Of a stretch of DNA of 64,000 nucleotides, positions 1 to 64,000 are shown one piece after another. This DNA is from Candidatus Altimarinota bacterium. Lineage in GTDB: Bacteria > Patescibacteriota > Gracilibacteria > BD1-5 > UBA6164. The position numbers and the translations under genes were made by a program. The stretch covers positions 1 to 64,000 of the forward strand of contig JAHDCR010000001.1 in assembly GCA_020629795.1 (NCBI GenBank), written 5' to 3'. Under the pieces are notes generated by a model. The model worked only from the letters and a program-made list of their open reading frames with translations. It did not search any database and was not told the origin of the DNA. Position 1 is the stretch's first letter; the number at the start of each line of letters is the position of its first letter.

Positions 1-1129
1 CCAGAGCTGTGACTTTTGAACCTGGTATCTCAAGTGATAACTTTTTAAATACTGGTTTATTTTCATCATATCAGTATGAAATATTTTTAAGAGATATATT
101 TCCCTGCTTATGAATAAATGTTTTTCACTCTTCGTATCACTGTATTTGTGGGGTAGTATCAAAAAAATTCCAGAGGTTTTCAACTGTAGTAAAATCTTTT
201 GTAAATGCGCGAAAAAATCACGTTGCATTAACTATTCCAGTCTCTAAAAAAGCAAAAACCGCAAATATTGCTATAAAATATGATAGCTCAAAATCTCAAT
301 TTAATACTCATAACCCCACAATGAATATAACTATAATTTTTAACCAAATTATACTAGATTCTCATACTCTGTAACAAAAGAAAACTGGAGTAGACATACG
401 CTGATTAATTTCAGTAATTGTATCAGCATGTTTTTTTAACCTGTTAATTTCATAATTTCATTTTCCGGTTGAACTAATTTCAGTTTTACTCATTAAAATT
501 CTAACAAAACTCTTTGTATAGTTATTCCATTCATGTATTCTCTCTCTCCTTAAATTTAAACTTTGAGAATTAAAATATGCAGATAAAGCAAATATCACTC
601 CATATATAAATATAAAAAACATACCATACAAAAAACCTAACTGAAATACAATAACAATTGCATATAAAAAAATAAAAAATAGTTTACAAAATTCCATAAG
701 AAATTGGTTCAATAGCAGAGACCAAACATCACTTCATTTTGTAATTATTGAAACAAGCTTTCAAGTTCAATATTTTTCTATTTGGGTATTTTCAATATTT
801 AAAAATTTAAATACATAATTTTCATCAATTCTTTTTCTATATGCATTTACATTTTCTACCCATCACCACTTTTTCATTAAAAAATCTACGAGTTCATAAA
901 AAATAACGACTCATATATAAATCATCATAATTTTTTGAAACATATCTTTATCTCCTTGCTCTAAAAATAAGACTATTTTTTGAATAAAGAATATATGAAC
1001 TACAACTATAATTCACCAAAGACTATATAATATAATAGTTTTTAGGGTAATCAGTTTTTCAAGCAGTAATGGCTCAAAAAATCTCTTGGTTTTTTGCCAA
1101 AATGTTTGCTGCGTGATATTTTCAGACAT
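1..1129 (-). CDS. ABC exporter, membrane domain plus start of ATPase domain (3' end outside window)
   Basis: About 376 residues are visible, read with TGA as Gly. The N-terminal ~280 residues contain several hydrophobic segments and a cytoplasmic-loop motif typical of ABC exporters (an amphipathic stretch followed by Gly-Thr-Gly-Lys-Leu-Val-Ser-Ile-Ile-Thr). The last ~25 residues begin a nucleotide-binding domain, with the aromatic A-loop context (SLKNISYGYDE) and the beta strand that normally precedes Walker A; Walker A itself is cut off by the window edge. The family couples ATP hydrolysis to export of peptides, lipids or drugs across the inner membrane; the substrate cannot be told. I chose ATG at 1129 because the frame is open back to it and it restores the first membrane helices. 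It directly follows a hairpin downstream of dnaJ. Confidence 0.8.
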
Positions 1130-1131
1130 AA

Positions 1132-1173
1132 AAAAAATAGCTATAAATATTAGATTAAATATAGCTATTTTTT
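1132..1173 (-). terminator. Perfect 14-bp inverted repeat after dnaJ
   Basis: Arms 1132-1145 and 1160-1173 are perfect complements around a 14-base loop. Read on the minus strand the second arm ends in a run of T, as in an intrinsic terminator for dnaJ. The run ends only a few bases before the ABC exporter ATG, so read-through would place the hairpin in that gene's leader. Confidence 0.65.
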
Positions 1174-1193
1174 ACGGTTTAGAAAGTTCTAGT

Positions 1194-2303
1194 TTATCAG
1201 AATATTTTTTCAAAAACTCATTTTTTAGAGTTTACATTGAGTTTCTTTTCTTTTGCAAGATTTTCATAGAGGTCTCGCTCAGATTTAGAAAGCTTTGTTG
1301 GAGTTGGAATATGGATATGTATGAGTAAATCTCACTTTGCATCTCTCTCGATATGTTTTACACCGTCTCAAGAAATTTTTAAAATACTTTCTCACTGCGT
1401 TCCGGCATCAATAGAGATAGTTCGCTTCCCAATAACTGGAATATTAACTTCTTTTTTTGTACCAAGTACTGCTTCTATAAATTCTATCTCTAGGTCATAG
1501 TGTAAATCTACACCATCTCTTGTGAGTCATTTCTCCTGCGTATTTACATGAAATCTCACATAAAGATCTCAAGATGTCTTTGTGCCTACACCAGCATTTC
1601 CCTCTCCAGTAAGTTTAATCACCATCCCGTCATCGATACCAGCAGGAATATCTATATCAAGTTTTTGTTTTTTGAGGACTCGTTTTTCTCCGTTACACTC
1701 GCTGCAAATATCTTCAAACTCTTCTCCAGAACCATTACAATCAGGACACGTTCGTGTTTGCTGAATAACTCCAAAAGGACTTTGTGAAGTCTGAGTTACT
1801 TGACCATGTCAGTTACAGGTAGTACAAGTTTTTTTGTTGCTTCAACCAGCTCCATCACAACTATCACAATACTCTCTTTTATTGAATTCTAAAGTATCCT
1901 TTCATCCGTAAATACTGGTTTTTAAATCTATCGTAATGTCATATTCTAGATCTTCACCTCTTCTCTCACTGCTACGTCTAGCTCATCCTCTACTCTGACC
2001 TCAAAATCCTCCACCGAAAAATGAAGAAAAAATATCACCCAGGTCTTCTGCCTGGAATCCTCATCCTCAAAATGGATTTCATCCTCCACCAGCACTCCCA
2101 AAAGTATCATAGTTTTGTTTTTTTCCTGGATCAGAAAGCGTCCCATACGCTTCTCAAATTTCTTTAAATTTTGCTTCAGCCTCTTTGTCTCCCTGATTTC
2201 TATCAGGATGATACTGCATTGCAAGCTTTCTATATGCTTTTTTTATTTCATCACTACTTGCTCATTTTTGTAGACCAAGTATCTCGTAATAATCTCTTGC
2301 CAT
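1194..2303 (-). CDS. dnaJ: Chaperone DnaJ (Hsp40)
   Basis: A 369-residue type I J-protein that stimulates the ATPase of DnaK and delivers unfolded clients. The J domain (residues 1-70) starts [10 protein letters not shown] and has the HPD tripeptide (YHPDR). A Gly/Phe-rich linker follows, then a zinc-binding region with four CxxCxGxG-type repeats (for example [30 protein letters not shown]), then the C-terminal substrate-binding domains. In CTTCNGHG the first glycine is encoded by TGA, direct evidence for code 25. The length matches the family. No dnaK or grpE is next to it. The gene ends at TAA just before a strong hairpin. Confidence 0.97.
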
Positions 2304-2327
2304 TCCTGTTTTTTCTTAAAAATAAAA

Positions 2328-2349
2328 ATAATCCAGCGACGTGGATTAT
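2328..2349 (-). terminator. Hairpin with T tract immediately upstream of dnaJ
   Basis: Arms 2328-2335 and 2342-2349 pair perfectly (8 bp, 6-base loop), and on the minus strand a T-rich run follows. It closes the small upstream gene, but its T tract ends only about 7-20 bases before the dnaJ ATG, so it could also act as an attenuator for dnaJ. Confidence 0.6.
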
Positions 2350-2377
2350 AAAAAAGTTTTATGTTTTTGCAATGCTT

Positions 2378-2551
2378 TTATAAATGACCAAATGCTTTAT
2401 CGATATCTCACGACTGCATATTTCATTTTCTAATTCTATCTGCTGCAGCTTTAACAGCTGCGCATGTTCAGTATATCTCTAGTCTTCAATCTTTTAATAA
2501 AACATTTCATCCTCACTCAACACTTGTATCTGTTTGTGTATGTTGAGACAT
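2378..2551 (-). CDS. Small hypothetical protein, 57 residues
   Basis: The frame runs from ATG at 2551 to TAA with six TGA codons read as Gly. The product has a Gly-rich turn (VEGGGN), a segment LLKDGRLEIYG, then a basic helix containing AAVKAAADRIRKGN. I do not recognise a family; the pattern would fit a small nucleic-acid-binding or ribosome-associated protein, but that is a guess. It lies 74 bases upstream of dnaJ, separated by a hairpin, and its 5' end overlaps the upstream extension of the PriA fragment on the other strand. Confidence 0.5.
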
Positions 2552-3622
2552 TTTTTCAGAGCTTGTCATAAAAATCATTTACAATATAATGTTACAGAAC
2601 ACTCTATAGTACTGACCCTTATTCGTCAAATGTTTTTAACGGTAAATTTAGCACAGAACCAGTCAAAAATATCAAATTATATATCTGATACTCTTTTAGA
2701 GCATATAGATATTACGCTTGCAAAAGGGGAAAAAGTCATGCTCTACCTCAATAAACGTGGGTCTCACTCCAGTCTGATTTGTGAAGATTGTCAGTACTTA
2801 TATGCATGTCCAAACTGTGATGTGAGTCTCTCAGTTCACTGAAATCCAGATCACCTCAGGTGCCATATTTGTAACAATGCATTTAATATCCCAAAACAGT
2901 GCTCTGAGTGCCACAAGATTAATCTCAAACCAGTATGAGTCGGAACCCAGCAAATAGAGAGTCTTATGAAAAATCAATACAGCGAAAAATCTGTCTACAG
3001 ATTTGATAGTGATTCTATGAAAAACATTTCGAGCAAACGAGAGGCCCTATGAAACCTTGATTCCGCAGATATTATTATCGGTACCAAGATGCTTACCACA
3101 GGGTTTAATTTTGAGAAAATATGACTCATTTGTATCATACTCGTCGAATCAGAGCTCTCCTATCCAAGCTATGATGCAGCTGAAAAAGCTTATACTAATC
3201 TTAGGCAACTCATAGGCCGATGAAATAGAAAATCTCAAGAGACTACTATTATTCTCCAAACTTTTATTCCTAAAAATCCATTAGTACAGCAGCTTACCAA
3301 TAATAATTTTAAAGATTTTTTTCAGGAGACACTCAAAGAACGCAAAGAATTTGACTATCCTCCATATAGGCAAATGGTGACGCTCGAATATCGGCATAAA
3401 GATAGTAAAAAATCTCTTGCTTATACCCAAAAACTGTTAGACACACTTAGAGAGTTTGACCCGGAAGAAGAATATATATTTCTGAGAGGAAGCTCTACAT
3501 TTCGAAAAAATAACACACACCATGCAACGCTCATTGTAAAATGAAAAAATATCAGGAAGCTTCTTAAAAACATTGAAAAGACGATTATTTCTCAGAGCGC
3601 TTTGAGTGTAATATTTCATTAA
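2534..3622 (+). pseudogene. priA: Primosomal protein N' (PriA), 5'-truncated
   Basis: PriA restarts stalled replication forks as a 3'-5' helicase of about 700 residues. Only the C-terminal half is here. Visible are helicase lobe 2 starting at LYLNKRGSHSSLICEDC, the zinc-binding cysteine pairs (CEDC, CPNC, CHIC, CSEC), motif V-like text (IIIGTKMLTTGFNFEK), motif VI-like RQLIGRG and the C-terminal domain. The 3' DNA-binding domain, winged helix, Walker A (GKT) and DEAH motifs are absent. The open frame starts at TTG 2534; an ATG at 2630 is another possible start. Upstream is occupied by opposite-strand genes. It is either a remnant or a stand-alone fragment whose partner lies elsewhere. The frame has no TAA/TAG break, so it may still be translated. 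Confidence 0.8.
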
Positions 3623-3785
3623 GCTGTATTTCGTTCCGGCATGAAATATTTCTAAATGAGTATGAAAATATTCATACCCTAGATTTCAAACAACTTTTTA
3701 ACACCAAAAATATTTCTCTCTTGATTTCACTTTCAAAATCACGAGAATATTTTGTAATAATACTTTATAGGTTCATCTTCTTCTT

Positions 3786-4913
3786 ATGAAATTCGAAATA
3801 AACACAAAACTTCTTCAAAAAGGTCTCAGTGTCGTATCTCACGCTACTGCTGGGATCACCACTACTCCAATCCTCGAAAACATACTTATAAAAGTAAACT
3901 ATAAACATATCGTCCTTACCGCAAATAACCTAGAAATGGCAATAGAATATATGCTGGATGATGTAAAAGTACTTTCTGAGTGAGCTTTTTCTATCCCAAG
4001 TAAACTCTTTGGAAGTTATATCGGTTTACTCCAAGACGATACGGTGAGCATAGAGCTCAAAGGTGGAGACGCACTAGAAATCAAAACAGAAAGTGGAAAT
4101 ACAAAAATAAAGGGGATCCCTGCTGAGGATTTCCCAGTTATTCCAGGAGTAAAAGAAGAGCTTTCTCTCTCACTGAAATGAGAAGTCGTTCGAAGATCAA
4201 TTGAAAAAACTCTCTTCTCAAGTGCTGAAGGTAATATTCGTCCAACACTTGCAGGACTTTTCGTAAATATCACTGGATCAGAGGCAACATTTGCCTCAAC
4301 TGACAGTTTTAGACTCTCAGAGTACAAGACTATTTTAGATACCCCAAATGAAGTAGGTTTTTCTCAAATCATCCCATCTAAAACATGTTTTGAAATTAAG
4401 AGTATTATTTCTGATGATGATAACGTAAAAATAATCTCTGGAGAAAACCAAATAGCGTTTTTCTTTGGAAATGTAAAAATGTACTCAAGACTGCTGAATG
4501 GTAAGTTCCCTGATTACACAAACTTTTTCCCGAGCTGATATGCTACAAAATGAGTTATCAACAGAGCTGATCTCATGGGAGCACTGAAAAAAATTAACCT
4601 CATATCTCGAGAAAATAACTACTCAATAAAAATGAGTTTCAGCAGTGAAAACGGGATTCTCTTGGAAACATCACAAACACAAATTGGTGAAGGTGAAATT
4701 GGACTTGTATGAAGCGTAGAATGAGAGGATGCAATAATCGGCATCAACTCAACATATTTCCTCGAAGCACTCGGAGCAATTGAAACAACTCATATCTCCC
4801 TCCAATTTGAATCTCCTCTCGCACCTATCCTCCTGCTCCCTGTTCCAGACGAGTGAGCAAAAAAAGCCCTCCCAGGACAATTCAGACATATTATCATGCC
4901 ACTTAAGATATAA
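3786..4913 (+). CDS. dnaN: DNA polymerase III subunit beta (sliding clamp)
   Basis: A 375-residue clamp that encircles DNA and tethers the replicative polymerase. The N-terminus is typical (MKFEINTKLLQKGLSVVSHA), including the TTPILENILI segment, and the C-terminus ends HIIMPLKI, close to the usual MPxR/L ending that forms the partner-binding pocket. Length and three-repeat organisation fit the family. Several TGA codons are read as Gly. ATG 3786 is preceded by a pyrimidine-rich sequence without a Shine-Dalgarno motif. It is not next to dnaA or gyrB here. Confidence 0.96.
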
Positions 4914-5009
4914 TAAATATCTCTACTTGAGGTATTTTATTATAATAATTTGACTTTATAGATTATTAGTTTATATATAAAAATATATTATACAGCTAAT
5001 AAAAAGAAA

Positions 5010-5639
5010 TTGGATAAAATATGATCATGAGGTTTTCATGATGTTTATAGTGGAAACTGAAACTATGTTAGAAAATTTCCTAACAAAACTAATAAGTCTC
5101 CATTAACATTTCAACAAGCAGCAACTTCTCTAGCTATTCACCAACAACTATTTTGAGATTTTTGTCCTCCTACAAAAGTCGTTGACACTGAAAATGGTTA
5201 CTGCATTATTCAAAAGAAAATTAATTGAAGATTAATATGTGAAATACCTCAGAAAGAAATTGAAAATAAAACATTAGAAGATTTAACAGCTTTTGTAAAA
5301 GCCCTTTCAAATTCATTATTACAATGAAGGATACCAGATTACTATTGAATTCAGGCTGAACCATTTGAATGGAAAATATCTTGAAGAAATACATTAACTA
5401 GACTAGTTGAAAAAATAAAACTCTTGCCAGGTTTATGGATTTTTTATAAAAATATATTTAAATCAAGCAATCTAATGGTAGCTGATGATTGAAAAATATA
5501 TCTCATAGACAATGTTGATAATCAAATTGCTAATATAAATCCGAAAATTTGACCTGGTATTTTAATTCGACACGCACTTACTGCGAATTACATATTAGAT
5601 ATATATATAAAGTTGAGATGAAAAAATAAAAATCCCTAA
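5010..5639 (+). CDS. Kinase-fold protein (aminoglycoside phosphotransferase / protein-kinase-like), putative
   Basis: About 209 residues. The N-terminus has a glycine-rich-loop-like sequence (LDKIGSGGFHDVYSG) followed by VRKFP, which could supply the ATP-binding lysine. Near the C-terminus, ADDGKIYLIDNVDNQ resembles the metal-binding D-x-G or hydrophobic-D strand of kinase-like phosphotransferases. The catalytic loop is not clearly recognisable. Both YrbL-like and APH-like families fit. Start TTG 5010 is chosen because no ATG lies between the upstream stop and the glycine loop; it is uncertain. The stop codon is inside the terminator stem. Confidence 0.45.
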
Positions 5640-5650
5640 TAGGGATTTTT
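5628..5650 (+). terminator. Intrinsic terminator
   Basis: AAAAATCCCT and AGGGATTTTT pair around a 3-base loop, followed by ATTTTG. It contains the TAA of the kinase-like gene. Confidence 0.8.
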
Positions 5651-5719
5651 ATTTTGTTTACATTTCTTGAATTTTCGTAGTATGAATACGTACACTGTAA
5701 TATTTTTTAATATACATAT

Positions 5720-6715
5720 ATGAGTTTCACATGAAAATTAGCTCACTACCTCAAACTGAGCGAAGAAAAATGAATTATCACTCTGGCTCAAAAAGATGAT
5801 ATTTTAGCTCTGGTAAAAGATGAAAGTTCATCACTAGGGTTTATGAAAATCCTTTCAATTATTGGAGCAGTTTGTATTGGTATCGGAGTCATACTCATAA
5901 TCTCTAGTAACTGGTCAGAGTTTCCAAAGTTAATACAACTCTTGCTCAGTATCATGCTCCCTATCGTCTCTCTAGGGATTTGATATTATTTCACCTATAT
6001 TCAAAGCGAGCTCAAAATACTCTGAAATGCTTTTACCCTCATGTGATGAGTGCTCATATGAGCAACGATTGCGCTCATAGGGCAAACATATAATTTAGAT
6101 GGAACAATTGGTTGACTACTACTTATGTGGTTTATCCTCTCTCTCCCTCTCGTGTTTGTATTTAAGCTCAAAACACTTGCAGTTCTCTCTACTGCGCTGT
6201 TTTACGGAGTAATATTTTACTATACAACTGAGGAGTTCTTTTCTTCATGGAGAGATGAAAAATATATTCTCGCAGTATTTGCAGTAATCTCTGGAGCTGT
6301 AACTCTAGCCTCATATATGCTAGCTCAAATATTTGAATGAAAATATAACTATCTTATAACTCCCGTTGGAATTATATCACTGAAAATACTATTTTTTATA
6401 CTCTTTATAGGTACAATCGATGACTGGTTTATGTTTTTAGGAGAAAGTTTTGGAGCTATACTTATTCATAATATTCTCTTTCTGTGAGTGATAGGATTTA
6501 CTATGTGGTGGGCAAATAAAAATCATGAAATTCTCCTTAGGCATGCAACATTTGTTTGGATTTGAATATATATATTTACTAAATATTTCGAACTATTTTC
6601 GTGATACTTACAAGCAGGAATATTTTTTATCACTACTTGATTATTTATTATAGGGCTGGTATATAGTTTTATAAAAATAAATACCTACCTTAATAAAAAC
6701 AACACTACATCATAA
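5720..6715 (+). CDS. DUF2157 polytopic membrane protein
   Basis: 331 residues. The N-terminal ~45 residues are a soluble helical region (LAHYLKLSEEKGIITLAQKD) of the DUF2157 type, followed by about ten hydrophobic segments starting at residue ~50 (SIIGAVCIGIGVILIISSNW, then WSEFPKLIQLLL). DUF2157 proteins are integral membrane proteins without an assigned activity and usually stand next to a GDYXXLXY-domain protein, as here, 10 bases downstream. Start ATG 5720 begins MSFTGKLAHY. The frame is broken by many TGA codons at membrane glycines. Confidence 0.8.
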
Positions 6716-6725
6716 ATCTATAATT

Positions 6726-7277
6726 ATGGAAAACACTACAAAGCCACCTCTAAAAGCGTTACTAATAACTATAGCTTGAATCATCGCATTCTTTTGAATC
6801 GTTATAGCTATTCAAGAATACACTTTGGTGTCTTGAGAGGAAATATTTCTAGAGACTGCTCCTGTTGATCCAAGGGATTTACTTAGGTGAGACTATGTTA
6901 CGCTCAGATATGCCTTTGAAAGTGATGAAAAAATTGAGAATTATATCACCCAAAATAATCTACAAGACTGAAATACCATCTATATTAGTTTCATAAAAGA
7001 TACTGATAATAATGGAATAGTTTCACAGGTATCAGAAACAAAACCTGACTCTGGAATATTTATAAAAGTCAAAGTGCAGCAGCAATCATGGTGGAGATGA
7101 GGTCTCGAAACAGGTATAGGAAAATATTTTGTACCACAGTGAACTGGAAGACAAATAGAGCGAATCAGATGAGACATGAGCGTACTAGCTAAAATAGACA
7201 AATATGGAACAGCCAAAATAGTAGATATTTATTATCAATGAGAAAAAATTAATCCAAAGACTTTCGTAGCTCCATAA
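6726..7277 (+). CDS. GDYXXLXY domain protein
   Basis: 183 residues with an N-terminal membrane anchor (LLITIAGIIAFFGIVIAIQ) and an outward domain with the family signature GDYVTLRY at about residue 55, preceded by the typical PVDPRDLLRG. GDYXXLXY proteins accompany DUF2157 and DUF4401 membrane proteins; the pair is predicted to form a membrane complex of unknown function. The first glycine of the signature is TGA. The gene ends in a bidirectional hairpin shared with engB. Confidence 0.85.
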
Positions 7278-7302
7278 AAAAAATCCCATATGGGATTTTT
7301 TA
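7277..7302. terminator. Bidirectional terminator between GDYXXLXY gene and engB
   Basis: The palindrome AAAAAATCCCATATGGGATTTTTT gives a stem with A and T tracts on both sides and serves both converging genes. It overlaps the engB stop codon. Confidence 0.85.
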
Positions 7303-7887
7303 TCATTTCAGTGATTCATGAATTATCTTTCTCAGCTCATCTATTCCATCAAGTTTTGATGATGACACAGGTATAACCCTACTCCCAAAGAATGTTTTTT
7401 CTGTATGAAATTTAGATTTGTTAATATCGTTTTTAGAGAGTCTGTCTATTTTTGAAAGTACTACGGTGATAGGCATTTTTAAATCATCATTGATGAACTT
7501 ATACATATCAATATCACTTTGCTGCGGTCCTATTTTTGCGTCACACATCAAAATCACTTGTTTGATTGTATTTTGCTTTTCCTCTAAATACCATGATATG
7601 AGCGAGTCAAGGTCTTCTCGAAACTCCTGTCCAAGTTTTGCAAAACCATATCCTGGCAGATCCGTAAAATGATATTTTCAGTTTACCAAAAAGAGATTTG
7701 CTGTTCTCGTCTTTCCTGGCTTACTCGATGTTTTTACGAGATCTTTTTTCTTCATAAGAACATTCATAAGACTCGATTTTCAAACATTTGACCTTCAAAC
7801 AAAGACAACCTCATTTCGAGATTCTAAAAATATTTTATCATCGTTGATGGATATTGATTTTAAAAACTCTGCGTCTATTACTTTCAT
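7300..7887 (-). CDS. engB: Ribosome biogenesis GTPase EngB (YihA/YsxC)
   Basis: 195 residues. G1 motif GRSNVGKSS near residue 30, the SSKPGKTRT switch region, G3 motif DLPGYG, G4 motif LSKIDRL and a G5-like PVSSSK. EngB acts in late assembly of the large ribosomal subunit. The length is normal. Start ATG 7887 ([12 protein letters not shown]) is the first methionine before the G1 region. The last sense codon is TGA (Gly) followed by TAA. Confidence 0.96.
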
Positions 7888-8045
7888 GTGATATATGGGT
7901 TAATTTTTCGCTCATATCCTACAAAAAAAGCTATTTTTATCAAGATTTAATTTTTTTGCATTATATTTCATAAAAAGAAAGTCCTTTTCTTAGTAGCTTT
8001 TAGCTATTTGTGCTACAATAATTTTAGTAATTATTAATGTCTTTT

Positions 8046-9152
8046 ATGGAACAAATCAATCAAAAAGTAATTTGAAATGCTGTATCTGCATATTTTCTCG
8101 TACTCGTATCACTCACATTTCTCTTTAGTAAAAAACCATATCTCGATCACGATTTTGTAAAAAGCCATGTAAAATCAGCTTTTGTGCTACATGCATTACT
8201 CTGAATTATATGGTTTGTTATGAGCTATGGTTTTTTTGGATGAATCACTGTTCTAACGTATTCTGTCAATACAATTATTACAGCGCTACTCATGCTTATT
8301 GTATTTTCCTGAATACTTTTTGGTATGTATAAGGCTCATAAGTGAGAAACAGTAACACTCTGAGAAATGTTTCATCACGCGAGTTCTGGAAAAAAATACA
8401 TAACAAAAAACAAAAGTGAAAATATACAAGAATCAGAGGCTATCATTATGATACTTTCTCACATACCATTTATTGGTTATATTGTATGAACCAGAAATAA
8501 AGATGTACCACATATGAGAGATGTACTCCAACTAAACTTTATTGTGACTCTTCTCGCTACATGTATGCTAATTTTTGGATACCTAACGCTCGCAAATATT
8601 ATTATGCTTGCCTATATTATTTGGTCAGTAGCTCAATGAATATCTCTGATCACGCAATGAACTATTGTAAGCTTTGGGTTAGAAGTATTCCCTACTGTTG
8701 AGGAAAAATATATTCTCCAAAAAACAACAATTAGATATGTACTCAATACTCTTAATAAAAAAGTCTTTGTTCCATTTACACACATCAAAGAACAAAAAAC
8801 ACTTCAAAGAATTGCTGATGAAAAAGCTTCTGAGATGAGTATGAAATCTCCATATACTTATGTAGTAAAAAATTGTCTTATACTGATACTATTATTTATT
8901 GCTTGCGTGTTTTATTTTGGTTGGGATTCTCCGGTACTCATACTATTTTTATTTCCTCTCTCATATCTCATAGGTCATAGCGAGAGAAAGGCCTATAAAA
9001 TGCCTTATATATATGATATATATGCAGCTATCGCAAATACTCTTCGTGGTATTAAGCATATTTTTTCTAGAGCTAAAACACTAAAAAACACTACAAAAAG
9101 TGAAAGTATTAAAATATGAGACACAAGTACAGAAATAAAAAAAGAGTCTTAA
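8046..9152 (+). CDS. Polytopic membrane protein, DUF4870-like N-terminal part
   Basis: 368 residues with two groups of membrane helices: about residues 10-95 and 140-225, then a cytoplasmic stretch and a final pair at about 275-315. The part around DHDFVKSHVKSAFVLHALL resembles the helix pattern of DUF4870 (Tic20-like) proteins. The charged tail ends TSTEIKKES. I cannot assign a function. The stop TAA at 9150-9152 lies at the centre of a palindromic terminator and overlaps the stop of the convergent rsmE by two bases. Confidence 0.7.
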
Positions 9153-9165
9153 GACTCTTTTTTTT
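9137..9165. terminator. Bidirectional terminator carrying two stop codons
   Basis: AAAAAAAGAGTCTT / AAGACTCTTTTTTT is a perfect palindrome. Its central TTAA supplies TAA to the membrane protein gene (9150-9152) and to rsmE on the other strand (9149-9151). Confidence 0.9.
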
Positions 9166-9847
9166 GAGATATATAAAATCACACTACTTCTCCAACCGTT
9201 TCACATCTGAGTATCCTCTCACCAAAATACACTTTTTGAGCAGAAATAGTATGTATTTCTTCTGGAGAAAAACCTCCTTCTGGTCCTACAACAATATTTA
9301 TATGTGATTCTATTTTGAGCTGTGCAAGTGAGATACTATTTTCTCAATGCGTATGACAAATTATAGACTGACCATGAGATAATTCTCAGATTTCATCTCT
9401 AAATTCTATTTCTGGTATCATATTTCCTCAGCAAAGCTCTATAGCCTCTATTGCTATTTTTGTGAGTCTGTGTTTTTTATTATCTGATAGGACTAATTTC
9501 TGACTTCGTTCGCTTTCAAAAAAAATAATCTTAAAATATCATACTTCACAGCATTTTTGCACGATTGTTTCAAACTTTGAGAGTTTATTTGGAAATGCTT
9601 GATACAGAACCATTTCTCTTTCGCTCTGAGATGATTTGTTAATAATTGTGTTTCTCTTAAAACTCACTGATTTTTTATCTATGTGTATCATACTGTAGAG
9701 GTGATCCTCTGAATTTTTTCCATCGAAAAAAACCACTTGTTGTCATACTCGAGCTCTAAGAACCCGAGTAAGCTGGTGGTATAATTCTTTTTCTGATATT
9801 TCTAACACATCAGTAAGTTTCATGTTTGGGAGATATATTCTCTGCAT
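9149..9847 (-). CDS. rsmE: 16S rRNA (uracil-1498-N3)-methyltransferase RsmE
   Basis: 232 residues. It starts MQRIYLPN, has the N-terminal PUA-like region (LTRVLRARVG...VVFFDGKN) and a C-terminal SPOUT domain with the SAM-binding knot signature VVGPEGGFSPEE and later FGERILRCETV, close to the usual LGxRILRxETA. RsmE methylates N3 of U1498 in the small-subunit decoding region. It starts 4 bases after the stop of a small basic protein gene, so the two are probably co-transcribed. Confidence 0.93.
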
Positions 9848-9851
9848 GAAT

Positions 9852-10187
9852 TTATCTCGGCATACCGTAAAAATCGAGCCCTTTATTATCTACCATAGAT
9901 TTTGTAAGGAAATTTTTCTTTTTTCCTTTTACAAAAAATCCTCTTTCATCAATAATTCCTTGTTCCATAAGTGATTCTGGATTTTTAGTTTTGAGTTTTT
10001 TCTTTGGGAATTTTTGCTTATTTTCTAGGTAGTGAGTTCTATCTTTATAACTCATGTTTTTACGAGTTTGTGGATTTTCATTTCCAATATATGGAGTATG
10101 ATCTCTTTTAGTTTTTCCTTTTGCAAGTTTTCTTGCTGCTGCTTGTTTTTTTACGATATTCGATTTTAGTCCGTGACTATTTGCCAT
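9852..10187 (-). CDS. Small basic hypothetical protein, 111 residues
   Basis: Very Lys/Arg/Asn-rich with no hydrophobic segment: MANSHGLKSNIVKKQAAARK at the start, KQKFPKKKLKTKNP in the middle and a conserved-looking end DNKGLDFYGMPR. Unusually there is no TGA codon in it. The composition suggests an RNA- or ribosome-binding protein, an idea helped by its position directly upstream of the rRNA methyltransferase RsmE, but I do not recognise a family. Confidence 0.75.
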   Translation of the reverse strand: MANSHGLKSNIVKKQAAARKLAKGKTKRDHTPYIGNENPQTRKNMSYKDRTHYLENKQKFPKKKLKTKNPESLMEQGIIDERGFFVKGKKKNFLTKSMVDNKGLDFYGMPR

Positions 10188-10326
10188 TGATTCTTCTGTT
10201 ACGTTTTAAAATATGAGTGAGTGTTAGCAATATTGTACTGAAAATAAAAAAATATCAAGGACTAACAAGCTTGAGTTATCTCATTAAATACTTACTATGC
10301 CTATATCTTAAAGCTATACATTTATT

Positions 10327-12069
10327 ATGAAGTATTTTTTATTTTTATTGTTTATCCTATGCTTTCCAGCTACAACATTTTCTTTTGATGCAAAAGAAAT
10401 AGATAAACAAGCCAAACACGTAGCCACACTTATAAAACAATACGTTGAAGCAAGACCTCTTACCGAACGCTTTCCACTCTACTCAGAAATTCGTAGTATA
10501 ATGAGTGTAAAACTAGGTGAAATCCCTCACTCTGAGCCAGCAAAACGTCAATTATATAAAGATATAGCTTTTTATCATAACAATAATATCGTAGAACTTG
10601 TGTACTATATTAGCTCACGTCCTTGAGCTATTGAAAGATTTATTTACTGGCAACAAGACGAAATATCTGCAATCACTTCTAATGCTGATAAGATTAGAAC
10701 AAGTCACTCCATTGACAACACAATAAGAATCATAAGTAGTAAAAATGAATTTACAGACGGTGAAAATATCTACAAAATGCACCTAGGTACATTTAAAGAG
10801 ATAAAAGAATCAGAATTGGAGGAACATTTACAACTCCCAGGTGATACAATATATAAAGAATGAATATGATACATCTATAGTATTTTTGGAAATAACGAAA
10901 AAAAGATTCCATTTACAGAAATTCTCGCAGAGTGATGAAAAAAAATGCTTTTATATAATGACTCATATTTCATAGAAGATGGGAGCATACTGACATATCA
11001 ATATGATGAATTTTTTCCCATTGAGAGTTATTATGGAATTTATGAAAGTGAGCTTGAGGCAAATTGATATAGTTACGATGAAGCAGTAATACTCAGGCTT
11101 CAGGATGCAAAAAATAATATAACCTTCTCACCAAACATTCTCAAAGTCGCAAATGAAGATGATTTTGATATGAACAGTGAGTTTCATCATGAACTCATCA
11201 ATACTAGTATTCGGGATGTACTACTCACCGAAAAAGATTACTCTAAAGAGCTCAAGGACATATATAATCTCGCGCAAGAAATAACAAGATGACTTACAAG
11301 TGAGGATGATAAAATTCTTGCTATATATGATTGGGTAAATAAAAATATAGTGTATCCGAGAAAATATGATGCTGAAAATATTTTACTTGGATCTTGAGTT
11401 GAAACCTATCTCAATAAAGAAGGCTTATGTATTGGTCAAACCAGGCTTATGCTCTATCTTTTAAAAGCTGCTGAAATAGAAAATGTAAAACCTATTGCTT
11501 GATATGTAATAGATTCATTTGATTTTCCTCAAGTTTGACATGCATGGATCCAAATCTGAGATTATTTTTATGATCCCTCTTTTGAGAGAGAATATCAACA
11601 AGACCCAAGTAAATATCTCTACTATAAAATACCATACGATATTATATACACTAATAGATATAATTTAAAAGATCTCCCTAAAAAATTACTCGTTGCAGAT
11701 AAGGATGAAATAAAAAAAGAAATTAAAAAAAGAAGATTACTTCTCACTGAAAAATACTATCCTAGTGATAAATATATGCTGTTGCAACGCTCATATTTTG
11801 TAAAAAAATATAGTTTAGAAGTCGAACATGAGATAACACTCTCAGATATTATACATCAAGTTGGTACTCTTAGAATAGACTTTAAAGATTGAAGTTTAAT
11901 ACAGAAATATGATATTTTTGATGAAAATATTACGTACTTTAATATACCTTCTTTAAAAACAAATCTAGAAGAAATACTGCAAAATATTAATTATGATGTT
12001 ACAAATCAAAAAGTAATAGAAATATACAGAGATGGAGAAATAAGCTGATATTGATTAGCTCAATTATAA
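10327..12069 (+). CDS. Secreted transglutaminase-like protein
   Basis: 580 residues with a signal peptide (MKYFLFLLFILCFPATTFSF). A long N-terminal region of unknown fold precedes a transglutaminase-like core: Cys368 in EGLCIGQTRLM, His405 in GHAWIQIG and Asp416 in YFYDPSFE, the order and spacing of the Cys-His-Asp triad of the papain-like superfamily. Such domains act as peptidases or amide-bond transferases on the cell surface. The ~130-residue C-terminal part is unassigned. The downstream gene converges with only 7 bases between stops and no obvious hairpin. Confidence 0.8.
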
Positions 12070-12076
12070 GATGTAT

Positions 12077-14866
12077 TTACTGAGGAAATAGTTTTGGTGG
12101 ATTAGTATTTATCCTTGGGTCATACTCTATAATAAAATACTCACTAAAAGGACAAGAACCACTTATTTCTATACAGTCATTTGCTCCTCTACGAATATGA
12201 TGAAAGTCATATTGCAATGCTAGAAGCTGGTTTGTTGTGTACTCTCCTCATGGAAGCATATATCTAGAATCCGACAAGGTAGCTCCTGCAAGTGTATTCC
12301 TCGTAAGAAGAGCTCATTTTATATAAAGCTGCTTTTGTAATTGTGATGCTCTATTTGAGAGTGATCCTCAAATTGGAATACCAGCGTTTGTACTCACCAT
12401 CGCTCCATCAGCATATATACTGGCATGTATCTGGGATACATCCCTATCAACATAAACATTTCAAATAGCCTCATATCAGGATTGAGCAGAGTAACCCGAA
12501 TCAATATATAAAACTATACCAATCATATCAGGTTTGGATAGAATATCAGAATTAATATGAATATTTCAATTATGTACTATCAGTGTTTCAAAAGTAGGAT
12601 TTGATTCTAAGATATACAAATTATTCGTTAATAAGCTCGCATCAATATATTTAATACCATCAACCACCGTATCATGTTGTCTGGATTTAATTGCGACATT
12701 TATATTTTTTCTCAAAGCACTTCTCATAGTAGAGGAGCTAATATCACTCATATTTTGACGTTCAAAATCATTTTGAGTATTTCAAACTCATTGAAGGTTT
12801 CATATAATTTTAACTGGATTTATGAGTGTTCAAACATTCTTTCGAAGTGAAACAGGGACGCTATTTTCTTGTGTTTGTGATAGCTTATGCTGTATTTTTT
12901 TTCCATCTAATACATACATAATATCTATAGGTGAACTCTCGTTTTGGGATATTTCGAGTCATATTTTACTATATTCATTTGAGCTTAAAGATGTATCCAT
13001 ACTCCCCGTAAAATATACTATTCACGTGTTAGTATCATCTAAAGATCAACTCAGAGTAAAACTTGATTCAGAATCTTGAGAACGTATATGGCTTGTAAAG
13101 TCAGATATTTCTCAGTCAAATACTCTAGGAGTATTCTCATGTATTTGCATTCTATATCTTATATCTTCTCCTATTGGGATCTCATCTCACCAACTCCCAT
13201 CTACATAAGATTGGAGTTTTCAGGTATAAAGTTGGAGGAATGTATTCTCTAATCAGAATAAATGAGTTTCAAATCTACTAGAAAAAATATTTTCGTATGA
13301 GTCATCCCAGTCAAACATTTCAAACATAAATGATTCTGTTAAAACACCGGGAGCAAATGACTTCATTTTAAAAGATATCTTTCAAAGTTCATCAGATACT
13401 AAGTTTTGATCAAATATTTCGATTGCTATATCTCAGCTTGGACTTGCAAGTAGCATGTTTTGTCTGAGAGTTTTACATCCACTTATTCCCTCGCAGCTAT
13501 GTTCTAGATTATATACCTGTTTCTCTACGATGGGATTATCATACGCATCTCTTAGATATATATCATAGCTATAAAAACTCTCATTATCAGCATACACACT
13601 CTCTCTTTTAAGTGTTTGTGCAAAGCTTTTTCAAGCATCTAAACTATGAGGAATAATTGTATAATATAATACTACTCTTGAGCTATTTCCTGCTGCATCT
13701 TGAAATGATATATATACTTGATAGTCTCATACTTTCGTAAAAGTATTTTTTAAAAATGAAATATCCTCTCCGATTATTTGTTGAGTATCACTTTGAGTTT
13801 TTGTTCCATCAATATTATACTCTTGATTATTTATATTTATTTTTCAAAGCTGAGACCATATACCATCTATGTTTTTTGAAACAGCCACAGAATACGATTG
13901 GATACCAGAAACTCATTCCCCTGTTTTTGAGGCATCATACATATCAAATAATTCGAAATGCATTTTTGTGTCAGTATCGGCCTTTAGAGAAATATTGTTT
14001 TTCAAGTTATAAAAACGTTTTTCAGGTATTTGCTGTCCATCATATAATACACCATCATTACTTATATACTCTCTGCTTGCGCTAGTATCTATAACACTAT
14101 CATTGATTAACAGGTTCATATCAGGACTGAGTGTATCATAAAAAACCTTTGGCTTATCTCATGAATTACAACTCGATTCAAGTCATACATGGTTATAAAA
14201 AGTAGATGTTGCAAGGTTATTATGAGTGATCGTTTGTGGGACACTAAATACTTGCTGATTTTGTATAAAACATGTGGTATCAGATGCATCACAATAACAT
14301 CCTGACTCCTGATCATGACAAGCAAAATATGCATATTTTTCCGAGTTAAACCACGTATTTTTAGAAATATCAAAGTTTCTCATACCTGAGCTATCATGAG
14401 AAAATATACTTCAAACACATTTTCACGGTGTCGTGTCATGGTTGTATACAACTCTATAATAACTTGTAGCAGCAACTGTTTGATTTGGAGTGATGACTCC
14501 GTCTACAACTTCGTATGTAGATTCTTGTAATATTTGTTTTTTATAAATACCATCTTGTATTTCATGCCATCACTTGAGAGTCTTTATATCTTCAGTGTCA
14601 CTTTCTTGTATATAGAGGAAATGATTTTCATCAAAGATTTTTCATCATACTCTGTATCACAAAATAATATCTTCATTTTTTTCTACTATTATTTGATACT
14701 CAGAAAATGGATTTACAAAATATGTTTCGTGAACAAAGATACTATTTTGAAATCCATGTGATTTTGCAATCTGAGTAGCTTGAGTCACTAAAATAGAACT
14801 CTCTTGAGCAAAAACTCAAGAAACGAAACTCAAAAAACAAAATATGTATAATGCTATTTTTTTCAT
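12077..14866 (-). CDS. Large exported surface protein, 929 residues
   Basis: Signal peptide MKKIALYIFCFLSFVSGVFA, then a Ser/Thr/Asn/Asp-rich beta-rich body with Ig-like text (for example GEGVSGIQSYSVAVSKN, and DYQVYISFQDAAGNSSRVVL) and several cysteine pairs. The last ~180 residues (starting about GNIHINSDILSKPDMIGIVL) contain SIYADGAMVS, LYIKGALLTRNTLAGATL and end FIIEYDPRINTNPPKLFPQ. The same C-terminal domain ends the 1057-residue protein at 41956-45129. Function unknown; an adhesin or pilus-tip-like surface protein is a guess. It overlaps the upstream gene by 13 bases and is third in an operon with a nucleotide cyclase. Confidence 0.8.
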
Positions 14867-16194
14867 ACAGGAATTTTATTTCTGAATAAGAATACAAAGA
14901 TACATCCCAATACAACACTTATAGCAACTAGAATAAAAATATTTTTTTCTGGGATCTCGCGCTGTGTTTCATAACTATAACTCTCTGAAAAATATTGAGA
15001 TAGTTCAATATAATCTTCTTTGAATATATCTCTTTTAGCTATACTCATACTGGTATATTCGTCTTTTGTGAATTCACTGCGAGTGTATTTTTCTATAAGA
15101 GTTTTTTGACTTTGCAAATATGTTTCCCCCTGCGTGATACGCTGTTTGTATTCTTCTATGCTGATTTTTCAACCTAATAGCAGATCAAGATAATATTTTT
15201 GAAGCTCTCTTATTTTTTTAATATCTTCTAAATAGAGATTATATTCTTCCTGTGATATAATATTTTGTTCTAATAGTTTTCAGTAATAGATCATATTTTC
15301 ATTTAAGAAAATATATTCTTGTGACAGGATTTTATGAAGCTCTGATGTAATTTCGGTTGTGCTCAGAATATTTTGATAATAGGACTCTATATCTTGGCTT
15401 ATGAGATATTGGTCTTGAGAGATTGTATTTTCCTGCAAGAGGTGAGAAAAAAATATTTCGTTTTCAATAATAGATTCTCGAAACTCATTTTCTTGAGTCA
15501 TAATGTTTTCTATACTTTCATGAACCTCATATCTCGTTTGCTCTCACAAAATAGTCTGCGCTAAAAGCTGATTGGAAGAAAATGAGTTTTCAATGACTGT
15601 TTCTCTATGAGAGATATCAGGAAATGGTATAATACAGTCTCCAAATTGAGGGTTAGAGTACGAAATATTTTCTAAATTTTCTATATCTCATGATGCAATT
15701 CTTTGTAAAACATCGAGTACAATTTCTTGTCTCTCCTCAAGAGAAATATTACAATTATAAAAAGTTTCCTCAAAGGGAGTGAGGACTATATTTTGCCCTA
15801 GTTTTTCCTCGATAGTTGTCTGCGTATAAGGATTTATTGCTGTAGTGATATACTCAATAAATTGAGGATTTTCAGTAGAAATAAGTGTTTCATATAAATC
15901 AGTTTCATATTGAAGTGTTTCTTGAGTCTCATATGACGTAGATCCCGTTTGTGAAACAATAGTAGTAAAAAACTCTCTCACAAGAGTATCAACGACAACA
16001 TATTCTTTTGGTACTGGATCGACACTCGGAAAAAAATCTATACCTATAAAACCAGATTGTGTGTCTGGATATACGTCAGAAGTCCAAGAATCTGGACTAT
16101 ATACTGATCCACTTGGACTCAAAAAAAATTCAAGTTCTGCATATGCAGATACTGGAATAAACAAAAGCAGTATATAAAGTAATATTTTTTTCAT
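14854..16194 (-). CDS. Exported Glu/Gln/Ser/Tyr-rich protein with C-terminal membrane anchor
   Basis: 446 residues. Signal peptide MKKILLYILLLFIPVSAYA, a middle region very rich in Glu, Ile, Gln, Ser, Thr and Tyr that looks helical, and one C-terminal membrane segment (IFILVAISVVLGCIFVFLF) followed by RNKIPVGKK. Read with the standard code it would end at the TGA at 14863-14865; in code 25 it runs on to TAG at 14854, overlapping the next gene's start. The body composition resembles that of the N-terminal part of the lipoprotein encoded at 18496. Function unknown. Confidence 0.75.
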
Positions 16195-16246
16195 ATTTGT
16201 GAATTACCTAAAGATGATAACACACAAACTCTTTAAAGAGCAAACA

Positions 16247-18358
16247 TTACTTCTCTGTCATTTCAAAAACTCCTTGATGAATTTTTATTTTTCACAATAA
16301 TACATTTTCACATCTTTCAAGCAGTTTTTTACTTGGTATATCATCGAGTTGCAGATTTAATATTTCTATAGCTTCGCTATACTTTTCGTTATAATAAAGG
16401 TTAAGAGCAAGCTCATATTTTTTTATCATCTCAGCAGTATATGAAGCATATTCAGCATCTCACTTCAAACCTATGAGTTCATAAATTTTTACTGGAATCT
16501 TCTTTCACTTCACTGTAATCTTATCAAGCTCTCTAAAGTTAAATTTTTCTTTTTGAAGATTATATACGTCTTCAGAAACACAGGTGAATATCCCATATCT
16601 CTTCCCTATAGCTTCTAAACGTGATGCGAGATTCACACTATCTCAGATTACAGTATAATTAAGTCTCGTATCAAGACTCCCAATATTTCCATGAATTGCC
16701 TCTCAAGTATGTATTCAAATACGTATAGCAATGTGTGGGTATCATTTTTCTTTCCAATCATTATTCAGCTCTGTTAGCTTTTTTTGTTGCTCTACAGCAG
16801 TCAGACAAGCATAGTAACTATGATTTTCTTGGAATACTGGAGCATTAAAAAATCACATCACAGCATCTCATATATATTTATCAAGAGTTCCTTTATTTTT
16901 TAACAGTATTCAAGTCATATTTGAAAAATACTCATTGAGGAGTTCTAGTAATACCTCTGGTTTTGTAGATTCTGAAATACTGGTAAATCAGACTATATCT
17001 GAAAAAAATATACTCATTTCTCTTCTCTGTCATGACGTAGAAACACTCTGAGGATTTTGTGCTATCTCATGTACCACATCAGGTGATACATACAGAGAAA
17101 ACGATTTTTTCAAATTTCTCTTGGATCTATCTGTTACTTGAAACCTATATATGTAAGCAACTACGTATGATAAAAAGAGTGAGGAAACTATAAGAAATAT
17201 ATTAATGATTTCACCGAGATAAAACATCCATGCACCATAAATAATCCCTATCAAAATAGAAACAACAAATACTCAAGTAGCTACTACAAATCTAAAATAA
17301 AATACACTAAGAATTAAAATAATGTTAATCAGGAGGTATACATAAAAAGTAGTTGTAATATTTCCCTCTATTAATGGGCTTCATTTCAGGAGAGTAGAAA
17401 CAATATTTGCATTAATTTCTACTCCGGGCATCTTAACTGTTCTAGAAATAGGAGTAAAATGACTATCGTGCATGATAGTTCATACTTCTCATATGAGTAC
17501 TATTTTGTTTTCTAGATTTATAGGATTGCCTGCACTATCTTGGAGATTTCACGCTAAAATATCAGAAAAACTGTAGCTCTCGTATCAGAGTGTCCCGTCA
17601 TAATCTCAACCTCCATGAAAATACTCAATAAATATTTTTCCAGTGTTATTTGATATTTCTTCAAACTTTTTAAATCATTTTTCAATCAAATTTCCCTCTA
17701 GAGGTGAGATAATAGATGTATATTTTTTAAGAATCTCTCCAGCAAAAATATATGCTCCATTTGTATTTTCTGGGATTACCGAAGTATCACTACAATATAA
17801 AGATATGTCATAATCTGGATATTCCAGCGCTACAGAACGTATTTTTTGAGCCTGATTAATATTTATAATTCCATGACTTACATTACTGTATAAACATAAT
17901 GGGTGAGGAGTATAATCGCTTCTAGTTGCTATAACTACTCTTTGAGCATTATCTCCTAATACCTGCTGTAGTTTTTGCTCATCAGCAGCTCACAAAACTG
18001 ATGGATTCGCAAAAACGATATCTATACCAATAACTCAAGCATTGTATATTTCAAAGAGATTTTCTATAGCTCGCGCGTAGGTTCATTTATCAAAAGCGAG
18101 CATTCATAGATCACTTTTTCCGATACTATCGAGACTTGTATCATCAATCTTAACTATAACTACGTCATTATTGTGAGAGTTACTCGGATACTGCAATCTA
18201 TAGGTCAGAGTATCATTAATATTCTCTGAAATATTTGATACAAGCGAAAATGTTCACAACCATAATATAAGGCCAAAACTGATACAAGAGAGTATGATAG
18301 CTCATATACAGGCAGTAAATATTTTTTTAAGATGTTTTATATTTCTAGACATATACAT
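16247..18358 (-). CDS. CHASE2 domain adenylate/guanylate cyclase
   Basis: 703 residues. A short N-terminal cytoplasmic piece and one membrane helix lead into an extracytoplasmic CHASE2 sensor (DVVIVKIDDTSLDSIG, IGIDIVFANPS), followed by further membrane helices and a class III nucleotide cyclase domain: MSIFFSDIVGFT with the first metal Asp, DKYIGDAVMGFF with the second, and GDSVNLASRLEAIG. The final ~70 residues are a helical tail. CHASE2 cyclases make cAMP or cGMP in response to an unidentified external signal. Two in-frame ATGs (18358 and 18352) are possible starts. The operon continues into two exported proteins, which suggests a sensory or envelope-related output. Confidence 0.9.
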
Positions 18359-18495
18359 AGCGTTTTAAAATCTTTATATATAAACCATAACATAAAATGA
18401 TTAAAAATACACAATAAAAACACTTACAATCTTTATTTATTGTTATAAATATGGTGTAATAGAGTGGAATAACTTATATCCTTAGTATTCAATTT

Positions 18496-21400
18496 ATGAA
18501 ATATCTACGATTTTTATTCCTCACTTGTGTGTGTCTTTTTTTGCTCTCGTGCTGAAAAGATACAGAAAATACTGCAGTAACTCAGTATGAAACGCTGTGA
18601 GAAATACAAACAGTTTGGACGCAGCAAAAAGAGATTCAAGAAAAACTCACACAAAATACTCATATCATTCCCTTTCAAGAGGATTTGTTTCAGGTTTCAC
18701 AAGTTTTTCAAACTCACGCAGAAAATTATAATAGTACTATCATAGATATACTGAGAAAATATAAGAGTGATTTCACGCAAAGTGATATTGAAAATATAAC
18801 GCTACTTTTGTCTGAAAATTATTCTAATACTATACTCAAACAAAAACTAGAGACACTTTTATCTAGTGAGATTTTAGAAAGTGATATACAAACTCTAAAA
18901 CAATCCTATCTCACGTTTATAGATGAGAGAGATGTTCAAATAGAAAGATTACACTTCAAACAAGATGAGCAAACAATGATGCTTATTACTCAAAGAGACA
19001 AAGCTATTGAAACTATCCTCGAAGATATTATTTCAAGCAGACAAGATTGGTCTGAGCAAGAAATCAAAAACATCATACTTGAAGTTATTTCATATTTTTA
19101 CCAAAACAATACGCTCAGTGAAACAGAGAGTTTTACAGATATTATCGAAACTATCAGTGAAACATATAATGTAGAAGTTACAACTCAAGAAATACAAAAT
19201 ACGAGCTATGATTTTGATGAGCTTAGCTTTTTAGACTTTATGCAACAGCTCACTCAAAACTATGAAACATCACTCTCATACAATGAGCTTATTGAATACT
19301 ATAATTCATATACAACTCATCAATTACTCCTAGAAAATATTATTACTGAAACAAGTCTCATAGAATCAGAAACTCCATTGATAGAGTATGAAACAATTAT
19401 TACTGAAAACACTGCACAAATCGAGAGTCTTTATGAAACACATGAAATATTTACTACTCTCACCCAAGAAGAAATTCAAAGTTATTTTATCTCAGAGCTA
19501 GACTACTCAGATGTTGAAGTACTTCATCAGCAGAGAATACAAGAAAGCTGAGAACTCCCAGACGCAATAACTCAAAGTCTCAAGCAAGAATATAAGGACG
19601 ATAGTGCTATGCTAGAAAATCTCACTCCAATAGCATATGTACAAGAATTATCTGGCAATAACGCGCTGATTACAAACTTAGCTGGAGGATCAAAACTCGC
19701 TCAGGAAAATGCATTACTTTATGCTGGATATACTGTAGAAACTTTTTCAGATTCTCAGCTTGTACTCGTATTTTCAGATGAATCTCTCCTAAGACTCGAA
19801 GATAATTCCAAGGTCACACTGACTCAATCTAACAATAGCTCTCTATGAGTAGATGTTGAGCATTGAAACATATGGTCAAGAGTTATAAAGCCACTGTTTA
19901 CCCAAGATTCTTTTGAAATATCTTCAGAGAGTGTCTCTCTCGCAGTTCGAGGGACCTCTGTATATATTCAAAAACAACAAAATTCAGATTTTAGCGCATA
20001 TGTAGTGGATTCGTATACTGCAAAAGGTACGAACTCTTTAGAGCTTGTAGATAGTGCTACGGGAGAAAATCTTAGTTTAGGAAAAGGTGAAGTATTTACA
20101 AAAGAGAACACAGAAACTCGTGGACAAAAAAATACCTTCACGCGACAATCACTCATGCAACAAGACGCACAAATTTGAGAGTTTCTCAGAGATGATTTAC
20201 AGTATCTCAGTCTCACGCTAGACGATAGAAATAGAGGTTTTTATAACAATCCTATTTCTTCAAAAAACGATTCTAAAAACTTTATCGATAAGCTCTCTGG
20301 AGAGCTGGAATCCTCACTCCCTAGCAATCAAGAATCAGATACTTTCTTTATTAATGCACAAACACCTAAGGACAATATCACTCCAGATACAATCTATCTT
20401 CGTATTATGCAAGATAAGCTCATCAGTGATATAAAAAACAGCCCTGAAAACAACAATGCAGCAAAGATTTCTGCAATAGCTGCTTTAGATATTGAAACTC
20501 TTAAAAGAAATATTTGAAATTTAAGAGAAATAGAAAATAGGCTCGATTTAAATATTTCACAGGAAATTATCACTCGGCCAAGTCTCACCTCTCAAGATAT
20601 TAATGATATATTTTTAGATTTTGGTCTAGAAGAGCAACAAGCTCTTAAAAGTAAGCTTATACGGGTAAGAAATCATCTCAAAAATACTATTAATGACTGA
20701 TCAGCCTATCTCAGTGCTGATATAGTGCTCCCAACAGAATACGAAGGAGTAAATATAAATTGGATAAGTAGTAATAGTGAATATCTTGAAGATTTTGGGA
20801 AAATTCTTAAATACTCAGACCAAGAAGACATCATACTTTCTCTCACGGCTTTACTGAGCATAGAGGATCAAGAACTCGAACACGTATTCCCTCTCATTAT
20901 AAAAAAGAGAGAACCAACTGATGAGCAAAAACTTGAAAAATCAATGAGAGTCTTAGAAGAACATATTAGTAATATAGGTACATTTACAAATACCATTGAT
21001 CTCCCTGATTTTAATCAAGAGTGAGCCATAATTCCTAAAATAGTTTGGAAACAAGATGATTATGTGAATTCAAATGGAACTCTCAATAGACCAAGTTTTG
21101 TTCAGTGAGATATCATATATCATCCAGCAATTGCTACACTTTCTTTTTGAGAGGCTAGGTTAGAAGAAAAGGAATTTACATTAAAAAGAATAAAGAAAAG
21201 GGCTGAAATTCCAGAAGAAATACAAGTAGAATTTAACGTGAGTAGTGCAGAATCTCAATTTCCAGGTTGTGATATACATGATATACAGCTCTCAAATGGA
21301 CAAGTTTGGTCTATGTGTAATGTTGGAAGTAGTAAATCAGGATTGAGTAGTGAATCTTATGGTTGATATTATGAATACAGGGGTGGAGATGCCATAGAAG

Positions 21401-22857
21401 CCTGCCAAGTTGATGGATATACACTTCCATCTAAATCAGATTTTGAAACTCTCTTAGCATATTTTTGAAATAATGTAGATGATATTCAATTGGCTCTTCA
21501 ATTACCCAAAGCTTGAGAAAAATATAAAGAACATTTAGTTGACTCTAGAAAAAATATTTGAATTGGAACAGAAATATTTTATTGGTCTCTAACCTATGAT
21601 TCAGTTACCGATGATGAGAAATATTATACTCTAGAAGATAATTGAATTAATTCTGAGTTTAGAAGAAGTAAACTTCCCGTTCGATGTATTCGTGGTGATA
21701 CTGTAGCAGAAGTAGAGGAAGAAATCGAAATAGAGGAACTCGTTGAACCTGTTGATGAGATAGTCGTTGAACCTGTGATAACTGAACCTGTGATAACTGA
21801 ACCTGTGATAACTGAACCTGTGATAACTGAACCTGTGATAACTGAACCTAGCCTTGAAGAAATTGCAAAACAGTTACTCATAGATGAAAAAAATAGGCTT
21901 CTTCCCTATTTTGAAAATCCTATTGTTATTGAAAATGATGTTCTCAATATTAAAGATACACTCTCTGGTCTTAATCCAAACATAAAATACGCGTGGGCTG
22001 GAGCACCAAAATATGTTGGTACACATGGTAGTATTTCATCTCCGAGTTATAATGATTGAGATAAAGATAAAACTCTTACTCTTACCCTCTCTCACGATGA
22101 TACACAAGAGACAGAATCTGTAACATGAATTTTAGTTGTTGTTGAAAGACAAGCGTGTAATACTACAAGTCCAAATATAGAAAAAATTGGTGATGTTTGT
22201 TATGAGCTTGTAGCAAGCGCTGAGTATAATGAAGCATGAGGTTATAATCTTAAACTTGGTTGAAGTACTCTAGTAACTGCTGATGTCTGAAGTGGGGTAA
22301 ATAACAACTCTTATAATTTACAAAGCTACTATTGATGAAAAATCGAAGAGCTAAGTAGAAAAAAATCATTTGTAAAATTTTGAGGAGAAAAATGAATTTT
22401 ACTCGAAAATTATAATTGACCAGGTTGATGACCAGAATATCTCTCATACGACCTATCTTCCCTCAATCTCTGAGATGATTGGGCTATTGAGATGAGTGTA
22501 CGAGGTGAGGATTTACTTGACAACTCTGAATTAAAAATATTAACACATGTACCTTGAGTTTTTTATATTTGAGTTAAAAACACATGATGACCTACTCTTA
22601 GAAAAATATATATTGTTAATAAAGAAAATACTCATTCTGAAATACTGAATTCATATATAATTTCAGATAATTATAATAATATAATAGTTAATAAAATTTG
22701 ATCTGATTTAACTTTAGACATAAATGGAAATAAAGTTATAAAAAACAATTATTTTTCTAACGTAGATTCTATAACTGACTTTTATCTTTGAAGTCATTCT
22801 AATAAACAATATCAATGGAATTGAATAATTAACTACACTAATATTTATAAAAAATAA
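18496..22857 (+). CDS. Giant FecR-domain lipoprotein, 1453 residues
   Basis: Signal peptide with lipobox (FLLSCG), so likely lipid-anchored. Residues ~20-370: Glu/Gln/Ser/Thr-rich helical region. About 375-560: FecR-type beta domain (NLAGGSKLAQENALLYAG, EDNSKVTL, SLAVRGTSVYI). About 735-830: Ig-like segment (INWISSNSEYLEDFGKI). About 920-1080: FISUMP-like domain (LSNGQVWSMCNVGSSKSG, CQVDGYTLPSKSDF, LPVRCIRG). Residues 1094-1118: five VITEP repeats. The last ~200 residues look like a concanavalin/LamG-type domain (YLSYDLSSLNLGDDWAIEMS). The frame has dozens of TGA codons and ends in a hairpin. Probably a cell-surface protein; the partner of the FecR part is unknown. Confidence 0.8.
21775..21849 (+). 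repeat. Five exact tandem 15-bp repeats encoding VITEP
   Basis: The 15-mer GTGATAACTGAACCT occurs five times in a row without change, in frame with the lipoprotein gene, forming a Pro-containing spacer between the FISUMP-like and C-terminal domains. Exact identity suggests recent slippage and possible length variation. Confidence 0.9.
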
Positions 22858-22883
22858 AGACAAGTAATACTTGTCTTTATTTT
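22851..22883. terminator. Bidirectional terminator
   Basis: AAAATAAAGACAAG (22851-22864) pairs with CTTGTCTTTATTTT (22870-22883); it closes the giant lipoprotein gene and, read in reverse, the Thr-Asp repeat gene. Confidence 0.85.
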
Positions 22884-23258
22884 TTACGCTCATCCGATAT
22901 TATCTCAATCATCTGTATCTGTATCTGTGTCTGTGTCTGTTCCTGTATCTGTATCTGTGTCTGTATCTGTGTCTGTTCCTGTGTCTGTGTCTGTTCCTGT
23001 GTCTGTTTCTATGTCTGTATCTCTATCATCTCCTCTCTCTTCACAACGTGAATGATTCTCTTCTCTTTGTATTTCTCTTACTATTGTATCATCAAATGGA
23101 TTATCAGTTCCATTTGAACTCATTAGTAGAGTAACTCTATCTTTTGTTTCAACTTCACATCTCGTTGTTTCATAGTTGCCATTTGCATCAGTCATTGGTG
23201 AACAAGCTGCTGCTCCTACTAACATCACTGCCCCACCTACAGTATTTCTAATATTCAT
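22884..23258 (-). CDS. Small lipoprotein with Thr-Asp repeats
   Basis: 124 residues. Hydrophobic N-terminus with lipobox-like GAAACS (MNIRNTVGGAVMLVGAAACS), a short charged middle part, then a C-terminal tract of alternating Thr-Asp with Gly-Thr interruptions that ends DDGDNIGGA. The standard-code frame would stop before the last seven residues. The acidic repeat could bind Ca2+ or act as a flexible surface spacer; this is inference. Confidence 0.7.
22911..23024 (-). repeat. Degenerate hexanucleotide repeat tract (Thr-Asp codons)
   Basis: Tandem copies of a 6-base unit (GATACA / GACACA, minus strand) with occasional GGAACA units encode (Thr-Asp)n with Gly-Thr breaks. Short-unit repeats like this are prone to slippage in multiples of two residues, without frameshift. 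Confidence 0.8.
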
Positions 23259-23376
23259 ATTTTTATACCTAAAAAATAAATTACAAAGACATAGTACAAT
23301 CTAAATTAAAATTGTCAAATATATTTTACAAATTAATTTATTTGGCTAAAAATATTTAATATAAATTTAACATAAC

Positions 23377-23409
23377 AAAAATAGTCCTGGCACATTCAGG
23401 ACTATTTTT
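23377..23409 (-). terminator. Intrinsic terminator after the DUF5667 gene
   Basis: Arms AAAAATAGTCCTG (23377-23389) and CAGGACTATTTTT (23397-23409) are perfect complements with a 7-base loop. Confidence 0.85.
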
Positions 23410-23426
23410 AGTTTGTAGTAGCAAAC

Positions 23427-24425
23427 TTATCTTATGTTAAGTGTATTTTGGAGTGAACTGCTAGAGTCTATGAGAGTATCTGATTCCTGGGTATTAAGTG
23501 TTGAATCAATCGTCGTAGAGCTCTCTAGCTGAGTTTCTTGATCAGTACTAATAGCATTCAGAAACTCAATCGTGCTCTCAGAGACATCATCTAGATCTCA
23601 ACTTCATTGTGCTTGTATATCTATAACAGTATCAAGTCATGAGTTTATTTCTGCTTCAATATTTGTTTCTATTTCAGAAACTGAATCAATGATTGTATCT
23701 ATCTCATTTTCTGTATCTCCTGATACATTTATTTCTACTTGTGAGCTTGAGTCTACATTTCCCTGATTATCATTTACAGACGACGATGTAGAGCTCTCAG
23801 TTTTTATTTGTGCATCTACAGATGATTGAGAGTTATATATTCCGATTAGACTTGAGAGACGAGTTTCTAAGATACTAGATGTTTTTAGCTCTGTAGTAAC
23901 GCTAGATTCACTTGAGGATTCTTGTTCCTGTAGTTTTTTATTTTCTTTTTGAAACACTTCGCTATGTGCCAAAATTTGCGCTGCGATCTGAGCATCTAAC
24001 TCAGAGTTCAGATTTCACTGTGCCTCGAGAGTATTTCTCTCTTCTATTCTTTCTTCGACCCTACTTATTTGTAACTCAGCTTCTGCCTCAGCTCAAAATG
24101 TAAAGGCACTTTGAATTTGTTCATTAATATTAACTTTAATTCCATAGAGCATATCTCATGGGAGAGATGATTCAGCAGCAAATGATGCTCCACCAGCAAA
24201 TAAAATTGAAATACCTGTAATAATTGTAACTAACATATTTTTCCTATTAGGATATAAATTTTGAGAAGTATTTTTTCACTCTCATCATGTAAGACGCACA
24301 GCACTATCAATTCTTACATTTTTTTCAAAAGAATGAATATCTTTTTCTATAGATTGCCAAAGTACAGCCTTTTTTTCAGGGTCTAAAGTGACTATTTTTT
24401 TAATTTTTTGAAACGGTTTATTCAT
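23427..24425 (-). CDS. DUF5667 domain protein, putative anti-sigma-type membrane protein
   Basis: 332 residues. The N-terminal ~65 residues are cytoplasmic and charged, then one membrane segment (LVTIITGISILFAGGASFAA) and directly after it the DUF5667 signature ESSLPGDMLYGIKVNINEQI followed by a helical stretch rich in Glu and Arg. The remaining ~200 residues are Ser/Thr/Glu/Gln-rich and low in complexity. DUF5667 proteins commonly sit next to ECF sigma factors; here the gene starts 10 bases after the sigma factor gene, so a role in holding or sensing for that sigma factor is plausible but inferred. Confidence 0.75.
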
Positions 24426-24435
24426 AATAATTTTA

Positions 24436-24948
24436 TTATATATCTGTAAAATGACTTTTTACTGTCTCTTTGAGCCTATGAAGTTTTACGGTTAGGACAT
24501 TTACATCCATATCGTATCTTTGGGCAATTTCTTTTGGAGAGAGTTCTTCTACATAGCGAAGTAAAAATATATCTTTACTCTCATCGTCTAGTCCTGCAAG
24601 TATATGGTAGACTTTTTCTACTTCGAGTTTTGCGTGGGTTATATCCTCCACCTTACTTCCCTGAGAAAATATGTCCCCAAAAGTTTCTATTTGCTCTTCG
24701 AGTGAAACAGGAGTGTTTTTTCGATAATAGTCTATAATCTTATTTGATACCATCCTATACAAATAAGATTTAGGATTTTCAATACTCTTTCCTTTTGTGA
24801 GTTCAACTCATAGCTTATAAAATGCATCTTGAATGATATCAAGTGCCTCATGCTCATTTGACTGCATTTTAAAATATGAAAACCTATAGAGAGCGTCTAT
24901 ATTTTCATCGTAAATTTCTTTTACTACTTTACTGACTTCTCCATTCAT
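24436..24948 (-). CDS. ECF-type RNA polymerase sigma factor
   Basis: 170 residues. Region 2 has the usual helix pattern (LYRFSYFKMQSNEHEALDII then QDAFYKL and NPKSYLYRMVSNKIIDYYRK); region 4 has DIFLLRYVEELSPKEIAQ followed by a helix-turn-helix ending LKETVKSHF. There is no region 1 or 3, as in ECF sigma factors. These direct RNA polymerase to stress or envelope regulons. It is followed by its likely partner DUF5667 gene and preceded 54 bases upstream by a secreted subtilase gene. Confidence 0.9.
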
Positions 24949-25002
24949 TATGACGTATAAAACAATAAATTCTTACATAAAAGTATATAGATTTTCAAAA
25001 TA

Positions 25003-26631
25003 CTAATATTTTTTCTCGATATATCAGATAATTATTTCAATAATTTCCCAGTGTTTTTTGTATTTTTCATTATATCTAATTCCCTGTGAGGCTGGTAAGA
25101 GCACTTGGAGTATTCCAGGTTTATCTCGCTCAAGAGCATCTAACTTATCATAGAGAGCTGCATTTTTATTTTCTTGTATTAGCTCTATTTCTTCCTGCTG
25201 CATATGTATAGTCTTGTTTGCTGTTGCTATTTCAGCTTCGAGATTTTTTAAATAGAGTGACGCATCAACACCGTGCCAGGTATTTTTAGATTTTTGTAAT
25301 GCTTGAAATACGACTTGTGAATCTTGTTTTCAAAACTTATTAAATCAAAGTGCAATAACTCACGTAACTATAGGAGCAGAGTACGAGGTTCCATCTAATA
25401 TATCATAGTTTCCATCTTTTGAAAGAGTCGTGATACGCTCACCATAAGCGTCTATATCACTACATACTCCATAGTTAGTCCAAACAGTTTTTGATCCATT
25501 ATCTGTCAGATCTGAAAAGAGTGAAAGCGCAGAAACTCAGATTATATCTGAAGTATTTATTTCGTTACATACGGGAGATATTTTAAACTCACTCGTATTT
25601 ATTCCTCGCGAAGTGAGTCATCAGTCTCCGTTACCTGCTGAAACTACTACAATTATATTATTTTCTTTCGCTTTTTGAATGGCATCTGTTACGAGAGCGT
25701 TATACGAAAACCACTTACCCGCAATACTCATGTTGATGATATCTGCTCCGTTATCTATCGCATAATTAATCGCGTCAACGATACCATCTTGCCCACATCC
25801 AGTACTATCACAGGCAATCAGAGACATCAGCTTTGCGTTATTGCTGACTCATGCTATTCAAATATTATTATTAGTGTTTGCTGCAATAATTCCTCACACA
25901 TTTGTACCATGACTTCCATTTGGGAGCATATCGTTTGAGTCGTCTAAAAAATTCCAAGCTAAATAATCATCAACATAGCCATTGTTATCATCATCAATAC
26001 CATTTCCTCTTATTTCCTGCGTGTTTACCCAGGTGTTTCCAATGAGATCTTCGTGCTGCAAGCTAATTCCATCATCAATTATGGCAACTACAGGTATATA
26101 CTTGGCTTCAACTGATTTTTTAGCCTGCATGATATTACTATCTTTTAGATAGTACTGAAAATCTGAGTATGGGTCATTTGAAATACTCTGATTATTTTTA
26201 ATCTCTATCCTATAGCCTTGCGTACATGCTCCTTTTCATGTTTTTACTGACATAGGACAAAACTTAAAACTCAGTGAATTTTCCTGAGATTCTAAGAGTG
26301 CATCTCTGATATTGTTAGATTGAAAATATAGAGTAGTCTTTGAGTTTCTTGTATCATACGTAGTAGATTCATATTCTGTTTCCCCTATTTCTACTATAAG
26401 TGATCCCTTATACTGAAATCATTCAAATCATTCCCCCTGTATTTTAAAGAGAGTTTCATCTCACAGTAAATATTTGAGTAAAACCTCTCTATTATTTGAA
26501 ATTACTTCATAGGTAAATCACTCAGTATTACTCTGAACAATACTAATATTGTCTATGCGAGTATCAGCAGCGTGTCACTGTCATAGTAAAATACATAAAA
26601 ATATAATTGGAAAAAAGAGTCGTAAAAACAT
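25003..26631 (-). CDS. Secreted subtilisin-like serine protease (S8)
   Basis: 542 residues. Signal peptide (FLRLFFPIIFLCILLGQGHA), a ~150-residue N-terminal domain, then the S8 core with the full triad: Asp186 in VAIIDDGI, His241 in NGSHGTNV and Ser416 in DGTSYSAP, plus the oxyanion-hole segment VVVSAGNGD. A Ca2+-site-like DDDNNG lies after the Asp motif. The C-terminal ~90 residues are a predicted coiled coil (EAEIATANKTIHMQQEEIEL). Likely acts on exported proteins at the cell surface. Probably an orphan gene or the first gene of an operon with the sigma factor downstream. Confidence 0.92.
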
Positions 26632-26722
26632 GTGAAATAAGTAATAATTAATTAATATAATTATATGAGAACTCTTGAGCTTCACAAGGTCAGATACTAA
26701 ACTTCACCTATTACACACATAT

Positions 26723-26754
26723 CAAAACAGCTTCTCTGTCGAGAAGCTGTTTTG
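26723..26754. terminator. Hairpin between zinc-ribbon gene and protease gene
   Basis: CAAAACAGCTTCTC (26723-26736) pairs with GAGAAGCTGTTTTG (26741-26754), 14 bp with a 4-base loop; stable in both orientations, with short T runs. Confidence 0.8.
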
Positions 26755-26809
26755 AATATTTTTGTATTTTGAAATTTTTAGTTACATAGTTATAACACAA
26801 TATATGAGT

Positions 26810-28171
26810 CTAGTCACATTCTTCCCAATTAATAGTTTCTATATTTACTCATAAAAGAAAACTTGCTTTTGCACTACATTCTGACGTTACGCTGAGTGTT
26901 TCCCAAATATTTTGAGGAAGCTCTAATTCATCCGTCTTTTCTCAATTTTTGTAAGTTACAGTAATAGTATATGTCTCTCTTCTTCAAGATTCTCGTTCAC
27001 TTCATAAGTCATAATTATTTCAAACAGGTTCAAATTTATGCCAATACGGTGGAGGATTGTCTTGATTATTTCAAGAAGTCGATAGGTTTCTATCGTGAGC
27101 CCAGTTATTTATATCAAAGTCTATATATTCGCAATATTCTTGATCGTAATATCTTGTTTTTGTTTCAGGAATACTGACACAACTTGTGCTGGTAGATGGT
27201 ACTTGCGAACAACTTACTCATCATCAAGAGGTCGCAGTACAACTTTGAGAATATGTGGTTTGAGTAGTGCATTCTTGTCTATAGTCAGTATAAATCTCTG
27301 ATTCAGGAGTTGTGTAACAATAGTCTGGGTTATGGTTATACTCTCGTGACGTTTCTCTGTAATATCTATTACGTTCCAAAAAATCATAAAAAGCATCTGT
27401 TTGATAAACACCCGCATCAATATCCTCAACCCAGTCAGAGTCTGAGATTCTTTGCACTGAATCAATTGCTATATTTCTACTCCACTCAAATCCATCTACA
27501 TGAATTACTACATTTTTCTCTTCTAATCCTTTATATGCTAAAAATCAAGCTAAAAGTGTAGCTCAAGCACCAGCTCACCAATACCATTTTGGATATTTCT
27601 CTTCCAAGACTCAAAGCAGTTGACTTCTATGTTTTTTTCAAACCGAAGCTAAAACTGGTGATATACTTGGAGAAGATTTTTTTAATGTTTTGGTAGTTCT
27701 TTCTCAATTTAAAGCTCTTCAGACTTTTCTGGCTTGTATTTGAGTCATAATTCTCATATTTCTATCTATCATAGCTCGAACTGCTCAAGCTGGAGTAGAT
27801 GCAGATGGTCAATCTTTCAATATATAATCATTATCTTCTCTTACATTAAGCTCATTACCACATGAATCACAGTTACAATTGATATTTCAAGAATTAAAAT
27901 CATCTCGAGTTAAGTTTCGATTATAGGAACTACAACTTGAACAAAACCATCACATCATTTCAAGAACTTTATACTTTATTTCATCATCATACACTTGTTG
28001 AAAATCTGAATCAGAAATTTTATTTACTTCTTGATCATCAAATGGATTCGCACAATTTAAACATCTTCCATCAGCAAAACTTGCATCAGTTCCGCAATGA
28101 CCACAATCCCATTTTAATACATACACTTTTTGAGATACCCCTCATCAGCTCGTTGTGTTGAATTGATTCAT
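26810..28171 (-). CDS. Zinc-ribbon membrane protein, unknown function
   Basis: 453 residues. The N-terminal cytoplasmic part has Cys pairs typical of zinc ribbons (WDCGHCG with CLNC; WFCSSC with CDSCG). A basic helical linker leads to one membrane segment (WYWGAGAGATLLAGFLAYKG), with TGA glycines. The region after it is rich in Tyr, Thr, Cys and Asn, with many aromatic residues and repeated Cys (CTTQTTYSQSC, CSQVPSTSTSC). I do not recognise a family. No neighbours in an operon; it ends just upstream of a hairpin. Confidence 0.65.
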
Positions 28172-28287
28172 ATACACATAATTCAATAAATATTATTATT
28201 GACTTTATATTTATTTATTGTAAAAAATCAAATCTAAATAAAGTCAAAGTTATCATTTTACAATGATGTCACTTTTTACCATCAAAA

Positions 28288-28311
28288 AAAACCACTAATT
28301 AAAGCAGTTTT
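28288..28311 (-). terminator. Putative terminator of the tRNA gene
   Basis: On the minus strand, AAAACTGCT can pair with AGTGGTTTT (two G-U pairs) and is followed by a run of T. It lies about 17 bases beyond the 3' CCA of the tRNA. Confidence 0.5.
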
Positions 28312-28327
28312 TATTTCAAAAATGTAT

Positions 28328-28406
28328 TGGAGCGGGGGACCAGGTTTGAACTGGCACACCCAAGGGTTGAAGCCTTAGTACACTCACTCTTTTATGTTAC
28401 CCCCGC
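28328..28406 (-). tRNA. tRNA-Gly (UCA), reads UGA as glycine
   Basis: 79 bases including an encoded CCA. Acceptor stem GCGGGGG/CCCCCGC is perfect. The T arm is GCCAG-TTCAAAC-CTGGT. The anticodon arm TAAGG-CTTCAAC-CCTTG has a 7-base loop with U33 and A37; the anticodon at 28370-28368 is UCA, which pairs with UGA. The variable loop is 5 bases, so this is not tRNA-Sec. Bacterial glycine identity elements G1-C72, C2-G71, U73 and C35 are present. The D arm is unusual: only a short ACA/UGU stem fits and the usual GG pair of the D loop is missing. This matches the reassigned UGA codon seen throughout the window. Confidence 0.93.
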
Positions 28407-28422
28407 AAAACAATGCTCCGAG

Positions 28423-28451
28423 AGTATATGAATTTGAGACAAAAGAGTCAA
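28423..28451 (-). promoter_or_regulatory. Promoter of tRNA-Gly(UCA)
   Basis: Minus strand: TTGACT (28451-28446), 17-base spacer, TATACT (28428-28423). This near-consensus sigma-70 promoter puts transcription start about 10 bases before the tRNA 5' end. Confidence 0.7.
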
Positions 28452-28517
28452 ATTTATTTTTTGCTTTTCATCAGTAATATCCTATATTTTATATATAATA
28501 TTTACAAGAAATTAGTT

Positions 28518-29261
28518 ATGGATTTTACTTTTGTTTACGAAGTCTTTCAAAGACTCTCAAATGAAATCACTTCAGCTCTTGAGTTATACGGAGTAAAGTG
28601 ATTGAAAGCACTCATGATACTGTTCATCGGGGCTATAATATCCTATGGTATTTACCGAGTGACTCTCTATATATTTTGGAAATTTTGAATAGTCGATGTC
28701 ATAAATAAACTTTGGGATTGATTCGAAGAAAACACTACCAAAATAGTAGATAAAACTCCAAATGATAATGAAGCAGCTCAGGAAATAGAAAAAGAAAAGA
28801 GGCTTGAAAACCCGAAAAAAGTGAGATATGATAAAATTACTGCAAAAGCATTCTCCTACTATGTATTTCTATTGTTTTTCAGATGGGCCATCACCGTTAT
28901 TGGGATCACAGAAGTAGAAAAATTTATGCAGGATCTCCTCGCGTATCTCCCTAATCTCTTTGTGGGTATCGTAATTGGATTCTTTGGTGTACGTTTTGCT
29001 AACTCTGTTCACGATATCATCTATCAAGCTCTCGAACTAACAAAAGATAAAACATCCAAAATTATCGCAATGGGAGCAAAAGTTATCATAATGTTTTTCA
29101 CACTTATGATTATGCTCAACTACATACAAATAGTAGATGAATTTATTATTAATGCTCTATTTTTAGGATTTATTACAACCCTCACGATAGCACTCTGACT
29201 TGCTTTTGGTATATGAGGAAAAGATATAGCGCAAGAAATACTCGAAAGCTTTAGAAAATAA
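28518..29261 (+). CDS. Membrane protein with conserved MscS-associated helices
   Basis: 247 residues with about five hydrophobic segments. The pattern around LPNLFVGIVIGFFGVRFANS and the later LGFITTLTIALGLAFGIGGKD resembles the conserved TM-helix repeats that flank small-conductance mechanosensitive channels (PF05552 type). The channel's own beta domain is absent. A charged loop (NDNEAAQEIEKEKRLENPKK) lies between helices. Start ATG 28518 chosen because it begins the amphipathic MDFTFVYEV; an upstream ATG at 28413 is in frame but lies in the promoter of the opposite tRNA gene. First gene of an operon with the rRNA methyltransferase. Confidence 0.6.
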
Positions 29262-29275
29262 TTAACGACTTTTAG

Positions 29276-30643
29276 ATGAAACAAGATTTCCTCGATTACA
29301 TACAAGACACTTTCAACTTTACACCTGAGGAAATGCAAGATTTTGAATCAGCGCTGAGTAAACCACTCAAAAAAACTCTCAGAGTTAATACCAATAAAAT
29401 TTCTGTAGAAGACTTTAAAGAGCTTGCTATAAAAAATAACTGGTTACTCACAGAAACTCCACTTTGAAACAATATGTTCTATATCGATAGAGAGGATACT
29501 TCCCTTGCTTTAGGACATACATTAGAGCACATATCATGACTTATATATATGCAAGAGCTTGCTGCGAGCTCTTCCCCATTTTACATGTCTGAAGATATTG
29601 TAGATGACTCTGAATATACTATACTAGATATGTCAGCCAGTCCAGGATGAAAAACAACTCAGCTCGCAGAGTACTATCCAAATTCTCTCATTATCGCAAA
29701 TGAGATTGATAAATCTCGAATGAGACAACTCCATGAAAATACAGACAGACTATGAGCACGTAACGTATATGTTACAAATTTTGATGGTCGACATTTTAAA
29801 AACTATCCGGAAGTTTTTGATAAAATACTCCTTGATGCTCCCTGCTCTGGAGAGTGAACGGCCTACAAGACAGATGACGCGCTGAAGTACTGGAATCTCA
29901 AAAATATTAAAAGAATTGCGAAACTCCAGTTTCAGCTTTTAGAATCAGCGTTTATAGCTCTCAAAGTTTGAGGTGAACTTGTATATTCTACTTGTACGCT
30001 CAATAGGCTCGAAAATGAGGATATTATAAATAAACTGACTGATAAATACTGAGATTATTTCCGAATTATTTCTCTCAGTGAAGATACCTCAAAACCACTC
30101 ATTAGAGCTTGGCCACACAAAAATAATACTGGCTGATTTTTTGTTATAAAACTCATTAAAAAACAGCCTGTAGAAGATATAAAGATTAAAACAGGATTTC
30201 AAAAAAATACGCAATGATTTGAAAAACTCTCAAATACAGCAGAAAAAACAGTACACAACTTTCTTGAAACTACTTTCTGACTCACACTTCCCGGGAAATT
30301 CTACACCTATAGAAATGAAGTGTATTACGGAGAGAAAAATATAGATTATTTTTGGGAGAACTTTTTCTTTTACAAAATGGGTATAAAAATTGGAAAACTT
30401 GAAGATGGTGTTTTTGAACCTAATTTTTATCTCGGAACTCATTTCGATATCTTTGAAGCAAATACAATACCAGTAAATCAGGAAGCAATACAAACACTCT
30501 ACTCTGGATGAGAGATAGAAATGGATTCTCAGTGGAGTGATGGATACTACCAAGTGTATTACGATGATATCCCTGCTGGCTGCGTTAAGATAAAATCTTG
30601 AGTCATGAAAAGTCTTATAGAATCAAGATTTATGAGAAAATAG
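29276..30643 (+). CDS. rRNA cytosine-C5 methyltransferase, RsmF/NOL1-NOP2-Sun family
   Basis: 455 residues. The catalytic domain has the SAM motif [26 protein letters not shown] with the release cysteine and [12 protein letters not shown] with the nucleophilic cysteine. The C-terminal ~150 residues (from about [16 protein letters not shown]) match the RsmF C-terminal region with its PUA-like end, so m5C1407 methylation of 16S rRNA is the likely reaction, though related members act on other positions. Begins 14 bases after the previous stop. Confidence 0.9.
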
Positions 30644-30701
30644 TAAACTTGAAATTTGAGGAAAAACCATACAATACCCTCGATTAAAACTGACTGAAAT
30701 T

Positions 30702-32057
30702 ATGCAATACAAAGTCTTTGGCTGTAAAGTCAACAAATACTATACAGATAGATGGCTCTGATCCGAATACCTCTCTGATAAAACAGGGACCTTTGTTGCG
30801 AGCTGCGTTGTGACTGACAGCGCAAAAAGAAAATGGGTTCGCTTCGTAAAGAAAGAAGTCGAAAACATATCAGGAAACGGGAAAATCTATATCTCATGAT
30901 GTGGAGCTTTTAAAGATGGGAAAGCCCAAGATGATTTTTTCAATATTTATCCTGACCTCGCTCCATATAAGGACAAAGTAGAGGTTCTCGATGAAGCACC
31001 TGCAGAAGATGCTGAGAAACAATCTCTCAGAGAAGATGAAAAAAAACAGTTACATGATGATTTTGTAAAAAGTTCAAATACAACAAAACCTAAAATCGAC
31101 CTCTCGAAATTCAAGGCAGCTCAAAAAACTCAAATTTACACACGAAAATACCTCCTTATACAAGGCTGATGTGATAGTTTTTGTACTTTTTGTCTTACAG
31201 TTCAAAAACGTGGAAGGCACTATTACAGAGCTGCTGAAGATATAATTGAAGAAATTCGTGAGTATGAAGCAACTGGATGAAAAGAAGTCGTTTTAACTGG
31301 AGTTAATCTTTCGGCTTGGGGACTCGATAATACGCATGACATTAAAAATTTTTCTAAGGATTTAGTTAAAAATTGAGTATCAGGATGAGGTTCAAAATTT
31401 GCCTCTCTCCTCAGAGAAATACTCGATAACACCTCAATACCAAGACTCAGAATTTCCTCTCTCTGACCTGAATTTATTGATGATGATGTTATAAAAATAC
31501 TCTGAGAAGAGCGAATATATCCTCATTTTCACTTTTCTATCCAATCAGGATCTACTAACACCCTCAAGTCTATGGCTCGACACTATGACTGAGATTTCAT
31601 GAAAAAACTGCTAGATAAAACTCGAAATATTACCAGAGAGGATGGAGTCGAGGTCTCAATTGGAGCAGATTTAATTGTAGGCTTTCCTGGAGAGAGCGAA
31701 GAAGATTTTATGGACACCTATAATCTCGTTAAAGATTGTAGAATCACAAAAGTACATGCTTTTCCTTTTTCAGCTCATACCATGGGTGAATCAGTACCTG
31801 CTGGAAAATTTAAAAACCAAATTTCAGATACTATTAAAAAAGACCGAATGAATCGACTTATGGCTCTATGAGACGCTGTGAGAGAAGAGTTTAAAAATGC
31901 TCAAAAGTGAAAAACTCTCAAAGTTCTTGTTGAGAAATCATCGTGAAATACCTGGTCAGGTTGGAGTGAAAACTATATAGAGTGCGATGAATCTAACTTT
32001 GAAATCATTGCCTGAAAAATAGAGAGAAACAGTATTTTAGTCTGAAAATATAAATAA
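30702..32057 (+). CDS. mtaB: tRNA N6-threonylcarbamoyladenosine methylthiotransferase MtaB
   Basis: 451 residues, the methylthiotransferase layout. The N-terminal UPF0004 domain carries the cluster cysteines (FGCKVN, ASCVVTDSAKRK, SGCGAF) and the radical SAM domain has CDSFCTFC. VVLTGVNL and IGADLIVGFPGESEEDF are typical of the family, and a TRAM-like end follows. MtaB adds a 2-methylthio group to t6A37 in ANN-decoding tRNAs; SCVVTDSAKRK resembles the MtaB pattern CxVTxxA better than MiaB or RimO. A ~40-residue charged insertion lies before the radical SAM domain. Confidence 0.88.
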
Positions 32058-32058
32058 A

Positions 32059-32493
32059 ATGCTTCGTTATATATTACTCATAATCTGACTCATTTCTCTA
32101 GACACCATTACTAAATACTGGACTGAAAATATTTTAAGTAGTACTATTACTCTGATTCCTGGATTTCTATCACTTGAGTATGCGAAGAATATATGAATCG
32201 CTTTTTCAGTGCCTCTCACATGATGAGCATTAAAAATCGTGACTGTGATTTTGATTTTTGGGATATTTACCTATTATTGGAAGCAGGAAAAAAGTAAAAA
32301 CTCTACTCTTTTAGATGTTTCATATAGTCTCATATTTGCTGGGGCTATCTGAAATGCTTGGGAGAGAATATTTAAAGGATATGTAACCGATATGATATCT
32401 GTGGAGTACTTTGCTATTTTTAATCTTGCAGATAGTTATATAAGCCTCTGAGCTTTGGGGATAATATATTACTATTATAGATATAATTCTTAA
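32059..32493 (+). CDS. lspA: Lipoprotein signal peptidase LspA
   Basis: 144 residues with four membrane helices. Recognisable are SLDTITKYW, the NIGIAFS motif (N-x-G-x-A-F), AGAIGNAWERI, VTDMI with one catalytic Asp, and FNLADSYI with the other. LspA cleaves signal peptides of diacylglyceryl-modified prolipoproteins, and the window encodes at least two lipoproteins. The usual GNxxDR is GNAWER here, so the arginine partner is Glu rather than Asp. It starts one base after the mtaB stop, probably translationally coupled. Confidence 0.92.
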
Positions 32494-32502
32494 ATAACGA
32501 CT

Positions 32503-33252
32503 ATGTCATTTGGACCAAAAAAAATCTCTCTTAGCGATATAGGTATAAATGCTCTTTGATGAATGATTGCTGGTTTTATTGGGAGTATTATTATACTCAT
32601 CATAGTGTTCGCAACATCAAGTATTATAAGTATTCCTGGACAATTTGAACAGTCACAGCTCTCAGGAGCTACAAATGGTATATTCCCTTTTGTTCTTTCT
32701 TTTATAACATTTATAGCCACCCTTATTACATTGATTTTAACTAGTGTCATACTCCATATGACTTCACCTGAAAGATACAAAAAAAATACTGCAACCTATG
32801 CGCAACTTGGTTTTTTCGGGATACTTACCTATCTTCTTATGACTCCTGTTTATATTTATACTGGACTTATAAGTTATGACAATATTATGATAATATTTAT
32901 GATTCATTGTAGTGTCCTCGCATTTTGAAGCTCTCTTATTCTCGAGCTATTAAATAACTATAGATATATTCTTACTGGTTTTTATGGAAGTTTTATTGGA
33001 TTATTTTTTACTACAATCTTAACTATTATGTTATTTGGAGCTTTTGACAGTTGATATGCAAAACTGCTCTCTATGCTGATAATGTTACCCCTGATTAATA
33101 CGAGTCTTATATTTTTCAAAGGTTTATTTGAATTCTTATATTTCCATTATAATAGAATCACAAACTTAGATGGACTCTGAGATATTTTTTACCAAATAGA
33201 GCAAGAAGATAAAGAATTGCTCCGCGAAGAAGAAGCAAAGAATAACTTATAA
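32503..33252 (+). CDS. Polytopic membrane protein, unknown family
   Basis: 249 residues with about seven hydrophobic segments (for example MIAGFIGSIIILIIVFA, FPFVLSFITFIATLITLIL) and a charged cytoplasmic end (QEDKELLREEEAKNNL). I do not recognise it. It sits between lspA and the AMMECR1 gene with gaps of about 9 bases on each side, so it belongs to that operon. Confidence 0.7.
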
Positions 33253-33261
33253 AATATACAT

Positions 33262-33792
33262 ATGAAAGAAATAGTATCACAAATCTTGACCCAGTATTTT
33301 TCAAAAATGCGAGAACCTAAAATAGAAGAACTAAACTTAGATGAAAAATATTTAAATATCACTGGATGTTGTTTTGTTACACTGTATGTTAATTGAGAAG
33401 TAAGAGGTTCTGCTGGAAATATCAAAGAGATTCAGCAGAATATAGCTCTCGAGCTTATTTCAAATACCATGCAAGCACTTACATGAGATAAGAGATTTAC
33501 CCCCCTCACCTTGACAGAATCAGAAAAAATACAGTTTAGAATAGACCTCATATCACATAGAGACATGATATCACTCAAAGATATTTCAGCATGTGACCCT
33601 ACAAAAAATGGTCTTATAGCAATACATCGAGATTATGAAAAACTGGCTGTAATACTTCCAAATATTTCACCAAAACTTATGACTTGAGATGATCTTATTC
33701 CTGTGATATCTCAAAAATTAAAGGATAAAAAAATAGAAGATAAAAATTATATCTTTTATAAAATAGAAACTACTGTTGAAACAAATTTTTAA
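33262..33792 (+). CDS. AMMECR1 domain protein
   Basis: 176 residues. The diagnostic segment GCCFVTLYVNGEVRGSAGN is close to the AMMECR1 pattern G-C-F-V-T-L-x-x-x-G-x-L-R-G-C-x-G, and LISHRDMISLKDI fits the later part. The family is found in all domains of life with an unclear biochemical role; some members occur with radical SAM AmmeMemoRadiSam proteins, but none is adjacent here. The Cys of RGC is Ser (GSAGN). Last gene of the operon. Confidence 0.85.
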
Positions 33793-33794
33793 AT

Positions 33795-33820
33795 AAAAAA
33801 CTCCTCATGAGGAGTTTTTT
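33795..33820. terminator. Bidirectional terminator
   Basis: AAAAAACTCCTCA/TGAGGAGTTTTTT, a perfect palindrome between the AMMECR1 gene and the convergent pilin-like operon. Confidence 0.9.
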
Positions 33821-33826
33821 ATTTAA

Positions 33827-35368
33827 CTAATGCCTATAGAGTTCTAAGTCTATTCAGGTAATATATATATCTTTTATATCCTGACTATCTAATCATATAA
33901 ACCATGAAAAGGATTGAGGTTCTTTTCGTACTTTATGGAAATTTTCTAGATAAGTCCAATTCCTCCCTCATTCTTCTTTTGATTCAAGGAGCTTAGACGT
34001 ACCATTAGAAGAAAAAGTCCCATCTATGTAATATATTCTATTATGAAACATATATCAAGCATTTGGATTGATATTTAGACTATTACTCCAAGCTCATGTA
34101 TTTCAACTCACCCAAAGCCCCATCTTAATTTCATCTCAAACTTTAACATTAGAAAAATCATTAAAATGTACTTCATAGTTTGAAGTGTTTCATCATGTTT
34201 GATGTAATACATTTCAAGATTCTCCTGGGTTTACCATAGGGACAATAGTATTTTCTGGAGCACTTGGATATAAAGTATAATAATTAGTAGAAACATGATT
34301 TGATGAGATAAAATCTCAACCATTTATTCACAAATAATTGTCTCATATTCTAGTCCATGCTGATGTATCATTTCTTATATCACAATACACTGTTTCTTTT
34401 CAAAGTGGTCAAGAACCATCACTATCAATTTCATAAGTCCCATCTTCAAGAGCAATTCACTGGTCAAATAAGTCCTGACAGTTGAATGCATATGAAAAAG
34501 ATACTTTAAAATTCTTTTCTAGAAAGGTTTTTATTTTTGATATTCCGTCTTTTTCTATGAACGAGATATAACGATCAAATGACTCTGTAGGAGTAACAGA
34601 ATATATATATTGAAGCTTTTCAAGAAAATTATTCATTCCATCTTGAGTCCTTAAATCATTTAAGCTTCAAGAAAATATTATTGGATCACTCACATTAAAA
34701 TTAAAACCATTGTCTGTATCTAAATATCCACTATACGATGCAGGGAGATTAAAAAATTCATCATACACTAATTTTTGTCCAGTAATAATATCTGTAACTC
34801 AAGTGGAAGATAAATTAGATGCAATAATAGATGGTGCTGCAATAAAAGTATAATCTCAAGATTCCTCTTTTACTCTCAGCATTACCTCATTGTAATTTCA
34901 CTGTACAAATGCAGTCTCAATTGCAGCATTCGTATTTGAAATAAGAGAGAGAGATCATACATCACTATCTTCTTCTAAGCCCTCCAAGAGTGCTGCAATT
35001 TGGTATTCGCTTTCATTATTTGTAACAGAATACGAATAATAGTTCTGAAACAACGGATCCTGAGGAATATCCTGTCCAAAATTTCTTATTTTTTTACCTA
35101 CCTCTAGACCAAAAACTCATTGAGACCAAGCAACTCATCAATTATAAACTATATCAAGTGAATCATCTGGCATTGGATAGTGAGATTCTTCTGAATAGTA
35201 TAACTCCAAATTTGTCCCCATAATCTCAAAACTTGATTTACGAGCTGAATCTCTGGAATTTCAAAAACTATCAAATAAGTAGAGTGCTCATATAGTCGTT
35301 AATATAGAAACGATAGTTATAACTACTAATAGTTCCACAAGTGTGAATGCTGATTTAATTGAGTTCAT
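33827..35368 (-). CDS. Type IV pilin-like protein with fibrinogen-like segment
   Basis: 513 residues. The N-terminus MNSIKSAFTLVELLVVITIV is a class III (prepilin) signal with Glu5 after the predicted cleavage site and the hydrophobic polymerisation helix. The body is much longer than a pilin (usual 130-180). Residues ~300-350 resemble a fibrinogen-type entry (DGTYEIDSDGSGPLGKETVY then CDIRNDTSAWTRIGDNYL). Probably a minor or adhesive pilin. It lies 5 bases after the stop of a second pilin-like gene, so the two are one operon. Confidence 0.8.
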
Positions 35369-35373
35369 AAATA

Positions 35374-38139
35374 TTAGTTATAATAAAGTTCTAATGAGAG
35401 TCATGTAACATGATATGGCACAGTTGTTGCATCTATTCATCTTCCTATTTGCCATGAAAAACTATCTAACACATCTGTAATTGGGATTCGTATAGTTTCA
35501 TATCTCCACTTGTTTGGATCATTTACACTTGAGTTAGTTTCTGACCACATAGTTACCGGAGAAGATCACTCATAATTCAGTACGTAAGAAAATGGTGTCC
35601 TATCTGATCCCTTTACCCATGCTCATAATCGTATCTCTGATGTAAACTCAACATTAGGAATATCATCAAAATCTAAGCTGTAATATGAACTTGATCCTCA
35701 TGTATGTTCTAGGACGTTTGCACTAGGAATACTTACTGGAGGAGTTATATCTGTTTTAATGTTATTTTCAGAAACATTATTTATATTTCAGCTTGATATA
35801 TATCCAGTAAAGTTATCAGGATGAGTACTATTATCAAAGTTTTGGTAATTTATAAAATTTTCTCACACCTTTGTCCATCCTCCACCATCAGTTGTCATAT
35901 CACAATATACTTGATATGATTGTTGTCCTCAGACACCATCACTATCAACTGTGTAATATCAATTTCGAATATTCCCTCACACATAAACCTCTATTTCTCT
36001 AATATGTAGTGGATTAGTTCCAACCGTCTCTAAACGTAATGTTCTTACATTATTATATACTTCTCAAAGAGCAACAAAATCAAAATCAATTAAATAGTCA
36101 TTTGTAACATCCCAAATAAGATGCTGATACAGCACTGTACCAGTCTCATCATACAAAGTTAATAATCATCCAGTAAGTTTATCGCTATCTTGATTTACTC
36201 TATTAAAAATTCGGATAAATCAGATAGTTTTATCTTCATCCCAATCTAGCTCTATATATCAAGCTCCTCCATGTGAGTGATACTCATAATCAAACTCTCA
36301 GGTTGTATCAATAATTCAGTTTGTAAGAGCAGGAAGTCAATATCATAATGTTGAGGAACTATCTCCACTCAGACCTGCTTCCGTAGCAATATTGAAAACG
36401 AATTTAGATTCTAGAATTTCACTACAAAAATATGGTTGAATAGGATTAATTCATATATAATTTCATAAAATATTCTCAAGATATCATAATGTATGATTCG
36501 TAAGATATTTTTCTACATCTGAATAAATTTCACTACTTCTATATTTAAAACGAATTTGTTCATTCACACTTTTTAGTCCATTATACGATCATAGTTCTTC
36601 TTTTGTCCCTTGAAATAATAAGGGATATTCACTATAATAAGGAAATCATTGTTCTTGAGTCTCTACGCTTCAACTATAGCTACTTGGTATGTTATAATAT
36701 CCAGAATATACAAACTTTCTATTTGATATAATAGACTGTAAATCTGTATCTCATATATCAGTTGTAATTAAAGAGGGTGCAGCAAGAACATAGTGTTGAC
36801 TTCAGCTCGAAGTATGTGCTATAACTCCATTATAGTCCCCAGTAACAAATACTCAAGAATCAGCCTTAGTTTCTATAATTTCTCCTTCATCTGATTGTCA
36901 TTCAGGTGGTGCAGTTTTATAGGGATGGTCACTTGGAAGTTTAGATTCTAATCACCATTTCCACGCTAAATATCCTTCTATTTGAAGTCTATCATCTTCT
37001 GTAAGCGCATAAACATCTGCATCAAATATTAATACTTCTCCGACAGCTATATCAGCCGAACTTGATCCAGCACTTGAACAATTGTCTCACTTTTTCTTAC
37101 TTTTAGATTCTACATCATGTCATGCAGTATTAAATGCCCAAGTTACTCAGGCTATAGAGTTTGTTGGTCACGAAAATCATAAATTATTTCCATTGGTTCT
37201 AAATGTATAGTTTTCGTCATCCGTATAAAATGAGTAAAAATAGGGGTCTTTTTTTCATCCACTTAAATTCGTATAAAATTCTGGACTACTATTTATATTA
37301 ATAGAGTCAACACAATTATGCCACGGTCCTATATGATAGCCTGACTGAACTGATCGCATTCCTGATCCAACTGGCTTATTTGTCTTATGTAATACATAAT
37401 ATATCTCTCCTTTTGTAATCTCAGAATTATTTAATAACACTCCAGCATTTGCTTCTACAACAACAGAATTTGAACCATTAAGAGCGGAGGATTCAAAAAT
37501 TACATTTCAAGTAAGCGTCGGATTTCAGCTAGCTCATAATGTACCTTTATTAACCCAGTTGGTAATAACAGTTCATGTAGCTGGATTATTAGTAAGATTA
37601 CTATCTCAGTCTATATCTTCACTTGAAAGCCAAATTTTTGGACTATAGATAGATGGATCAAAAGTAGAAGCTGCATATGTCTCTTCAAATAAAGGATTGG
37701 CAATAGGAGTAATTGAAGTGAGTTGTTGTATATCTTTATATCACTCAAACATGACCGCTAACTGATATTCTCCTTTATTTTGAGTCACTGAATAAGTATA
37801 TTCATTCCCATATTTAGGATCTTTCATATCACCAAATATTTTTCCTATCTCAGCCATAGTAGTTTCACCAAAGGTTCACTGCGTCCAAACAGTCGATCAA
37901 GAATATGTTATATCAACACCATCTGTAGCTTCTGGATATTTTCTAGCTTTCTGTTTATAGAGACTCATAACCTTTGTTATATCTGACACATGAGTCTTTC
38001 GCACCATTTCTCTGGCATCTTGAGTATATCCTGTAAAGGAAATAAATCATATAGTCCCAAGTATGGCAAGTATCGTCATACTCACCAATAACTCAGGTAT
38101 AGTGAGTCAAGATACTCTAGAATATAATTTTTGTCTCAT
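35374..38139 (-). CDS. Giant type IV pilin-like protein with LamG- and fibrinogen-like domains
   Basis: 921 residues. Prepilin signal with SGLTIPELLVSMTILAILGT; cleavage would fall after the TGA-encoded Gly, leaving Leu1 and Glu5. Residues ~180-430 look like a concanavalin/LamG domain (TFDPSIYSPKIWLSSEDIDG, YALTEDDRLQIEGYLAWKWG). Around residue 780 comes the fibrinogen-like motif YQVYCDMTTDGGGWTKVGEN, and the end (ITGLSLEL-like) resembles its downstream partner. Such domains bind glycans or proteins, so a host- or surface-binding pilus component is likely. First gene of the pair. Confidence 0.8.
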
Positions 38140-38249
38140 AAATAATACTTAAGGTGTTATACATATTACCTTTAAATATACCACTTTATAACCACTAAAA
38201 CAAAATCCCACTCTAATAAGAGCTTGAAATACTATAAAAATAGGTCCTA

Positions 38250-38600
38250 CTATATTTCTATATTTTTATAATGAGATATTTGATGAGATTGTGTTTTTTT
38301 TAAAATTGCTATGACATCAAACTGTATATTTTCTGGGTTAATATTATTTTTTTTACTATAAAATTGCATAGTTTTGAGGCATTTATGTAGTTTTTGTGGA
38401 ACTATAGCCTCTTCTGGAAATCAATATCTTAGATGAGATCTATATTTTACCTCTATAAAATAATGACGTCGTCACTTGCTTGCAATAATATCTATTTCTC
38501 AAAATCTCCCGAATTTAAAATTAGTATCACAAATATGATAGTTATGTTTTTGTAGATACTCAATAGCAACTATTTCTCAGATGTCTCAAGTTTTTTTCAT
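38250..38600 (-). CDS. UPF0102 / YraN family nuclease-like protein
   Basis: 116 residues: GDIGEIVAIEYLQKHNYHIC, then FGRFGEIDIIASKG, YFIEVKYRS, and KLHKCLKTMQFY. These are the E-x(n)-E-I-D-I-I-A and E-V-K-x-R motifs of the endonuclease-like YraN fold. The family's cellular role is unclear (DNA uptake or repair have been suggested). Start ATG 38600; the next upstream gene, dnaG, diverges. Confidence 0.9.
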
Positions 38601-38703
38601 ATATACAAAATATATACTTAATCACAAATAAGTAAAATAAAGAGAGTTTACATATCTATAATTATTCGTAGAATATGTATAAAATAATCATAATTTTCAA
38701 ATC

Positions 38704-40368
38704 TTGAGTTTTGTAGACGACCTAGAGGCTAGTATAGACATCATCGAGTTAGTATGAAGATACACCAAACTCAAAAAGGCAGGAACAAACTATAAGGCTC
38801 TCTGCCCTTTTCCTGGTCATAGCGAAAAAACTCCGAGTTTTGTAGCATCTCCTGCAAAACAAATTGGCTACTGTTTTGGATGTCATAAGTGATGATGACC
38901 GATCAAATTTATTATGGATATGGACAACTGCGAGTTTCGTGAAGCACTTCAAATACTCTGAAATATAACAGGAACTGAAATACCATGATATACTGAAAAC
39001 AAAGAAACAATTGAAATAAAAAAGAATCTCTACTCTCTCTACAAAGATGCTACAAATTATTACAAAACAGCTCTTAGCAAGAATCCAGAAGTAAAAAAGT
39101 ATCTTATGAATAGAGGTTTGAGTTGAGAGGATATTGAAAAGTTTCATTTTTGATATGCAGACAGTTGAATCTCACTTTATAACTATCTTAAAGACAAATG
39201 ATATGAGGACGAGCAAATTGGGCAATCTAATATATTTCTTGATGTAAAATCTCGAAAAGATAAATTCATTGGGAGAGTTATATTTCCAATACAAAATTTG
39301 CGTTGAGATTTTGTAGCCTTTGCCGGTCGAATTATAGGAAAATGAGAACCAAAATACCTCAATTCTCCTGCTTCAGATATTTATGATAAATCATCAATAC
39401 TCTATGGGCTTTATGACGCAAGAAACGCTATCACTAAGAATGATTATATCATTATTACTGAGTGATATATGGATACTATTGCTCTTCATAGAGCATGATT
39501 TTTTCAGTCTGTAGCTGTATCGGGAACTGCACTCACTGAAAAACATATTACTATAATCAAGAGACTAACTCATAAAATATATCTCTGTTTTGATAGTGAT
39601 AAAGCATGAGAACAAGCAACTAAAAACTCCATAGAAATACTTAAAAACAAAGGTTTAGAAGTAAAAATAATATCTCTTTGAGCAGGAAAGGATCCAGATG
39701 AATTTTTGCAGTGAGGATGAGATTTTAATGAGCTTATTGATTGAGCACTCTCACCTATAGCCTTTCTCATAAAAACTAATAAATACAATCTCTCGAGCAT
39801 TGATGAAAAGAAAAAATTTATAGCTGAAATCCTTGATATAATTAGAAATTATAGTGATGCTGTTGAGCAAGATACTTACTTAAAAGAGCTCGCTAAAGTC
39901 AGTGATACACCTATTTCTATCATCTATGAACTATTTAAGTGAACACGAAAAGCTAAAACTGAAGTAGTAGAAAATATTGAGAAAAAAACTCTCACTCCAG
40001 AAGATACGCTCATAGCTCTCCTCATCGATGAACCTAGTCTCAAAGATGAAATAAAACAAGGAATTATTTTTCCAGAATGAATCTCAGAAAAATTTGAATC
40101 TGCTTTAAACGATATTGATTCGTTTAGTAAAAAACTTGATCTCACTGGAAAAGAAAAATACAAAGCTCTCGCAATGAGCTATATGAGCAAATGAAATACC
40201 ATAGAAGAACAAAAAACCGAAAGAATGACAGTACTTTTTAGTCTCAATAGAATGTATTACAAAGTACTTACTGAAAAATATAAAAGTCTCATGAACTCAT
40301 GAGACAATGATGCTCTGATAAAATACTCTCGACTACTCCAAATTGCAAAACAGCATAACATAAAATAA
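38704..40368 (+). CDS. dnaG: DNA primase DnaG
   Basis: 554 residues. The N-terminal zinc domain has CPFPGH and CFGCH (CHC2 type), then the catalytic core with [15 protein letters not shown] motifs IITEGYMDTIAL and CFDSDKAGEQA, and a helical C-terminal helicase-binding domain. It makes RNA primers for the replication fork. No ATG is in frame before the conserved start, so TTG 38704 ([14 protein letters not shown]) is the likely initiator. It lies upstream of rpoD, the old dnaG-rpoD arrangement of the macromolecular synthesis operon without rpsU. Confidence 0.96.
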
Positions 40369-40477
40369 ATCTTGCATTTCAAGCCATAGTCTCTATAATT
40401 TCACCGAAATAGAGAGCTTACTCTATACAAACAAAAGTCTCATATACGAAATAATAAGTATATTCCACAACAATTTC

Positions 40478-40506
40478 CTTCTAGGCAATGTAACTAGAAG
40501 TTTTTT
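40478..40506 (+). terminator. Terminator or attenuator between dnaG and rpoD
   Basis: CTTCTAG (40478-40484) pairs with CTAGAAG (40494-40500), 9-base loop, followed by six T. Only 15 bases separate it from the rpoD ATG, so it either ends the dnaG transcript or regulates read-through into rpoD. Confidence 0.6.
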
Positions 40507-40521
40507 CTATAATTATAAAAC

Positions 40522-41913
40522 ATGGTAAAATCGCAAAACGATAAAGATAAAGAGTTAAAATCAAAAATACAAGAGATAGATCTTGATACACTTGGTGCTG
40601 CTATGAAAAATCTTCAGCAGCAAGATGAAAAACTCCAAGAACAAGAAGCCGAAGAACTTGCTAAAAAGATCGAATCTGGGAATGCTGAGGATGATGTCGT
40701 AGTTGATGCTTTAGAAGAAATAGGAGCGTTAAAACCAGAAAAAGGCCTCAAGAGAATGCCTATCGAAAGAGATCAAGATAAACGTAGAGTTGGGAAAGGA
40801 ATGCAAAAATTCATAGACACTGAGGTACCTGCTGAGTTCTTAGAATGAATGTCTCAGCCGGTTCAGGACCTCATGAAAAAATGAAAAGTTGATGGACGAA
40901 TCACGCAAGATGAGCTCATGAACGCAGTCCCAAATGCTGAGGATGACGTAGACCTCCTTGATGAGATATATTCAAGATTCATGGCTATTGATGTAGATGT
41001 TGTAGATAGTCTTGATCAAGTAAATCTCTTTGAATCAAATAAAAAATCTACTGGAAAAAAAGAAGCAACAGGTGCTGTTTCACTTTCGGAAATTTCCGAT
41101 GATTCTATCAGAATGTATCTCAATGAAATAGGTCGAGTTGAACTGCTTACAGGAGAACAAGAAGTTTCACTTTGAGCTCGAATTAAAGCCGGTGATCAAG
41201 AAGCAAGAAAAGCGTTGGCAGCAGCTAACCTCAGACTTGTGGTATCTATCGCAAAAAAATATATGTGACGTGGTCTAGGACTTCTCGACCTTATCCAAGA
41301 GTGAAATGTTGGGCTGTTTAGAGCAGTAGATAAATTTGATGCAACAAAATGATTCAAGTTTTCTACCTATGCTACTTGGTGGATACGTCAATGAGTAACA
41401 AGAGCTATAGCCGATCAAGCAAGAACTATCAGAGTTCCAGTCCATATGATAGAAACGATTAATAAGTTTACTCATACCTATCGTAGACTTACACAAGAAC
41501 TCACTCGTGAACCACTCATGGAAGAGCTCGCTACTGAGCTTGATATGGATATCAAAAAAGTTCGTCAAATCATGAGAATATCTCAAGATATCCTCTCTCT
41601 GGATGCTCCAGTAGGGAGTGAAGAAGACACTTCTCTATGAGATTTTATTGAGGATGATAAAACTCTCGCACCAGATGAGCAAACAAATATGAATCTTCTC
41701 AAAGATAATCTAGGAGAGATGCTTGATTTCCTCACACCTCGAGAAAGAAAAATTATTCAAATGAGATTTGGTCTTGAGGGTTGAGATGTACATACCCTTG
41801 AAGAAGTCGGAAAAGAATTCTGAGTAACCAGAGAGCGTATAAGACAGATTGAAGCAAAGACACTTGAAAAACTCAAAGAACATCCAAATGCGGATAAGAT
41901 TAAATTCTTTTAA
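40522..41913 (+). CDS. rpoD: Primary sigma factor RpoD (sigma-70)
   Basis: 463 residues. A charged region 1 is followed by region 1.2 ([20 protein letters not shown]), region 2 ([39 protein letters not shown]), region 3 and region 4 with [15 protein letters not shown] and the helix-turn-helix [17 protein letters not shown]. It provides promoter recognition for housekeeping genes, consistent with the TTGACT/TATACT-type promoter found before the tRNA. The glycine of RQGV is TGA. Confidence 0.97.
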
Positions 41914-41920
41914 ATATATA

Positions 41921-41957
41921 AATAATAAAACTCCTGCTTAGCAGGAGTTTTATTATT
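41921..41957. terminator. Strong bidirectional terminator after rpoD
   Basis: AATAATAAAACTCCTGC and GCAGGAGTTTTATTATT (17 bp, 3-base loop). The far arm contains the stop codon of the convergent surface protein gene. Confidence 0.92.
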
Positions 41958-44900
41958 ATTCAAAAAATGGAGGAGGGGTAGTTTGTATCACAGGATTGTA
42001 TTCAATCACAACTGGATATCGTTCATATCATCATGCAACGGCTGATAGTGATTGGGCTCATGAGCTTTTATCTGGTGGATCATTCCTATCTGCTGTTTCA
42101 CTGTAGTACATAAAATACCTTCTCAAGTAATTTAGATCATAAGCTTGAGCTTTTGACTCTGTGTCACAATTTGTTGTTACGTAATATGGACATTCAGGAG
42201 TTGCTTTCCTAGAACCACCTATAGTATTCTCACTAAAAATTGATCATTTTATATAGAGTTGATTTGCTAGCTCGGCTGCTGTATCACTTCAGTCTAAAAC
42301 ATCAGTACCATTTGTTGTACTAAGTACAGATTTATCCGTATATAAAATAGCATGTATATCTGTAAGCGTATTTTTTATAAGTATATTTCCGTTTAAAACG
42401 ATTATTCATAAAACTCAATTTCAAGTTATATTTCAACTAATATATACGTCACCATTTTCTACTAAAAGTGTTTTGTTTCACTGTATAGTATCACCACTTA
42501 TTTCAACGTCCTGTCCTCTAAAATATAAAACTCTATTTCAATATATTCTTTTTCCATCATTATTTAGGCTCGACCAAGCACTTATTCATCATAATTCATT
42601 TACATCTCAACTCCCATTTAACAATTCACTATCTTTTATATTCTTAATTACCTCGTAAACATTTTTTGCTACATCCCTTCGTAGGGTAGATTTAGTTATT
42701 TGTCATATAATCTTGATATCACTAGAAAATTGATTTTCAGTTAATTCTTGAGAATGTGATGAACTTGTATTACCAAGTATTTTTGCCCCTTCTTGATATG
42801 AATTATTTTCTCCTGAAGGTCCTATATAGGTATCTTTTCAGTAAACGTCACTTGGGTATACAACTGTTTTTCTTGCTGTTCATGTACGAACATCGTATTT
42901 CACGATACTAGCTAGATAAGAAAACGTTTCATTCGTTACACTACCATCTTGAACCATAAATGTATTTGCATTAAGATAGTTTGGTATAATACCAGAAGAT
43001 AGATTATATAATTCCGTCGGATTTTGGGGTAATTCACTTATTGTAGCTCCACTAATTGTAAAACTATATCTAGCATTTTCTATATTTGTTGGATTTGATG
43101 GATCTGATTCATCTACATCTCAAAACTCTGCTCTGAGTGAATTATTATACGTCGTAATCCCACTATTTGAAACATATATATCTAAATCCTGAATCGCTCA
43201 TTCCAAAAATCATTGCTGTGTTAATCACCCTAACATGGTAGTGGCATAGAGAGGAGTAGCTCTAATTGGAGTATATATAAAATCACTTACTCACTGATTT
43301 TGTGGTCTATCACCAGTTTCAATTTGCGTACTTGCATCAATATCATATGTTACTCATACTATTGCTCCAGATCATAAGACTCTTTCATCAGTATTTGTTG
43401 TCGGAGCATATACAAAAAATGGGAGAGTATAAGTTCCATCTGTTGAAATAATATCATCAAAATTTGAAGGAACTGTATCGCTAGGAGAAGAGGATATACT
43501 AATAGGATTTGTTTCAGTTCATACAAATAAAGCCGAATCAGTTCATGAATTATTATATTGATCAAGACGAATCTCATTAATAGTAGAAATATTTATATCA
43601 ATATTTCTTCCAATACCTGGAGCATCAATAATAAAGTTCCCGTACTCATCTGTAAGCGTAACTTCGATTTCTCTACGTGTTCCGTCCGCATAAATTGGTC
43701 CAGATAAGTCATTTTTAGAAATACTAGATGCTATATTTGTTGTATTAGAATAAACAGCATGATTATAAACATTTCAATTTGTAAAATTAGAACAATTCCC
43801 TGCTTCATCACAAATCTGAGTTATTATAAAACTATATTCTCTTGATCAATTTGGTATTCTATCAATATCTACATTCTCTATATTCCAATCAAATCTATAC
43901 GAATAGGTATTGGCTGGACTAGGTAAGTATGTAACTGACTCATTAAAATATTCGGTACTACTTGTATTTGAATGATTTTCTATAGAGTAACTAATATCTT
44001 TTACAGGAGATCAACCGTTTTCACTAATTGTAATTCAATAATTGTAACTATCATTTGCTAATAAATTTATTGGAACTTCATTTTCAACATCTCCTCTCAC
44101 ATCTGTGCCAACGACTGGATTAAGTGTAGGTGAAACCTTATCAATTTTTATTATCTGAAGTCCACTATAAGTATATCAATTATTTGCATTATCTCTTACT
44201 CTGTAGCATATGTATTCAATTTTATTTGTATTATTTGGAGTACTATGAGTATAGCTCGATCCATTGGTCCAACCTCATGATGAACTACAAGAAAAAGAAC
44301 TACTCGAAACTTTACGTTGAATGTTAGAACATCATGATCATCAAGTATCAGAGCAAACTACGCTTGAACTTATATTCTCATTAGACCAGGTATCATTAGA
44401 TATTACACCTACTGTCGGTCAAGATAATGTTGTTGTTAAGGTTGGAGCAGTTTTATCAATCATAACGTTCGCAGATCTAATAACACTTGCATTCCCATTT
44501 CTATCCCAAGTTCTATATCTTAAAACTCTATTTTGCTGAGAATTTACTACAACTGAATTTGCCGCTGTACCATCAGAAGGATTGGCAAGAGTGCAGGTAC
44601 TTCACCAGCAATATCGAGTCGCATTATTTGCAACTCCACTCTCAACAGTACCATTTGATGAGCTAACAGGTACATCATCAGCTCAAAATGTCACAGTTCC
44701 ATCTAGATTTGTCCATGTATTATGACGTGAATAAGCCAGTGAAGAGGTATTTACCGTAGGACGTCAGTCATCCCATCTCCTACAAATAATTCGACTTGTT
44801 GCACCATCCCTTCCAACAACCATATCCTCTCAATCACATAAAGTTATACCATTCGCAATTGTATTCCTAGTGTATTCTCATGCTGATGCAGCATAATAAT

Positions 44901-45129
44901 TATGCGTTCGACAATCAAAACTTCAGGTCACAGCATCTCATGCTGCTGTATCAGTCTGAGAGTCTTGTGGTACTGCATTTGAATTACATTGAGTACCTCT
45001 GTTAGGACCTCATCCCCTAATTGTGGTAGGAGTAAATGAACCAGGATTTGTGTATGATACTGCAAATACATCAAGCTGTAATACAGAGAATCAAAGCAAA
45101 AGCAAGAAGATATATGTAATTTTTTTCAT
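41956..45129 (-). CDS. Giant exported surface protein, 1057 residues
   Basis: Signal peptide (KKITYIFLLLLGFSVLQLDV). A Cys-, Ser-, Thr- and Asn-rich N-terminal part is followed by Ig-like repeats typical of bacterial adhesins (DKTAPTLTTTLSGPTVGV, NANNGYTYSGLQIIKIDKVS, DEYGNFIIDAPGIG). The C-terminal domain has VYISGNITGNGVLGIIVLN, AILYTDKSVLS, LYIKGSIFSENTIGGS, AYDLNYLRRYF and ends PVVIEYNPVIQTTPPPFFE. This last domain is shared with the 929-residue protein at 12077. Unknown function; an adhesin is likely. It is followed upstream by the HExxH gene of the island, 65 bases away and in the same orientation. Confidence 0.8.
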
Positions 45130-45194
45130 AATGTATGGAGAAATTAGTTTCCTATACATTAATTACATCATATTTCATCTAAAAATACAAGAAA

Positions 45195-46280
45195 CTAGTA
45201 CTGGACAGTTGGATAATTATGTTTTACCTCTAAAAAATGCTTTTTTGCCCTCCCTTGTATCTCAGAAACGTCCAATTCTTGTAATAATTTATATTTTTGA
45301 ATGATAGAATCGCACTGCTTCATCACCTCTAACATATCGTTTAAAATTAAGTTTCAAGTTTCAGTTGGGAGTAAAAACTTTTTAATGACATTATATCAAA
45401 GTTTGTTTTTAATATGATATAAAACTACTTTCTGTTTCCATCTATAATCACTTATCATTCACTTTTTGATTCATTGAAGTAATACAAACACAGCTGGGAC
45501 CAAAGCATGTACTCATATTAAAACACCATGAAGTGGCCTAGCATCAGGCCTATAAGGAGAATAGTAATTTTGATCACTATTATTGTTGTAAAGAGTTTCT
45601 GATTGAGCTATAAGGTTGAATTTATTATGACTTGATTCATGAATAAGAGCTTCTATAATATTTAATTCTGGAAAATCAGTATCAATTGTATATCATAAAT
45701 AAAGAGTACCTATACATTGTCTATAAGTACAAGAGTTATGGACACCATGGGAAGTATTCATAGGAATTATTTTTTGTATCATTCATTGTAGCTCCATAAA
45801 AAAACTATAATTTATTTCTTTCAGCATCTCAAAAGCTTTTGAAAAAACTGCGTTCCATTCTTCTGGAGTTTTTTCTCCCCATCACAACATCCCTTCTCAT
45901 GTATGATCTGGATGATTTATAACGTTATTATCAGGATTATTGTCATGAAGCGTTAAACGGATTTTAGTTCATTTTATATATTCTCACTGATTATGACATA
46001 ATGATTTGAAATTTCAGTCAAGAAAGTATTTAAGCTCTTGATTAAGTAAGTTTAATTGTGAAACTGTATTTTCATCAGTCAAACGAAGAATAAGAGAAGA
46101 AACATCAGACTGTAATAAAAAATCTCTTTGCTTTGAACTCTCTAGATCTCAAAATCTAGCCCTTAGTCATTCTTCTACATTTATATGAGAAAATAGTGAA
46201 CTCAGTTTATGATAAAATTTTTCTTTATACTGAACAACCATCGTATTGTTTTCATATCATAGAACACTTTCTTGAGTCAT
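45195..46280 (-). CDS. HExxH-motif putative peptide modification protein
   Basis: 361 residues. The metalloprotease-like motif is H214-E-S-S-H218 in IIEALIHESSHNKFN, followed by YYSPYRPDARPLHGVLIGVH, which matches the family of HExxH-containing putative peptide modification proteins (TIGR04267 type) that accompany radical SAM maturases in RiPP-like clusters. The reaction is unknown; the motif suggests a zinc-dependent step such as proteolysis. No signal peptide, so it acts in the cytoplasm. It is the left-most gene of the island and is divergent from the A24-like peptidase. Confidence 0.75.
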
Positions 46281-46343
46281 ACAACTTTGTTTATAAAGTA
46301 AAAATAAATACTATAAGTAAAATTATATAACTTGTTTTTAGAA

Positions 46344-47594
46344 ATGGAAATATTTATTTGAGCTATGATAGTAAGTATCTTTTGATATTTCAATTTACAA
46401 ATACTCTTAAGCGATTTCACAGAAAAAAAAATACCTAACAAACATATAACAGGACTAATACTATTATTACCACTTTGGTATGTATATAACATATTTTATA
46501 TAGAGTATGTTGACGTTTGATTATGAATATTAATATGAAAAATCCTGGTATCGATGTTTATTAGTTTTTGACTTTATTACTACAGAGTATGGGGAGCTTG
46601 AGATTCAAAATATTTCTTTGTATTAACTCTATTTCTCGCTAAAATTGATCATCTGATATTCCTGTGAAACATAGCTATTGTAACTTTCTGAGTAATGATT
46701 TTATACCTACTCTATTTTGTATTTATAAAACTTACATTCTATAAAAAATTCAGAGATGACGTATTTTGAATAATAAAAGATGATTATTCTAAATTTCAAG
46801 CATCAATAATAAAAAAATCTGAATCTATCATACAGATATTTCATCTTATTTTAGGACTCACTATTATATATATCGCTTTGCGTTTTTTTAAAATCATAGT
46901 GATTAATTTTACATATCTCCCGAATATTCAAGACATATGGATAAAATATACCGAGCATATAATAATATTTATTCTCATATTTTTTATTTTCCTAATTTAT
47001 ATTATTAAATACACCAGTACATATATATTTAGAAAATTAGATAATAAATGATTTAATACTCATATAATAAAGTCTTTTTGTCTCTATTTTTTTTCACTAT
47101 TACTTTTTATCATAATTGTATTTCAGCTTAAAAACAATACGCAAGAAACGAAAAATATACTCTTTTTACTTTTTACTAGTTATTTAGTACTCTATGCATG
47201 AGTGATATGCTGAAAATATTTTTTTACACTTACTTTTCACTCGAGTGAAAAAGCGAGCATAAAAATTGATAATCTTAAAACAGGTATGATTATTGATCAA
47301 CATCATATTGAGCATTTATTTAGATGAAGAGAGGTATTAGCAGATGATATGGAATATAACTTTAAAACAAAAGTACTAGACCTACAAAGTATACAAGCAT
47401 TGAAAAAAACTATAAAATATATCAATCTAAGCATTGAAAAAAATAGAAAAGATGAAAAACCTATTACAGATATAGTAGTCATAAAAACTATTTCTTACTG
47501 AATCTTTATTTACACAGGATTTATAGGTACAATGATTTTCTGAAACACCATCATCAAAAAAATACTAGATTTATTACAATTATTATTTATATAA
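46344..47594 (+). CDS. A24-like GxGD membrane aspartyl peptidase with long C-terminal extension
   Basis: 416 residues, about eight hydrophobic segments. The first third has both catalytic motifs of prepilin/preflagellin peptidases: Asp24 in LSDFTEKKIPNKH (first Asp plus I-P-N) and Asp87 in VWGAGDSKYF (G-x-G-D-x-K). TGA encodes the second glycine of GAGD. Prepilin peptidases are 200-280 residues; here a ~280-residue extension with further helices and a soluble, Lys/Glu-rich segment (TGMIIDQHHIEHLFRGREVL) follows. It could process the pilins of this genome or, given its place inside the island, the modified peptide. It converges with and overlaps the 2OG oxygenase by 12 bases. Confidence 0.65.
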
Positions 47595-48290
47595 TAATTG
47601 ATCATGATAGGTCTTTCTTTCTCATGAGGAAACTCATTGAACTCTATGCCAAGAAATATCTCTTTCACATTTAAAAAATACAAAAGTATTCATAACTGGA
47701 GCTATTGATTTATAAGTTATAGCGTTGATATCTCTTAAATTGTTTTTATATCACAGTTCTAAAGCTCATCACTGTGACTCATTCCAGTCTTCATTTAAAA
47801 AAAATACATAACTTCCTGCAACTGTATTTACAGGACCATCAGTATGCCAAGCTAAATAATCACCTGAATTGTAAATTTGTATGAGACTTCATCTACTCCC
47901 TAGTAACGAACGCATAATATTTTCAAGCCTAAATCACAACGATATAGGTGTAGAAACAGCCGTATTGTAAAAGTATTCCATATACCGATAAAACGAAGCA
48001 CTATGAAAAAATCTATATAAGTCAGCAAGGTATTTACCTGATATATAACTTCAAGTTCATTTCTTATATCATTCTTGGTTGGTATAAAACTCTTCATGGT
48101 CTCTCTTTCCTACTCTAATATCATTCTTAATTCATTCTATAAAATCATCTTTGAAAAAATCTGGTAAAGCTAAATGCTTTACATATTTTTGAGAGTAAAA
48201 ATTCTCCTTTAACCTATGTAAATTATCTTCATCAAGATATCTATCTGCTATATATTTTTTTAGAAATATTAGGTCTTTTTTATTGAGCAT
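47583..48290 (-). CDS. Fe(II)/2-oxoglutarate oxygenase A
   Basis: 235 residues. The double-stranded beta-helix core has the iron ligands H149-x-D151 (YLAWHTDGP) and H215 (ISWHRVQG), followed by the 2-oxoglutarate arginine in SSGERKTYH. The arrangement resembles prolyl-hydroxylase / TPA1-like 2OG-FeII oxygenases, which hydroxylate amino acid side chains in proteins or peptides. It overlaps the twin radical SAM gene by 11 bases (coupled translation), and a second oxygenase lies on that gene's other side. Hydroxylation of the island's peptide substrate is inferred. Confidence 0.82.
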
Positions 48291-49980
48291 TCTTTCAAAT
48301 TTTATTCAGTAAACTATCAAAATATTTTTTACTCACAGTATCAATCTCATGTCAGTAAAACTCTAACGAATTATCATTACACCTTCACTTTGTATCTATA
48401 TCAATGAAGATATTCTTATTTTTTCTCATATTTTCTATATATGAAAATGATTTCCCAGAAGCAGCAATAATGTTTTTTACTGCTTGCATAATATCAAATT
48501 TAGACCAAGTAATTCATTTTCAAAATATAAGTTCAAAATTAATCCTATTCAATCATAATGAGTGTATAAATTCTATATTTTTCGAAATCATAGTAATTTC
48601 TTTGGGTGAAAATGCGAGTAACACTATGGTATTATCATGTTGTAAATATTTTTTATATTTTTGAATTTTTTGCAACACAAGTCCGGAACTATTATCCCTC
48701 ATATAATCGTTTGTTTCTATTGTACCATTCAACGATATATGTATTTCAAAATCATTTTTAGATAAAAAATCAATTATATCATCATCAACAAGCATAAAAT
48801 TTGTTGCGATCTTTAAATATATATTTTTATGATGATTTTCATTTTTTTGATGTATATATCCTACTATTTTTATAAGTAATTTTTTTTCCAAAAGTGGTTC
48901 TCATCAAAAAAATGAAAAAGTAATATTGTCTCCTGCTCGTTCTAAATAAAAATCTACAATATTTTTTGCCTCTGTAAATGAAAGGGTTTCATTTTTAAAA
49001 TCTACATAACAATAACCACAACGTATATTACATTGTCTAGTTAGATTGAATCGAACTTCATTAATATCTGGGTTTAGAAAATTAATTTGATTCTTATTAA
49101 TATATTTATGAAATTTTAAAAATGTTGAATTTAGTTTTTTATATGAAAGAGTTTTTTCTTCTAAATTATCCTTATTATCTAAATACCATCCCACAGGACA
49201 CACATAAAACCATCTATTTGGATCTTGTTTATAACCTATAGCATCTTGAAAATAATCATAGACTCGTTTATAATTAAAATTTTCATACTCTTCTAATGAG
49301 CGAAACCTATTACACAGTTTACGGTCTCAAGTCTTGTTATAAATATGTTTTTCACATCCATAATCCATTACTTTCAGATAATTTTTTGCGATTCCTCAAA
49401 TTGAAATATTGTGTCGCAAAATAAAATCTGAAAAATATTTTAAAATTTTCTCTAAAGCAATTAGGTCTGCTTGATTCCAAGTTGCATATATCTCTGGAGC
49501 AAAACAAAAATTTGTAAAACCATACCTTGAAAATTCTAAAAATTTTGCTATAGACTGTTTAAAATCTTTCGGGTCAAAAATTATATACAAGGAAATATTA
49601 TTCTTTAACTCAAGCAATATATCAATTTTTCTTCTGATTTGAATAAGAGATCACTCATGCAAAGATATAAGTACTTCTATGTTTGAATAAGAGTTTATAA
49701 ATGTTATTTTTTCATCATTTAGTAAAATACCATTAGTTATAATGGTAAAATTTATATCCGTTTTCTTCAAGCTAACACTTTTGATGATGTCTTTTATATC
49801 ATTCCATTTCACAAGTGGTTCACCTCATAAAAATTTAATCGCATCATAGGATAATAAATCTATTCGCTGAGAAAATTCTGTAGCATTAAAATGTGCGTCC
49901 TCTTTTTTTACAACATCAACATAACAATATTCACAATTTAAATTGCAAATATCTGTTATATATAAATCTAAGATTTTCAT
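48280..49980 (-). CDS. Twin radical SAM protein (two complete domains in tandem)
   Basis: 566 residues in one uninterrupted frame. Domain 1 has C12-N-L-N-C16-E-Y-C19 (ITDICNLNCEYCYVD) and KFLGGEPLVKW; domain 2 has C317-N-I-R-C321-G-Y-C324 (RQCNIRCGYCYVD) and FFGGEPLLEKK. In both GGEP motifs a glycine is TGA. Cysteines between the domains (DYGCEKH, KLCNR, YVCPVGW) could bind auxiliary clusters. Radical SAM enzymes generate a deoxyadenosyl radical and, in peptide-modifying subfamilies, make cross-links, epimers or thioethers. A duplicated rSAM in one chain is rare. It overlaps the genes on both sides. Confidence 0.9.
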
Positions 49981-50654
49981 TAGTTTTTCTTCATTATTGT
50001 TGATTGTATAGATAGACGAAGAGCATTCGTAGTTAACTTACTCACTCTGTGATATGCATCAGGAGAAGCTAAAATAAGTACTAGAGTATTTTTTTTGTAT
50101 GGGATAGTCTTATAGCTTGAAATATGACCTGTTTGTCACTTGTTTCACAAGTCTAAATTTCATCCTTGAGTCTCATCCCAATCTCAACTATATCATCCTA
50201 AATAGTACGTAAACGCTCATAGAGATCATTCTGAAATCGGACCATCTACATGCCAATCAAAAAAATCTCATTTTTCATATATTTGAGCAATTGCTCAGCA
50301 AAAATCATCTTTTCATAAAATTGAATTAATTTCTCACCTATCTACATAGAATTCTTGTCTCACACTTTTTCACGTAAAAATAGATAAGTATTTTTCAAAA
50401 ACGGGGCTTTCAAAAAAATTAAATATTTTTCCGAGAGCTTTTCATTCTAATACTACAGTTTTATTATTTCTATGATGAGAGGAGTGAATATCTACTTTTG
50501 TATAGTTTTGATTTTGAATTTCCTTTTCTACCTGTAGATATAAATCTGAATCAATAAAATTTTCCCAGATAAAATATTGAATTCAATTATTATTATTAGA
50601 ATCTTGAATCTTTTTTAAAATATGAGATGAATCTAAGTGAGATTTTGAAATCAT
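49980..50654 (-). CDS. Fe(II)/2-oxoglutarate oxygenase B
   Basis: 224 residues. H135-x-D137 (FDWHVDGP) and H202 (PDAYHRVSKL) are the iron ligands, and an arginine in NALRLSIQ could bind 2-oxoglutarate. The segment LGGYSGDWDETQGGNLDLG parallels FFLNEDWNESQGGALELG in oxygenase A, so the two are diverged paralogs. The stop codon overlaps the start of the twin radical SAM gene (TAATG). Peptide hydroxylation is inferred from context. Confidence 0.82.
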
Positions 50655-50709
50655 AACTAGGCATAAAATTTAAATACATCTATTATACTCAAATAAAAGA
50701 GCATACAAG

Positions 50710-51399
50710 TTATATAAAATATATTTCCTGCTTATCTCACTCACAACAATAATATGTGATTTTATTTTGAAATACATACTCTGATTTATAACTGTGTTGC
50801 TCTATTTCAATAGATCTAAGTATTTCAGGATAGAGAGTACTGATATTTATTGGAGTATTGAAGCGAAAAAATATTTTATTTCTCTCTCATGACTTAAGTA
50901 CTCCGACTTCTTTAATATTTCATTTTTCAATCTTATCAGGAAGGTTTTTAAAATATACTTTATTCAAATGCACTAGTTCATAGACTTTTAAAGTTATAGA
51001 TTCATTGTAGATATCGAATCAGATACAATCAAATTTTAAAAAATCTTGATTTAAATAATATTTTTGAATATTTAGTATTTTTTTAACTTGAGTTAAGATT
51101 TTTAAAGATTGTTTAAAAGAGAGATCATAGAGAGAAATATAAAATTTCACTCTTCAAGTCTCTATATCCTCTCAAAAATGAAAAGTTGTAACATCTAGTT
51201 CAGATATTGAAAAAATTTTTTGTATATTTTTAGTTATAGATTCATGAAAATTATAACTCATTAATTGTTCATAAATTTTATTTTTATATAACACTTTATC
51301 TCAAAAAGATCGATATAGTATCTTAGTAGTACATCATATACCAAGAACATAAGTCGATTCCAAATTGGTACTTCAGGCTAATTTTTTACAAAGTTTCAT
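50710..51399 (-). CDS. Unknown protein in the peptide-modification island, 229 residues
   Basis: Read with TGA as Gly, no membrane segment or signal peptide. Two beta-strand-like stretches with a central basic residue (TGRVKFYISLYD and CIGFDIYNESITLKVYEL) and a Cys-rich end (YYCCEGDKQEIYFI). The strand pattern reminded me of ABBA-type peptide prenyltransferases (PatF/TruF), but I cannot confirm this by eye. It overlaps the upstream TPR gene by 14 bases and is followed by oxygenase B, so it is co-expressed with the modification enzymes. Confidence 0.7.
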
Positions 51400-52471
51400 G
51401 AGAATCTTTTTTATTTGAAATATATTTAATTTTCTTTAAATATCGCTTGACCATATAATTTTCCTTATTTAGATTTTTACTTTTTTCCAAAAAGTCTTTT
51501 GCTAATGATATGTTTCATAAGAAATAATAACACATTCATATTTTGTATATCAGGTATGCATTCTCATTTTCAGTAGTATATCACTTGTAATAATACAACA
51601 AAGCAGACTGATAATCTTTTCGTTTGTAATAAATGTTTCATATACCATTATTTGCATAACTATCATCTTTTCTTAATTGGAGCGATTGAAGAAAATATTT
51701 AAATGATTCATCGTATCTTCAGCTTTTAAATAAAACATTTGCTATACCGTTATAAGTACAGTAATCATTTGGTATATTTTTTATACTTTTTAAATAAAAA
51801 TTAAGTGAAATAGTATACTCTTCAAGTTCATAAAATATATTTCACAGGCAAGTAAAGTCATTGCTCCACTCATTTTTCGATATAAAATGTTGCCTAAAGA
51901 AACGTATATTTATACAACTATTAGAATCTCGCTTAATACATTTTACTATTCAATAATATGCATAAACAAAATCATACTCTAATGCTTGTATAAAGTATGA
52001 ATAAGCATCTGATATATCTCACTTTTTATAATAAATCATTCATATATAGTAGTGGAGTATTCCACTATTTGGATAATTTTTCAAGCTCTCTATATAAATT
52101 TTTAAGGCTTTCGTATAGTTTCCAAATATATCCACATGCACCTGACATTCGAGATTACACAAGTATTCAGAATTATATTTATAATTTATTCTTAATTTTT
52201 CAATATCTTCTAAAAGAGTATAAGTATTCCCTTGTGAGAAATCTATAAGTAGCTGTATCTCTTTTAATCGGGGACTCTCAATATTTAGAGCTTTTACCTT
52301 TGTGATAACTTTCAATGAATCTGAGAATCTCCCCCTTTGAAACAAAGAAAAAGATAGCATATATGCTATATCCTCATTAATTTCTGGATTTCATATATAG
52401 TCATGAATTAGCTTTATGAGTTGCTCATACTCTCACTTTTCAAATAAATTATGTACATCTTTATCAATCAT
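51386..52471 (-). CDS. Tetratricopeptide repeat (TPR) protein
   Basis: 361 residues made of about nine helical hairpins of TPR type, for example GNYTKALKIYIESLKNYPNS, GMIYYKKGDISDAYSYFIQA and GNIYYKRKDYQSALLYYYKG. TPR proteins are protein- or peptide-binding scaffolds. No signal peptide. In this operon it could present the precursor or hold the enzymes together; this is inferred from position between the asparagine-synthase-like and oxygenase genes. Confidence 0.88.
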
Positions 52472-52474
52472 GAG

Positions 52475-53905
52475 TTATATCATATGTTTTTTAAATTCAC
52501 TCAAAAGTATATTCTTATTATTTGCTAATTTTGAGTCATACAAGTTTTCAAATTTTATACCTAGATCATATCAGTATTCTCAAGAAACTATTTTAATTCA
52601 TTTTTCAAATAAAAATTCTTCTGCTTGCTTCCTATAATTTTTATCTTTAAAAAATCTGAGTAATTCATAATCGGTAAATGGCAATCTCCTTTCAATACCG
52701 CTACGAAGAGATAGTTTATCGATAATTTGCAAGTTATAGTCAAACATTTCTTTATTTAAAAATTCTTGGCTGATATTGATTACTTCGACTAAATTTTTTT
52801 CATAAAAATACTTATAACGTGCAAGGATTGATTTATATGGATAGTGATTATTTCAAAGAATGAGTTCTTCTTTTCCATCTCATCAAAACTCTACCTTTAT
52901 ATCTGAGTATTCAGGAAAACTCTTTTTTAAAATTTTATTTAGATCAGGTATGTTAACTATACCTTCGTGCGTATACAAATCTTGAGCAGATTGTGTAAAC
53001 ACATAGTCATTCATGTTAATTACTAGGTGTTTTATATTATGCTTTCTGGCATTTTCACTGGCTATGTTAATATCTTGTGTATTTTTGTCAGTTAAAAAAC
53101 TGTATGCAATTATCTCTCAACTAAAGTGCTTTTTTAAAAAATAAAGAATAAGATTAGAGTCTGGTCACCCGGATAGCCCTAAGAAAATTCGTTTTTGAAA
53201 ATGAGGAATTCTTCGTATTACACTTTTTTCAAGTGTCTCTATAAAATTAGACTGTATATCCCTATATTTATAAGGAGAAAAGTCAGCTATTGAGACCTTA
53301 TTGTCTTTAAATTCTAAATATGTTCACGGCCTTAATATAAATATATCTTGCAGTATAGTTTGCGGGCTTATTCAAAACTGGAATATCATATGATGAATCA
53401 TTGATGTTTTTGAGCATACAGGAGCATTTAAAATAAGCGACTTAATTTCTGAAGCATAAAACAATTCTCATTTATAAATTCTATAATAAACATTATTAAC
53501 TCCCCATCTATCACGAAATAGTAGTAATTTCTTTTCCTGAATGTCATAAATACTTATTGCAAACTCTCAGTTCAAAATATTTACAAAGTCAGCTCACATT
53601 TTTTTATATGCTAAAGCTATTATTTGCAGTTCTGTATATATCTGCTCATGAGAGTCTATAGATAATTGTTGAAGTATATCACTTTTATTATATATTTCTC
53701 AAACCAATCAAACTATGATTGTATCTCAAATAAAAGGTTGAGAAGTATTTTTATCAAGGTCAGATATTTTTAGATGAGCGTGATAAAAAGAATAATTATC
53801 AGCAACATAATAATTCTCATCATCAATAGCTCTTTTCTTTAAAGTAGAAGCTATTTTTTCGATAAGTTTTCTGTTTCAATATGTAAAACCAGCAAATCAA
53901 CACAT
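52475..53905 (-). CDS. Asparagine synthase-like protein (glutamine amidotransferase + synthetase domains)
   Basis: 476 residues, shorter than AsnB (about 550-640). The N-terminal glutamine amidotransferase domain starts MCGFAGF, with Cys2 as nucleophile, and has RDRWGVNNVYYR. The synthetase domain has the PPi-loop S245-G-G-P-D-S250 (one Gly is TGA) and ends SLRSGIERRLPFTDYELLRF, matching the R-x-P-F-L-D region. Asparagine synthase relatives adenylate carboxylates and amidate or cyclise them, as in lasso peptide cyclases. Its place in an island of peptide-modifying enzymes suggests action on a peptide, but true Asn or amide synthesis is possible. It starts 2 bases after the short radical SAM-like gene ends. 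Confidence 0.85.
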
Positions 53906-53907
53906 TA

Positions 53908-54756
53908 TTATATACTCTTAAAATTATAGCTATTCACATTACAAGCATTACAAATTTGTTGCTGTCTTTTTCATTTTTGTGATTCAATAAATTTATCCAT
54001 ATATATATGAAATTTTTCGAAATCTTTATATATTTCTGAGTTTTTTTGAAAGATATTACTTATAATTATATTTCAAAAACCACATGGAGGCTCATGGAGA
54101 CGAATATCTCATTTTCATGTAGTTACTTCAAAATAAGAAGGAAAAAATATAGAGTTATCTATGCTTATCTTATCTTGTGTAAGTCTATATCATTTATGAA
54201 TAATGCAACCTAATCGATTTAATCTTCATCATCATAAATGCTTTAATATACGTACTTTTACCGTTCATAGAACATAGTCAATTGGGGAAATTTTCTGAAA
54301 ACCCAATGCAATAAGCTTAGATATCATATATTCTAAGAGATTATGATTTTTATCATCCTTAACCCAGAACATATATTCAATATTATATCACATAAACTGC
54401 GGTAAACTCCTAAACATAGTAATCATGCTGCGTTTATCAAGATTCATTTGATATAAGAGCTCTACTCGTTTATTATTTTTTAAGAAACGAATATTTTCGT
54501 TAACGTTTTTTAAAGAACTATGAAATACTAATTTTAATTCATGTACTTGGGTTATTGATATAATTTTTCTTATAAATCTCTCATCTAATAAAAAAAAGTC
54601 ATAGTTAGAAAGAAAAAACTTTTTTCATAAAAATCATATTTCACAGCATCTTAAAATGTTTTTGAAAATTTCTGATTCATTATGAGAAATATTCTCTTTC
54701 TTAAAAATATTACAACCAGAACAATTTGAAACACATCAAGAAGATAGTGGTATCAT
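53908..54756 (-). CDS. Short radical SAM-like protein
   Basis: 282 residues. C8-V-S-N-C12-S-G-C15 near the N-terminus fits the CxxxCxxC pattern, and a C-terminal CNACN could bind a second metal or cluster. The middle part lacks a clear GGE motif and looks diverged (LSNYDFFLLDERFIRKIISI follows the strand/helix pattern of the TIM barrel). First gene of the minus-strand operon, directly downstream of the divergent promoter region. Function unknown; a partner or diverged maturase is likely. Confidence 0.6.
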
Positions 54757-54929
54757 AACGGAATATAACCCTTTAATCATTTAGTAGTTTGATTAAATAA
54801 TTCTGTAATTAATTGTAATTAAAAAAGCCAATAACTCAAATATTGTTCTTATTGCTAATCAACAAAAAGAATTAGAGTTTTAGGACATATTATATAAAAT
54901 ACTATTATGTATTTATTGAATATAAATTG
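54757..54929. promoter_or_regulatory. Divergent intergenic region inside the island
   Basis: 173 bases between two divergent radical SAM genes, very AT-rich, with two copies of TGTAATTA-like sequence and several TATAAT-like boxes (for example around 54892). It should hold promoters for both directions, but I cannot pick a single convincing -35/-10 pair. Confidence 0.4.
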
Positions 54930-56066
54930 ATGTCTATAACTATAAATCCTTTCAAATGATTCGATAAACAAATATATTTTGTGAAAATTATCATGTGAGA
55001 GGCTTGTCCTCTGAGGTGTGATTATTGTTTTGTAGATAAAGAAAATTGAAGAGTGATTTCAGAAGAACACCTCATGAAACTAATAGACTTATTATTGTAC
55101 TCACCTGGTCACAATAAGCTTTTACATCTATTATGATGAGAGCCATTACTTTGTTTTGATCTCATAATAAAGGCTGTTATATATGCTAGAAAGCTAGAAA
55201 AGAAATTATGAAAACAGCTCGATATTTCTTTTTGTACGAGTTGAATTCTGTTTAATCAAACAAAATTAGATATTATTCGAGACCATGATATATATCTCGC
55301 TTGGAGTATAGATGGTTCAAAAGAAATTCATGATAGAAATAGAAAACTTGCAAATTGAAAATGAAGTTATGATCTTATACTCAAAAATAAAGAAATAGTA
55401 CAAAAAACTATTAAAAATACTCATCTATGAATAGCCATCACTGTAGACACAAACACTATCAAAGATTTATATAACTCCTATATACATCTTGTTGAAAATG
55501 AAGGTTTTGAATGTACTATAAACGTTGCTCCTGTTGATGGTAAAATATGGCCGATAGAATTACAGAAACTTTTTATAACCGAGCTAGAAAAAATTCATAG
55601 CTATATTTTTAATAAAATTTCAGAATGAAAATTCTACTATCTCAACTCTATGAATAAGGAATTTAGATTTAACATGCTATCAGCGTTTAGAAAAAAAACC
55701 GGTAGATGTTTATGGTTTTATACAGAAGCATTTACAAACGGTGATATACTCTTCAACCCATTTGTAAATCGAGAAGAAGACTATAACAAATATGTTGTTG
55801 CTAATATTGGTGATACAGATTTTATTGAAAAAGTTGATCAATATATTGGATGTACTTATTGAGAAGATCAACAAAAATGTCACGATTGTAAAAATGACTA
55901 TTTTTCTAATATGAAAAATACTCTTCAAGATGTGCAACTAAATAATCTTTTAAAATATAGAGACCGAGTATCCATATTATACGCTAATAAAATAAGATTT
56001 GAAGCAAAAAATAACGAGCTGTATAAAAACTATATGCAGCTCGCAAAGGATCATATGTATGTATAA
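54930..56066 (+). CDS. Radical SAM/SPASM-type maturase
   Basis: 378 residues. C26-P-L-R-C30-D-Y-C33 (GEACPLRCDYCFVD) binds the SAM cluster, HLLGGEPLLCFD is the GGE motif (two TGA codons) and WSIDGSKEIHDRNRK is the conserved S-I-D-G-x-x-x-x-H-D-x-x-R strand of SPASM-family peptide maturases. Near the C-terminus, Cys residues in IGCTYGEDQQKCHDCKNDYF form a SPASM/Twitch-like auxiliary-cluster pattern. It is divergent from the big operon and convergent with the precursor operon, with only 2 bases between stops. Its position suggests it pairs with HxsB, as HxsC does in other systems, but I cannot show that it is HxsC. Confidence 0.88.
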
Positions 56067-56068
56067 TA

Positions 56069-56845
56069 TTATTGTGAGGTTGAAGCAAGATATGAATTAC
56101 ACATAGCCCTATCATATTCTCAAAAGAGTACACTACAATAATTATTATTTTTTGTAGCTCTATAATGAATAACATAATTATAACATTCTTGACGAGTAAG
56201 CTCATCAACTCATGAAATCTCCCCCTCATCACAATGTTTTTTTGCTTCTTCTAGACTATCAGCAGTTAGAGCTATATGAATTGGCCCATGTCCTAAATTA
56301 AGGCTAAATGGGTTTGTTCAGCTAGAAATAATTTCATACTGAGACGCTATAGTCTCCATGAACGGTTCGCGTAGTTCTTCTCATTCTAAGTTGTCTCCTC
56401 AAATATCTTTTAAATCTTGGATATATTTTGGATTATTCTCTTCAAGGACTTTATTAAAAATAAAGTTATAAAATTTTAGATAATTTTCTCTATCTTTATT
56501 TTTTGCAGCATAAATAACAAATAATAATGCTGGGTACTTTTGAGTGAATTTTTTATAATCTTCATAACTTTCAAGAGCATCAAATTCATTATAAAAATTT
56601 TCGTAAACTTTTTCGTTTTGATTCTTATCTACAAGATGATATGAATCATAGATATGAGCATCCAGTTCTAATGCGTCTTCTAAAGTTAAGTTTTTTTCCT
56701 CTATAAAAGTAACTTCAGATCCTGAAGCAGAATCTATAATATTTTCCGGACTAACTCAAGGTGATATCACTTCCCTATAATATAGAACACCAGCTAATAT
56801 TAAGTTTGTTATCAGTAAAAACAGAATAATATGTATTTTATTCAT
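56069..56845 (-). CDS. Membrane-anchored protein downstream of the precursor, 258 residues
   Basis: N-terminal membrane segment (IHIILFLLITNLILAGVLYY), then an outward, acidic and Tyr-rich domain with four Cys near the C-terminus (KKHCDEG, RQECYNY, NYCSVLF, RAMCNSY). No recognised family. It starts 21 bases after the precursor stop and probably shares its transcript, so a role in export, immunity or surface display of the peptide is possible. Confidence 0.65.
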
Positions 56846-56866
56846 AGAATTTGATTAAAAAGAAAA

Positions 56867-57259
56867 TTAACACCAACCTCAACTTCCATGATTTCAATGG
56901 CTATTATGACTTGAATGACTTGTTCCGGTAAATTCTGCTTGATTGAGGTGTGACATCCCCGTTCTTCAACTATAATTTCAACCGTTAGGTGTTCCACTAT
57001 AATGACCATTTATAATACCACTTGCATGTGAAGTCCTCGTACCACTTATTGCGCTTCAACCTTGATAGCCATTTGCATGAGCTTGTGAGTATGGAGTATT
57101 AGTACTGGAATGACCAGCAATTACATCCTCAATACCAGCAAAAAGTGCAACTCAAGCACTGAGTCAAATTGCATCTTTTTTTGTAATATTCCCACTTTCA
57201 TCCGTGAGGAAATTTTTCAAAGATTTTTTAAGCTTTGGGAATTTCTTATTAATTGTCAT
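56867..57259 (-). CDS. Precursor-like peptide with nine H-x-(S/N) motifs, 130 residues
   Basis: Leader part, residues 1-48: basic start MTINKKFPKLKKSLKNFL, acidic-Gly motif TDESGNITKKD, then hydrophobic IGLSAGVALFAGIEDVIA. Core, residues 49-130: Gly, Ser, His, Asn, Tyr-rich. All nine histidines (50, 61, 78, 86, 104, 115, 118, 121, 124) are followed by one residue and then Ser or Asn: six H-x-S, three H-x-N. It ends HGNHGSGGWC. Seven TGA codons encode Gly, so no standard-code frame spans it. It is directly downstream of hxsB/hxsD-like genes, as HxsA substrates are. His-Xaa-Ser repeat substrates of Hxs radical SAM systems are the closest known analogy. Confidence 0.82.
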
Positions 57260-57284
57260 AGTAGTAATTATGAGTATGTATACA

Positions 57285-57311
57285 AGTATAAAAAGATTTG
57301 AGAAAAAGCAA
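57285..57311 (-). promoter_or_regulatory. Putative promoter of the precursor gene
   Basis: Minus strand: TTGCTT (57311-57306), 15-base spacer, TATACT (57290-57285), 25 bases before the ATG, in the 81-base gap after hxsB. A separate promoter would allow much more precursor than enzyme. Confidence 0.45.
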
Positions 57312-57340
57312 AAAAGCCATATTTACAAGAAGCTATATTG

Positions 57341-58786
57341 TTATCTCCCTATCCAAGACATTAAAATTTTAGCATCATCAGGGTTTTGGAGTTTTTCAAA
57401 AATAGTATCGAGTATAGCAATTTGAAGTTTCATTTTATCATCCTTTACGAGAGGAACATACAGACTCCCACTCATTTTATAGTTATGAATTATATCAACT
57501 CATAAATACGGTTTATAAACATGGTCATTATAGCCTGGTAAACCATCCAAGGTACTTGCCTGAACTGCTATTTTTAAAATTTCACTATTCATCATATTTT
57601 TATAGGTTTCAGATCAAGATTGTGTTACTTCTGCCATAAAAAAAGTATCATCTCACATTCTACCAAGCATCCTAGATTCATCACTTGCATAAATTTTTCC
57701 ATCAAAATTATATGCTACTCATCAAATAGCTATACCACTAGGACTCCTAATATCCATAAAAGAAGGGTCCATAGCATTGAATATTTTTTGCAGATATATC
57801 GAAGTTATATTTTCTTTAAATGGTGTTCATTTTTTATTTAGTTCTAAAATATAATCCAAAGATTCCTTATAAAAATTTTCCCAGTCATCAGGATCATAAG
57901 CCAAAGTTTCCATATCACTCGCAGCAAAACCGTATGGATTCAACCATCTTAAAAATATCCCATCAAGTCACAGATTGATGTAACTATCTATTATTTCTTT
58001 GTATCTTGGTAATGTCTGCTTAGTAACCGTTAATAAAGCTCATATTTTTCATAATCATCTTTTTTGTTTTTCTTCATCAACTCTCTTTAACCAATAGGTC
58101 ACTGTATCAAAACTATCACCTTGGAAACCAGTTCTGTTAGCATTATGCGATATTTTATCTCCATCTAAACTACTACAAATATCTACATTATTATCAAACA
58201 GCCACTTCAATTTTTCTTCCGTCATTAAAGTGAGATTTGAAACTAGTGAAAATCTTAAATCTTTTTGTAAATGCATAGCTCTACTTGAAGCATATTCAAC
58301 AATATACTGGACTACTTCATAATTTACTAAAGCCTCTCCTCACTGAAACTCAATTGTAAGACTTGGAGAATTTGTATACATGATAGCATCCACTACTTTT
58401 TTTGCTGTTTCCTTTGTCATATCAAATTCCTTCGCTGTCATTGGTGCCACTGCAGCGTGGCAATATCTGCATTTGTGATTACAACGGAGTGTTACTACAA
58501 TCATATGAAGAGTAGGGCCTACTCAAACAAAGTGATTTTTCTGAGCTACACTTCATGTCATTTTTTCAAGATAGTTTGATTTTTTAATAAATCCCTTTGA
58601 AATGAGTTCATTATAAGAATCTAGCTCAGTATGATTTCCGGAAATAAAATTATGAAAATCACTCATACTTAAAAAATGAAATTTTCAAGCATCATTTGTG
58701 ATTAGGTATTTTTCTGCATTAAATTTCTTAAAACGAAAATATCATAAATCAGAATGTGGTGTAATTTTAGTAGTATCTATATGCAT
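57341..58786 (-). CDS. hxsB: HxsB-like radical SAM maturase (His-Xaa-Ser system)
   Basis: 481 residues. N-terminal part GYFRFKKFNAEKYLITNDAG then FHFLSMSDFHNF matches the recognition-type region of HxsB; the radical SAM cluster is C102-N-H-K-C106-R-Y-C109 (VVTLRCNHKCRYCHA); LTIEFQGGEALVNYEVV is the GGE region; SSLDGDKISHNANRTGFQGD is the HxsB-type S-L-D-G-x-x-x-x-H-N-x-N-R segment. HxsB with a partner modifies the H-x-S repeats of HxsA; the chemistry was not known to me as established. It lies 3 bases after the small HxsD-like gene and 81 bases before the precursor. Confidence 0.82.
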
Positions 58787-58789
58787 AAA

Positions 58790-58975
58790 TTAAAGTGAAA
58801 GAACGTAATTCATAAACTCCCCGAACACTTCTTGAATCTCCTCCTCAGATCCTCATGAGATGGATAATAATTCAGAATTATATGTAATATCTGAAACATC
58901 AGAAAAGTCAGCTATTGCTTGCTGTATTTTGGCTAGTTGATATATCTGTGATGATACTTTAAATTCTAGTGTCAT
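58790..58975 (-). CDS. Small HxsD-like protein, 61 residues
   Basis: Strand-helix-strand-strand-helix layout: LEFKVSSQIYQLAKIQQAIA, DFSDVSDITYN, LLSISGGS, then EVFGEFMNYVLSL. The last part matches the F-x-N-x-x-L region of HxsD, and the first the hydrophobic strand plus helix of the same family, without its C-terminal half. One TGA codon. It lies between hxsD and hxsB with gaps of 4 and 3 bases, so it is a second HxsD-like partner, probably in the same complex. Confidence 0.6.
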
Positions 58976-58979
58976 AGTT

Positions 58980-59540
58980 TTATTTCTTTTTAAACATATT
59001 TTTCAAACTCGATACAGAATCTCTACTCACTGTAATACTTGGTTTTTCAACTTCAGAACTTACCTCATCATCGATTTCCTTGAGTATTTTCTCTATTTCA
59101 TCTTCATCTATATTTACTTCAGGATCGCTTTCAATTTCTTTTAAAATTTCATCAATATCTTTATCAAAATCAATCTCATTTTGAAGTGAAACATCTGTAT
59201 CCAGAGAAACAAAGTTTTTCATATCTATCGGCCCATTTATAGCCTTAGTTACAATTGTTTCACGTATTACTTTATTATCTTTTTCTAAAGCATCTCTCAG
59301 ATAAACATCTAAAAGCTCATCTGAAAATTCTCAAATGACAATTTTAGGATCAGTATCTATATCTTGCTTTTTAGTGAATTCTAAAATAACATTTTGATTT
59401 TCATCAAATCTAAAAAAGAAATATCATTTATCTAAAAAATTATATGCTGCTTTGAGGACTATATCCTTTGGGAAAATTTTAGTATCAATTAACAGTTCGA
59501 ACTTATTTCAAGTGACTATCTCATGTAGAAACTTACTCAT
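58980..59540 (-). CDS. hxsD: HxsD-like protein with acidic C-terminal extension
   Basis: 186 residues. Residues 1-110: FELLIDTKIFPKDIVLKAAY, DKGYFFFRFDENQNVILEFT, then GEFSDELLDVYLRDALEKDN and VIRETIVTKA, the HxsD layout including its LLNDYxLRE-type motif (here LLDVYLRD). Residues ~115-186 are an extra Asp/Glu-rich tail with repeats of (I/E)xEIEKILKEIDD type, ending in a basic SLKNMFKKK. HxsD is a small partner protein in His-Xaa-Ser clusters; its molecular role is not settled. First gene of the maturation operon. Confidence 0.7.
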
Positions 59541-59574
59541 AAATGTATTGAATAATATAGTATTTTTCAAACCA

Positions 59575-59601
59575 AGTATACTTTTTTTTCGTTTTAAACA
59601 A
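59575..59601 (-). promoter_or_regulatory. Putative promoter of the hxsD-hxsB operon
   Basis: Minus strand: TTGTTT (59601-59596), 15-base spacer, TATACT (59580-59575), about 35 bases before the hxsD ATG. The same short spacer and -10 box occur before the precursor. Confidence 0.4.
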
Positions 59602-59623
59602 GTATTTTTACTATCTTAATATC

Positions 59624-59650
59624 TTGAAAATAACTACTTTCTTATATAAT
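59624..59650 (+). promoter_or_regulatory. Putative promoter of the pyrophosphatase operon
   Basis: TTGAAA (59624-59629), 15-base spacer and TATAAT (59645-59650), 32 bases before the ATG; alternatively TAATAA with a 17-base spacer. Confidence 0.5.
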
Positions 59651-59681
59651 AAAAAGGCTAAATTATACTTTACCTAACAAA

Positions 59682-60614
59682 ATGAACAAAATACAAGTTA
59701 TAGGTCATAAAAATCCTGACACAGATTGTACTCTTTCAGCAATTATTATGGCTGACTTTCTCACAAAAAAATGATACACAGCTACTGCATATATCCAATG
59801 AGAACTCAATAAAGAAACACAGTATCTTTTAGAAACTTACAACATTTCAAAACCAGAGATTAAAACAGAGCTTGATACAGGTAATGAAGTTTGTTTGGTT
59901 GATCATAACGAGCCATCTCAAGCTCCAGATAACCTTACAGATTTAAATATTACATGGCTTATTGATCATCATAAAATCCAATTTGAGAGTGCTAAGCCTC
60001 TAAAAATACGTATAGAACCTCTTTGTTCTACTGCTTCAATACTTTATAAAATGTATATAGCAGAATGATACGAAATATCTTCAGAAATTGCTACTATGAT
60101 GCTTGCTTGTATTATGTCGGATTCACTGCTATGGAAATCACCAACTACAACACAAGAAGACAAAGCTATAGCTAGTGAATTACAAAAAATAGCTAATATC
60201 TCAGACTTAGAATCATTTGCAATGCCTATGTTTGAAGCAAAATCTGATTTGTGAGATATGCCTGTAAAGGATCTCATACAATATGATTATAAAAACTTTG
60301 AGTTTGGAGAGAAAAAAATTTGAGTAGGGACTCTTGAAACTACAAATCCGTGATACGGTCTAGGTAGAAAAGATGAGATTTTGATTTGAATGCAGGATCT
60401 TAAACAGGAACAAAATCTTGATTTTATAATGCTCTCAATAGTTGATATACTTTGAGAAATTAATACTAGCATCACTCTTGATGGAAATGACAGCGAAATA
60501 ATATCTAAGGTGTTTCAATCTCCTGTAGAAAATAATCTCTCAAATCTCTGAGCAAGACTTTCTAGAAAGAAGCAAATTATCCCTGATCTTACTGAGTATT
60601 TTAACTCACTCTAA
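59682..60614 (+). CDS. ppaC: Manganese-dependent inorganic pyrophosphatase (family II, DHH)
   Basis: 310 residues. Motifs GHKNPDTDCT, LVDHNEPSQ, LIDHHKIQ and RIEPLCSTASI form the metal site of the DHH phosphoesterase domain; the C-terminal domain carries the SRKKQ substrate motif (RLSRKKQIIPDL). It hydrolyses pyrophosphate to phosphate, pulling biosynthetic reactions forward. Length is normal for family II. The stop overlaps the next start (TAATG). Confidence 0.96.
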
Positions 60615-61111
60615 TGAATACCATTTGATGTATCATCTGACGCTTTCAACCACTTCATAAGGGCCATGAACTCCTAATTCAAGCGTCTGAAAATGAGAAT
60701 GACTCCACTATTATTTTTATAGGTTCATCCGAGTCAGAGAATGTATCTAACCCGTATAATTTTCAAACAAGAAAAAAAATAATAAGGGCTAATTTTATTA
60801 ACACAAACATTAGTATTATTGCTCTTCCCGATTTTAAGACAGATCAAGCTTGGTTAGAACATATACTAAAAAAAATACCTGAAGATATTTCAAGACTTAA
60901 CATTTATTGTGGTGATAAAGATAATGATTCTGCGATTATTAGCATTCAAAGCCTAGAGCATACTATCCCCTTTTCAATAAGTATTACGGAAATACCAAGA
61001 AGCATTATACCCGTTTCAGCGACACAAATTCGAACAGCTATAAAAGACAATAATACAAAATTTTTAAATTTATATCTCACAGAAGAAACTATTAAGATAG
61101 TAAAAAAATAG
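60614..61111 (+). CDS. Nicotinamide/nicotinate mononucleotide adenylyltransferase-like protein
   Basis: 165 residues of the HIGH nucleotidyltransferase fold: GRFQPLHKGHELLIQ contains the family's G-R-F-x-P-x-H-x-G-H, and near the end VSATQIRTAI is the I-S-x-T-x-I-R motif; NPYNFQTRKKIIRA is the substrate-side segment of NadM-like enzymes. It joins NMN or NaMN with ATP to make NAD precursor and releases pyrophosphate, which the overlapping upstream ppaC gene's product removes. I do not assign NadM or NadD finally. Confidence 0.88.
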
Positions 61112-61119
61112 GCTAAAAT

Positions 61120-61147
61120 TTGCTATTTTAAAGCCTTAAAATATAAT
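61120..61147 (+). promoter_or_regulatory. Promoter of frr
   Basis: TTGCTA (61120-61125), 16-base spacer, TATAAT (61142-61147), 33 bases before the start codon. Confidence 0.55.
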
Positions 61148-61179
61148 AACAATATAATTACTCATTTAAAATAAAATAT

Positions 61180-61725
61180 ATGATAGAGCAAGCACAAACT
61201 CAATTAAATAAAGCCTTACACCATCTAGAAAGCGAATTTGGAAAACTACAAATGGGCCGAGCAAATCCAGCGCTTGTAGAGGACATTATGATAGAACAGT
61301 ACGGGAGTATGCAGCCAATTAAAAACTCTGCTTCCATTTGAGTGATGGACCCTCAAACACTTTCTATTTCTCCATGGGACAAAGAACTAGTTGGAGTGAT
61401 TACAAAAGCTATCATTGCTGCAAATATCGGACTCAACCCTCAATCAGGAGCTGAAAGTATCCTTATCAAAGTACCACAAATGACTGAGGAACGAAGAAAA
61501 GATATGGCAAAAATCGTAAAAAAATATGGTGAAGATGCGAAAGTTTCAATTAGGAATATAAGATGAGATGTTCATAAACAAATAGCAAAACAAAAAACTG
61601 AAAAAGAAATTTCAGAAGACGAGGCTAAAGACCTAGAAACGCAGCTACAAAAATTTGTAGATGCCGCAAACAAAAAGATTGATGAAGCAACAAAACAAAA
61701 AGAAGCTGATGTTATGAAGGTGTAG
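61180..61725 (+). CDS. frr: Ribosome recycling factor
   Basis: 181 residues. [20 protein letters not shown] corresponds to the conserved RTGRA-like segment, then [40 protein letters not shown] and [23 protein letters not shown] with EF-G splits ribosomes after termination; in this organism only TAA and TAG end proteins. Normal length. Confidence 0.97.
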
Positions 61726-61750
61726 TACATTATCTCAAGGAGAAAAACTT

Positions 61751-61778
61751 TTGTTTTTTAGGAAAAACTTTATATAAT
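61751..61778 (+). promoter_or_regulatory. Promoter of rpmG
   Basis: TTGTTT (61751-61756), 16-base spacer, TATAAT (61773-61778), 39 bases before the start codon. Confidence 0.55.
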
Positions 61779-61816
61779 CCTCGCGATTAAAAACTATTAT
61801 TATTTATACAACTGTT

Positions 61817-61999
61817 ATGGCTAAAGGAAAAAGAACATATGTAGCATACTACTCTACAGAAACTGGAAACATGGTTCACACAACTAATATCCAAAAAAAG
61901 AACTTTGAAGCTGGTAAAAAAGGACCAGAACTTAGAAAATACAACAAAGTTACAAGAAAACACGAAACTCTTAGAATGAAAGAAATCAAAAAAGGATAA
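61817..61999 (+). CDS. rpmG: 50S ribosomal protein L33
   Basis: 60 residues, starting MAKGKRTYVAYYSTETGNMV, then HTTNIQKKNF and ELRKYNKVTRKHETLRMKE, the L33 pattern T-E-T-G-N...K-Y-x-P-x-x-R-K-H. The zinc cysteines are absent, so it is the C-minus type, possibly reflecting low zinc demand. No TGA codon. Followed by a strong terminator. Confidence 0.95.
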   Translation: MAKGKRTYVAYYSTETGNMVHTTNIQKKNFEAGKKGPELRKYNKVTRKHETLRMKEIKKG

Positions 62000-62011
62000 T
62001 TTTTCGTTAAT

Positions 62012-62050
62012 AATAAAAAAACTCTCAGAATATTCTGAGAGTTTTTTATT
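62012..62050. terminator. Bidirectional terminator between rpmG and the pilin-like gene
   Basis: AATAAAAAAACTCTCAGAA pairs with TTCTGAGAGTTTTTTATT around a two-base centre; the stem overlaps the stop codon of the convergent pilin-like gene. Confidence 0.9.
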
Positions 62051-63344
62051 ATCGAACATATATCCAAGAATCATAATGCCAATTCACATCATATCAGCTA
62101 TCTCCTGATTCAATTCACCAAGCTCTTGAATCGTATCTAGTTCATGAAGAATTTCAATCAACTTGTCTAAATGCAATAATATAGATTCCATCATGAGGTG
62201 TCGGTCTCAAGCCCCAAAATCCTTCATTACATTGAGAGTTCGTACTGTAAATATATTCAGAACTTATTGAAGTTTTATAATAAAACTCTCCAGAACTACC
62301 TAATAATTGATTTCATGAACAACCAGGCATAAGTGGTCACATAAAAAATCCATCTGCATCCCTACTATACTTAAATTGTAAATATCTATTTTGATTATTT
62401 GCGGTGATAATATCTGGAGTATCATATGTCACAATCATTTCTGTATGATTAAAATCTTTCATATTTAAACTATATAATTTATCTGTATCTATTCTTGATG
62501 AATTATATATTCAAGTTACCGAATTAAAGTAAATATCTTTTCATTCAGTATCGTTATCAATGTGAGCCACAAAAGTCCAACCTCAACCATCTGTAGTCAT
62601 ATCACAATAAACTTCTAACTGTTTATCACCGTTTAAATTAATTTTATAAATACCATCATCTGCTGATCCTAATGAGTTTAAAATATTTTTACAAGTTAAA
62701 TTAGGAACCATTCAAATAAGCTCACTACCTGAGCCTGTAGTTATACTTGCATTTGAAGCAAATGATACCAGTAAATCATTAGTAGATAAAATATCATAAG
62801 TGCCTTCTTTTATTTCCTGTAGTGGTATTCGAGTATCTTCTTCAATTAGCACTCATAGTTCAGCTCCTACCACATAAGGATTTAAACTTGAGTAATCGAT
62901 TGTTTCATCAGCATTTACTTTTGGGTTCAGTGTAATTAAATCCCTCGAATTATTTTCTTCAAAAAATCAAAGTAGTTGAGCATATTTTCTATCTTCTGAC
63001 ATAAAATATGTATATGGTTGATTATTCTTTGGATCCATTCCCCCATCAGAGAATTTTATAGTATTAAGGACACCTTCATCAGCATATCACTGGCCTCATA
63101 CTGGATTTACACCCGATACAATACTAATAGCTTTTTCAGGAAATGGGAGCCTAGATCGAGTTGAGTAAAGAGAGAGAGCTTTATGAATTCACGACATCTG
63201 TTGTATTCTACTACTATCTCTAACTCCTTTCAAATAATCTGTGTATGCTACAAATCATAATGTTGAGAGTATCGCTAATATTGATAATACAACTATTAGT
63301 TCAACAAGAGTAAAAGCTTTTCATTTATTATTTTTCATATTCAT
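62049..63344 (-). CDS. Type IV pilin-like protein with fibrinogen-like domain
   Basis: 431 residues. N-terminus MNMKNNKGKAFTLVELIVVL: prepilin cleavage site after a TGA-encoded Gly-Lys and Glu5. A pilin head is followed at about residue 225 by CKNILNSLGSADDGIYKINL and VYCDMTTDGGGWTFVAHIDN, the fibrinogen-like YCDMxTxGGGWT motif, and ends WIYVR. Two ATGs (63344, 63338) are possible starts. It continues an operon with the pilin-like gene that runs off the window. Confidence 0.85.
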
Positions 63345-63346
63345 TA

Positions 63347-64000
63347 TTATCTAACGTAAAACCAAACACTATGACCAAATCATTGGGATCCTAATCCAGT
63401 TGGATCCCAAGCTTGTGGTCTCCATTCAGTTCCAAAAGTTGATCAACCAGAATCTCTCGTCCTAAGCAAATATGTTCATCCTGGATTATAAACCTTTGGT
63501 CGTAACCACCATCAGTTTGAGTCACAACTTCAAACATTACTCCATATAGGTTCTGATCATAAATACATTTGATGAAAAAAACCATCTGACTTTCAAAAAT
63601 TATCACTACAATTCATTAAATCATCTGTGTGAAACATTTCTGCATCTAATCAATACCTCAGGAGTAAAAAACGATCATTTTCATTTGCAATAACAGGATC
63701 ACTTGTATCTATTAGTGCCATCATCTCCTCATGTCATAATCAGTCCATAGCAATAAAATATTCTTCTCATGAGTCTGTTCTATTTGAGTCATATACTCAT
63801 GTTCAGGTTTTAAATCGTATCTCCGACGTTCTAGTGCTACCATCAATAAATCAAGCAAAAGTCCATCATCACCCCTCTGTTTCCATGTCACAGTATACTT
63901 GAGTTTTTGTAGATCCAGCTAACGATATTACATATTTTCAGTTTCATTTAGAGTTTCCTAATTCAAGAATTCTTTCACAAGAAATATCTGGTATAATCAA
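63347..64000 (-). CDS. Pilin-like / fibrinogen-like domain protein (5' end outside window)
   Basis: The C-terminal 217 residues are visible. They start in a fibrinogen-like unit (PDISCERILELGNSKGNGKY), contain TQVYCDMETEGGGWTFAGF and end FGHSVWFYVR, parallel to the end of the neighbouring protein (SWIYVR). The N-terminus with the expected prepilin signal is beyond position 64000. The stop is 2 bases before the start of the next pilin-like gene, so they are one operon of at least two paralogs. Confidence 0.8.

What the first reader, a model, noticed from the sequence alone, without database searches (positions are those of the whole stretch)
2534..3622. PriA without its helicase lobe 1
All motifs of the ATP-binding half are missing although the C-terminal half is intact and uninterrupted. 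The residues before the first clear lobe 2 motif may still match the PriA linker, so a deletion boundary near 2534 is likely. A genome keeping only half of PriA would be unusual.
Basis: seen in the sequence. Interest (0 to 1): 0.5.

Follow-up and report, generated by a model that had tools for sequence, protein, structure and literature searches.

The report
PriA helicase split between two genes
In a group of tiny bacteria that read the TGA stop codon as glycine, the replication-restart helicase PriA is encoded by two distant genes, one per helicase lobe, and this window holds one of them; in sister families the ATP-using parts of both halves have decayed together.

Summary
It is neither a relic nor an assembly error. 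The N-terminal half (3' DNA-binding domain plus ATP-binding lobe 1, motifs intact) is an open gene on another contig, after dnaX; no full-length priA was found. In the family, 37 of 48 genomes show both halves, never in one frame; the three with both on one contig have them about 25, 229 and 534 kb apart. The break lies in the linker between the lobes. TGA most likely encodes Gly (a UCA-anticodon tRNA lies in this window), so standard-code annotation breaks both genes. Of 34 split genomes in which both halves were examined, 23 keep Walker A, DExH and motifs V and VI, 11 have lost all four, none is mixed: expected if two unlinked genes build one ATP site, though this rests on few independent events. 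Most likely a two-subunit PriA; sister families keep split, ATPase-dead halves, like the Deinococcus pseudohelicase but in two pieces. Complex formation and activity are inferred, not shown.

The parts
2630..3622 (+). priA-C: C-terminal half of PriA (helicase lobe 2, CRR zinc ribbon, CTD), 330 aa with TGA=Gly
   Evidence: TIGR00595 172-493, E 8e-76; start by comparison with relatives; AlphaFold2 mean pLDDT 89.8; nine best Foldseek matches in the PDB are PriA chains
   Evidence: outside the PriA match; relatives start at Met just before [VI][ND]L
2780..2911 (+). CRR: eight cysteines (residues 51, 54, 60, 63, 78, 81, 91, 94)
   Evidence: all eight invariant in the 31 C-halves aligned; Pfam Zn_ribbon_PriA
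3080..3103 (+). helicase motif V (GTKMLTTG)
   Evidence: kept in 38 of 38 f1 C-halves examined, in 0 of 11 f3, 0 of 2 f2, 0 of 4 f13
3215..3229 (+). helicase motif VI (GRGNR); by recall of SF2 helicases it contacts ATP bound by lobe 1
   Evidence: kept in 38 of 38 f1 C-halves examined, in 0 of 11 f3, 0 of 2 f2, 0 of 4 f13
3786..4913 (+). dnaN (sliding clamp), downstream neighbour in most relatives
   Evidence: TIGR00663, 247 bits, cut-off 138; downstream on the same strand in 22 of 30 C-half loci, on the opposite strand in 1 more
1194..2303 (-). dnaJ, divergent neighbour
   Evidence: NF008035, 366 bits, cut-off 338; same order in 8 other C-half loci
28328..28406 (-). tRNA with anticodon UCA (ARAGORN calls it SeC); presumed glycine tRNA that reads TGA

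Best explanation
priA has been split into two unlinked genes at the hinge between the two RecA-like lobes. PriA-N (315 aa, after dnaX on another contig) carries the 3' DNA-binding domain and ATP-binding lobe 1; PriA-C (330 aa, this window, before dnaN) carries lobe 2, the zinc ribbon and the C-terminal domain. Shown: both are open genes, found once each in the genome, conserved over the family and under purifying selection, and together hold each helicase motif once. Inferred: without any splicing they associate into a two-subunit PriA whose ATP site forms between the subunits, which recognises abandoned forks and reloads DnaB. In sister families both halves persist without the ATP site, so there PriA would be a split loader without motor.
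For: Own genome: two strong PriA matches, one per half; the weaker ones are other helicases. N-half: Pfam PriA_3primeBD and DEAD over cut-off; best NCBIfam models are PriA (E down to 2e-70), none over its full-length cut-off; P-loop, DEEHD, SGTP present. Family: 43 of 48 genomes with the C-half, 38 with the N-half, 37 both, never in one frame. Single-contig genome G035: N-half beside dnaX, C-half beside dnaN, about 534 kb apart. Synteny: dnaX then N-half in 18 of 21, C-half then dnaN in 22 of 30. Motifs: 23 intact/intact, 11 lost/lost, 0 mixed of 34 split genomes with both halves examined. On E. coli PriA (8fak_H) the two profiles cover 188-378 and 397-661. C-half fold is PriA, TMq 0.79 to 6dgd. 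pN/pS 0.22-0.40 (C, 10 pairs) and 0.29-0.40 (N, 3 pairs) with synonymous sites near saturation.
Against: No direct evidence that the halves bind each other; no complex could be predicted here. Six family genomes have the C-half but no N-half was found (G005, G007, G009, G017, G033, G036), two of them rated 99% complete: gaps or real losses. The motif concordance rests on few events: 3 independent contrasts on the whole tree, 2 among split rows; concordant in nearly all pairings, p 0.25 and 0.5. dS was calculable for only 2 of 10 C pairs (dN/dS 0.09, 0.14) and no N pair; pN/pS of both halves is mostly above that of dnaN (0.10-0.16) and dnaJ (0.18-0.24).
Confidence: 0.85

Rival explanations
1. 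The two halves no longer act together: PriA-C became a stand-alone ssDNA-pore or DnaB-loading protein, PriA-N a separate fork-binding ATPase.
For: Separate loci; six genomes in which only C was found; in the E. coli cryo-EM structure CRR, HD2 and CTD, all in PriA-C, frame the ssDNA pore (PMC10175261, passages).
Against: Motifs I/II in N and V/VI in C are kept or lost together in 34 of 34 split genomes examined, although few independent events lie behind it; a lone half would have no clear reason to keep half an ATP site.
Confidence: 0.1
2. The halves are joined into one chain by trans-splicing (split intein or intron).
For: The break lies between conserved domains, as split inteins allow.
Against: f1 N-halves stop within a few residues of the end of lobe 1 (LLEKY and the like), f1 C-halves start with Met at lobe 2; no intein-like addition is seen on either side (by eye; no intein or intron search was run).
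Confidence: 0.02
3. Remnant or assembly artefact: a broken priA in one genome.
For: Read by the standard code both halves are full of stops.
Against: Same split in 37 of 48 family genomes, same neighbours, TGA read as an amino acid with a UCA tRNA, low pN/pS.
Confidence: 0.02

Closest known systems
Escherichia coli PriA (8fak, 6dcr) and the PriA chains 6dgd, 4nl4
   Same: Same domains in the same order across the two halves: 3'BD, lobe 1, lobe 2 with CRR, CTD; all helicase motifs compared are present
   Different: Two genes at distant loci instead of one. By the Pfam spans the 3'BD ends at residue 104 and lobe 1 begins at 136, leaving no room for a winged helix; some single-chain relatives of the class are equally short there (L110)
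Deinococcus radiodurans PriA pseudohelicase (PMC4504706; passages including most of the abstract)
   Same: Sister families f2, f3, f13 have lost motifs I and II; that paper reports a PriA without ATPase and helicase activity that still binds fork DNA and shows evidence of DnaB binding
   Different: There one protein with substituted motifs; here two genes, the P-loop stretch is gone and motifs V and VI are lost too. The window's own family keeps all motifs
Naturally split genes such as the two-subunit reverse gyrase of Nanoarchaeum equitans (recalled, not looked up)
   Same: Gene fission at a domain boundary with both products kept
   Different: Here the cut falls between the two RecA-like lobes, so the ATP site itself is divided between two proteins

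Membership tests
PriA (replication restart helicase), as the pair | PriA-specific profile match | tested here: met
   C-half 256 bits over the TIGR00595 cut-off of 230; N-half 183 bits on 1-162 of 509, below it as it holds a third of the profile
PriA (replication restart helicase), as the pair | 3' DNA-binding domain | tested here: met
   Pfam PriA_3primeBD 33.5 bits, cut-off 22.7, in the N-half
PriA (replication restart helicase), as the pair | Walker A and DExH (motifs I, II) | tested here: met
   21 of 21 f1 N-halves examined
PriA (replication restart helicase), as the pair | cysteine-rich region with eight Cys | tested here: met
   invariant in 31 aligned C-halves
PriA (replication restart helicase), as the pair | motifs V and VI | tested here: met
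   38 of 38 f1 C-halves examined
PriA (replication restart helicase), as the pair | single polypeptide | tested here: not met
   separate loci; so it is a variant in gene structure, while all sequence features of the family are met by the pair
PriA (replication restart helicase), as the pair | fork-dependent ATPase, DnaB reloading | not testable with these tools
   needs proteins
PriA pseudohelicase (sister families f2, f3, f13) | PriA homology with lost motifs I and II | tested here: met
   0 of 22 f3, 0 of 1 f2, 0 of 4 f13 N-halves keep Walker A or DExH; the f3 profile hits only PriA chains in the PDB; nine best fold matches of the f3 model are PriA
PriA pseudohelicase (the window's own pair) | lost motifs I and II | tested here: not met
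   kept in 21 of 21 f1 N-halves

The most novel reading that the evidence does not exclude
A two-subunit superfamily 2 helicase whose ATP site is assembled in trans is a gate on replication restart: PriA-N, encoded beside the clamp loader gene (dnaX), reads the fork, and PriA-C, encoded beside the clamp gene (dnaN), brings the ssDNA pore; the motor exists only where both meet. The same split let sister lineages drop the motor from both genes and keep a pure loader.
Probability: 0.2. Interest if true: 0.8.

Novelty: new variant of a known kind. Interest (0 to 1): 0.6.

Why it matters
PriA is the central bacterial replication-restart factor and is known as one chain. A stable, family-wide split between the two lobes is a natural experiment: it makes it testable whether lobe 2 with CRR and CTD can load DnaB alone, whether the motor is needed, and how two lobes of one helicase find each other. 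It also warns that genomes with TGA=Gly hide such genes when read by the standard code.

Tried and rejected
Deletion or relic of a single priA: rejected, the other half is open and relatives share the split. Assembly break near 2500: rejected. N-half in the family genomes that lacked a match: sought with two profiles. With the f1 profile, G043 (N-half at a contig start, already matched) and G038 (last 49 positions at a contig start) have pieces; G005, G007, G009, G010, G011, G017 and G033 show only the stretch around 135-268 that RecG and Mfd also match; G020 and G036 nothing. The f3 profile found nothing in 12 genomes, a run without a positive control.

Split PriA elsewhere in the phylum: in 143 genomes at least 90% complete, 76 had a PriA match at E 1e-20. 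G251 and G260 looked divided but lie at contig ends. G307 has an N-type match in a 225-aa frame beside a 408-aa frame with the rest, on one contig; not followed. Weak matches and divided genes below that threshold were not looked for.

Number of fissions: the tree (short search, SH-aLRT support only) puts f1, f2 and f3 in one clade (100); f13 falls elsewhere on a very long branch, but holding it with them gives a better likelihood (p-AU 0.715); all split rows as one clade is not rejected (p-AU 0.286). So one to four fissions remain possible. The N-half of G084 ends earlier in the linker than those of f1, a hint of independent events. f5 and f11 rest on one genome each. The f13 N-half rests on profile comparison only (hhalign E 8.5e-21 from 4 sequences; 26 of 32 genomes) and its 3'BD was not recognised. 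The TGA count for the C part of G088 was out of register and is not used.

Papers: PriA with Gracilibacteria (1 paper, passages seen, unrelated); split-PriA phrases (0); Absconditabacteria with primosomal protein (0); Gracilibacteria with gene fission (0); PriA/Patescibacteria/replication restart (20 of 212 listed, none with Patescibacteria); split helicase and gene fission terms (5, none on this). The library lacks most subscription journals, so this shows only that it was not found there.

Full report
The observation. Window 2534-3622 (+) encodes PriA from lobe 2 onwards. Six TGA codons lie within the match, and the frame is open only if TGA is an amino acid. The match is TIGR00595 172-493 of 509, E 8e-76, 256 bits as a protein. 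The likely start is ATG 2630, by comparison with relatives, nearly all of which show Met a few residues before [VI][ND]L. The 330-aa protein gives an AlphaFold2 model of mean pLDDT 89.8; its nine best matches among solved structures are PriA chains, TMq 0.79 for 6dgd.

The genetic code. Of 18 TGA codons in the two halves of the own genome, Gly is the commonest residue of the single-chain, code-11 relatives at 8 (N-half residues 161, 177, 202, 227, 234, 302; C-half 103 and 305), among them C-half 103 (Gly in 32 of 32), N-half 234 (31 of 32) and N-half 161 inside the P-loop (21 rows; the others are mostly proteins that have lost the P-loop). Trp is commonest at one (N-half 108, 20 rows), and nine fall at positions where other residues are commonest. 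The window holds a tRNA with anticodon UCA at 28328-28406 (-). Together this fits table 25 (SR1 and Gracilibacteria). The nearest named records are 'Candidatus Gracilibacteria' MAGs, best 74% identity over the whole C-half (the own record may be left out there).

The other half. The same genome carries the missing half at G000:C9 11290-12237 (L002 1045-1992), inside a 144-kb contig and directly after dnaX (dnaX TIGR02397 386 bits). It has the 3'BD and lobe 1 with GVTGSGKT, DEEHD and SGTP, and stops at LLEKFSD. The N-half profile finds PriA chains first in the PDB, then RecG and Mfd; the C-half profile finds only PriA. On E. coli PriA (8fak_H) they cover 188-378 and 397-661, so the break lies between the lobes. 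The other four matches of the own genome to the PriA profile are Mfd (two places of one gene), RecG and a frame that looks like UvrB (by eye).

The family. Among 48 genomes of the family, 43 show the C-half, 38 the N-half, 37 both, 6 only C, 1 only N, 4 neither. In no genome do they share a frame. Three have both on one contig: 24.9 kb (G045), 229 kb (G031) and, in the single-contig G035, 534 kb apart; in the other 34 they lie on different contigs. Of 30 C-half loci, 22 have dnaN downstream on the same strand, 1 on the opposite strand, 7 none in view (2 of these end at the contig end just after the C-half); of 21 N-half loci, 18 have dnaX upstream on the same strand. pN/pS is 0.22-0.40 for C (10 pairs) and 0.29-0.40 for N (3 pairs), with synonymous sites near saturation; dnaN gives 0.10-0.16 and dnaJ 0.18-0.24 (6 pairs each). 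So both halves are under purifying selection, weaker than on dnaN.

Sister families. In the same order, 2 of 2 f2 and 25 of 27 f3 genomes have a place that matches the 3'BD end of the N-half profile but not its P-loop; in the 23 such loci read as proteins a second matching stretch near the end of lobe 1 follows in the same frame. In f13 of the same class 26 of 32 genomes show a match to the end of lobe 1 only. The C-half is found in 2 of 2 f2 and 25 of 27 f3 genomes. The f3 N-half profile hits only PriA chains in the PDB, its model (pLDDT 89.6) has PriA as its nine best matches, and it aligns with the intact N-half profile along its length (E 3e-43); f13 aligns at E 8.5e-21. Motif states in the loci fetched: Walker A 21 of 21 in f1, 0 of 22 in f3, 0 of 1 in f2, 0 of 4 in f13; motif VI 38 of 38, 0 of 11, 0 of 2, 0 of 4; split genomes with both halves examined: 23 intact/intact (21 f1, G078, G084), 11 lost/lost (9 f3, 1 f2, 1 f13), none mixed. 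The zinc-ribbon cysteines are kept in the f2, f3 and f13 C-halves aligned. Single-chain relatives show the same coupling within one protein: 21 intact, 10 lost, 2 mixed of 33. On the tree this counts few events: 3 independent contrasts (2 among split rows); in nearly all of 200 pairings all are concordant, never opposite; p 0.25 and 0.5.

How it probably works. In the E. coli structure CRR, HD2 and CTD frame the pore that encloses lagging-strand ssDNA, and a DnaB-loading figure uses ATPase-site K230A variants (PMC10175261, passages). All pore domains are in PriA-C; fork reading (3'BD) and ATP binding are in PriA-N. The simplest reading is that the halves dock through the lobe interface and form one PriA. 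The window's family keeps the motor; sisters have lost it, and there the pair would be a loader like the Deinococcus pseudohelicase, which binds forks and, by native gels, DnaB (PMC4504706, passages). Association and activity are inferred.

Origin. On the PriA tree f1, f2 and f3 form one clade (SH-aLRT 100), f1 95, f3 94. One clade with f13 is favoured in likelihood; one clade with f5 and f11 too is not rejected. The PriA frames of f5 (G078) and f11 (G084) hold no TGA, and G088 has a single-chain PriA with 27 TGA, so the code change and the split need not go together.

Verdict. A new variant of a known enzyme, conserved over a family, with a clean experimental test.

Noticed in passing
window 28328-28406 (-): tRNA gene with anticodon UCA, called SeC by ARAGORN; the only tRNA it found in the window and likely the TGA-reading glycine tRNA.
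   Followed up: partly
L127-L137 (single-chain PriA of G117, G181, G191, G079, G130, G116, G138, G227, G230, G099, G195): Single-chain PriA proteins of the same class that have lost Walker A and motif VI: pseudohelicase-like PriA in four families (f6, f7, f17, f22).
   Followed up: partly
L057 / L080 (G088): A full-length PriA frame with 27 TGA codons: a TGA-reading lineage whose PriA is not split.
   Followed up: partly
phylum sample: 67 of 143 phylum genomes at least 90% complete show no PriA match at E 1e-20; PriA may be lost or beyond recognition in many of them.
   Followed up: no
window 5010-5639 (+) and L002 1982-2692 (-): Two proteins that match each other weakly (E 6e-6); the second lies beside priA-N and has no family match, the first lies after dnaN and was not searched.
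   Followed up: no
window 2378-2578 (-): 66-aa open frame divergent from priA-C without a family match above cut-off.
   Followed up: no

Follow-up and report, generated by a model that had tools for sequence, protein, structure and literature searches.

The window analysed here, a 64,000-nucleotide stretch of a Candidatus Altimarinota genome, contains between positions 45195 and 59540 an island of fifteen genes, all of them continuous long open frames under translation table 25. The first-pass annotation, made from the sequence alone, had counted fourteen; each gene that it named is indeed an open frame at its assigned position, and the count is one higher because a 60-aa gene for an HxsD-like protein sits between those for HxsD and HxsB. 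Coordinates refer to the minus strand unless the plus strand is given; only the rSAM379 and A24 peptidase genes lie on the strand opposite to the other island genes. The organism had also been taken to read UGA as glycine, and this holds: a tRNA with anticodon UCA is encoded at 28328-28406, UGA stands for many of the glycines in every island gene (18 of 26 in the asparagine-synthetase-like gene), and glycine is the commonest residue that relatives place opposite the UGA codons of HxsB (38 of 64 non-UGA alignment cells). The window has no Rfam matches. Outside the island, the protein encoded at 62049-63344 (minus strand) has an N-terminus like that of type IV prepilins (KAFTLVELIVVLSILAIL), behind which comes a fibrinogen-like domain pattern (DGGGWTFVAHID); the adjoining frame at 63347-64000 (minus strand) has a second similar C-terminal domain; both were recognized by eye only.

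Gene identities were judged by HMM scores against the curated cut-offs of NCBIfam and Pfam. HxsB, HxsD, the mod_HExxH protein, both 2OG oxygenases and two radical SAM proteins pass, and the HxsD_rel, HxsA3 and A24 matches stay below their own cut-offs. Chance resemblance or a frame artefact is ruled out by the HMM scores and the homologues. The products at 58980 and 57341, called HxsD- and HxsB-like at first reading, match their Hxs models above cut-off: HxsD (186 aa, 58980..59540) scores 59 bits against TIGR03976 (cut-off 50), and HxsB, the radical SAM maturase (57341..58786), 479.5 bits against TIGR03978 (cut-off 370). The HxsD-like protein (60 aa, 58790..58972) reaches 39.9 bits against NF038315 (HxsD_rel), just below the cut-off of 41, and has a homologue in 24 of 33 loci. 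Full-length HxsB occurs in 48 of the 77 genomes of the order and in 1 of 276 other genomes of the class. The complete HxsA-D set with which such systems had been described is not there: HxsC (TIGR03977) is over cut-off in none of the 77 genomes, and the window genome has no match to it at E<=1e-20. Thirty-six homologues of HxsD were aligned, and residues ~10-100 of its AF2 model have pLDDT >90. The model weakly resembles Rpb11/Rpo11-like dimerisation folds and type III chaperones (E of at least 4e-3), a possible functional lead; HxsD as a RiPP recognition element was considered and rejected, as there is no winged-helix match.

The putative precursor (130 aa, 56867..57259) is, by homology, a remote relative of HxsA3, matching NF038309 with an E-value of 7e-9. 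It consists of a leader with a hydrophobic stretch and a VxA site, a core with H-x-S/N motifs, and a C-terminal tail, GGWC, whose cysteine is the only one in the protein. The first-pass annotation had noted the motifs in the precursor, and they stand; the family match, at 35.4 bits, falls short of the cut-off of 65. Five H-x-S are observed in the core against 1.5 expected from composition, and 27 of 5000 shuffles reach five, an apparent excess that is modest by itself but is backed by 37 homologous precursors. These 37, once aligned, have in common a HASGIVNGHYS segment and a leader that contains a short hydrophobic stretch and an x-x-A site, which in 32 of them lies at +17 from a DAL motif; at the C-terminus they end in short, distinct tails. 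The precursor is present in 42 of the 77 genomes, and no second one was found in the window genome. In one relative (L180, G036:C116) a single enzyme set has an HxsA3-like precursor on either side, the two differing in their tails, so an island can hold two.

Next to the precursor is a 258-aa protein (56069..56845) with one N-terminal membrane anchor, no HMM match and no assigned function; it has weak homologues in G052 and G058:C430, and anchored proteins of similar size come after the precursor in several alleles. Three further radical SAM-type proteins had been proposed, and PF04055 confirms two. The first, rSAM379 (54927..56066, plus strand), is a radical SAM/SPASM protein resembling PapB, whose family forms thioethers, and the second (48280..49980) is a dual protein with two CxxxCxxC domains, in which PF04055 covers two stretches (97 bits); it has orthologues in G044 and G052. 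Neither reaches the cut-off of 340 of the PapB ranthipeptide maturase model NF047865 (141.9 and 155.7 bits, respectively). The third, a 290-aa protein (53908..54780) with CVSNCSGC and a C-terminal Cys motif, has no HMM match; together with three homologues it aligns to the array radical SAM profile with 97.6% probability, and this profile-profile alignment is, besides CxxxCxxC, the only support for describing it as radical-SAM-like. Also as first annotated, there are two 2OG-Fe(II) oxygenases, both above the Pfam threshold (a, 47583..48350, PF13661, 53 bits; b, 49980..50654, PF13640, 38.8 bits), a TPR protein (51386..52471, TPR_2, 86 bits) and an asparagine-synthetase-like (AsnS-like) amidotransferase (52475..53905) with domains PF13537 (GATase_7) and PF00733 (Asn_synthase), Cys2 and SGGPDS being present. 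At E<=1e-30 the AsnS family is found in 4 of the 77 genomes, namely in three Hxs islands with GGWC tails and on the fragment G058:C430. This 6.9-kb contig is its only place outside an Hxs island, and there it adjoins the same prenyltransferase and 2OG pair. The contig (L147) thereby holds the window's enzyme module a second time, in company with two methylthiotransferase-like radical SAM genes; its precursor lies beyond the contig end.

The prenyltransferase just mentioned is a 229-aa protein (50710..51399) without any HMM match, predicted to have the ABBA fold of aromatic prenyltransferases. Its AlphaFold2 model was built from only three sequences and is of moderate quality (pLDDT 69, pTM 0.69), and the top 30 PDB matches to the model are all ABBA aromatic prenyltransferases (best E 4e-4, prob 1.0, TMq ~0.5-0.6), among them cyanobactin PatF and the histidine prenyltransferase FunA. 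The residues R83-x-K85, K138-x-Y-E141 and R173-x-K175 are invariant, and we take them to resemble diphosphate-binding pairs. The fold, as predicted, and conserved pairs of this type would be common to it and to the cyanobactin enzymes (PatF/TruF) and indole prenyltransferases, from which the window protein differs in its length of only 229 aa and in the lack of detectable sequence similarity. The family is found in 4 of the 77 genomes, in the three GGWC islands and on the G058 contig, where it accompanies an AsnS-like gene and two 2OG oxygenases.

At its far end the island has an A24-type aspartic peptidase (420 aa, 46332..47594, plus strand) and a member of the aKG-HExxH peptide beta-hydroxylase family (45195..46280). 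The A24 assignment was made at first reading; the catalytic Asp pair (D..IPN and xxGD.K) is invariant in 16 of 16 homologues, but PF01478 gives 20.5 bits, below its threshold of 26.5. The HExxH protein, also recognized at first, is secure (TIGR04267, mod_HExxH, 55.1 bits against 40; conserved motif IHESSH), and its homologues adjoin A24 in 11 other loci. A large secreted surface-type protein of ~1057 aa (41956..45129) was left outside the coordinates of the first-pass annotation. Its homologues (84-363 bits) stand at the matching end of 9 other islands, and because relatives' islands finish with this same protein, the left edge of the island probably extends to 41956.

We compared the stretches around HxsB in about 40 Candidatus Gracilibacteria relatives, which likewise read UGA as Gly. 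The plan is the same throughout: HxsD, the HxsD-like protein, HxsB and the precursor are followed by a variable array and then by a distal frame, which in about twenty loci consists of A24 (on the opposite strand), HExxH and the large secreted protein. In 17 loci frame and array run on up to the A24 gene, with which the array ends. On the left, many genera have atpD-atpC as the flank, and the window's genus has the Mn-pyrophosphatase. The HxsB copies that carry names come from Candidatus Gracilibacteria MAGs and from the complete chromosome CP042461.1 (G064 = L112); frame and array occur on this chromosome and are therefore not a binning artefact. A synteny search, proposed with the first-pass annotation, thus finds the gene set together in relatives. 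Array members include HxsC-like radical SAM proteins, glycosyltransferases, a carbamoyltransferase, aminotransferases, AsnS-like proteins and nitrogenase-like reductases, and the number of radical SAM genes besides HxsB, counted with a profile built in this analysis, ranges from 1 to 16. The window, with three (counting the 290-aa protein), is a sparse allele: the enzyme set that had been called unusual is real, but other alleles go well beyond it. As far as sequence comparison goes, what the window carries is a single allele of a polymorphic locus, probably of RiPP type, that is present across most of the Gracilibacteria order. The first-pass annotation had the gene set right; it missed the polymorphic architecture, as well as the prenyltransferase fold and the HxsD-like gene.

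Two observations on the relatives stand apart. Nitrogenase-like genes (NifH/frxC, 289 bits, and component-1-type proteins) lie inside or beside the tailoring arrays of five relatives (L037:795-1607, L083:17188-18432, L051:15087-16751 and L087:15982-17865), and a link between a nitrogenase-like reductase and an island for peptide tailoring would come as a surprise. A pilin-like protein (N_methyl and T2SSG) is encoded within the G070 array (L055:11124-13160).

Array content follows the precursor tail and not species relatedness. It correlates with the identity of the last five residues of the precursor (Mantel r=0.569, 0 of 5000 permutations), and still does so after HxsB distance is removed (r=0.564). 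Correlations with the core middle (r=0.041, 1013/5000) and the leader (r=0.086, 374/5000) are low, and neither region predicts array content once HxsB distance is corrected for; the core middle as a barcode is thus unsupported. When O0 and O1, the tail-independent last genes before A24, are excluded, the mean Jaccard similarity of arrays is 0.208 for the same tail in different genera and 0.040 for different tails in the same genus, a difference reached in 0 of 20000 label shuffles. The tail classes were set after the data had first been seen; the five-residue Mantel test is free of classes and was done on the same loci.

The GGWC tail illustrates the pattern. Its four loci (G000, G044, G052 and G008) belong to three genera and two families, and all four have the window's kind of array. 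A homologue of rSAM379 is the only module member common to the four (523, 364 and 100 bits), and the AsnS-like, dual radical SAM and prenyltransferase genes are each found in three. In its module genes the window stands nearer to the other family than to a member of its own genus: AsnS scores 576 bits against G008 and 340 against the genus-mate G044, and rSAM379 scores 523 and 100, respectively. HxsB is the reverse, with 779 bits to G044 and 568 to G008.

For an out-of-sample check the tail rule was fixed in writing before new precursor loci were retrieved. The listed classes gave no prediction for GCW and DSCG tails; the general principle did. Two outcomes were supporting, one was partial and one was a failure. 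Of the eight variable genes of G042 (genus g1, GRGCW), six recur in unchanged order in G037 (genus g4, tail GRGCW), and G057 (DSCG) has three families otherwise confined to G073 (DSCG). At G037:C6 (GSGSG...Y tail) O19 and O77 are present, in partial agreement with expectation, and G036:C116, with tail SRW, lacks the SRW gene set. G062 (SRR), G071, G021 and G006 gave no information, owing to a gap, truncation or unique content.

We think it probable, with some reserve, that the locus makes an exported RiPP carrying several modifications, and that its C-terminal tail changes hands as a unit with the tailoring cassette, between fixed frames. The sequences themselves show the identities of the genes, the conserved frame, the association of tail and array, its decay away from the precursor and the discordant gene similarities. 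The action of the enzymes is inferred: there are no expression or mass-spectrometry data, and activity on the precursor has been demonstrated for none of them. The HxsA3-type His/Ser/Gly-rich precursor, with its signal-peptide-like leader, would be modified in the cell by HxsB, aided by HxsD and the HxsD-like protein, and then by the adjacent array enzymes. Modification sites, chemistry and order of steps are likewise inferred. The PapB-like and dual radical SAM enzymes would act on the C-terminal Gly-Gly-Trp-Cys, the 229-aa enzyme would prenylate the peptide, perhaps at the tail Trp, the AsnS-like enzyme might amidate a carboxylate or turn it into a nitrile, and the two 2OG enzymes and the HExxH enzyme would hydroxylate. 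In characterised pathways, AS-like enzymes amidate or nitrilate C-terminal carboxylates (PMC13060819), and HExxH enzymes hydroxylate or cleave peptides (PMC12636437). Either the A24 peptidase or a cut at the VxA site would take off the leader, and the product would, by inference, be exported, with a presumed role in conflict with, or recognition of, the host or competing bacteria. For the exchange, a crossover close to the 3' end of the gene for the precursor would import a new tail along with the neighbouring enzyme array, and other crossovers would fall along the array, the frames staying in place.

What the tail itself does is less clear. One possibility, which we hold only tentatively, is that it is an address, each tail (SRW, GQW, SY, GGWC, GCW and others) being recognized by its own exchangeable array; if so, whole multi-enzyme RiPP chemistries would be swapped by one recombination in the precursor gene, giving strain-specific peptides for attack or recognition. 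Pure hitch-hiking is also conceivable, and we would not commit ourselves to it either: the enzymes would target the shared core (HASGIVNGHYS and the H-x-S repeats), and the tail, without a specific role and merely the nearest precursor end, would be carried along with the array by recombination upstream of it. Tail association does fall with distance from the precursor (rho -0.62, with an optimistic p-value since many genes come from one genus), the tail adjoins the array, and GSH repeats make good recombination sites. Yet the tail-pure genes O9, O10 and O29 lie as far as 5-17 kb from the precursor, GGWC brings Trp and Cys, plausible substrates for the PapB-like and prenyltransferase enzymes, and the tail is constant within a class while the core middle varies, which suggests selection. 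Tail recognition and hitch-hiking both fit; our inference is that within-class constancy and Trp-Cys chemistry favour some function.

That the target of the array is not HxsA but a surface structure, either the ~1000-aa secreted protein or A24-processed pilins, appears unlikely. The A24 peptidase and the secreted protein are fixed members of the frame, and Gracilibacteria have many pilin-like proteins (PMC6851277), but array content tracks the HxsA tail, and PapB-like radical SAM, HExxH and AsnS-like proteins are RiPP-type enzyme families. That an Hxs core lies only by chance beside an unrelated natural-product cluster, a reading to which the opposite strand of the rSAM379 and A24 genes and the absence of any enzyme shown to act on HxsA might point, is very improbable given arrays between the same frames in 17 loci, no second precursor in the window genome, an AsnS family outside Hxs islands only on one 6.9-kb contig, and the association of tail with content.

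The locus would work in the manner of a RiPP pathway and the Hxs core is present, yet the HxsC test failed and the precursor match is sub-threshold, and we therefore file it as a variant of Hxs-type systems. With HxsABCD (TIGR03976-TIGR03979; HxsA3 NF038309, HxsC4 NF038332) it has in common HxsB, HxsD and an H-x-S precursor, and the array radical SAM proteins O0, O1 and O5 are HxsC/HxsC4-like; it differs in having no HxsC over cut-off in any of the 77 genomes, and in the long variable arrays, the A24 and HExxH end, the HxsD-like partner and code 25. Proteusins of the polytheonamide type combine one long precursor with many oxidative and radical tailoring enzymes, as does the island. However, no nitrile-hydratase-type leader is seen here, there are up to 16 further radical SAM genes, and from one relative to the next the enzyme sets change, with leader and HxsB kept. 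The nitrilobacillin-type (PMC13060819) and pfl/pos HEXXH (PMC12636437) pathways apply an AS-like enzyme and an aKG-HExxH hydroxylase to a RiPP, as the island is inferred to do, but no MNIO gene was found in the island, and HExxH is here a frame gene of the locus. We found no literature on Gracilibacteria together with radical SAM or RiPP genes, and no description of a coupled swap of tail and enzyme set; most subscription papers were not covered, so this is weak evidence of novelty. Radical SAM goes unmentioned in the paper on the complete genome.

CPR bacteria are generally regarded as poor in biosynthesis, yet in the genomes compared here, of about 1.1-1.5 Mb, up to some 30 kb is given over to a single peptide. 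The locus points to a natural system in which radical SAM enzymes are combined with prenylating, amidating and hydroxylating ones on the same scaffold, with a short tail linked to enzyme sets, a link that tail swaps could test. In an episymbiotic lineage, the peptide is a candidate for a weapon or for a molecule of recognition.
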